From Sorangium cellulosum (GTDB lineage: Bacteria; Myxococcota_A; Polyangia; Polyangiales; Polyangiaceae): a stretch of DNA of 34,135 nt. The stretch lies in NCBI GenBank assembly GCA_020720045.1, contig DYPH01000065.1, forward strand, positions 1-34,135, given 5' to 3'. The notes beneath the pieces were generated by a model. The model saw nothing but the letters and a program-made list of their open reading frames with translations. It was not told the DNA's origin and did no database searches. The translations under genes and the position numbers were made by a program. Of the stretch, positions 1 to 34,135 are shown piece after piece (position 1 is the stretch's first letter; each line of letters opens with the position of its first letter).

Positions 1-70
1 TCTCCCGCTTCGCGGACGGACGCGTCAGCAAAGAACTCCGCGCCGTCTCCCGCTTTGCGGACGGACGCGT
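1..70. repeat. 25-bp direct repeat, 45-bp period
   Basis: The 25 bases at 1-25 recur at 46-70 with one mismatch (position 11 C versus 56 T). The 45-bp period is a multiple of three. One forward frame (3-125) is open across the window edge with GC-rich third positions and reads the repeat as SRFADGRV twice before a TAA at 123-125. It could therefore be the last codons of a gene entering from the left, or an intergenic repeat. The sequence alone does not decide. Confidence 0.55.
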
Positions 71-211
71 TCCGACAGAAGGCTGTACGGCAGGGCGCGA
101 AGCGGCTGCCACTTTGTCACCGTAATGCGCCCCTTCGTGCGCGGCGTGCCAACGTGGCGCCCTTGATGGCTCGGAAGGGGTGAAACGGGCCGATCTGCTG
201 CTAGTTTTCGC

Positions 212-227
212 TGGCACAGGGTTCGCA
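212..227 (+). promoter_or_regulatory. candidate sigma-54 (-24/-12) promoter of the T2SS operon
   Basis: TGGCAC at 212-217 is followed by A, four bases and TCGCA at 223-227. This matches the RpoN consensus TGGCACR-N4-TTGCW with one mismatch. The invariant GG and GC dinucleotides are separated by exactly ten bases, as the family requires. Transcription would start near 238, about 49 bases before the gspC ATG. Sigma-54 promoters are common in myxobacteria. An upstream activator site was not identified, and the window edge limits the search. Confidence 0.5.
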
Positions 228-286
228 TATTCAGTAGCGGCCTCCGCCAGTGCGGGGCACTTGACGTCCGCCCCAAAAAGGATCGC

Positions 287-1246
287 ATGGCTCTCGAAAC
301 CGTTCTTCGCAAGAACTTCACCGTCGTCCTCGCTGGGCTCGGCCTTTGCGGCGCGTTCTTTACGGCGCGCGCGCTTTCCCAGGGACTGGGGCTTGCGCTC
401 GCGGCCGACGAAAAGCAGCTCTCCGCAGCGCCGCTCGTCATTCCGCCGACCGGATCTGCCGCTACGCCGAGCCGGCATTCGACGTCTGCCGAGGCCATTC
501 TGGCGAGCAATCCGTTCGACTCGATCACGGGACCGCTCCGGGAAGCGCCCCCGGTCCCCGTCGCCGCCGGTGCGGAGATCGACTACAGCGATCCGCGAAG
601 CGCACCGGCGTGCGATGGCGTGAAGGTTCTCGTAATTACTGCAGCAAGTGACCCCGATTGGTCGTTCGCAGCGTTCTCCGACGGCGGGCCCGGGAAGACG
701 ACGCTCGCCCGCCGTGGTCAAGAAATCGGCGGCAAGAAGCTGATCTTCGTCGGATGGGATCGCGTCTGGCTGCAAAACGGATCGCAGCTGTGTCAAGCCA
801 GCCTTTTCGCGTCGCCCGACGCTCCGAAGGCTCCAGCGATGGCGGAGGTGACACCGGCCGCGATGCCTGGAAAAGGGCCGCCGACGCTCTCCGCCGATTT
901 GGCAAAAGGTATCCGCCGCTTGGGCGCCACGGAGTTTGAGATTGATCGTGGCGTTGTCGACAAGATCTTGGAAAATCAATCTGAGTTGATGCGTTCCGCC
1001 CGGATTCAACCGGAGCAGGAAAACGGGAAGGTCGTCGGTATCAAGCTGTTGAACATTCGACCCGATACGCTCCTCGGAACACTCGGGATGGAGAACGGCG
1101 ACCGCCTCCAGCAGATTAACGGTTTCGACATGACGAGTCCCGAAAAGGCGCTTGAAGCCTACGCCCGGCTACGCACGGCCGACAAGCTGACCGTGCAGGT
1201 TACCCGTCGCGGCCAGCTCACCAACCTCGATTACAATATCAAGTGA
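287..1246 (+). CDS. gspC: type II secretion system protein GspC
   Basis: GspC is the inner-membrane clamp protein of the T2SS that links the assembly platform to the secretin GspD. The 319-residue product has a short cytoplasmic N-terminus and one hydrophobic segment (about residues 10-30). A periplasmic homology region follows at about 105-170 (contains WSFAAFSDG and GWDRVWLQNG), and a C-terminal PDZ domain at about 245-319 (contains GIKLLNIRPDTLLGTLGMENGD). The ATG at 287 follows an AAGGA-type ribosome binding site at 278-282. This is the first gene of the T2SS operon, which fits the sigma-54-like site just upstream. The next small ORF overlaps its stop codon. Family length and domain order are normal. 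Confidence 0.9.
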   Translation: MALETVLRKNFTVVLAGLGLCGAFFTARALSQGLGLALAADEKQLSAAPLVIPPTGSAATPSRHSTSAEAILASNPFDSITGPLREAPPVPVAAGAEIDYSDPRSAPACDGVKVLVITAASDPDWSFAAFSDGGPGKTTLARRGQEIGGKKLIFVGWDRVWLQNGSQLCQASLFASPDAPKAPAMAEVTPAAMPGKGPPTLSADLAKGIRRLGATEFEIDRGVVDKILENQSELMRSARIQPEQENGKVVGIKLLNIRPDTLLGTLGMENGDRLQQINGFDMTSPEKALEAYARLRTADKLTVQVTRRGQLTNLDYNIK

Positions 1247-1458
1247 AAGTGGCTGGTTCGATGGACAAAGAACATCTGAAGAAGACGGTCATTGTTGCCG
1301 GGGCCATGATTGGGACTTGGGGATTCGTTGTCGGAGCCCTCCTATTGATGGTGGTTTTCCTGGGCGGAAATTCGTCGCCGTCGTCACCGAAGAAGACGGA
1401 CGAGAAGCCAAAGACCTCTGTAGCCGCACCGAAAGATGCGAAGGACTCCACCAAATGA
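1243..1458 (+). CDS. small single-pass membrane protein in T2SS operon, unknown
   Basis: This small ORF lies between gspC and gspD, whereas gspD usually follows gspC directly. A GTG at 1243 overlaps the gspC stop; an ATG at 1261 would give a 65-residue product starting MDKEHLKK. The product has a positively charged N-terminus, one hydrophobic helix (about residues 15-37 from the GTG) and a C-terminal tail rich in Lys, Asp, Ser and Pro (ends PKDAKDSTK). The predicted topology is N-in with a periplasmic tail. Its stop overlaps the chosen gspD start (ATGA), so it looks translationally coupled on both sides. I do not recognise a family. Its position suggests an accessory part of the GspC-GspD connection, which is inference. 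Confidence 0.6.
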   Translation: MKVAGSMDKEHLKKTVIVAGAMIGTWGFVVGALLLMVVFLGGNSSPSSPKKTDEKPKTSVAAPKDAKDSTK

Positions 1459-4061
1459 AAATCCTCGTGTCCCCCCTGAACCCGACGAACGACTTGCGCG
1501 CGAAGACCACTATGAAACGCCTCTTTGCTCTTTCGCTCCCCTTGTTTCTCTTGGCCTCGTCGACCTCCACTGCGTTCGCGCAATCGACGCCTGAAGGGGA
1601 CCCGAAAGCTCCGAGTGGTGCTGCGCCGCTTGCGCGGAAGCCACTGCTCCTCACTGGTGACCGAATTCAGCGGGTTGCCGGTGGAGCGCTGACGGGGAGC
1701 TCCCCACCCGCGGCAGGCTCTACGCCTCCACCTGCGACGCCTGGCATCCCCGCGACCGGCGCTGCAAACGGCACTTCGGGGGCCGCAAAGCCCGTGGTTG
1801 GTGCCAATGGAAAAGCGCAGGGTGACACGACGAACCTCCCGCAGTTTGAGCATGCGATGGAGTACGAACCACGCAGCCCGAACGCGAAGGTCTCGTTTTC
1901 ACTTGAAGATGCGAGCCTCTCAGAGCTCGTTAAGGTGATCGGTCAGTTGACCGGGAAGCGGTTCATCTTTGGTGGAAAGCTTCGCGAAATCAAAGCAACT
2001 GTATATTCGCCGCAGCAGGTCACGGTTGCCGAGGCCTATCAGGCGTTCCTCGCGATTCTTGACGCAAACGGGCTGACGGTCGTTCCCCACGGGCGGTTCT
2101 TGAAGATCGTCGAGACGGGTGGAATTCAGGGGCAAGCTACGCCGACGTACGGCCCCGGCCAGGCCGTGCCGGCTGAGTCGCGCTATGTCACCCGGCTTCA
2201 CCGCTTGAAGAACGTTTCCGCGGAGGAAGCCGTCGGCGTTCTCGACAAGTTCAAATCAAAGGATGCGCAAGTGACGGCCTACGCCGCCGGCAACATGCTC
2301 ATCATGACCGATTCGGGGACCAACATTCGCCGGATGATGCAAATCGTCGACCAGATCGACGTCGGTTCAGCGGGGGATCAGATTTGGATCGAGCCTATTC
2401 ACTATGCGTCGGCTTCCGATATCGCGAGCCGGGTCAATGACCTCTTCGACGTAAAAGCCGGCGGCGGAAAGGACGGCGGAAAAGGGGCGGGGGCGGGCGA
2501 CCTCCACGTCGCGAAGATTTTGCCCGACGAACGCTCGAACTCGCTCGTCATCGTCGCAACGGAGCGCGCGTATTTGCGGATGCTCGAGCTGATCAAGCGC
2601 TTGGATGTCCCTCAAACCGGCGAAGGGGAGATCCACGTGCTCCCGCTTCAGCACGCGGACGCCGTCGACCTTGTAAAGACGCTGAACGACATTGTCGGCA
2701 CCGGCGGAGGCGGCGGAGGCGGTGCGAAACCGGGCGGAGCCCCCGCCGTTAATACCTCGGTCTTTGAAGGCACCATCCGTCTGAGTGCCGACAAATCGAC
2801 GAACTCCATCGTCGTAACTTCGTCGCTACGCGACTACGGTTCTCTCCGCGCTGTCGTCGACCGGCTCGACCAGGCGCGTCGCCAGGTGTTCATCGATGCG
2901 GTGATCATGGACCTTGCGGTCAGCCGAACCGATTCCTTCGGCATGCGCTTTCATGGTGGCTCCGCTTTCGGCCTTGAATCGGCGAATGACACCCTCTTGT
3001 TCGGCGGCTTGGACATGGGGAAGACGATTGCCCTCGATCCGACTGTGCTCCAGGGGGCCGCACTCGGCATTCGCGGACCTGGCATTGAGGGCAGTCAGAA
3101 CTTGATTCCCGGTTTGGGATTGTCGATTCCTGCCTTCGGAGCGACGCTCACCGCACTCACGACGACGAGTGACACCGACGTACTTTCCACGCCCCACATC
3201 CTCGCGACTGACAATATCCCTGCCGAAATCAGCATCGGCGAGAACGTACCGATCCAGCAGAACGTGGGTCTCGGTTCGCTCTCGTCCCTTGCCGGGGCCG
3301 CCGGATCTGGAGCAGCGGGTGCGCTCGGCTCGCTTTCGGCCTTGGGTGGCCTCGGTGGTCTCGGTGGCGGCACCGCGGCCCGAGCCGATGTCGGTACTAA
3401 AATTAAGATCATTCCTCACTTGAATGAGTCGAACGAGGCCCGTCTCGAAATTACCGAGGAAATCAGCGAAGCTCGAAAGCCGGAGGGGGTTTCCCAGGTT
3501 GTACCAATCACGCGTCGCACGGCGAATACGACGCTGACCGTAAAGGACCAGCAGACGGTCGTCATCGGCGGTTTGATGCGCAATCGCGTCGCCCATGGGA
3601 CGACGAAGATTCCGCTTCTGGGGGATATTCCGCTTCTTGGCGCACTCTTCCGGCAGACGACGACGGAGATGCAGAAGACGAATCTCGTCTTGATTCTTAC
3701 GCCGTATATCATTCGAGATCAGAGCGACCTACGCCGGGTTTTCGAGCGGAAGATGCAGGAACGGCAGGAGTTCCTCGATCGCTACTTCGTGTTTAACGAG
3801 AGCCAAAAGTACGTTCCGCCAACCGATTACTCGCGCACGAACGGACTGCTTGAGGAGATTCGTCAGGCGTACGCGAGCGTCGACGAAAAGAAGCGCCTTG
3901 AGGAGATCACGAAGCCGAAGGAGCTTCGAGGGCATCCGCCGCAGACCCCGCTTGAGATGCCGGCGGGAGCGTCTCGAGCAAAAGGTGGCGGTGAATCGGG
4001 GAAGCCGGCGAATCTCAATCTTGCGGCCCCGCCGAAGTCGGTTGAGCGCGTGGAGAAGTGA
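1455..4061 (+). CDS. gspD: type II secretion system secretin GspD
   Basis: GspD forms the outer-membrane channel of the T2SS. From the ATG at 1455 the product is 868 residues. It has a signal peptide (hydrophobic run about 23-42, cleavage after AFA), a Pro/Thr/Gly-rich linker to about 125, and N0 (about 143-220). N1 (about 243-302), N2 (about 310-384, with a Gly-rich insert) and N3 (about 392-475, with a Gly-rich insert) follow. The secretin core spans about 480-755, with VLSTPHILATDN, VVIGGLMRN, KIPLLGDIPLLGALF and LVLILTPYII. The C-terminal region about 758-820 resembles an S-domain that could bind a pilotin. The 1455 start overlaps the previous stop and has AAGGA nine bases upstream. ATG 1512 (MKRLFALSL) gives a more classical signal peptide and is the alternative. 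Confidence 0.93.
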   Translation: MKILVSPLNPTNDLRAKTTMKRLFALSLPLFLLASSTSTAFAQSTPEGDPKAPSGAAPLARKPLLLTGDRIQRVAGGALTGSSPPAAGSTPPPATPGIPATGAANGTSGAAKPVVGANGKAQGDTTNLPQFEHAMEYEPRSPNAKVSFSLEDASLSELVKVIGQLTGKRFIFGGKLREIKATVYSPQQVTVAEAYQAFLAILDANGLTVVPHGRFLKIVETGGIQGQATPTYGPGQAVPAESRYVTRLHRLKNVSAEEAVGVLDKFKSKDAQVTAYAAGNMLIMTDSGTNIRRMMQIVDQIDVGSAGDQIWIEPIHYASASDIASRVNDLFDVKAGGGKDGGKGAGAGDLHVAKILPDERSNSLVIVATERAYLRMLELIKRLDVPQTGEGEIHVLPLQHADAVDLVKTLNDIVGTGGGGGGGAKPGGAPAVNTSVFEGTIRLSADKSTNSIVVTSSLRDYGSLRAVVDRLDQARRQVFIDAVIMDLAVSRTDSFGMRFHGGSAFGLESANDTLLFGGLDMGKTIALDPTVLQGAALGIRGPGIEGSQNLIPGLGLSIPAFGATLTALTTTSDTDVLSTPHILATDNIPAEISIGENVPIQQNVGLGSLSSLAGAAGSGAAGALGSLSALGGLGGLGGGTAARADVGTKIKIIPHLNESNEARLEITEEISEARKPEGVSQVVPITRRTANTTLTVKDQQTVVIGGLMRNRVAHGTTKIPLLGDIPLLGALFRQTTTEMQKTNLVLILTPYIIRDQSDLRRVFERKMQERQEFLDRYFVFNESQKYVPPTDYSRTNGLLEEIRQAYASVDEKKRLEEITKPKELRGHPPQTPLEMPAGASRAKGGGESGKPANLNLAAPPKSVERVEK

Positions 4062-4064
4062 CCC

Positions 4065-5891
4065 ATGAGTGACGACCGCTTCCTCGGAGAGATTCTTGTT
4101 CGACGGCTCGGAATTGCCGATGCGCGGCTCGAGCCGCTCTACGCGGTCGCCCGCGAACGCGGCGCGCGATTGCTCGATTTGATCGTGTCGCAGGACATCG
4201 CCGAAGACGGGAAAGTCGCGGAGGCCTTGGCGATGGAAGCGGGACTTCCATTTCTACCGACTGTTGAGCCCGACCGGATCGCTACCGCACTCGCGATGCG
4301 TGTTCCGATCGCCTTCGCAAAGGCGCGTCGGGTCATCGTTCTCGCCGAGAACGACGATTCCGTTCAGGTCGCCGTTGCCGATCCGTTTGAAGTGACGGCG
4401 ATCGACGATCTACGCGTTCTTTTTGATAAATCGATCGACCCCGTCGTCGCTCCCGGTGACAAGATCGTCGACGCAATCAATCGCGTCTACGAACGCGAGG
4501 CGGGCGGGGGCGAGCTCGAGAGCGAGGAGGAGGCGACGGACGATGTTGTCGCTTCCGACATCCTCGATTCCGACGATGATGCACCGGTTATTCGGTGGGT
4601 CAATTCGCTCTTCCTCCAAGCGATGAAAGAGCGCGCTTCCGATATTCATATCGAGCCGGAGGAGCGCGAAGTTCTCGTACGCTTTCGCATTGACGGCGAC
4701 CTTCACGTAAAGCGCCGCGCGCCGCGCGCCTTTATGGGCAGCATTATCTCCCGCATCAAGATCGAATCGGATCTCAACATCGCCGAAAAGCGCCTCCCGC
4801 AAGATGGCCGCATCGCGAAGAAGATCGCGGGCCGAAGTTTCGACATTCGTGTGAGCACGATCCCGACGAGTCGCGGCTACGAGCGAGTCGTCATGCGTTT
4901 GCTCAATAAGTCGAGTGTTCTGCTCGATCTGCCCGATCTCGGATTTTCGCCGCGCGACTATGCGTTGATGGACCAACTCATCCACAAGCCGGACGGTATC
5001 ATCCTCGTGACCGGGCCGACCGGATCCGGGAAGACGACGACGCTGTATGCCTGCCTCAATCGGATTAACAAACCCGATATCAACATCCTGACAGCTGAGG
5101 ATCCCGTCGAGTACGAACTCGCGGGGATCCACCAAGTGCATGTCCAGGCGAAGATTGGGCTGACCTTTGCGAGCGCCCTCCGAGCGTTTCTCCGACAGGA
5201 TCCGGATGTCGTCATGGTCGGCGAAATTCGCGACAAGGAAACGGTAGAGATCGCCGTAAATGCATCGCTGACCGGCCACCTCGTACTCTCGACGATCCAC
5301 ACGAACGATGCCCCGGGGGCGATCACGCGAATGCTCGATATGGGCGTGGAGCCGTTTCTTCTCCGGTCGTCCATTGTGGGCATTCTTGCTCAGCGCCTCG
5401 TACGGGTGCTCTGCCCAGCGTGCAAAGTTCCCTACGAGGCGACGCCCTTCGAGCTGGAAGAGTTGGGATTGACCGACGACCGGCGCCGCACCCGTGCGCT
5501 ACGCTCCCAAAACCTTCAGAGTCGCTACTTTCCGCGCACCGTTAGTGAGGTCGACATCCTCGAGACCTGCGAGGCGCGGCCGATTTTCTACAAGCCTCGA
5601 GGCTGCGAGAAGTGCGCAAACATCGGCTTTACTGGGCGTCGCGGTATTTACGAGCTTATGTTGATGGATGAGGCGATTGCGCCTCTCGTGCTCAAGGCCG
5701 CGGACGCGCAAACGATCAAGCGTCGCGCGATTGAATACGGCATGGACACGATGCGTGATGACGGCGCTCGGAAGGTCCTTCGAGGAATGACGTCTGTCGA
5801 GGAAGTACTCGCTGCCACGCAGGAGGACCTAGCGGCTGAACCGGAGTCGCTCCGCGGGCGACCCGATGCGTCGTTCGGTCAGGAGGCCTAA
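4065..5891 (+). CDS. gspE: type II secretion ATPase GspE
   Basis: GspE is the cytoplasmic hexameric ATPase that powers pseudopilus assembly, docking on GspL and GspF. The 608-residue protein has an N1E/MshEN-like N-terminal domain (about 1-145), an acidic linker and the secretion ATPase core. Walker A is GPTGSGKT at 317-324. The Walker B region is DPDVVMVGEIRD at 379-390, and a His-box-like LSTIHTND lies just after it. The zinc-binding tetracysteine is split as CPAC (450-453) and CEKC (514-517). A roughly 60-residue Arg-rich stretch separates the two Cys pairs. The ATG follows a GGAGAAG ribosome binding site, three bases after the gspD stop. Length is somewhat above the usual 500-570. Confidence 0.95.
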   Translation: MSDDRFLGEILVRRLGIADARLEPLYAVARERGARLLDLIVSQDIAEDGKVAEALAMEAGLPFLPTVEPDRIATALAMRVPIAFAKARRVIVLAENDDSVQVAVADPFEVTAIDDLRVLFDKSIDPVVAPGDKIVDAINRVYEREAGGGELESEEEATDDVVASDILDSDDDAPVIRWVNSLFLQAMKERASDIHIEPEEREVLVRFRIDGDLHVKRRAPRAFMGSIISRIKIESDLNIAEKRLPQDGRIAKKIAGRSFDIRVSTIPTSRGYERVVMRLLNKSSVLLDLPDLGFSPRDYALMDQLIHKPDGIILVTGPTGSGKTTTLYACLNRINKPDINILTAEDPVEYELAGIHQVHVQAKIGLTFASALRAFLRQDPDVVMVGEIRDKETVEIAVNASLTGHLVLSTIHTNDAPGAITRMLDMGVEPFLLRSSIVGILAQRLVRVLCPACKVPYEATPFELEELGLTDDRRRTRALRSQNLQSRYFPRTVSEVDILETCEARPIFYKPRGCEKCANIGFTGRRGIYELMLMDEAIAPLVLKAADAQTIKRRAIEYGMDTMRDDGARKVLRGMTSVEEVLAATQEDLAAEPESLRGRPDASFGQEA

Positions 5892-5894
5892 ATC

Positions 5895-7295
5895 ATGGCC
5901 GTTTTCGAATACCGTGGGCTCGTCGCTGCTTCGGGGAAGAGCGTTAAAGGCGTTCGTGATGCCGACAACGCCAAGGCGCTCCGCGCGGCGCTGAAGCGGG
6001 AAGGGATTCTTCTAACCGACGCCAGCGAGTCGAAAGCTGCCGCTGTAAAAGGCGGCAGCGGCTCTAGCGATTTGTTCGCGGTTTTTCGAAGCGTTTCTGT
6101 TGCAGATGTTGCTTCGATGACGCGGCAGCTCGCGACGTTGGTCGGAGCAGGTATCCCCCTCGTCGAATCGATGAACGCGCTCTCCGAACAGTCTGAGAAG
6201 ATGGAGCTTCTTCGTGTTCTGACAGCGGTGAGAGACCGGATTAATGAGGGGACTTCTTTCGCCAAGGCGCTTGAGGAGCATCCGAAAGTCTTCCCGGCAC
6301 TTTATGTGAATATGGTGGCGGCAGGCGAAGCTTCCGGGACTCTTGAGAAGGTCCTCGATCGTCTTGCCGAATTCCTTGAGGACCAAGCACGTCTGCGTGG
6401 CAAAGTCAGTGCGGCGCTTGCCTACCCGATCCTGATGGCGTGCCTGGGCGGCGGCCTTCTCGTCATCATGATGACGGTAATCGTGCCCAAGGTGACCAGC
6501 ATCTTCGCCAGCTTGGACCGCGCTCTCCCCTGGTACACGAGTCTCCTCATTACGGTGTCCGACGCCTTGACGTCGTCGGTCACGCTTGGAGCGCTGCCGG
6601 GCCTTGCAGGCTACCTTCTTCTTCGCGCCGGCTTTCGTGCGCGGAAGCAAGGGGAGCCCAGCCCTAAGATTTTCAGGATATTTGGCTTCGCGGCTAGCGC
6701 CCTTGCGTTGGCTTCGTTGGCGCTTTCGTCGGCACCGGGGCTCTTTTTTGTCGGACTCGTCTGCGGGACGCTCCTCGGGATCGGTATCGGGCGCTACCAG
6801 GGTTTCGTCGCAACGCCGAAGGGAACCCTCTGGAAAGATGGGTTTGTTCTCAAACTCCCGCTCTTTGGAAAGCTCCTTCAACTCGTCGCGGTGGCCCGCT
6901 TCTCCCGGACGCTTGGGACCCTCCTAACGAGCGGGGTTTCTCTTTTGAAGGCGCTCGAGATCACGCGGAACGTTCTCGATAACGCTGTTCTTCAGAAAGT
7001 CGTTGAGGAGGCCGCGATACAGGTGCGCGAAGGGAAGGCTCTGAGCGTCCCCTTGAAGGCGAGCGCGGCGTTTCCAACGATGAGCGTCCACATGATCGCC
7101 GTTGGGGAGCGTTCCGGTGAACTTGAAGCGATGTTGGACAACGTAGCCAAGGAGTACGATCGTCAGGTCGAAACCCGAATTCAAACGATGACTTCCCTCC
7201 TTGAGCCGCTCATCATGGTGACCATGGGGCTCGGAGTTGGCTTCATTACATTTGCGATCTTGATGCCGCTTATTCAGATGAACGACGCATTCTGA
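5895..7295 (+). CDS. gspF: type II secretion inner-membrane platform protein GspF, enlarged
   Basis: GspF is the polytopic inner-membrane core of the T2SS platform. The 466-residue product contains two T2SF helical domains, about residues 70-190 (LATLVGAGIPLVESMNAL, MVAAGEASG) and 333-455 (LGTLLTSGVSLLKALEI, MIAVGERSGELEAMLDNVA). The family is usually about 400 residues. The excess sits between the two domains, at about 225-303, where two or more extra hydrophobic stretches (roughly 262-282 and 282-300) follow the normal membrane segment at about 222-245. The ATG lies three bases after the gspE stop, with AGGAGG upstream at 5881-5886. The identity is clear; the extra membrane segment is unusual and may change loop topology. 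Confidence 0.93.
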   Translation: MAVFEYRGLVAASGKSVKGVRDADNAKALRAALKREGILLTDASESKAAAVKGGSGSSDLFAVFRSVSVADVASMTRQLATLVGAGIPLVESMNALSEQSEKMELLRVLTAVRDRINEGTSFAKALEEHPKVFPALYVNMVAAGEASGTLEKVLDRLAEFLEDQARLRGKVSAALAYPILMACLGGGLLVIMMTVIVPKVTSIFASLDRALPWYTSLLITVSDALTSSVTLGALPGLAGYLLLRAGFRARKQGEPSPKIFRIFGFAASALALASLALSSAPGLFFVGLVCGTLLGIGIGRYQGFVATPKGTLWKDGFVLKLPLFGKLLQLVAVARFSRTLGTLLTSGVSLLKALEITRNVLDNAVLQKVVEEAAIQVREGKALSVPLKASAAFPTMSVHMIAVGERSGELEAMLDNVAKEYDRQVETRIQTMTSLLEPLIMVTMGLGVGFITFAILMPLIQMNDAF

Positions 7296-7308
7296 ACGGA
7301 TCATCGCC

Positions 7309-7716
7309 ATGGCTTCCAAACGCACACGAACCGTCTTTTTCCCCTGGGAACGTCGAAGCATGTTGCTCCGCGGCGGGGCGATTCCTCGTGCCCTACTAGG
7401 CTTCGCCGCCGTCCTACTGTTCTTTGCCCTTATCGGACTTCGTTCGCGCGAAGAACGCGCTGCAGCTGTACGCGCCACCCGGGCAAGCATTCTCGATACC
7501 TACCGGGCAATCTCGTCCTATCGGGCCGACCATGGTGGCGGTTGTCCCAAACAACTCGGAGACCTGGCGAGCGGTGGCTACTTGCATGCGGTTCCCGTCG
7601 ATGCCTGGGGACGGCCACTGCGCGTCACGTGCCCCGGTCGCCGGGATCCCGCCGGTTTTGAAGTCGCAAGCGATGGTCCGGATGGTCTCCCCTACGGCCT
7701 TGATCGCGTGGAATAA
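7309..7716 (+). CDS. GspG-like membrane-anchored protein lacking prepilin cleavage motif
   Basis: The 135-residue product has a basic N-terminus, one hydrophobic helix (about 27-44) and a globular C-terminal part that parallels that of GspG encoded directly downstream. Both have a Cys-Pro after a helix (GGGCPKQL here, SGDCPTVQ in GspG). Both have a D-W-G segment ending in Cys (VDAWGRPLRVTC versus KDPWGQPYKIKC), and both have a GPDG turn (SDGPDGLPYG versus STGPDGKEGG). It lacks the (G/A)-F-T-L-I-E processing site, so it should stay a membrane protein rather than be cleaved and polymerised. It probably arose by duplication of gspG and loss of the leader. A role as a regulator or cap of the pseudopilus is speculation. 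Confidence 0.75.
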   Translation: MASKRTRTVFFPWERRSMLLRGGAIPRALLGFAAVLLFFALIGLRSREERAAAVRATRASILDTYRAISSYRADHGGGCPKQLGDLASGGYLHAVPVDAWGRPLRVTCPGRRDPAGFEVASDGPDGLPYGLDRVE

Positions 7717-7777
7717 ACAATTCGTGAAACTGTTCTCCCACCAAGCACCTGTACTCGTTTCTGGAAGGAACCCCACG

Positions 7778-8224
7778 ATGCTCACCGCTACGCTTACTCA
7801 CCCCTTCGCTGCTCGTTTCCTCGCCAAGAAGTCGGCGCCGCGTGCGTTGGTACGAGCCGTTACGTTGATTGAAATCATGATCGTTCTTACGATCATCGGG
7901 CTGATCGCCGGTGGCGTTGCTGTTGTGGCAATTCCGAAGTTCAAGGAAGCTCAGAAAAGGACTGCGAAGGCGAGCCTTCAGGCGCTCCACCCAATTGCTG
8001 ACGCCTATTTCGCGGAACACTCCGGCGACTGCCCGACCGTACAGTCGCTAAAGGCGAGCAAGCAGTTTACCGGCGACAACAAGGACCCTTGGGGCCAGCC
8101 GTACAAGATCAAGTGTGACAACGGTGAGTTGACTGCGTCGAGCACCGGTCCCGATGGCAAAGAAGGCGGCGGGGACGACATCATGATCCCGGAGGCCGAG
8201 GACGCAGAACCGGCAAAGAAGTGA
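7778..8224 (+). CDS. gspG: major pseudopilin GspG
   Basis: GspG is the main subunit of the periplasmic pseudopilus. The ATG at 7778 is preceded by GGAAGGA (7763-7769) and gives 148 residues. The leader is long (27 residues) and basic, followed by VTLIEIMIVLTIIGLIAG with the conserved Glu at +5 (E32). The residue before the cleavage site is Ala (A27), not the usual Gly. The soluble domain holds two Cys residues, the DPWGQPY segment and an acidic GPDGKEGGGDD loop matching the calcium-binding region of GspG. A Lys-Lys C-terminus follows an acidic tail. An open frame extends upstream to 7424, but that part lies over the preceding gene and has no supporting start. Confidence 0.92.
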   Translation: MLTATLTHPFAARFLAKKSAPRALVRAVTLIEIMIVLTIIGLIAGGVAVVAIPKFKEAQKRTAKASLQALHPIADAYFAEHSGDCPTVQSLKASKQFTGDNKDPWGQPYKIKCDNGELTASSTGPDGKEGGGDDIMIPEAEDAEPAKK

Positions 8225-8258
8225 TCACGGATATTCCAAGAGAGCTGCTGATACTTCC

Positions 8259-9044
8259 ATGACCAAAATAGTCTCCCCGCGACCACGTGTTCCGCTCCTC
8301 CAAACGGGGGAACGGGCGCGTGTGTTCGCGCTGCGTCGGCGGCGTGAGCGGGGGATGACACTGATTGAGATTATGGTGGTGATGATCATCATCGCTCTCC
8401 TTCTTGGGGTCATGGTCGGTGGGTCGGGGCAGGCCGGGTCGGCGCGTCTCAAGCAGGGGACGACGATGATCGCTGGGGCGGTCCGCGTCGCGTTCGCTCG
8501 CGCCTCGGCGACTTCAAAGCCGGTTCGCCTGGTTTTTGATTTGGAGGAGAGCGCCTTCTGGTTGGAAGAGGGGGACGCCCCGATGCTCGTTCAATCGAAG
8601 GACTCGACGGGCGGTGCCGCCGCAGCCACGAATGTCGAGGCGAGCGCGCTTGCAGAGGCTCAGCGCTATTCTTCGGGGCCAAAAATCGCTCGACCGACGT
8701 TCAAGATGGTGACGGAAACCGGTTTTGCCGTCACTGGCGGAAGCGGCAAGGGGCCGCGCAAGTTGCCGAGAAATATTCATTTTCGGCGTGTCGAGACCGA
8801 TCACGACGACGCCCCAGTCGCCCAGGGGCGCGCCTATCTGTACTTTTGGCCGGGGGGACAAACCGAGCGCGCACAAATTCAGCTCCGTTTGGGGGACGCA
8901 GATACCGAGAATGAAACCGACGTTCTCTCCTTGGGGGTAGCGCCATTGACCGGCGCAGTTTCCGTCAAGAAGGGGGAGATCGCACTTACGCGCCCGAAGT
9001 CCGACGAAGAAGCCTCCGAGCGCACCGCTCCGGGGGGGCTATGA
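8259..9044 (+). CDS. gspH: minor pseudopilin GspH
   Basis: GspH is a minor pseudopilin. The 261-residue product has a long Arg-rich leader (32 residues) ending in Gly32, then MTLIEIMVVMIIIALLLG with Glu at +5, a canonical type IV prepilin peptidase site. The soluble domain is larger than in enterobacterial GspH (about 170 residues) and contains the GspH-like stretch RVAFARASATSKPVRLVFD. No good ribosome binding site precedes the ATG at 8259. A start at 8355 (MTLIE) would remove the leader and is rejected. The stop overlaps the gspI start as ATGA, so translation is likely coupled. Confidence 0.85.
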   Translation: MTKIVSPRPRVPLLQTGERARVFALRRRRERGMTLIEIMVVMIIIALLLGVMVGGSGQAGSARLKQGTTMIAGAVRVAFARASATSKPVRLVFDLEESAFWLEEGDAPMLVQSKDSTGGAAAATNVEASALAEAQRYSSGPKIARPTFKMVTETGFAVTGGSGKGPRKLPRNIHFRRVETDHDDAPVAQGRAYLYFWPGGQTERAQIQLRLGDADTENETDVLSLGVAPLTGAVSVKKGEIALTRPKSDEEASERTAPGGL

Positions 9045-9826
9045 CCCCCACGCGCCAGCGCCGCGCGGGGAAGGCGGCATTTTCGCTGCTTGAAGTCATG
9101 ATCGCGATTGCGATCCTCGGCCTCGCGCTGACGGTCATTCTCTCCGCGCAAGGGGGGCTCGCAGCATCGAATCGGACCGGGCGTCACACGGCCATCGCTA
9201 CGGCGCTCGGACGGTGCAAAATGACCGAGGTCGAGGAAGACCTTCTCAAACGCGGCTATTCGGAGACTGATGTGAATGAGGAGGGGCGGCCGTGCTGCGA
9301 CGGCGCCGACCGCGATGACTTTACCTGTGATTGGAAGGTCCTGCGCGTCGAGCTCCCCAATCCGCCGCTTTCGTCCCCCGATGGCGGCAGCCTGAACCTC
9401 GGCGGCCCGCTTTTCGGTGGTGATGGTGGCGCTCCAGGTGTCGGTTCCGGTCCACTCGACTTGAATCCCGACGCCGGCATCGCTGGGCTTGGCGCTGCGC
9501 TTCAGGGGCAGCAGGGGGGCGCCGGAATGACCGGCATGCTCGATATGGTTTTCGGCCTCGTTTATCCCGGTTTGAAGCCGGTGTTCGAAGCGAGTATTCG
9601 ACGTGTGACCGTTACAGTTCGGTGGAAGGAAGGGGCGCTCGCTCGCGAGTTTGAGCTCACCCAGTTCGTGACGAATCCACAGCGCGCCGGACTGGCTGCC
9701 GGGGCCCTCGATCCTGACGGCGGTTTCCCTGGCCTCCCCGGCGCAAATGGCGCGGCAACTGGCACCGGGGGAACGAACGCCAGCCCGCTCAATGGCGTCT
9801 CACCGAGCCCCTTGGGGGGAAGATGA
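9041..9826 (+). CDS. gspI: minor pseudopilin GspI, extended
   Basis: GspI is the minor pseudopilin that nucleates the GspI-J-K tip complex. The leader (13 residues) ends AA, followed by FSLLEVMIAIAILGLAL with Glu at +5. The -1 residue is Ala instead of Gly. The conserved ATALGRCKMTEVE segment of the family follows the helix. At 261 residues it is about twice the usual length. The excess is a Gly/Pro/Asp-rich insert at about 105-170 and a Gly/Asn-rich C-terminal tail from about 220. A cluster of acidic and Cys residues (CCDGADRDDFTCDW) precedes the insert. It overlaps gspH and gspJ by ATGA junctions. Confidence 0.85.
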   Translation: MTPTRQRRAGKAAFSLLEVMIAIAILGLALTVILSAQGGLAASNRTGRHTAIATALGRCKMTEVEEDLLKRGYSETDVNEEGRPCCDGADRDDFTCDWKVLRVELPNPPLSSPDGGSLNLGGPLFGGDGGAPGVGSGPLDLNPDAGIAGLGAALQGQQGGAGMTGMLDMVFGLVYPGLKPVFEASIRRVTVTVRWKEGALAREFELTQFVTNPQRAGLAAGALDPDGGFPGLPGANGAATGTGGTNASPLNGVSPSPLGGR

Positions 9827-10533
9827 ATTCGTCTTTTCGATTGCCGTACCGCCGCGGCCAGCGTGCGATGACGCTCCTCGAGGTAATTGTTTCCGTAGCG
9901 ATCGTCGCAATGATGGCGCTTCTCATCTATGGCGCCTTCGATTCGCTCGCTCGCGGGCGGCGGGGCGAGGCGTTACGTGCCGATCGTGCTCGCCAGGGGC
10001 GCCAAGCGATCGCCCGGATGGTTCGCGAGTTTTCTTCAGCATTCTTGACCGGTCATCAGCCGCTCGTAGTGTCCCAGCAGACGCGCATTACGGCGTTCGT
10101 TGGGGAGGATTCTACCCAGTTTGACCGTGTCGATTTTGCGTCATTTGCCCATCGTCGTCTCGATCGTGATGCGAAGGAATCGGATCAGGCTGAGGTGGGC
10201 TATGCGGTCGTGGATGATCCCGCCGTCGAGGGGAAAAAGGATTTGATCAGGCGGGAGCAGACGCCGATTGATATGGAGCCCCGTCGCGGCGGTACGACCG
10301 CTGTTCTCGCCGAAGATATCGAGAGCTTCGAGCTTCGGTACCTCGACCCACTCACCGGTCTCTGGACCGATCGTTGGGATACCACTCAGATTTCTGGCCA
10401 GCCAAATCGTCTTCCGCTGGAGGTTTCCATCAAGCTAACGCTGAAGAACGCGAAAGACGCCGATCCCCTCAAGTTTGAAACTAAATTGGTGCTCCCCATG
10501 CGCGAGCCACTTACCTTCGGGAACGCGCGATGA
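9823..10533 (+). CDS. gspJ: minor pseudopilin GspJ
   Basis: GspJ is the second component of the pseudopilus tip. The 236-residue product has a 15-residue basic leader ending in Ala15, then MTLLEVIVSVAIVAMMALL with Glu at +5. As in GspG and GspI, the -1 residue is Ala. The soluble domain contains the family-typical RQAIARMVREFSSAF, a segment ending in DFASFAHRR and the DIESFELRYLDPLTGLW region, close to the PulJ/XcpW pattern. It starts and ends with ATGA overlaps with its neighbours, consistent with co-translation of the tip proteins. Confidence 0.88.
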   Translation: MNSSFRLPYRRGQRAMTLLEVIVSVAIVAMMALLIYGAFDSLARGRRGEALRADRARQGRQAIARMVREFSSAFLTGHQPLVVSQQTRITAFVGEDSTQFDRVDFASFAHRRLDRDAKESDQAEVGYAVVDDPAVEGKKDLIRREQTPIDMEPRRGGTTAVLAEDIESFELRYLDPLTGLWTDRWDTTQISGQPNRLPLEVSIKLTLKNAKDADPLKFETKLVLPMREPLTFGNAR

Positions 10534-11978
10534 GTGCCCCGACAGCCCCGACAACTCTGTCTGGTGCCGGCCGTTCCTCGCGCGCCCTTCGGATGGCTGC
10601 GCGGCGACGAACGCAGGGTGGGGTTGCGCTCTTCATGGTCACTTCGGCAATTGTCGTTCTCACGATCATGTTGGCGGAGTTTCAAGAGGAGACCTCGTCA
10701 GAGGTCGCCGCAGCCACAGCGGCCCGCGATGCTGTTGAGGCAGAATTTCACGCCCGCTCGGCGATCAATCTTTCGCGACTGCTTATTGCTTCAGAGCCGA
10801 CGATTCGGAACGCGATTCTCCCGCTATTCATGATGCTCAAACGCAAGCCGCCGCAGCTTCCCGTTTGGGAATTTACCGATCGTTTTCTTGGCGCGTTCAA
10901 CGGCAAAGAAGAATCAGCCGATTTTTCTTCCACCTTCAAAACTCCCGACGGGGAGGGGAAGAACCTCGGACTCGAGAAGGGGCACTTCGAGATTTCCGTC
11001 GTTGACGAAGATTCAAAGATCAATGTCAACCTTGGCGCCGCGAATGAAATTGCCCATATCCGGCTCGCACGTCAACTGATGGGTACGATGGTTGGTGCGC
11101 AGTACAATCCGCTCTTTGAGGCCCGTGACCCTTCGGGCAGCGTCCACGATCGCCTTACGATCTGTCAGGCGATGATCGACTGGGCCGACAATGACGAGAA
11201 CGGCTACAGCTGCGACGTTTCCGCCACAGGTGGCGCCAATAGCGGCACGGAAGATGCGTTCTATGCGTCGCTGCTCAAACCGTACAAGCGGAAGAATGCT
11301 CCGTTCGATAGTCTCGAAGAGCTTCATATGGTTCGAGGGGTTTCCCAAGATTTTTGGGCCACATTCGTCGACCCTGCTCCTCTCGATCCCCGAAAGCGCG
11401 TGATGACGGTGTGGGGCCAGGGGGCGGTCAACGTGAACACGGCAAATGCGGCAACATTGCTCGCGCTCGTCTGTTCCGGTGCGCCGACGGCGGAGATTTG
11501 TACCGACCCGACACAAACGCAGATGTTTCTAATGGGAATCACGATGGCGCGCGGCGTGAGCATGGGCGCACCCATCTTCGGTGGTCCCAATGACTTCGTT
11601 CAGATGATGACTGGGAAGGGGCAGATCGGGCCTCTTTTCGCCGCCCTCGGGATGAAGCCGGTGAAGTTTCAATCGGAAACCGAGTTTGCGAAGACGATCA
11701 CCACCGAGAGCAAGATGTTCTCGATTTACGCGGTCGGCGTGAAGAAGGGCTATCGCCGGGAGACCCGTGTGAAGGTCCACACCGTTGTCGACTTCCGCGC
11801 CGCGCCCGCCCTCGGCGCCACGACGCCGGGCTCGGGGGTTCCCGGTACGGTTCCTACGTCGGGGACTTCTCCGACGACCGCTCCCAGTGGTACGACCGCC
11901 GGTCTCACGACCGACGGGTTCGCTGCCGCCGTTCGCCCTGCCACCGGCGGCCAGACCGTCCATTTTCGCGTTGAGTGA
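10530..11978 (+). CDS. gspK: minor pseudopilin GspK
   Basis: GspK is the large minor pseudopilin that caps the pseudopilus. The 482-residue product has a 31-residue Arg-rich leader ending GG, then VALFMVTSAIVVLTIMLAE. The +5 position is Met rather than Glu, which is the known hallmark of GspK. The family features HARSAINLSRLL, EISVVDEDSKINVN, IDWADNDENGYSCD and INTANAATL-like VNVNTANAATLLAL are present. The C-terminus from about 435 is a low-complexity Thr/Pro/Gly/Ser tail. It overlaps gspJ by ATGA and is followed three bases later by gspL. Confidence 0.9.
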   Translation: MSAPTAPTTLSGAGRSSRALRMAARRRTQGGVALFMVTSAIVVLTIMLAEFQEETSSEVAAATAARDAVEAEFHARSAINLSRLLIASEPTIRNAILPLFMMLKRKPPQLPVWEFTDRFLGAFNGKEESADFSSTFKTPDGEGKNLGLEKGHFEISVVDEDSKINVNLGAANEIAHIRLARQLMGTMVGAQYNPLFEARDPSGSVHDRLTICQAMIDWADNDENGYSCDVSATGGANSGTEDAFYASLLKPYKRKNAPFDSLEELHMVRGVSQDFWATFVDPAPLDPRKRVMTVWGQGAVNVNTANAATLLALVCSGAPTAEICTDPTQTQMFLMGITMARGVSMGAPIFGGPNDFVQMMTGKGQIGPLFAALGMKPVKFQSETEFAKTITTESKMFSIYAVGVKKGYRRETRVKVHTVVDFRAAPALGATTPGSGVPGTVPTSGTSPTTAPSGTTAGLTTDGFAAAVRPATGGQTVHFRVE

Positions 11979-11981
11979 ATC

Positions 11982-13565
11982 ATGCCCCTCTATCTTGGTA
12001 TCGACATTGGAGCGCATGCAGTCAAAGTGGCTGCTTTGCGTGTCGCCTACCGGAAAACAACGCTTGAAAAGCTTGTCTCCGTGGCCCTTCCCGCGATCGT
12101 GCCGCTCGGTTCCGATGGGGCGGTTGACGGTCCGAAGGATGTCCAAGAGGCCCAGAAGATTGCGCTTATTGCTGCGGTCTCTGAAGCTTCCGGCGGGAAG
12201 CTCGGGAAGGCGGACGGCTTGGCCGTTGCCGTTCCGGGGACGAAGGTCGCAACGCGGCGAATGAAGCTTCCGCTCAGTGTTCAGAAGCAGATTGCGGAAG
12301 TTCTTCCATTTGAGCTTGAGTCGCAGGTCCCCTTTGACCTCGATGAATGTGTTTGGGACTACCGGATTCTTCAGGCTGGCCGCTTGCCCGGTGACGGCCC
12401 GGATGAACTTGCGATGCTCGTGGCGGTTGCGCCGCGCGCCCTCATCGCTGCCCGCATTGCCGCCGTGCGTGACGCAACGACGCAAGAGCCGGAGCGTGTG
12501 TCGGTCGGCGCGTTCCCGTTGGCAAACATCGTAGCGGCAAGTCCGCGTACCAACGAGGTCGTGGCGATCCTGGATTTGGGCGGCGCAGGGAGCGAACTCC
12601 TTATTTTTCAGGGGAATGAGCTCGCCTTCTCCAGAAGCATCGATTGCGGTACCAAGGGTCTTCCGCAAAGCGCCTCGCGGCTTGCGCGGGAGCTTCGCAC
12701 GTCGCTCTCGGCGTTTCGCGCGCAGGGGGGAACGGCGCCCGTGCGCATGTTCCTTGCGGGCGGTGGCGTATTTGTGGCGGGCGCTGAGAGTTTCCTCGCT
12801 CGCGAACTCGAGATTCCCGTTACGCCGCTCCCGGAGCTTGCTCTCGACGTCGCGCCGACGGTCACCGCCGAACAGCGCTCCCAGTTCCCCGTATTTGCGA
12901 AAGCGATCGGCTCCGCCCTCTCGCTCGCGAGCAAGCCGGTCGATCTAGACCTTCGACGGGGGGCGTTGGCATTCGAGCGCGGATTTGGTTGGCTTTCCGA
13001 GCGCTTGCCAGTTCTCAGCGGCCTCGTCGGCATCCTCGGCCTCGCATTCCTCCTCTCGTCGACGGTCCAGTTGCTTGCAACCTACAAAGAACGTGACGCC
13101 CTTGAAGCGGCGCTCGGGACCGTGTCAAGAGACGTCCTCGGTGAGGAGACGACGAGCCCAGATCGCGTGACCGAACTCCTTGGCAAGCAAACGGGCGCCG
13201 GAGACACAGACCCTCTCCCACATATCGACGGCTTTGACGTCCTCGTCCGCTTCGCAGAGGTCGTCCCGAGTTCGGTGAAACACGACATTGAGTCGGTCGA
13301 CCTGGCGAAGGGGCATGTTCGATTGAGTGGGATGGTACCAACGGTAAGTGACGCGCAAGCTATTGCGAAGAACCTCGCCGATGCGGAGCCGTGCTTTCAA
13401 AACGTGAAGGTCACGGGGACCAATCAAGTTGTGGGGCAGGATCGGCAGAAATACGTCATGGAGTTCGAGCTTCGCTGTCCTGAAGATGCAAAAAAGGACG
13501 CCAAGAAGAAGGTCGATACGACGAAAGAGCCTGCAAAGGACTCGGGCAAGGAGAGCGAGAAATGA
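11982..13565 (+). CDS. gspL: type II secretion platform protein GspL (actin-like)
   Basis: GspL recruits the ATPase GspE to the membrane. The 527-residue product begins with an actin/PilM-like cytoplasmic domain (YLGIDIGAHAVKVAAL near the start, VVAILDLGGAGSELLIF at about 193-209, FLAGGGVFVAGAE at about 257-269). It has one membrane helix at about 342-365 and a periplasmic domain of about 140 residues. The C-terminus is a Lys/Asp/Glu-rich tail (ends KEPAKDSGKESEK). The well-preserved ASKHA motifs make it look close to PilM, but its position and single membrane span indicate GspL. Its stop overlaps gspM. Confidence 0.9.
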   Translation: MPLYLGIDIGAHAVKVAALRVAYRKTTLEKLVSVALPAIVPLGSDGAVDGPKDVQEAQKIALIAAVSEASGGKLGKADGLAVAVPGTKVATRRMKLPLSVQKQIAEVLPFELESQVPFDLDECVWDYRILQAGRLPGDGPDELAMLVAVAPRALIAARIAAVRDATTQEPERVSVGAFPLANIVAASPRTNEVVAILDLGGAGSELLIFQGNELAFSRSIDCGTKGLPQSASRLARELRTSLSAFRAQGGTAPVRMFLAGGGVFVAGAESFLARELEIPVTPLPELALDVAPTVTAEQRSQFPVFAKAIGSALSLASKPVDLDLRRGALAFERGFGWLSERLPVLSGLVGILGLAFLLSSTVQLLATYKERDALEAALGTVSRDVLGEETTSPDRVTELLGKQTGAGDTDPLPHIDGFDVLVRFAEVVPSSVKHDIESVDLAKGHVRLSGMVPTVSDAQAIAKNLADAEPCFQNVKVTGTNQVVGQDRQKYVMEFELRCPEDAKKDAKKKVDTTKEPAKDSGKESEK

Positions 13566-14149
13566 TGATCTGGGATTCGCTCGCTCGGTTCTCAGAGAAC
13601 CGTAAAGCAGTGACCGGAGCGCTTGTCTCCACGGGTCTTGTGCTGCTCGGTCTTCCGCTCCTCTTGCAGGTTTGGGCCTGGTCACGAACGGCAACGAACC
13701 AAGAAATTCGCGCTTCGTTGGACCAGGTGCAGTCGTCGCGCGGAAAGATCGCCGAGTACCGCTCGAAGAAGGACGCGATGGCTTCCCGGTACGCGAATAA
13801 GGCTCCGGAACTTGGGAGTTTCTTGGAGCGGTTGGCGAAAGAGAAGAAGCTCGAGCTCACCGATTCGCAACCTCGAGCCGACGTTCCGGCGGGCGGGCTC
13901 TACACCGAACGTTCCACCGTGGTTCACGTCAAGAAGACCTCGCTTCTTCCGATCGCGCGATTCACGGAAGCGATTGAATCGAGCGGGCACCCGGTGACGA
14001 TCAATCGGCTCCTGCTGCGCAAGCGCGCTGGCGAAAATGATTCCTACGACCTCGAGCTTGGCATCTCCGCCTACGACCGAAAAGAGCCGGAAGTGAAAAA
14101 GGACGTCAAGGACACGAAGGATTCCAAAGACCCCAAGGGGTCGAAATGA
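13562..14149 (+). CDS. gspM: type II secretion platform protein GspM
   Basis: GspM partners GspL in the inner-membrane platform. The 195-residue product has a short N-terminus, a hydrophobic helix at about 19-39, a coiled-coil-prone stretch (about 45-100) and a ferredoxin-like periplasmic domain at about 100-170 (contains PIARFTEAIESSGHPVTINRLLLR). The last 20 residues are a Lys/Asp-rich tail (KKDVKDTKDSKDPKGSK) similar in character to the tails of GspL and of the small protein after gspC. It starts at an ATGATG overlapping the gspL stop and ends in an ATGA overlap with gspN. Confidence 0.85.
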   Translation: MMIWDSLARFSENRKAVTGALVSTGLVLLGLPLLLQVWAWSRTATNQEIRASLDQVQSSRGKIAEYRSKKDAMASRYANKAPELGSFLERLAKEKKLELTDSQPRADVPAGGLYTERSTVVHVKKTSLLPIARFTEAIESSGHPVTINRLLLRKRAGENDSYDLELGISAYDRKEPEVKKDVKDTKDSKDPKGSK

Positions 14150-15135
14150 ACGAGCGCGTTCGTTCTTCAGCGAAGGTCGTCGGTGCCGTCGTAGGTTTCG
14201 TAGTTCTGACCCTTCTATTCTTTCTTCTCACGTTCCCTTACGAGAAGCTTAAAGACCGTATCGTCGGGCAGTTCAACGCAAGTCAGAAGAATACTTCTGC
14301 CCGTCAAGAGCTTCAGATCGATGAGCTTGAGGGCTGGCGCTTGAGCGGAGTTCGTGCATCGGGGGTACGTCTCCTTGCGGCGAACGGGTCGTCCGGAAAG
14401 GGGCCGGCGGTGATCGCAATCGATGAAGCTCGTGCCCGGCTACAGCTCCTGCCATTGCTCATTTTCAATAAGGATATCTCCTTCGAACTGGACACCATGG
14501 GGGGGACCGTTGAGGGAAAGTTCGGGGATCACGGTTCCGAGCGAACCGTTGAGTTAACCTTTGATGGAGTGGACGCTGGCGCGCTCGACCCGCTCAAGCA
14601 GGCGGTTTGTGGAGTTCCTCTTAAAGGAAATGTCTTTGGAACGATTTCCTTCCGTTTTCCTCAAGGGAAGGCGTCGAAGGGGAACGGAACGGTGGCGCTC
14701 GAAATTCGGAATATGGCAATTGGGGATGGCAAAACAAAGCCTGATTGCAACGCATTTATTCCCGCTTTGCCGAAGTTGACAATCGGCACTCTTACCGTCG
14801 AGGGCGAGGCGAAGGACGGAAAGCTCTTCATCAAGAAGCTCTCGGCAAGCGGTCAAGATCTGACGCTTGATGGGGGGGGCTCGATCGTCATGAAAGAGCT
14901 CGCGAATGACTCCCTCGTAGAGCTGTCGCTTACGTTGAAAGTCAGCGACACATGGGTTCAGAAGGACAGTCTCACAAAGGGACTTCTTGACCCCAAGATC
15001 GGCGCAGTTTGGCTCGACCCGAAGGTCAAGAAGGCGAAGAATCCCGATGGATCGCTCGCATTTCGGGCCGCAGGGCCACTCGGAAAACTCAATTTTAACC
15101 CCGCAGGCGGCGCGCCGCCCGCGAAGACGGAATAG
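14146..15135 (+). CDS. gspN: type II secretion protein GspN
   Basis: GspN is an inner-membrane anchored periplasmic protein found in some T2SS operons. The 329-residue product has one N-terminal hydrophobic segment at about 10-30 followed by the family-typical TFPYEKLKDRIVGQF. The remainder is beta-rich, with repeats of two-layer AsmA-like character (GTVEGKFGD, KGNVFGTISFRFPQGKASKG, LDGGGSIVMKE). It is the last recognisable T2SS gene in the operon, overlaps gspM by ATGA, and is followed after four bases by the BtpA-family gene. The GspN call rests on position, the PYEKLKDR motif and the fold pattern. Confidence 0.8.
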   Translation: MNERVRSSAKVVGAVVGFVVLTLLFFLLTFPYEKLKDRIVGQFNASQKNTSARQELQIDELEGWRLSGVRASGVRLLAANGSSGKGPAVIAIDEARARLQLLPLLIFNKDISFELDTMGGTVEGKFGDHGSERTVELTFDGVDAGALDPLKQAVCGVPLKGNVFGTISFRFPQGKASKGNGTVALEIRNMAIGDGKTKPDCNAFIPALPKLTIGTLTVEGEAKDGKLFIKKLSASGQDLTLDGGGSIVMKELANDSLVELSLTLKVSDTWVQKDSLTKGLLDPKIGAVWLDPKVKKAKNPDGSLAFRAAGPLGKLNFNPAGGAPPAKTE

Positions 15136-15139
15136 TCCT

Positions 15140-15919
15140 ATGCTCGTCGGCGTCATTCATCTTCCCGCTCTTCCGGGGAGTCCTGGAGCAAAGCTACCCC
15201 TCGAAGCAATCGTCGCGTCGGTGATCGATGACGCGCGCGCCCTGGCCGACGCGGGGTTCGACGTTTGTATGATCGAGAACTTCGGCGATGCGCCCTTCTT
15301 CAAAGACGCGGTCCCGCCCGTCACCGTTTCGGCGATGACGGTATGCGCGCTCGCGGCCATTGAGGCCGTTCCCGCCTTGCCGATCGCGGTGAATGTCCTT
15401 CGCAATGATGCGGCATCCGCGTTGGCGATTGCTCACGTTGTCGGCGCAGCGGCCATTCGGATCAATATCCATTGCGGGGCGCGCATGAGCGATCAGGGGA
15501 TTATTGAGGGGCGGGCGGCGGAAACCCTTAGATTGCGAAGTGCCTTGCGTGCGGCAAACGTCGCCATCTGGGCCGATGTCGATGTAAAACACAGCGCCGC
15601 TCTGGCCCCCTATCCGCTTGATCAGGAGGTCCACGACGTCGTCGAACGTGGGCTTGCCGCCGCGGTCATCGTAACCGGCGACGGCACCGGAAAAGCGGTC
15701 GATGCAGGAAAACTTGCGACCGTTCGGGCCGCCGCCGGGCACGCGAAGGTTCTCGTCGGAAGCGGCGCGACCCTCGAGAATTTGCCAATGCTCGCGAAGA
15801 GCGCCCACGGCGTGATCGTCGGCAGTGCGCTTCGCGAGGGAGGCTGCGCAGGAGGAACGATTGTCGCGGCGCGCGCGAAAGAGTTCGCCGCGGCCTATCG
15901 CACGTCCTTCGGTAGTTAA
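15140..15919 (+). CDS. BtpA/SgcQ-family TIM-barrel protein
   Basis: The 259-residue product matches the BtpA family: start GVIHLPALPGSPG, the DARALADAGFDVCMIENFGDAPF segment, AVNVLRNDAASALAIA, IRINIHCGARMSDQGIIEG and a C-terminal VLVGSGATLENLPMLA phosphate-binding-like segment. BtpA in cyanobacteria is needed for stable photosystem I; in other bacteria the family is thought to be (beta-alpha)8 barrel enzymes of uncertain substrate, with SgcQ in a putative sugar operon. A photosynthetic role is unlikely here. It starts four bases after gspN, so it is probably co-transcribed with the T2SS genes, but no functional link is known. The stop overlaps that of the convergent PilZ-like gene. Confidence 0.85.
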   Translation: MLVGVIHLPALPGSPGAKLPLEAIVASVIDDARALADAGFDVCMIENFGDAPFFKDAVPPVTVSAMTVCALAAIEAVPALPIAVNVLRNDAASALAIAHVVGAAAIRINIHCGARMSDQGIIEGRAAETLRLRSALRAANVAIWADVDVKHSAALAPYPLDQEVHDVVERGLAAAVIVTGDGTGKAVDAGKLATVRAAAGHAKVLVGSGATLENLPMLAKSAHGVIVGSALREGGCAGGTIVAARAKEFAAAYRTSFGS

Positions 15920-16482
15920 TTCGAGCGCTTTCGCGCACGGAGGCGTTCGAGTGCGGCGTCGCGCGGGGTCTTGGAGCCGTCCGGAGACATCGTCGCAGTT
16001 CCCGTGCCTTCCCTATCGTCGGGGAGGGGCCCCTCTTCGGCCTCGACGGGAATCGGAGTCTCTTCGGGCGTTGGGGGGAGCGTTGTGGCGTCAGCGTCTT
16101 CACGGGTTGCCGAGGGGCTGCTTGAACCGTCGTCGCGCGTCATGTTGTCGCTCTCGCCGGCCTCTCCAGCGCGTTCACGCGCAATGCGATCAAATAGCGC
16201 TTTCGAGCTTGGATCAAGCTTCGTGAGGCCGAGTAGCAAACCCTGTTCTCCGTCACCATCGAGGGGGCCCGACGAGATGACGCGCCCCTCGCCACGCACA
16301 ATGGGGGCGCCATCGGCGAGAACAATTTCAAAGCGTAGAATCGCCCCAACTGGTTTTGAAGGCGCGCCCGGAAGTGCGATTGTTTTTCGTCCGAAAAGGC
16401 GTCGGTCCATCCTGAGAAACGCATCTACTGTTGCCGCGGGGCGTTGGATGCGAACGGCAACCGGCGTAGATCGGGCTTCCAT
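15916..16482 (-). CDS. PilZ-like domain protein with acidic disordered tail
   Basis: The N-terminal part (from the ATG at 16482) resembles the short PilZ-like domain expanded in Myxococcota: VDAFLRMDRR, KPVGAILRFEIVLADGAPIVRGEGRVISS and GLLLGLTKLDPSSKALFDRI. The canonical c-di-GMP motif RxxxR-(D/N)xSxxG is not visible, so ligand binding is doubtful. The C-terminal 90 or so residues are acidic, Pro/Ser/Thr-rich and probably disordered. The frame is open up to 16695 with further ATGs (16581, 16695). I prefer 16482 because the recognisable domain begins there and a longer form would take up most of the lon upstream region. The TAA overlaps the stop of the convergent BtpA gene. Confidence 0.7.
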   Translation of the reverse strand: MEARSTPVAVRIQRPAATVDAFLRMDRRLFGRKTIALPGAPSKPVGAILRFEIVLADGAPIVRGEGRVISSGPLDGDGEQGLLLGLTKLDPSSKALFDRIARERAGEAGESDNMTRDDGSSSPSATREDADATTLPPTPEETPIPVEAEEGPLPDDREGTGTATMSPDGSKTPRDAALERLRARKRSN

Positions 16483-16749
16483 GCCGGGCGAAGCTACGCC
16501 GCGCGCCGTGCGGGCGACAACTTTGCCGCGAAACGCTCCGCCACGTCTTCCCACCGGTGCGTGCGTGGTTACGGTGCGCATCCTGCTGTGATCCGTTGCC
16601 GTTTTTGCTGTACGCCCTGCTCGGGGCCGGTAACGTGCATTCCAACTCTCCGTCGCCATCGACATTGGCGGTGACGGATTTCCCGCCCTGCGCATCGCCG
16701 CTGCTGCGTAAGGGCACCGCTTCTCTCCGCCTTAGCCGAGGAAAAACCG

Positions 16750-19146
16750 ATGTCCGATAAGAAGGGCAAGACCCCCGACGACGAGCAAATCGCATTCGGC
16801 GACGAGCTCCCGGTCCTCCCCATTCGCAACGCCGTTCTCTTCCCAGGAGCGGTCGCCCCCTTCGACGTGGGGCGCGAGAAGTCGGTCGCGCTCGTCGAGG
16901 ACCTCGACAACTTCGCGTCCCCCGTGATCGCGATTTTCGCCCAGCGAGACCCTGCCACCGACGATCCGGGCGCCGATGATCTCCATCCCGTCGGCTGTGC
17001 GGCGCGCGTTCTCAAGGCGCTAAAGCATAGTTCCGGGAACTATTCGCTGATTCTTCAGGGGCTTACGCGCATCAAGCTTCAGGACGTCACCCAGTCGGGG
17101 CCGTACATGAAGGCGAAGGTCGTGCGCATGGAAGAAACGGGCACTGACGACGATGAAGCCGAGGCGCTCTCGATGAGCCTTCGCGACATCGCCCGCCAGG
17201 TGATTCAGCTGATGCCGGAGCTGCCGCGCGAGGCCGGTTCCCTGATTGATTCGATTCAGTCGCCGGGGCCGCTTGCCGACCTCGTTGCCGCGAACCTCGA
17301 CGCACCCGTCGAAGAGAAAGCGCAGCTTCTCGAGACGATCGAAGTGAAGGAGCGCATCCGGAAGGTGCTCAAGCTCCTGACGAGGCAGCTCGAAATCCTC
17401 AAAATGCGCGAACGAATCAATTCGCAAATCAAAGAGGAGATGGGCAAGAATCAGCGCGAGTACGTCCTCCGCCAGCAATTGAAGGCGATCAAGGAAGAGC
17501 TCGGCGAAGACGACGGCGACCAAGGCGATCTCGACGGCCTCGAGGAGCGCATCTCAAAGGCGAACCTCCCCACCGAAGCAGAGACCGTCGCCAAGAAGCA
17601 GATGAAGCGCCTGCGCAACATGCAGGTCGGTTCCGCTGAGTATACGGTCGTTCGGACGTACCTTGACTGGATCCTCGATGTGCCGTGGCACGTCGCCACG
17701 CCGGATAATCTCGATATTGCTCAGGTTCGCAAGGTCCTCGACGAGGACCACTACGGCCTTGAGAAGGTGAAGAAGCGCATTCTCGAGTACTTGGCCGTCC
17801 GCAAGCTCAAGAAGGACAAGAAGGGGCCGATCCTCTGTCTCCTCGGCCCGCCGGGCGTCGGCAAGACCTCCCTCGGGCGCTCAATTGCCCGCGCGCTTGG
17901 CCGCAAGTTTCATCGTATTTCACTCGGCGGTGTTCACGACGAAGCGGCCGTTCGCGGCCACCGGCGTACCTACGTCGGGGCGCTCCCCGGTCAATTGATT
18001 CAGGGCATGAAGAAGACCGGGACGATCAATCCCGTCTTTATGCTTGATGAAATCGACAAGTTGGGCCACGACTTCCGCGGCGACCCGTCGGCGGCCCTCC
18101 TCGAGGTCCTCGATCCCGAGCAGAACCACACCTTCGCCGACCACTACCTGGAGATCCCCTACGACCTCTCCAACGTCATGTTCGTCGCGACCGCCAACAT
18201 GATCGATCCGATCCCGGCACCGCTCCGTGACCGTATGGAAGTCCTGGAAATTCCGGGATATACCCGCCGCGAGAAGCTGAGCATCGCTCGTCAGCACCTC
18301 GTTCCGAAGCAGATCGAAGAGCACGGCATTGCGCCGGGCCAGCTCACGGTCACCGACCGCGCGCTGGAAGTGCTCATCGACGGTTACACCCGCGAAGCCG
18401 GTGTCCGTAATTTGGAGCGGAACGTTGCGAGTTTGATTCGTGGCGTCGCGGTAAAGATCGCGGAGGGGGACACCAATCCGCGGACCATCGACAGCGAGCA
18501 GGACGTCCACGACATCCTCGGCGCGGCGCGGTTCACCAGCGAAGTTGCTGAGCGAACCTCGGAGACTGGGGTTTGTACCGGCCTTGCATGGACGTCGGTC
18601 GGTGGCGAAATCCTCTTCATCGAGGCGACGAAGATGTACGGCTCCGGCAAGCTGACCCTCACCGGCCAGCTCGGCGACGTCATGAAGGAATCGGCCCAGG
18701 CGGCCCTCTCCTACGTCCGCACGAACGCGGAACGCCTCGGAATTGCGAAGGACTTCCTCGACAAGAGCGACATCCACATTCACATTCCGGCCGGCGCAAC
18801 CCCGAAGGACGGCCCCTCGGCGGGCGTGACGATGTTCACGGCGCTTGTGTCGCTCCTCACCGGGATTCGCGTCCGCCATGACGTTGCGATGACCGGAGAA
18901 ATCTCCCTTCGCGGTCGCGTGCTCCCCATCGGTGGTCTCAAGGAGAAGGTCCTTGCGGCCCATCGTGCTGGCATCAAGCGGATCGTCGTACCGGAGCGCA
19001 ACATGGTCGACCTCGAGGAAGTTCCCCAAGAGGTCAAGGACGCGCTTGAGTTCATCTCGGCGTCCAAGCTTGACACCGTCCTTGAGGCTGCCCTCGAGGA
19101 AATGCCGAAGCCGAAGCCGGTCGACGCAATCGTCTCCTCGAACTGA
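16750..19146 (+). CDS. lon: ATP-dependent protease Lon
   Basis: Lon is a cytoplasmic AAA+ serine protease that degrades damaged and regulatory proteins. The 798-residue product has the N-terminal substrate-binding domain (LPVLPIRNAVLFPGAV at about 20-35) and a coiled-coil helix around 200-260. Walker A is GPPGVGKT at 366-373 and Walker B VFMLDEIDK at about 429-437. The protease domain has the catalytic Ser690 in PKDGPSAG and Lys733 in GGLKEK, matching E. coli spacing of 43 residues. Length is normal for LonA. Myxobacteria carry two Lon proteins (lonV and lonD/bsgA); the sequence alone does not let me say which one this is. A strong hairpin terminator follows. Confidence 0.97.
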   Translation: MSDKKGKTPDDEQIAFGDELPVLPIRNAVLFPGAVAPFDVGREKSVALVEDLDNFASPVIAIFAQRDPATDDPGADDLHPVGCAARVLKALKHSSGNYSLILQGLTRIKLQDVTQSGPYMKAKVVRMEETGTDDDEAEALSMSLRDIARQVIQLMPELPREAGSLIDSIQSPGPLADLVAANLDAPVEEKAQLLETIEVKERIRKVLKLLTRQLEILKMRERINSQIKEEMGKNQREYVLRQQLKAIKEELGEDDGDQGDLDGLEERISKANLPTEAETVAKKQMKRLRNMQVGSAEYTVVRTYLDWILDVPWHVATPDNLDIAQVRKVLDEDHYGLEKVKKRILEYLAVRKLKKDKKGPILCLLGPPGVGKTSLGRSIARALGRKFHRISLGGVHDEAAVRGHRRTYVGALPGQLIQGMKKTGTINPVFMLDEIDKLGHDFRGDPSAALLEVLDPEQNHTFADHYLEIPYDLSNVMFVATANMIDPIPAPLRDRMEVLEIPGYTRREKLSIARQHLVPKQIEEHGIAPGQLTVTDRALEVLIDGYTREAGVRNLERNVASLIRGVAVKIAEGDTNPRTIDSEQDVHDILGAARFTSEVAERTSETGVCTGLAWTSVGGEILFIEATKMYGSGKLTLTGQLGDVMKESAQAALSYVRTNAERLGIAKDFLDKSDIHIHIPAGATPKDGPSAGVTMFTALVSLLTGIRVRHDVAMTGEISLRGRVLPIGGLKEKVLAAHRAGIKRIVVPERNMVDLEEVPQEVKDALEFISASKLDTVLEAALEEMPKPKPVDAIVSSN

Positions 19147-19162
19147 TCGAGCCCGTTATCGT

Positions 19163-19203
19163 GAAAGAGCCACTCGGGAAGTCTCCCGGGTGGCTCTTTC
19201 TTT
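19163..19203 (+). terminator. Rho-independent terminator after lon
   Basis: The left arm 19163-19179 (GAAAGAGCCACTCGGGA) pairs with 19184-19200 over 17 bp with a single U-G wobble and a four-base loop. A short pyrimidine/T stretch follows. It lies 17 bases after the lon stop and 23 bases beyond the end of the convergent kinase gene. It probably serves lon mainly; on the minus strand the wobble becomes a C-A mismatch. Confidence 0.85.
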
Positions 19204-19225
19204 CGCGGATGAACGCGAGGCTTCC

Positions 19226-21217
19226 CTACCCATGCGCGGCGAGCGGACCGGGCGCCGTGAGTTCCGCGATCGCTTTGAAGAGTTCCCGTGGGAAGAGTGG
19301 CTTCGCGAGCACGTGCGTGACTGCGAGCGCAGCGCCCCGGGCTCGTAGCTCGGAGCCGACTACGGCGCTCACGAGAATTGCAGGAAGATCAGAACTTTCC
19401 GCGCGCACGCGCGCGACCAGCTCGACCCCTTCCAGCCGCGGCATCGTCTGGTCGGCAATCAGCAAATCAATGGCACCCGGGGCGGCGGAATAGAGGGCCC
19501 ACGCTGCTTCGCCGTCTTCGGCGGCCAGGACCTCATGGCCTTCGCGCTGAAGAATGCGTACAAACGCGTTTCGGAGCGGCGCGTCGTCTTCCGCGACGAG
19601 AATGCGCAAACGCCCGCTGTTGCCGATCGCACGCCGCGCTTGGCCGGACGCGCGTGCAACGGTGGGGCGCATGCGTTCTGGGTCGGTCGGTAGCGTGACA
19701 CGAATGCGCGTTCCGAACTGGGGACGGCTGTCGACGTGGATCATGCCGCGGTGGGAGGCAACAATCCCCAAAGTTGCCGCGAGGCCGAGGCCGCGACCTT
19801 TGAATCTTGTCGAGAAGAAGGGGTCGAACATTCGCGCCGTCGTCTCCGGCGTCATTCCATGCCCTTGATCGAGGATCTCAAAGAAGGCAGCTGGCTCGTG
19901 TTGGACGCCGCCGAGGTCGTCGAGCGTCGTTGTCCCCGCACGAAGGAGGACACGTCCGCCGTGCGAGTCGCACGCTTCACAGGCGTTTGCGACGAGCTGG
20001 CCGACTACGCCGGCGAGCGCCGCGCGGTCTCCACGGACGATCGCAGGGCCAGTATCAGTGCTGTTAAGCTCCGCTACTTCAAAGGAAATATGGGGCGCGG
20101 AGGCGTCGGCGGCCGCTTCATGAAGCAGCTCAATAAGCGCGATGGGACCGTTTGGCTGCGTCCCCTGACCGACGGAGAACAAAAGGTCGCGCGTCACGCG
20201 GGCGGTACTCCGAACCGCCGCATCTATTCCGTCGAGCGCTGGGCGAACGGTCTCAAAACTGCTCGATTCCGGCCGAAGAGTTTGAGTGAGCGTCTCTACT
20301 TCTGACGTTTGATTCGCTTCGCCGCGTTCCGATCGGCGCAAGGTTTCTCGCAATGATTCTACGTGAGCGACTACGCTGGAAAGGAGATTGTTGCAGCGAT
20401 GGGCCACCCCCTCGGCGACTGCCGCCAATTCGGCGTGGCTCTCGGGGTGCCGTACGGTAATCGGCGCCGCTCCGCGCGTCTGCGTGGAGAGTGGCGCTTG
20501 AGGTGCGGGAATCGCGACGAGCGGAAGCTCTTGTTCTTCCGGATGTTCGTCCCCTGGCTCTGATCGAACGAGCGCTGCACACAACGCGGCAAGCGTTTCG
20601 TAAAACGGGCGAGCACTCGGGAGCAGGGCGTCGGCCTGATGGAACCCCAGCAGTAAGACCCCGCGCCGCGCATTCGTTGTGCGCCGGGCGCCGGAGGCGA
20701 TCGGCGGGAACGAGCGTCGGATGTCTGCGCCATCGTCGTCGGTGGAGCGAGGCTCAACGGCGAGGACCGAAGGTGCCGGGCGCCGTTGGCGGCCTCCAAA
20801 GGGGAGGTAGGCTACCGCGGCAAATGCGTCGAAGGCGGGAATGCGGGCGAAGGCCTCGTCGTCCAGGTCTTCCGATTGTTGGTGCACCAAATAAATCGGT
20901 TGATTGCGACGGTGGGCAGCCGCGACACCAACGAGCGCATCGGTCGGAACGGTCCCCCATACAATGCGATCGGCTTCAAGAAACGTTGGTGAGGCAACAA
21001 GTTCGAGGGCGTCTTCTGTCGCGAGGTAAAGGGCGACATTGTCCGCTTGGGCAGCTTCCAGCAGGCATCTTTCAAGGGCAACCGGGAACGGGCGCAGCCG
21101 GGCCTCACCACCGACTTCATCCACAAGGCGACTCAAACGCAGCCGCTCTTCGGGTGCAAGCGCACCCAGCGCGGCGGACAACGGCGCGTTTCCTACGCCG
21201 AGCAACTTCCAAGGCAT
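19226..21217 (-). CDS. hybrid histidine kinase with C-terminal receiver
   Basis: The 663-residue cytoplasmic protein has no membrane segments. It has a GAF-like sensory region (about 40-220), a HisKA-like helix with His273 in EGVAHRCNNLLS, and an HATPase domain. The N box is QLVANACEACD at about 407-417, the G1 box DQGHGMT, the F box MFDPFFSTRF and the G2 box KGRGLGLAATLG. The receiver domain (about 537-655) carries the acidic pair in VAEDDAP, phospho-acceptor Asp589 in IADQTMP and Lys of VLAKP. The H box has RC where the related family usually has DF (AHDFNN). Signals would pass His to Asp within the protein or onward to a phosphotransfer partner not in the window. It follows murI on the same strand after a 180-base gap. 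Confidence 0.9.
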   Translation of the reverse strand: MPWKLLGVGNAPLSAALGALAPEERLRLSRLVDEVGGEARLRPFPVALERCLLEAAQADNVALYLATEDALELVASPTFLEADRIVWGTVPTDALVGVAAAHRRNQPIYLVHQQSEDLDDEAFARIPAFDAFAAVAYLPFGGRQRRPAPSVLAVEPRSTDDDGADIRRSFPPIASGARRTTNARRGVLLLGFHQADALLPSARPFYETLAALCAALVRSEPGDEHPEEQELPLVAIPAPQAPLSTQTRGAAPITVRHPESHAELAAVAEGVAHRCNNLLSSVVAHVESLRETLRRSERGEANQTSEVETLTQTLRPESSSFETVRPALDGIDAAVRSTARVTRDLLFSVGQGTQPNGPIALIELLHEAAADASAPHISFEVAELNSTDTGPAIVRGDRAALAGVVGQLVANACEACDSHGGRVLLRAGTTTLDDLGGVQHEPAAFFEILDQGHGMTPETTARMFDPFFSTRFKGRGLGLAATLGIVASHRGMIHVDSRPQFGTRIRVTLPTDPERMRPTVARASGQARRAIGNSGRLRILVAEDDAPLRNAFVRILQREGHEVLAAEDGEAAWALYSAAPGAIDLLIADQTMPRLEGVELVARVRAESSDLPAILVSAVVGSELRARGAALAVTHVLAKPLFPRELFKAIAELTAPGPLAAHG

Positions 21218-21397
21218 TGCCGCATTATGTGGCCCGAACCTTCGGTTGGGGAAAAGTTATGCACGCGGTGCGATAAAAAAAGTGGCCGCGATGCATCGCG
21301 TCACGATGGTGAGCGTTTCTGAACGATTCTTCCAGAAAGCCCTACCGCTTGGCGTGATTTTTCGGCAGTTTCGCCGCGCGGAAAGTGGCACGAGGTT
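21218..21397 (-). promoter_or_regulatory. murI-kinase intergenic region with palindrome and T-run
   Basis: This 180-base gap lies between murI and the kinase. A perfect 14-bp palindrome CGCGATGCATCGCG occupies 21287-21300. On the minus strand it is followed after five bases by seven Ts (21275-21281), like a weak terminator for murI with a 5-bp stem and 4-base loop. Next to it GCACGCGGTGC (21261-21271) can form a 4-bp stem. The palindrome could equally be an operator for the kinase gene. No convincing -35/-10 pair was found. Confidence 0.4.
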
Positions 21398-22288
21398 CTA
21401 CAGATCGACGAGTTCCGGCGCTTCGATCGCTTCGCCGAGAAACCGCGATGCGATTGCGTGAAACTGACCCGAGCGATCGGTGACACAAACACGAATGCTC
21501 CCACCGGTCGGCCGCGGATCGGCGCGCAGACCACGGTCGTTCAAGAAGGCAACGACGTCGTCGGCGGTGGCGCGCGCGCTGTCGACGATGCGAATGTTTG
21601 GGGAAATCATTCGCTGGGCTTCGCGTTCGATCAGGTCGCGAAAGAGCGGATAGTGGGTGCAGCCAAGGACGACGACATCGACGGCGGCGTCGGCGAGTGG
21701 GGCGAGGTATCGCTCCACCGCCAGCCGTGGGACGTCGCCTTCAAGCCAACCCTCTTCAGCAAGCGGCACAAGGAGCGGCGCCGCCTGCCCGATCGCCTCA
21801 ACGCGCGTAGATTGTGTAGCTACTGCGCGCGGATAGGCGCCGGACGCGATCGTTCCTGCGGTCGCTAAAATGCCGACGCGGCCTGAACTCGTGGCGGCAA
21901 CTGCGGCACGGGCCCCGGGATCAATTACGCCGAGGACCGGCACGTCGAGCGCCGCACGAACGTGGTCGGGGGCGACCGCGCTTACGGTGTTGCAGGCGAT
22001 GACAATCGCCTTCACTCCGCGCGCGACAAGATGCCGCGAGCACCCGAGGGCGTAACGAATGACCGTCTCTGGGCCTTTCGTTCCGTAGGGGACACGCGCG
22101 GTATCACCCAAATAAACAATGTCTTCATCCGGGAGCGCGGCCCGTAAGGCCCGAACGACCGTCAGTCCGCCAAGTCCCGAGTCGAACACCCCAAGGGGAG
22201 CATTTCGCGCGACCGTCGATGGGGGGGCTTCCGTCGGTGACGAAGAAATTCGCGATGAATCGCTAGGTCGTGGGGATTGAACAGACAT
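21398..22288 (-). CDS. murI: glutamate racemase MurI
   Basis: MurI interconverts L- and D-glutamate in the cytoplasm to supply D-Glu for peptidoglycan. The 296-residue product has the family motifs GVFDSGLGGLTVVRAL, YLGDTARVPYGTKG, the first catalytic Cys99 in VIACNT and the second, Cys210, in LGCTHYPL. About 30 Ser/Pro-rich residues precede the core and are not typical of the family. No in-frame start closer to the core was found, so the extension may be real. The gene starts 17 bases after the rhomboid-fold gene, suggesting one transcript. No clear Shine-Dalgarno precedes the ATG. Confidence 0.95.
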   Translation of the reverse strand: MSVQSPRPSDSSRISSSPTEAPPSTVARNAPLGVFDSGLGGLTVVRALRAALPDEDIVYLGDTARVPYGTKGPETVIRYALGCSRHLVARGVKAIVIACNTVSAVAPDHVRAALDVPVLGVIDPGARAAVAATSSGRVGILATAGTIASGAYPRAVATQSTRVEAIGQAAPLLVPLAEEGWLEGDVPRLAVERYLAPLADAAVDVVVLGCTHYPLFRDLIEREAQRMISPNIRIVDSARATADDVVAFLNDRGLRADPRPTGGSIRVCVTDRSGQFHAIASRFLGEAIEAPELVDL

Positions 22289-22305
22289 AGGAACGAGGCA
22301 CTGTC

Positions 22306-23088
22306 TCAGTGCAGGAGGCGCTTGTCTTTCGGTTTGTCGGATGGGTCTACGAGGCCACCGTAGACCACACGGAGGTCGGGGCCATCTTTTCGACCTTTAG
22401 CAAGGCGTGCGCCGAGCTCCCGCTTCTCCTCGGCGCGGAGGCGCGAAAGCTTCCGGTCGAGGAAGAGCCGGCGCACGAGGGACGGGCTCCCCGCAAACAG
22501 CATTCCGAAGGCCCACGCGCTCATCGACGGGATGGCCATCGGGGAGCCGAAAAGCAGCGCGATCACCGAGATGCCAAGCGTCACCCAGACGAATTGGCGA
22601 CCGGTCACCGGCAGGAAAAAGAAGATTCGGAGCGTCGCCTCCGGATTCTCAAGCGCCCAAGCGACGGAGATCGCATCAAGAACAGCGAAGGGGCCTGCCA
22701 AGAGATGGGGGGCGAGAATCTCGTGATCGCCGGCGATGAAGCCGAGAAGGAACGGGGGGACGTAGCTCGCAAGGGCGGCGCCGGCGACGAACCGCGCGGT
22801 GCGTGCCGTTCCAAAACTTCGCTCGACGGGCGCAAGAAACCAGACGACGCCAAGGATGCCAAAAACGAGCGAAATTGCGTCGATGGTGACGAAATGCCCG
22901 GTGACAAGTCTCCAGAGCTGGCCGCGCAAGAGCGCGCTTCGATCGTAGACGAGGAGCGCCGTAAATCGAGGGTCGTGGAGCCAGACCGCGGTTAGCCCCC
23001 CAGCCACCCCGAGGATACCGAGCAGCAACGCGAGGATGCGAGTGACCGTCGGGAGGCGCAACAGCGCCCATTTCGCGCGTTCAAGCAT
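22306..23088 (-). CDS. rhomboid-fold membrane protein, probably catalytically inactive
   Basis: The 260-residue product has about six hydrophobic segments and the rhomboid-type loop with GQLWRLVTGHF (about residues 55-65). The catalytic Ser motif GxSG expected in the fourth helix is replaced by LLAGPFAVLDAIS, and the HxxG-type histidine helix reads SAWAFGM. It therefore resembles Derlin/iRhom-like pseudoproteases. The C-terminal 60 residues are basic and cytoplasmic (RLRAEEKRELGARLAKGRKDG). It lies directly upstream of murI on the same strand. A chaperone or membrane-protein quality-control role is inferred only from the fold. Confidence 0.75.
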   Translation of the reverse strand: MLERAKWALLRLPTVTRILALLLGILGVAGGLTAVWLHDPRFTALLVYDRSALLRGQLWRLVTGHFVTIDAISLVFGILGVVWFLAPVERSFGTARTARFVAGAALASYVPPFLLGFIAGDHEILAPHLLAGPFAVLDAISVAWALENPEATLRIFFFLPVTGRQFVWVTLGISVIALLFGSPMAIPSMSAWAFGMLFAGSPSLVRRLFLDRKLSRLRAEEKRELGARLAKGRKDGPDLRVVYGGLVDPSDKPKDKRLLH

Positions 23089-23133
23089 GTGGGGGACCCT
23101 AGCACCGTCCCCCGCGGAACACGCAGCGTCCGG

Positions 23134-23664
23134 TCAGGGGGTCGGTGTCACGACCGGCGTGCACACCGGACGGCTTTCGAGCCCGGCTACACGGGTCGCC
23201 GTGCAGCGGAAGCGGGCCGTCGGCGCGGTAGGCGCCCAGCGATTGGCCGCATCATCGGCGGCGGAGGTCGCCTGCTCGATCGCGGTCTTTTGTGCCGCGT
23301 AGCCGTCGGCATCCCAGGCGAAAACCTGAAGAACAACGTCTTCTTCGCCAAAGATCGGCGGCTCGCCCACGAGGAAATTTCCGTCGGCAAAACAATCGAA
23401 GATCCCCGCCTGCGCAGCGCGGTTCGTGGCAGGCTCGTCGCTTCGTGGCGCGAAGGTCAGCGCGACCCCATATTTGTAGACTGCACCCTTTGCCGCGCTG
23501 CAGCCGCGCCGGGCGGTCACCGTCTCGGCGTCCAGAATGACGGCGTCGGTGGAGGTCGCTGTTGTTGTGTTTGTCGTCGTCCCGAGGACGTCCGAGCAGC
23601 CGGCGAGGGCGGTCGATGAAGCGAGGGCGAGCGGTGCGCCAAAAAAGCGAAAAGGTCCAAGCAC
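23134..23664 (-). CDS. lipoprotein of unknown function
   Basis: A GTG at 23664 gives a 176-residue protein with a lipoprotein signal (lipobox ALAGC, Cys at residue 23). AAAAGG lies eight bases upstream of the GTG. The mature part has a Thr-rich segment, several Cys residues and a C-terminal helix-plus-strand region (QKTAIEQATSAADDAANRW). An alternative TTG at 23700 would add basic residues (MRFVAKSEK) to the signal. The frame stays open to 23940 over the neighbouring gene, which I do not accept. Oddly, both candidate starts sit in or before a terminator-like hairpin. I do not recognise the family. Confidence 0.6.
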   Translation of the reverse strand: MLGPFRFFGAPLALASSTALAGCSDVLGTTTNTTTATSTDAVILDAETVTARRGCSAAKGAVYKYGVALTFAPRSDEPATNRAAQAGIFDCFADGNFLVGEPPIFGEEDVVLQVFAWDADGYAAQKTAIEQATSAADDAANRWAPTAPTARFRCTATRVAGLESRPVCTPVVTPTP

Positions 23665-23682
23665 GGCTGGGACCTTTTCGCT
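23641..23682 (-). terminator. Rho-independent terminator overlapping next ORF start
   Basis: Read on the minus strand, 23682-23670 (AGCGAAAAGGTCC) pairs perfectly over 13 bp with 23658-23646. The 11-base loop is 23669-23659, and the transcript continues into a T tract at 23646-23641. This is a textbook terminator 23 bases after the stop of the upstream lipoprotein gene. It contains the AAAAGG and GTG of the downstream lipoprotein ORF in its left arm and loop, so it could also act as an attenuator or hide that start. Confidence 0.8.
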
Positions 23683-23704
23683 CTTCGCGACGAAACGCAA
23701 GCTC

Positions 23705-24106
23705 TCAGAAGCCGCACAGGGGGGTGATCGAGGCTCGGCAGTCAGTGTGAACCGTTTCTCCAGCAGTTCCGCGGACTTGGCAGGTTCCCGTCCAGCAACG
23801 GCGCGTCCCTGAGAAACCTTCGATATCGAAGGTGTGGGTGTTCGGGGAGGTCCCTTCGAAGACGACCGCCTGCTCGCAGCCGGCCGCCTCCGCGGCGCCG
23901 GTGTCGCGGTCGGTGACGGTCCACGCGTCGAGGCCTTCACCGCACCGGTAATGGAGGTTGGCTTTGGCGTCGAAAACGATGGCGCTCACGCCCGGTGCTG
24001 GCTCCTCCGCGAAGGATGCGCAGCCGGATCCTAGGAGGAAAAATGTTGTAAATATGGCCATTTCGAGCGACGAAAAGGGGCGAAGGCGAGGGAGAGGATT
24101 GCGCAT
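23705..24106 (-). CDS. small lipoprotein of unknown function
   Basis: The 133-residue product starts at the ATG at 24106, eight bases after GAGGAG. It has a basic n-region, a hydrophobic segment and lipobox LGSGC, so it should be lipid-anchored. The mature domain is about 105 residues with several Cys residues (HYRCGEG, AAGCEQA, RRCWTGTCQVRG, HTDCRAS, PLCGF). They could form disulfides in the periplasm. The pattern of short beta strands (AIVFDAKANLHYRC, THTFDIEGFSG) suggests a compact beta domain. I do not recognise a family. It heads a minus-strand group and diverges from tolQ; a perfect hairpin terminator follows its stop. Confidence 0.7.
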   Translation of the reverse strand: MRNPLPRLRPFSSLEMAIFTTFFLLGSGCASFAEEPAPGVSAIVFDAKANLHYRCGEGLDAWTVTDRDTGAAEAAGCEQAVVFEGTSPNTHTFDIEGFSGTRRCWTGTCQVRGTAGETVHTDCRASITPLCGF

Positions 24107-24223
24107 CACGTGAGCTCCTCAAAAAGTTCGCGGTCGGGACAAAGACGGCGCCCCGTCCGTGGGGAGGGCGACCGGGACGCTATGAGCACGATGTGCGCCA
24201 GGGGCGCCGGCCGGCCCGGTTTT

Positions 24224-24252
24224 TTGACAGCGCCCGGTCGCGGGGGGATAAG
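24224..24252 (+). promoter_or_regulatory. candidate sigma-70 promoter of the tol operon
   Basis: TTGACA at 24224-24229 is a perfect -35 hexamer. After 17 bases GATAAG at 24247-24252 matches four of six -10 bases, including the central ATAA. The predicted start lies at about 24258-24260, right at the tolQ ATG (24259), so the message could be leaderless. Alternatively the G-run at 24242-24247 is a Shine-Dalgarno and the promoter is elsewhere in the divergent region 24107-24258. Confidence 0.4.
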
Positions 24253-24258
24253 CCGCCC

Positions 24259-24990
24259 ATGCTTCTTGGAGAGACGGTCGCCCCTACGGTTGCTGGAGCG
24301 GGTGCAGGCGCGCCTCTCCGCCTGGATCCTGTCGACCTAATCCTGAGCGCATCGCTCCCGGTAAAGGGGGTGATGATTGTTCTTCTTGGGTTTTCCGTCG
24401 CTTGCTGGGCGATCGTGGCGACGAAGAGCCTGCACCTGCAGCGGGCGCGCACCGAATCGAAGGCGTTTCTCAAGGCGTTTGACGGCGCCGAGTCCCTCGA
24501 GGCGCTTGCGGCAGGCGGCCTCGATGCGTTCCGTGGCTCGCCATTTGCGCGAATTTTTGCAACGACTTACGCCGCATGGACCAAGGTCACCGGCGGTCGT
24601 CGCGGCCCCTTGGACGACGCGCGCGCCGTCCAAGTGGAGAGCATCGCCCGTCGCGCTGCCGCCGAAGAGGTGACCCACCTCGAAAGCTGGATGACGCTCC
24701 TCGGAACGATCGGCTCAACTTCCCCATTTATTGGGCTTTTCGGCACCGTCTACGGGATCATGGACGCGTTTCTCAGCATTGGAAACTTGCAGAATGCAAA
24801 TTTGCCAGTCGTCGCCCCGAAGATCGCGGAAGCGCTGATTGCGACCGCGGTAGGCCTCGTCGCTGCGATCCCGAGCGTGATGGCGTACAACTACTTTGCG
24901 CGGCGAATTCAGGAACTTGCCGACGTGATGGAAGGCGTCGCGGAAGACGTGGCGGCCCGGGCTCGCGTCAGTTCGCCGGGGGATCGCTGA
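24259..24990 (+). CDS. tolQ: TolQ/ExbB-family proton channel protein
   Basis: TolQ forms with TolR the proton-motive-force-driven stator that energises the Tol system. The 243-residue product from ATG 24259 has three membrane segments: about 30-52 (KGVMIVLLGFSVACWAIV) and, in the MotA/TolQ/ExbB domain, about 145-165 and 185-205. The conserved LGTIGSTSPFIGLFGTVYGIMDAF and KIAEALIATAVGLVAAIPSVMAYNYF are present. A longer reading from 24193 has no support. The partner genes tolR, a tolA-like gene and tolB follow. By context it is TolQ rather than ExbB, though sequence alone cannot fully separate them. Confidence 0.92.
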   Translation: MLLGETVAPTVAGAGAGAPLRLDPVDLILSASLPVKGVMIVLLGFSVACWAIVATKSLHLQRARTESKAFLKAFDGAESLEALAAGGLDAFRGSPFARIFATTYAAWTKVTGGRRGPLDDARAVQVESIARRAAAEEVTHLESWMTLLGTIGSTSPFIGLFGTVYGIMDAFLSIGNLQNANLPVVAPKIAEALIATAVGLVAAIPSVMAYNYFARRIQELADVMEGVAEDVAARARVSSPGDR

Positions 24991-24991
24991 C

Positions 24992-25426
24992 GTGGGGATG
25001 GGCGGCGGCGGCGGTGGGCGAGGTCGAGGCAAGCGCCGCCTCGGCGGAATGGTCGAGATCAATGTCACGCCGCTCATCGACGTGATGCTGGTTCTGCTCG
25101 TGATCTTTATGGTGACCGCGCCGATGCTTCAAACCGGCGTTCACGTCGATCTGCCTAAGGTCAAAAGTGCGCCGATGCCGGCCGAAGATGACAAGCTTCT
25201 CGTCATCGTGACGAAGGACTCTCACGTCTATCTCGGAAAAGACGACATCACCAACGACGTGGAAGCCAAGCTCCGGAGCAACGCACGCCTCGGTGACGAC
25301 AAGGAATTGATGGTGCAGGCCGACGAGGGAGTGCCCTACGGCGTCGTCCTTCGCGTGATGGCTGCCGCACGCGCCGCCGGCGTCGAAAAGCTTGGAATGG
25401 TTACCGATCCGCTCGTCGTCAAATGA
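24992..25426 (+). CDS. tolR: TolR/ExbD-family protein
   Basis: The 144-residue product begins at GTG 24992, which lies eight bases after GGGGGA and one base after the tolQ stop; ATG 24998 is the alternative. The short Gly/Arg-rich N-terminus is cytoplasmic. The single membrane helix carries the conserved proton-carrying Asp30 in INVTPLIDVMLVLLVIF. The periplasmic domain (about 50-144) has the ExbD/TolR pattern, with PYGVVLRVMAAARAAGVEKLGMVT at its end. It overlaps the next gene by ATGA. Confidence 0.92.
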   Translation: MGMGGGGGGRGRGKRRLGGMVEINVTPLIDVMLVLLVIFMVTAPMLQTGVHVDLPKVKSAPMPAEDDKLLVIVTKDSHVYLGKDDITNDVEAKLRSNARLGDDKELMVQADEGVPYGVVLRVMAAARAAGVEKLGMVTDPLVVK

Positions 25427-26280
25427 ATCGCCCCGCCGAAGCGACGCTTTGGGAACGAGTTCGCATCCGTCCGCGTTTTGAACGGGACGAAGTGGTTCTC
25501 GGCATCGTCGCGGCGATTGCACTCCACGGAATTTTTGCCGCTCTACTGATTGTAAAAGTGAAGGATCCTGCGCCAATTCTCGAAGAAACGGTTGTTACAA
25601 AGCCGGTCATCGGGGCGACCATGATGAAGCTCGGGAAGCCAATCGATCCCAAAAAATTGCCCGATCGCCTTATTCCGCAAGCGCGTACGGCGCCGCAAAA
25701 TCGGGCGACGGCCTCGCGGGATTCCGCAACAGAGTCGGCCAACACCGACCCGAACGCGAATGCGAATCGACGGGATGCGGGGGCGCCGGTGCCGAACGCG
25801 AAGGACGATGACCTCCTGAATCTCGCCGCGAAGAGCGATCCATTCGCCGAGAAGACCCTGGCTCGCCCGGAGGTGGGCGACCCCTCGGGGACCGACCCTT
25901 CCCAGGTGCAAGCGGGGGACGTTTACGCCGCGAAACTTGGGCAATTCTTTCGCGATCATTGGCAAATTCCGACGGTCATCACGGAAGCGCAGGCCTCGCG
26001 ACTTTGCGTTTCCTATGCGGTCGACGTGGCCTCTTCGATGCAAATTACACACGTTGGCCTCGGATCGCTGACCGACGACCCGGCGGCGACTGGTCGGATC
26101 TCGAAATCGTCCGGAAATGCGCTTTTCGATGAGTCGGCGCGTACCATGCTCGAAAAACTTCTTACCGACCGGACGCGGCTGCCAGACCCGCCGCCGGAGG
26201 TCGCCCCGCTTTACCGGGGCCGTCGGGTCGTTCTCGTCCTGTCTGGCGACCTTCATGGAGATGCTTCCCGATGCCGATGA
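25423..26280 (+). CDS. TolA/TonB-like energy-transducing protein
   Basis: The 285-residue product has a basic cytoplasmic N-terminus, one membrane helix (about 24-46) and an Asn/Asp/Ala-rich extended linker (about 75-165). The C-terminal domain (about 165-280) resembles TolA/TonB C-terminal folds (DVYAAKLGQFFRDHWQIPTV, SKSSGNALFDESARTMLEKL, LPDPPPEVAP). The position between tolR and tolB makes it the TolA equivalent, bridging the inner-membrane motor to TolB and Pal. It lacks the long Lys/Ala helical domain of enterobacterial TolA. It overlaps tolR by ATGA and tolB by 10 bases. Confidence 0.8.
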   Translation: MNRPAEATLWERVRIRPRFERDEVVLGIVAAIALHGIFAALLIVKVKDPAPILEETVVTKPVIGATMMKLGKPIDPKKLPDRLIPQARTAPQNRATASRDSATESANTDPNANANRRDAGAPVPNAKDDDLLNLAAKSDPFAEKTLARPEVGDPSGTDPSQVQAGDVYAAKLGQFFRDHWQIPTVITEAQASRLCVSYAVDVASSMQITHVGLGSLTDDPAATGRISKSSGNALFDESARTMLEKLLTDRTRLPDPPPEVAPLYRGRRVVLVLSGDLHGDASRCR

Positions 26281-27575
26281 CCGCGAATAAGCTGGCAAAT
26301 TCCCTCCTGCTACCCCTCGCGCTGGGCCTGTTTGTCGCCCCTGCGTACGCAGAAACGCCCGCCGACGCTCCGCTCCCGACTCGGACCGACACTGCCGCGG
26401 CGACACCGACGACGATCTACGTTTCAGGGGGCACGCGCTCGCTCTTGAAGATCGCCGTCCCGAAGCCGATCGGCGACGACGCTGGCGCCTCTACGGTCGC
26501 GACGACGGCGAAGCGTGATTTTGACCTCTCAAGTCTGTTTCAAGTCCTTGATGATCAGAGCTTTGTGGCCAACCGGGAAAAGGAGGGAATCGGCATCGAT
26601 CCCGCATCTTGGAAGAGCGTTGGCGCCGAAGGGGTCGTGAAGGGGGACGTCTCGGTACGCGGCAATCAAACGCACGTTGAACTCAGACTGTACGTCGTTG
26701 CGCGTGGCTCGACGGAGGTCCTCAAACGTGAGTATGACGTTCCTGCGTCTGGAGTTCGTACGGCGACGCACCAATTTGCAAACGACGTTGTGAAGTATTT
26801 TACCGGCGCCTCGGGCAGCTTTGGTACGCGTCTGGTTTACAGCGCGACGACGGCAAAGGGGCAAAAGGGGGTCTTTTCCGTCGAAAGTGACGGGCAAGGC
26901 ATTTCCAAGCTTCCAAGCGCAACGAGCGTAGCCGTGGCCCCCGCCGTCGGTCCTGGCGGATCGGTGTACTATGCAGGAGGGCTTCCCGACGGTTCTTGGT
27001 CGCTGTTTCGCGCCGGGACTCCCCAGCCGGTTGTCGCCGGGAAGGGGCTCGTTTTTGGCGTCGCTTTCGGCAAAGGGAAGATGGCCGTCGTCCTCTCGGG
27101 CAACGCCCAGAGCGACATTTGGGTCGGCGCCCCCGACGGCACCGGTCTCACGAAAAGTACCTCGGGCGGCCTGAATACCCATCCCGCGCTGTCGAGCGGC
27201 GGTCAGCTCGCCTACGTGTCGAATCAGGGCGGAAACCCGCAAATTTACGTCGATGGAAAGCGCGTATCTTTCAAGGGTTCCTACAATATGGCGCCGGTGT
27301 GGTGCAACGACCCCGAAGGGACGAAGATCCTCTTTATGGGGCGTGACGGCTCGTCCTGGGACATTTTTTCTATCCGCCCTGATGGCTCCGACATGAAGCG
27401 TCTGACGCAGGGGCAGGGGTCGAACACCTACCCGGCTTGTTCGCCGGACGGGCGGACCGTCGCATTCTTCTCGACGAGGGAAGGGGGCGGATTGTTTACC
27501 GCCAATACACGCGGTGAAAATCAGAAGAAAATTGCCGCTGTGACCGGAGAGAGTCTACGCTGGGACGGCAACTGA
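26271..27575 (+). CDS. tolB: Tol-Pal system beta-propeller protein TolB
   Basis: TolB is the periplasmic Tol component that binds Pal. The 434-residue product has a cleavable signal peptide (hydrophobic about 9-26, cleavage after AYA). Its N-terminal domain (about 45-190) is TolB_N-like (IYVSGGTRSLLKIAVPKP, DLSSLFQVLDDQSF, YVVARGSTEVLKREYDV). A beta-propeller follows with repeats such as LNTHPALSSGGQLAYVSNQ, APVWCNDPEGTKILFMGRDG, DIFSIRPDGSDMKRLTQG and YPACSPDGRTVAFFSTREGG. It starts inside the end of the preceding gene (ATG 26271 or 26277) and is followed by a hairpin terminator. No pal gene is seen in the window. Confidence 0.93.
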   Translation: MPMTANKLANSLLLPLALGLFVAPAYAETPADAPLPTRTDTAAATPTTIYVSGGTRSLLKIAVPKPIGDDAGASTVATTAKRDFDLSSLFQVLDDQSFVANREKEGIGIDPASWKSVGAEGVVKGDVSVRGNQTHVELRLYVVARGSTEVLKREYDVPASGVRTATHQFANDVVKYFTGASGSFGTRLVYSATTAKGQKGVFSVESDGQGISKLPSATSVAVAPAVGPGGSVYYAGGLPDGSWSLFRAGTPQPVVAGKGLVFGVAFGKGKMAVVLSGNAQSDIWVGAPDGTGLTKSTSGGLNTHPALSSGGQLAYVSNQGGNPQIYVDGKRVSFKGSYNMAPVWCNDPEGTKILFMGRDGSSWDIFSIRPDGSDMKRLTQGQGSNTYPACSPDGRTVAFFSTREGGGLFTANTRGENQKKIAAVTGESLRWDGN

Positions 27576-27587
27576 GCGACGAACGAG

Positions 27588-27639
27588 CGCCAAGAAAACG
27601 CCGACAATCTCTCCGGAGATGTCGGCGTTTCTCTTGGCG
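27588..27639 (+). terminator. long hairpin between convergent tolB and esterase genes
   Basis: The arm 27588-27606 pairs with 27620-27639 over 19 bp with a single bulged C. The loop region contains a further palindrome (TCTCCGGAGA). It begins 13 bases after the tolB stop and ends 7 bases before the stop of the convergent lipoprotein gene. T-rich bases flank the stem on both strands, so it may terminate both. Confidence 0.8.
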
Positions 27640-27645
27640 AGACGG

Positions 27646-28566
27646 CTACTCGCCCAGGTATGCAGAGAACACTTCCTTCGAGCGGCCGTGGGCGTCAAAG
27701 GCGCAATGCGTCGCCCCCGGAATGATCTTCTCGTCCGTTGGAAAGCCCAGACCGCCGAGGTAACCGGCCGTTGCGTGGGCTGCATCTTTGAGGAAATCCT
27801 GGTCGCCGTAGGTGAACCAAAACTTGGTCTCGCCGCGACTGCGGGCATCTTTCGGATCCCAAGAATAGGCGCTCGCCGGCGGGACTTCACCACCACAATT
27901 CATCGCATAGGCGCCGGGGTAAGTCTTTCCGAACCGCGGAAAGAAAAGCTTCGAGAGGAAGATCGAGCCGCCGGAAGAACCGTAATAGAAGGTGGGGCCG
28001 TCGGCGATGTCGTAGCCGCTACGCAGCGCCTTGAGAACGGCCTCAAATGCCGTGGCATTTGCACCGGTATCCGGTTCCTCGATGGCGCTTGCGCAGTCGT
28101 GGGCAGCCGTTTGCCACCAGGCGCAACCGTTCGGCGCCAGAACGGCGAGGACGCGGGCCTGATGGGCGTCGGCCCACGGGAGGAGCGCCTTCATTGCGCC
28201 GTCGCTTGTGTAGGCGCGTGCTCCATCGCCGTGGACATAAATGACGAGCCGCGACGGGCCCGTTGCCGCCGGCGCCGCGTTTGCGAACCGGAACTCCACG
28301 CCTGCAACGGTCGCCTTGCAATAGTTCCGGCCGCCCCCGAGGTCGCCGGTCGATGTGCAGGTGAGCCCCCCGCTCCCCTTCGAACTCCCATAGACAACGG
28401 GAGGAACGGGCGCATCCGAAGCGGCATCTCCGACCGCAGCGTCGTCGATCCCGATGCCACCGTCGGGCGATTGAGGCATCGACGCATCGACGACTGTTGC
28501 GGCGGGGGCCCCCTCCGAACACGCGGCTGCAATGAGGGCGACGAGGGGAAGTAGGCGGCGGAACAT
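27646..28566 (-). CDS. lipoprotein alpha/beta-hydrolase (putative esterase)
   Basis: The 306-residue product has a lipobox ending at Cys16 (LIAAAC), an Asp/Ala-rich linker and an alpha/beta-hydrolase domain from about 75. Visible motifs are the oxyanion segment YVHGDG (about 110-115), the nucleophile elbow YYGSSGGS with Ser198, a likely acid in YGDQDFL (Asp255 or Asp257) and His287 in GATHCAFD. The pattern is like PHB-depolymerase/feruloyl-esterase type lipases of the LpqC kind. Paired Cys residues suggest disulfides. It would act at the cell surface or in the periplasm; the substrate is unknown. Confidence 0.8.
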   Translation of the reverse strand: MFRRLLPLVALIAAACSEGAPAATVVDASMPQSPDGGIGIDDAAVGDAASDAPVPPVVYGSSKGSGGLTCTSTGDLGGGRNYCKATVAGVEFRFANAAPAATGPSRLVIYVHGDGARAYTSDGAMKALLPWADAHQARVLAVLAPNGCAWWQTAAHDCASAIEEPDTGANATAFEAVLKALRSGYDIADGPTFYYGSSGGSIFLSKLFFPRFGKTYPGAYAMNCGGEVPPASAYSWDPKDARSRGETKFWFTYGDQDFLKDAAHATAGYLGGLGFPTDEKIIPGATHCAFDAHGRSKEVFSAYLGE

Positions 28567-28641
28567 TGTCGGCCGTCTAACTACACATTCCCACGCAGTT
28601 CCAGGAATTTGGAGGGGACTCGGTGCCAGCGAACCGCGACC

Positions 28642-28965
28642 TCACTTCTTCGTGATCTTCTCGAGGCGAAGCGTGCCGTCGTCATCGACAAACGCGAAAT
28701 CAACGACGTCTCCCGCCGCGATACCCTGCACTTGCGCTGCGTCTTTGGCGACGAATCCCATCGTCATCGCCTTCATGTAGCCGGGAATTTCTTCGTGGGC
28801 GATCAGCACCGTCTTGCTCGCTGCGTCGATGAGCTTCACGACGCCGTGCCCCTCGTAGCGCTTCGCGTCTTTTGCGACGGACGTCGTGCCGGCGCTGGCC
28901 CGCGAGCAGGCGGCGACCGGAAAGGCAGAGGCAAGGACGAGAGCGAAAAGAAGGCGCGTCGGCAT
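28642..28965 (-). CDS. CusF-like copper-binding lipoprotein
   Basis: The 107-residue product has an AGGAGGT ribosome binding site four bases before its ATG and a lipobox ending at Cys20 (PVAAC). The mature domain has the CusF/copper-binding pattern GVVKLID-x-VLIAHEEIPGYMKAMTMGF, with candidate metal ligands His57, Met64, Met67 and Met69. It then ends in an OB-fold-like GDVVDFAFVDDDGTLRLEKI. CusF-type proteins bind Cu(I) or Ag(I) in the periplasm. The Trp that caps the site in E. coli CusF is not seen. It lies 75 bases upstream of the esterase gene on the same strand; no efflux pump genes accompany it. Confidence 0.85.
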   Translation of the reverse strand: MPTRLLFALVLASAFPVAACSRASAGTTSVAKDAKRYEGHGVVKLIDAASKTVLIAHEEIPGYMKAMTMGFVAKDAAQVQGIAAGDVVDFAFVDDDGTLRLEKITKK

Positions 28966-29024
28966 ACCGACCTCCTAGGCGAAGTCCCTCCAAAAAACGA
29001 GGCCGCCCGCTATGCTCCCCGCCG

Positions 29025-30068
29025 ATGACGCTTGTTCGCCCCTTCCTTCACGATCGTGTCGACATCATCGGCGATATTCATGGGGAGATTGAAGCCTTGG
29101 AGCGGCTGCTTGGCCGCCTTCACGTCGACGTCGCCCGCGGCCGTGCCGAGCGCCCGCTGATCTTCGTCGGCGACCTCGTCGATCGGGGCCCCGACAGCGT
29201 CGCCGTCGTCGAACTCATTCAGCATTTGGTGAACGAGAAGATCGCGCAAGTGGTGCTTGGCAACCACGAACACAATCTCCTTCGCGGTGAAGAGAAAGAA
29301 GGGAACGGATGGTTCGTCGACCATGCCGACGGTGCCGATTGCTTCCCCGGTCCTTCCGGGCCCCAGCTCTTTGCGAGTCGCGTCGCGACTTCGGAGGAAA
29401 AAGAGAAAATTCGAGAATTTTTGCTGTCGCTTCCGGTTGCATTGGAGAGCAACGAGCTCCGCGTCGTCCACGCCGATTGGTGCCCGGAGGACATTGAAGC
29501 TGCGCGGGAAGCGCGTGAGTATTCCGCATTTGATGTGCTTCGACGCTGCGCAGCTACCGAGTTTGACTTTCGTGGCGCACCAGACGAAGTCGCGCTTCGA
29601 AACTACGCAGTCCCGCTCCCCTACCATCATGGCCTCGCCTGCCAACACGCCGCCGACCAGAATCGCGAGCCGATTCGGGTGCTGCTTTCGGGCCGCGAAA
29701 AGCCTCTTCGAACGGCCGGCGATCGTTCGGAACTCCCAGTTCCGTTCCTCTCCGGGAAGCACCGCTTCGCGGAGCGCGCGCGCTGGTGGCAGGAAGACGA
29801 TGACGAACGCGCGGTCGTCTTCGGCCACTATTGGCGCCGCCTCGAAGGGAGAAATCGAGGCAAGATGGACGTTTTTGAAGGAATTGAGCCGCTCGCGTGG
29901 TTTGGCAAACGGCGTCAGGCATTCAGCGTCGACTATAGCGTCGGGAAGCGCTTCGAGGCGCGCGCCTACGGGCGTGATTTACGCGAAGGGGCGCTAGCGG
30001 CCCTTCGGTGGCCGGAGCGTACTCTCCTGTTTGATACTCACCATGAGCGCTTTGCGACTCGCCTATGA
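29025..30068 (+). CDS. PPP-type metallophosphoesterase
   Basis: The 347-residue product has the calcineurin-like phosphoesterase motifs GDIHGE (16-21), GDLVDRGPDS (49-58) and GNHEHN (79-84), followed by a later HAD and FGHYW as further metal or phosphate ligands. This is the layout of protein serine/threonine phosphatases and of diadenosine tetraphosphatase-like enzymes; the substrate is not clear. The ATG at 29025 lies just before the motif-bearing start LVRPFLHDRVDIIGDIHG and has no strong Shine-Dalgarno; the open frame extends back to 28872 without support. It diverges from the copper-binding lipoprotein gene and converges with the small lipoprotein ending at 30088. Confidence 0.85.
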   Translation: MTLVRPFLHDRVDIIGDIHGEIEALERLLGRLHVDVARGRAERPLIFVGDLVDRGPDSVAVVELIQHLVNEKIAQVVLGNHEHNLLRGEEKEGNGWFVDHADGADCFPGPSGPQLFASRVATSEEKEKIREFLLSLPVALESNELRVVHADWCPEDIEAAREAREYSAFDVLRRCAATEFDFRGAPDEVALRNYAVPLPYHHGLACQHAADQNREPIRVLLSGREKPLRTAGDRSELPVPFLSGKHRFAERARWWQEDDDERAVVFGHYWRRLEGRNRGKMDVFEGIEPLAWFGKRRQAFSVDYSVGKRFEARAYGRDLREGALAALRWPERTLLFDTHHERFATRL

Positions 30069-30087
30069 GTCGTTCTGGCTCCTTGTT

Positions 30088-30414
30088 TCAACGTGGCGTC
30101 GAATTCGTGTGCGTCGGCGGACTCGGCTTCGTCGGCTTCGTCGGCTTGGCGGAGGTTGGCGGCGGCGGGACCGGGACCTCCGCTGGCGACCGTGTCCGGA
30201 TGTAGTCCTCGGGGCGCGGACCTGAATTCGTTTCCAATTCCGGCGCTGCCGGTACCGGTTCGGGGGCCGATGCAGACGGCACTGCCGAGGCGGTCTGCGC
30301 GGTCTGCGCAAGTGAATTGGTATAGATCTCGGCGGGCTGCTTTGGAGCGGGGTCGCCGCCGCAGCCTGCAATTGCCAGAAATGATGCCGAGACGCTCAAT
30401 GTAAGTTTCTTCAT
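30088..30414 (-). CDS. small Pro-rich lipoprotein, paralogue 3 of local family
   Basis: ATG 30414 is eight bases after GAGGA and gives 108 residues. The signal MKKLTLSVSASFLAIAGC ends in a lipobox, and is nearly identical in pattern to those of the lipoproteins at 31325-31606 and 31663-31884. The mature chain is Pro/Ala/Thr-rich and probably extended. It carries Asn-centred motifs that recur in the family: EIYTNSLAQ, LETNSGPRPE and the C-terminal THTNSTPR. The open frame continues upstream across the ferritin-like gene, but the signal peptide and ribosome binding site fix this start. It lies 22 bases after that gene and is likely co-transcribed. Confidence 0.8.
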   Translation of the reverse strand: MKKLTLSVSASFLAIAGCGGDPAPKQPAEIYTNSLAQTAQTASAVPSASAPEPVPAAPELETNSGPRPEDYIRTRSPAEVPVPPPPTSAKPTKPTKPSPPTHTNSTPR

Positions 30415-30436
30415 AGATTCAATCCTCGAGAATCGG

Positions 30437-31315
30437 TTATTGGGGGGCGAACTGGGCGGTCGCGAGCAGCGCTTGCGTCCCGTCGAGTCCGAGTTCGTGG
30501 AGCCGCGGAAGAAGCTCGGACTCCAGCGTGGCGTAGTAGAGAAATGCGGTTTGTTCGCTCGTGAGCGTTCCGAGGTTGGGGCCCGCTGCCGCGATTTCGA
30601 TGCTCCGACCGGCAATTTCTGAAAGGGGAATTCCGTCCCCCATCGAAGCTTCAAACCCGCGAAGGTAGTTTCCAAGGCTCGCCTGGAGGCTCGGTCGGAC
30701 CGCCGGCACAGCGCGGACGAGCGCCTGCACAATCTCCCAACCAAACGTCGCGTGGAGCGGCTCGTCCTTCCGAATTTGCAGCAGAGTTTCGGTGACGATG
30801 CGGTCGGTGGAGACGACGACGAGCGCCTCATAGCTCGGCACGCTGAGCGCCTCGCCGAGGCACGAAGAGACCAGGAGCGCGTGGGCCGCCCAGACGGCGA
30901 CCTCCTCCCAAGAGTCGCCGGGCGGTCGCTTGGGCCACGGCCACGGTGGGAGTGTGTAGGTCGCATCGGCGACCGCGTCCGGGTGCAACGCGCGGGCGAG
31001 TTGGGCGCAGATTTCTGCGTGCCGCACTTCGTCGGTAATGATCCGCGCGAACACACCGTGCCAAGGTAGCGGTACAAGATGGTCGGCCAACTCAGCGGAA
31101 ATACGAGTAAATTGGGCGACGGACGCGTACTCCATCTGGCTCCTCCGGCGCCAAAGGTCGGCGGCCTGGCGGCGGAGCGTTTCTCCGTAGGCCTCCTTGT
31201 CAAACGCAGCAAAATTGGGCCACGGGTCCCGATGAATTTGGCGCGCGTGGACGGCGCTCAATGCGCGCGCACCCTCATCGCCGGCGACTAGCGGGACGAC
31301 CTCATCGAAGCGCAT
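30437..31315 (-). CDS. ferritin-like di-iron protein
   Basis: The 292-residue, mainly helical product carries a full set of candidate di-iron ligands in the four-helix ferritin-like arrangement: Glu62 (MEYASVAQF), Glu96 and His99 (TDEVRHAEIC), Glu155 (CLGEALS), and Glu185 and His188 (KDEPLHATFGWE). This is two ExxH motifs plus two single Glu, as in rubrerythrin-like and oxygenase-type di-iron proteins. The C-terminal 100 residues are helical and not assigned. It sits between two of the three paralogous lipoprotein genes, nine bases after the stop of one and 22 bases before the start of the next. An oxidase or oxygenase activity is inferred from the ligand set. No signal peptide is seen, so it should be cytoplasmic. 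Confidence 0.8.
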   Translation of the reverse strand: MRFDEVVPLVAGDEGARALSAVHARQIHRDPWPNFAAFDKEAYGETLRRQAADLWRRRSQMEYASVAQFTRISAELADHLVPLPWHGVFARIITDEVRHAEICAQLARALHPDAVADATYTLPPWPWPKRPPGDSWEEVAVWAAHALLVSSCLGEALSVPSYEALVVVSTDRIVTETLLQIRKDEPLHATFGWEIVQALVRAVPAVRPSLQASLGNYLRGFEASMGDGIPLSEIAGRSIEIAAAGPNLGTLTSEQTAFLYYATLESELLPRLHELGLDGTQALLATAQFAPQ

Positions 31316-31324
31316 GACCGGCGT

Positions 31325-31606
31325 TCAGTGGGGCTTTGAGTTGGTGTACTTCGGCGGTTTCGGCGCATCCGCCGACGGGGCGGCGCTTGGGATTTCCCGC
31401 GGACCCGGGTTCACGTGGATCGGCTCTGGTGCCGGAATTTGCTTCGGGGAGACGTCTGTGGTGGCGCTCGCGGACGGTGCCGCGACCGGTTCGGCGCTCG
31501 GGACCGGGTTCGTCGGCTGCGGTCCCGGGTTCGTATGGATCGGTTCGGCGCCGCAACCAGCGATCGCGAGGAGTGAGGCAGAAACGGTCAATGAGAGCTT
31601 CTTCAT
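31325..31606 (-). CDS. small Pro-rich lipoprotein, paralogue 2 of local family
   Basis: The 93-residue product starts MKKLSLTVSASLLAIAGC with a lipobox; AAGGA precedes the ATG by five bases. The mature chain is low-complexity Pro/Ala/Ser-rich. It contains two near copies of the family motif, EPIHTNPGPQ just after the lipidated Cys and EPIHVNPGPRE in the middle, and ends KYTNSKPH. It has no Cys besides the lipobox Cys. The stop lies nine bases before the ATG of the ferritin-like gene, so the two should be on one transcript. Confidence 0.8.
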   Translation of the reverse strand: MKKLSLTVSASLLAIAGCGAEPIHTNPGPQPTNPVPSAEPVAAPSASATTDVSPKQIPAPEPIHVNPGPREIPSAAPSADAPKPPKYTNSKPH

Positions 31607-31662
31607 GAGTTCCTTGAAAGTTGGGTTGACGGAGAAGGGGAACGTACCGAACGCGGATTGAG

Positions 31663-31884
31663 CTAGCGGGGGCTCGGATTCGCGTGAATGACAACGGGCG
31701 GCTTGGCAGGAGCTTGCACCCGACCGCCATCGGACGGTGTCGCGCTGCTTGGCGGTGCGGCGCCAGCGTCAACGGCGTCAACGGTGCCAGCGTCAACGGG
31801 GCCAGCGTTGATGGCGATCGGTTCGTGCCGGCACCCGGCGAGGGCGATCAGTGAGGCCGATACCGTCAGCGAAAACGTCTTCAT
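31663..31884 (-). CDS. small Pro-rich lipoprotein, paralogue 1 of local family
   Basis: ATG 31884, four bases after GAGGAG, gives a 73-residue protein. The signal MKTFSLTVSASLIALAGC has the same Ser-Leu-Thr-Val-Ser-Ala-Ser core as its two neighbours. The mature chain starts RHEPIAINAGP and ends VVIHANPSPR, again the Asn-Pro-x-Pro-Arg type motif at the end. A short DAG/VDA repeat lies between. It is the first gene of the lipoprotein/ferritin-like group, 74 bases downstream of the accC terminator hairpin. The longer open frame upstream runs into that terminator and is rejected. Confidence 0.75.
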   Translation of the reverse strand: MKTFSLTVSASLIALAGCRHEPIAINAGPVDAGTVDAVDAGAAPPSSATPSDGGRVQAPAKPPVVIHANPSPR

Positions 31885-31957
31885 GGGGCTCCTCGGCAAA
31901 TCGGGAGAGTGAAACGGCAGCTTGCCTGGAAGTACGCCGCTTGGGGACGAGGAATCC

Positions 31958-32004
31958 AAAAAAGCAGCGGCGCAAAGGAGGTGTCTCGCACCCTTTGCGC
32001 CGCT
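31958..32004 (-). terminator. Rho-independent terminator of accBC
   Basis: On the minus strand AGCGGCGCAAAGG (32004-31992) pairs perfectly over 13 bp with 31978-31966. The loop is 13 bases, and after GC six Ts follow (31963-31958). It begins 27 bases after the accC stop. A smaller hairpin, GGGTGC-AAGAT-GCACCC at 32009-32025, lies between the stop and the terminator. Confidence 0.92.
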
Positions 32005-32030
32005 AGATGGGTGCAAGATGCACCCGATGT

Positions 32031-33374
32031 TTACCCTTCAGAGATGATGCGTTCGACGGTCCGCGTCGACATCGTCCCGGCGATCACCTCTGGATCGGCC
32101 AGCAGGCGCTTGTGAAGCGGGATATTTGTACGAATTCCGCCAATGAGAAATTCGTCGAGGGCGCGGCGCATTCGGACGATCGCTTCCGCCCGCGTCGGCG
32201 CGTGGACGATGAGCTTGGCGAGCATGGAGTCGTAGTGGCTCGGGACGGTGAAACCGCCGTAAACGCCCGAATCGACGCGCACGCCAGCGCCGCCGGGGGT
32301 GAAGTACTCGGTGATAAGTCCAGGCCACGGCGCGAAGGTCTTTGGGTCTTCCGCGTTAATTCGGCACTCGATCGCGTGGCCGCGGAAGCTCCAGGAACGG
32401 GTGTCCGGAATATCGAGTTTTTCGCCGGCGGCGGCCCGAATTTGCAACGCGACAAGGTCGAGCCCGGTCACCATTTCGGTGACGGTGTGCTCGACTTGCA
32501 CGCGCGTATTCATCTCGAGGAAGAACAGCTCACCGTGCTCGTCCATGATGAATTCGAGGGTCCCGAGCGACGTGTAGCCGGTCTCGCGAATCGCCGTTCG
32601 AATGCGCTCGCCAATCGCCTGGCGCTTCTCGGCGCCGAGGGCGGGGCTCGGCGCCTCTTCCATCACTTTTTGGTGGCGCCGCTGGAGGGAGCACTCGCGC
32701 TCGCCGAGCGTCCAGATGCCGCCGTGCTTGTCTGCAAGTACCTGGAATTCGATGTGTTTCGGGCGCTCGATGAAGCGCTCAAGGTACACGTCCGGGTTCT
32801 TGAAGCCGGCTTCTGCTTCGTGGGTCGCCTGGCTGAATGCCGCGGCGACCTCGTCGGTCGTTCGCACGATGCGCATGCCGCGCCCGCCGCCGCCCCCGGA
32901 AGCCTTTAGAATTACGGGGAATCCGACGCGGTTCGCCTCTTCGACGGCGTGTGCCGCGTCCCTCAGAACCGCGCTCCCGGTGAGCAACGGGAGGCCGAAG
33001 CGTGCTGCGTTTTCCCGCGAGCGAACCTTGTCGCCCCACGCATGCATCGACTCGGGAGACGGGCCGATGAACGTGAGCCCGCACTTACCGCACAGGCTCG
33101 CAAACTCGGAATTTTCCGAGAGAAACCCGTAGCCGGGGTGGATTGCATCGGCGCCGGTGATTTCCGCGGCGGAGATGATCGCCGGGATGTGCAGGTAGCT
33201 TCGGCGGCCGTCGGCGGGGCCGATGCAGACCGCCTCGTCGGCAAACCGCACGTGGAGGGCGCGCTCGTCGGCGGTCGAGTGGACGGCGACGGTGGCGATG
33301 CCGAGTTCGCGGCAGGCACGCATGATGCGCAGTGCGATCTCGCCACGATTTGCGATGAGGATTTTCTTGAACAT
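32031..33374 (-). CDS. accC: acetyl-CoA carboxylase, biotin carboxylase subunit AccC
   Basis: AccC carboxylates the biotin on AccB in an ATP-dependent reaction, the first step of fatty acid synthesis. The 447-residue product has the family start [17 protein letters not shown] and IHPGYGFLSEN (about 79-89). The ATP-grasp Gly-rich loop is KASGGGGGRGMRIV (about 157-170). RHIEFQVLADK-type KHIEFQVLADKHG, ECSLQRRHQKVMEEAPSP and EMNTRVQVEHTVTEM are also present. Length is normal. Its ATG overlaps the accB stop (TGATG). The usual neighbour arrangement is kept. Confidence 0.97.
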   Translation of the reverse strand: MFKKILIANRGEIALRIMRACRELGIATVAVHSTADERALHVRFADEAVCIGPADGRRSYLHIPAIISAAEITGADAIHPGYGFLSENSEFASLCGKCGLTFIGPSPESMHAWGDKVRSRENAARFGLPLLTGSAVLRDAAHAVEEANRVGFPVILKASGGGGGRGMRIVRTTDEVAAAFSQATHEAEAGFKNPDVYLERFIERPKHIEFQVLADKHGGIWTLGERECSLQRRHQKVMEEAPSPALGAEKRQAIGERIRTAIRETGYTSLGTLEFIMDEHGELFFLEMNTRVQVEHTVTEMVTGLDLVALQIRAAAGEKLDIPDTRSWSFRGHAIECRINAEDPKTFAPWPGLITEYFTPGGAGVRVDSGVYGGFTVPSHYDSMLAKLIVHAPTRAEAIVRMRRALDEFLIGGIRTNIPLHKRLLADPEVIAGTMSTRTVERIISEG

Positions 33375-33817
33375 CAGCTCTTCTTGATGCGGAAGAGCTT
33401 TTGTCCGAACTCAACAGGCTTGCCGTTTTCCGCATAGATCGCGGTGACGACGCCTCCGAACTCGGCCTCGATTTCGTTCATCAATTTCATCGCTTCAACG
33501 ATGCAAAGCGTCTGGCCGACTTTGACGCTGGCGCCGACTTCGATAAACGGGGGAACGTCCGGTCCCGCGGCACGGTAGAAGGTACCGACAAATGGGGAAG
33601 TGACGTCGGTTCCGCCGTCGTCGGCAATAGCGGCTTCCGTTGCCTTTGCGGCGCCGGGGGCGGTGTGGAGAACCGAGGCGATCGGCGCGGCCGCAACGGC
33701 GACGCCTCCGCGGACGATGCGAATCCGCACCCCCGCCTCTTCGTGTTCGAACTCGGCGACGTTTTCTTCGGCGAGGACCGCGAGAAGCGATTTGAGTTTG
33801 TCCGTGTCGACGTTCAC
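33374..33817 (-). CDS. accB: acetyl-CoA carboxylase biotin carboxyl carrier protein AccB
   Basis: AccB carries the biotin that shuttles CO2 between AccC and the carboxyltransferase. The 147-residue product has an N-terminal helix region (about 1-38), a flexible Ala/Pro linker and the biotinyl domain (about 70-147) with Lys111 in the canonical [10 protein letters not shown]. The GTG at 33817 is preceded by AAGGAG five bases upstream. It is followed by accC with overlapping stop and start. The 5' region contains palindromes and the structured element at 33871-33978. Confidence 0.95.
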
Positions 33818-33847
33818 GAGGACTCCTTACGTAAGCGACAGTGCTGA

Positions 33848-33859
33848 CGGGCATGCCCG
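33848..33859. promoter_or_regulatory. 12-bp palindrome upstream of accB
   Basis: CGGGCATGCCCG is a perfect palindrome 31 bases before the accB start. A second palindrome, TTACGTAA (33827-33834), overlaps the edge of the accB ribosome binding site. Either could be an operator for a fatty acid synthesis regulator. No known consensus is matched with confidence. Confidence 0.3.
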
Positions 33860-33870
33860 ATCATGGGAGT

Positions 33871-33978
33871 TTGGGTGCGGTAGCTTGTTGAAATTCTTTG
33901 TGAAACGCCGGAAGGCGTCACAAAGTCGCCGCACCCAAGGCACCGAATGCCGGCGCAAGCTAGGCCGGTCGCGGTGCC
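33871..33978 (+). ncRNA. structured element: nested hairpins with a pseudoknot
   Basis: Hairpin A has an outer 10-bp stem (33871-33880 with 33929-33938) and an inner 7-bp stem (33896-33902 with 33919-33925). The terminal stem ACGCC-GGAA-GGCGT (33905-33918) is closed by a GNRA-type loop. Directly adjoining, hairpin B has a 7-bp stem GGCACCG (33939-33945) with CGGTGCC (33972-33978) and an inner 5-bp stem (33950-33954 with 33964-33968). The bulge of A (TAGCTTG, 33881-33887) is perfectly complementary to the loop of B (CAAGCTA, 33956-33962), giving a pseudoknot. A third hairpin (33994-34019) follows. The GNRA loop favours the + strand, but it could be the accB leader on the minus strand. No known RNA family was recognised. 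Confidence 0.5.
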
Positions 33979-34135
33979 TCACACAAGCGTGAAGCGGCTG
34001 CGTAAAAAACTCGCACCGCGATCGATTCCTCCGCTGGACGACCGGGCATCGCTCGGCGAACACGCGTTTCCGATAGACGCAGCGCTAGGTAGCTGCTCGG
34101 AATTGCAATTTACACGGGATGTGATCAAAGCAATG
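33979..34135. other. right flank without a convincing gene
   Basis: No protein-coding signal is convincing here. GCGG-c-TGCG (33994-34002) pairs with CGCA-CCGC (34012-34019) around an A-rich loop. Smaller hairpins are possible at 34042-34056 (CCGgGC with GCtCGG) and 34064-34080 (GCGT with ACGC). The region may continue the structured element to its left. Together with 33818-33978 it makes 318 bases with no supported gene. Confidence 0.4.

Follow-up and report, generated by a model that had tools for sequence, protein, structure and literature searches.

The structured element upstream of accB in a myxobacterial contig is best read as a modest, genus-specific promoter and leader

We analyzed a compact palindromic element upstream of accB in a window of 34,135 bases, which is the complete contig of a draft genome (window and contig end at the same point). 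The reading that we favor, and to which we give an even chance, is that the accBC promoter lies inside one palindrome (palindrome A) and that a second hairpin (hairpin B) lies in the 5' leader, both on the minus strand. The element is best read as a modest, genus-specific promoter and leader of an ordinary kind rather than as a new riboswitch. The evidence for this consists of constraint on the intergenic block, the pattern of substitutions against a sister genome (G001), a promoter-like match, and the absence of the element outside the genus in the genomes searched. Its host group would be a single genus within the Myxococcota, in a Polyangiaceae-like family. The features of the locus are as follows.

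32031 to 33374, minus strand: accC, the next gene after accB (TIGR00514, 646 bits against a cut-off of 627)
33374 to 33817, minus strand: accB, biotin carboxyl carrier protein, GTG start (TIGR00531, 141 bits against a cut-off of 115)
33823 to 33828, minus strand: Shine-Dalgarno site AAGGAG of accB, seen in the sequence and unchanged in G001
33818 to 34010, minus strand: constrained intergenic block (putative promoter plus 5' leader), with 6 of 193 positions differing from G001
33871 to 33938, minus strand: hairpin B, with a 10-bp outer stem and 7-bp and 5-bp inner stems, predicted to lie in the 5' leader
33939 to 33978, minus strand: hairpin or palindrome A, with 7-bp and 5-bp stems and a loop containing TAGCTT
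33957 to 33962, minus strand: candidate accB -10 box TAGCTT, located within the palindrome A loop, the best -10 match in 318 nt
33981 to 33986, minus strand: candidate -35 box TTGTGT, with an 18-nt spacer to the -10 box, in a stretch identical in G001
34088 to 34135, no strand assigned: end of a high-copy transposon-like repeat where the contig stops, bounding the native control region of accB on its upstream side

The position upstream of accB given by the first-pass annotation was upheld, with the TIGR00531 gene followed by accC and the intergenic block constrained. By accB, the nearest named relative in the genome collection, from which records very near the window may be absent, was a Labilithrix MAG (63% identity), and the remaining near matches were labelled Myxococcales or Polyangiaceae. 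In G001 the element is found at the same locus as in the window, with a divergent gene upstream of it. The product of this gene had no NCBIfam match and can be read from its N-terminus as a putative lipoprotein. The divergent gene is not seen in the window because the high-copy repeat starts at 34088, and this repeat end confines a native accB promoter to about 270 nt. The repeat (GGTAGCTGCTCGGAATTGC...) gave at least 40 matches in its own genome, the window's included (40 scored of 169 candidates), and at least 31 of these 40 sit at contig ends. CTA stood directly before the repeat in 25 of 25 cases among the matches listed (24 distinct sites). No match at E<=0.001 was obtained in the other 107 family genomes using a query of 51 repeat bases plus 13 extraneous bases. 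The end of the repeat resembles that of a transposon with a CTAG-like target, and the whole looks like an amplified CTAG-targeting transposon that breaks the assembly.

The first-pass annotation described five helices and a 7-base complement between the loop of one hairpin and the bulge of the other. Reading the letters directly confirmed all of them.

33871 to 33880 (TTGGGTGCGG) with 33929 to 33938 (CCGCACCCAA), plus-strand letters: outer stem of hairpin B, 10 bp
33896 to 33902 (CTTTGTG) with 33919 to 33925 (CACAAAG), plus-strand letters: inner stem of hairpin B, 7 bp
33905 to 33909 (ACGCC) with 33914 to 33918 (GGCGT), plus-strand letters: inner stem of hairpin B, 5 bp, enclosing GGAA at 33910 to 33913
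33939 to 33945 (GGCACCG) with 33972 to 33978 (CGGTGCC), plus-strand letters: stem of hairpin A, 7 bp
33950 to 33954 (CCGGC) with 33964 to 33968 (GCCGG), plus-strand letters: stem of hairpin A, 5 bp
33881 to 33887, minus strand: 7-mer in the bulge of hairpin B, proposed to form a pseudoknot with loop A, with an exact complement in the window

In plus-strand letters the complement pairs TAGCTTG at 33881 to 33887 exactly with CAAGCTA at 33956 to 33962. The GGAA loop is of the GNRA type. Folding of 33861 to 33988 (128 bases) using RNAfold gave -60.8 kcal/mol on the plus strand and -56.0 kcal/mol on the minus strand. Compared to 200 dinucleotide shuffles per strand this resulted in z scores of -4.27 (plus) and -4.53 (minus), and on either strand 0 of the 200 shuffles folded as well. 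The element had been called very unlikely by chance, a statement that has to be qualified, as folds of equal strength occur about once per 20 kb of its own genome. This rate comes from 6719 windows covering 226 kb (the window and 20 contig stretches), scored with a faster regression z instead of full shuffles for each window. Sixteen of the 6719 folded at least as strongly as the element; one of these overlaps the element itself, and the remaining 15 represent 11 loci. Two further windows with folds as strong as the element's are at 19105 to 19232 and 8257 to 8384, and the former, which covers the space separating convergent reading frames, is a possible terminator. The strongest fold of the sampled 226 kb was at L169 11745 to 11872 (regression z about -7, minus strand).

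The combined architecture was also compared to shuffled sequence. A loose motif, which requires two 7-bp stems side by side and a 7-mer loop complement, occurred 22 times in the 226 kb, whereas 20 shuffles averaged 15.1 occurrences, with a maximum of 22. The strict motif, with criteria chosen after the element had been seen, occurred once in the 226 kb and at least once in 16 of 200 shuffles of that 226 kb (mean 0.08), a chance rate of about 1% per 34-kb window. Adjacent stem pairs in the strict-form control numbered 1045 in the real sequence versus 1062 in the shuffles, and we suspect that these high counts are due to a few repetitive tracts. The architecture exceeds chance, but not by an enormous margin, and it is not extraordinary.

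The element is single copy. Searching its own genome returned one match at E<=0.001, the element itself, and the second-best match (E<=1) covered 19 bases. A plain DNA search of 59 relatives, its own genome included, identified one other carrier, G001, at 96% identity (8e-55); G001 is also the only further member of the genus among the genomes searched. Some match at E<=1 was seen in 40 of the 59 genomes. The best after its own genome and G001 had an E of 0.0056 over 26 bases, and these short matches were regarded as chance. We then used a covariance model (R1) built from two sequences, its own genome and G001. At E<=0.1, R1 detected nothing beyond the two training loci in 108 family, 183 order and 377 phylum genomes, sets that overlap and were searched with stricter filters, so that weak matches may be lost. 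At E<=1 the family genomes yielded seven weak matches in six other genomes (best E 0.116), also regarded as chance. When R1 was run over the window and 37 loci from the accB searches (28 of 30, two own-genus loci being left out, and 9 of 80), the best E apart from the window's own match was 0.13. Of the 108 family genomes, 106 gave a match to accB itself, in some cases a weak one due to other biotin-carrier domains. The gene is thus widespread across the family, unlike the element. Phage and plasmid records, searched with distant settings, gave no match to the element. A 22-base pattern was found in one viral contig, L173, and was dropped as chance since it lies in open frames and R1 finds nothing there. 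Among the titles listed in literature searches, none dealt with a structured accB leader in myxobacteria.

Comparison with G001 demonstrated constraint across the intergenic region. The block from 33818 to 34010, its upper limit chosen after the alignment had been seen, differs at 6 of 193 positions as compared to 68 of the 328 fourfold sites in accB plus accC (p = 2e-9) or 10 of the 81 in accB alone (p = 0.008). It extends from the start codon to about 24 nt upstream of the -35 box. The 79 bases upstream of the block, two of which lie in the repeat, carry 13 differences (p = 3e-4). Other 125-nt windows in the aligned 6.3 kb were equally or more conserved, one of them with 0 differences. The block looks to be under selection.

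Four of the differences fall within the element, at 33873, 33884, 33899 and 33975. Those at 33873 and 33899, both in stems of hairpin B, produce G-U pairs on the minus strand and broken pairs on the plus strand. The predicted energy of hairpin B changes from -30.8 to -28.9 kcal/mol on the minus strand and from -34.2 to -26.6 kcal/mol on the plus strand, a loss of 7.6 kcal/mol. At 33975 the change disrupts the 7-bp stem of palindrome A at its middle pair, on both strands. The change at 33884 breaks the proposed pseudoknot on both strands, with TAGCTTG/CAAGCTA becoming TAGCTTG/CAATCTA in this sole homologue. One of the 7 pairs is lost and the energy of the 7-mer duplex goes from -7.3 to -0.6 kcal/mol; the pseudoknot proposed in the first pass is not supported. 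No compensatory change was found in the element in G001, the only homologous locus to examine; two changes were one-sided to G-U and two were breaking. With one homologous locus and four element differences, the strand argument rests on the two G-U changes. The substitution pattern leans toward an accB-strand RNA for hairpin B but is not a proof of one. In the earlier proposal of a structured accB-strand leader, hairpin B is the part whose pairing the changes preserve, and hairpin A and the pseudoknot are the parts with broken pairs.

To locate a promoter, a -10 matrix from the accB loci of 17 relatives was scanned over 33818 to 34135 (318 nt) on both strands. The top score, 6.77 bits, went to GCCTAGCTTGCG, a minus-strand site within the palindrome A loop. 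The second-best site was GCCTTGGGTGCG in hairpin B, also on the minus strand (5.25), and the best score on the plus strand was -0.15. The TAGCTT score is above only 3 of the 17 leave-one-out scores of the relatives (range -1.4 to 15.1), and about 0.09 sites of this strength would be expected on one strand in every 193 nt. TAGCTT is the only accB-strand TANNNT in 33818 to 34087. The stretch from 33979 to 34010, which contains TTGTGT, is identical in G001, and both boxes are unchanged there. G001 has a second accB-strand TANNNT, TAAATT, at the foot of hairpin B. A candidate -10 box like those of the relatives' accB is present with a candidate -35 box at a spacing within 16 to 18 nt (TAGCTT and TTGTGT, at 18 nt). 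A generic sigma-70 scan detected no promoter in the region. TAGCTT appears to be the best, though a weak, match to the accB -10 boxes of the relatives.

Among relatives, 17 of 36 loci had TANNNT 12 to 20 nt before the accB start and the other 19 did not, a count that omits L034 (same genus) and L063 and L064 (taken as the same loci as L035 and L044). All 17 TANNNT-bearing loci (within L035 to L061) are from the same family, and this spacing suggests near-leaderless accB mRNAs there. In the window's own genome, with starts called crudely by a longest-frame rule, TANNNT was concentrated 12 to 17 nt before starts, with 14 sites over 149 starts in two 3-nt bins and 0 to 4 sites in every other 3-nt bin.

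From these data we infer a start site, an operator role for palindrome A and a function for the leader. RNA polymerase would use TTGTGT-18-TAGCTT, with the -10 box forming the loop of palindrome A, and transcription would start near 33950, inside this palindrome. Palindrome A would then be mostly untranscribed and so would act, if at all, as DNA, as an operator-like inverted repeat around the -10 box. The 7-base loop/bulge complement would likewise be a DNA inverted repeat and not a working pseudoknot, as the pseudoknot could not form in an RNA that starts inside palindrome A. The leader would be about 130 nt long, with hairpin B first and then the Shine-Dalgarno site. Hairpin B would be a plain 5' stem-loop, most likely protecting or tuning the accB mRNA. 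In predictions for three assumed transcripts the Shine-Dalgarno bases were partly to mostly paired, the degree varying with the assumed 5' end. If only hairpin B is active as RNA, its pairs would be kept and those of palindrome A and the pseudoknot lost, as seen in G001.

If true, this reading gives accBC of this genus a promoter some 140 nt before the gene and a leader that carries a hairpin and a Shine-Dalgarno site, in contrast to the 17 of 36 relatives with a promoter-like box only 12 to 20 nt before the accB start. This is a modest result. The case also illustrates that neat nested hairpins with a complementary loop, read from one sequence, can be dismantled by one relative.

The first alternative, which we regard as possible but doubtful, is a genus-specific structured accBC RNA leader, with both hairpins transcribed from a promoter upstream of 33978. 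The fold of such a leader might or might not include the kissing contact. The leader would act on translation or on RNA stability, either in the manner of a riboswitch or through a bound protein, for example AccB. The perfect nested helices (z of -4.53 on the minus strand), an architecture above chance, constraint over the whole block and two G-U compatible changes on the accB strand are consistent with it. However, the kissing pairing and the 7-bp stem of hairpin A are each broken in G001 without compensation, no accB-strand TANNNT lies between the element and the transposon-like end, and the element was absent outside the genus at E<=0.1 in the genomes searched. A search against Rfam produced no match at the gathering score and three up to E 10 (best E 1.3). 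As the window matched no Rfam family at that score and the element was confined to the genus among the genomes searched, the riboswitch-like leader suggested by the first-pass annotation was not supported.

It is also unlikely, in our estimate, that this is simply a constrained promoter region with incidental inverted repeats, in which neither palindrome has a role and strong hairpins are common, the genome being GC-rich. The frequency of equally strong folds (16 of 6719 sampled windows), a loose motif near the shuffle rate and the breaking of pairs by two of the four substitutions suggest such an explanation, but the strict double-hairpin form is rare (found in 16 of 200 shuffles of 226 kb) and the stem pairs of hairpin B survive two changes on the accB strand.

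It is improbable that the accBC leader of this one genus contains a pseudoknotted, lineage-specific RNA switch that responds to a product or cofactor of acetyl-CoA carboxylase and in which the sister species has lost or weakened the kissing contact. More improbable again is the independent plus-strand ncRNA that was originally considered. The lower folding energy of that strand and the GGAA loop would fit it, but all four element substitutions break standard pairs there, hairpin B losing 7.6 kcal/mol, the best -10 score does not exceed -0.15, and no terminator-like site was found in 33780 to 34135. A dispersed structured repeat or MITE, as the palindromic make-up might suggest, has a negligible probability for this assembly given a single match in its own genome at E<=0.001 (the next being 19 bases at E<=1), a sister genome with the element at the same locus, no phage or plasmid match, and a sole viral pattern match that is chance and inside an open frame.

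Promoter-overlapping inverted repeats (operators) and 5' UTR stem-loops are a general kind of feature in bacterial mRNAs. Our preferred reading, an accBC promoter inside palindrome A followed by hairpin B in the leader, places the element among them. Unlike ordinary operators, the element has a palindrome arm that is broken in a second genome (G001), and we name no regulator for it. Like the riboswitches and structured leaders of Rfam, it is made up of compact hairpins upstream of a biosynthetic gene, but unlike them it has no Rfam match in the window, no phylogenetic spread in the genomes searched, no covariation seen against its one homologue and no terminator-like expression platform. Transcription of accBC is regulated in another system, according to the passage of PMC3896788 that cites James and Cronan, and as far as that passage goes the likeness to our locus is that of the operon, which is the same. 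With ordinary operators and 5' UTR stem-loops the element shares a palindrome centred on the candidate -10 box and, as in ordinary 5' UTR stem-loops, a stable hairpin between the putative start site and the Shine-Dalgarno site.
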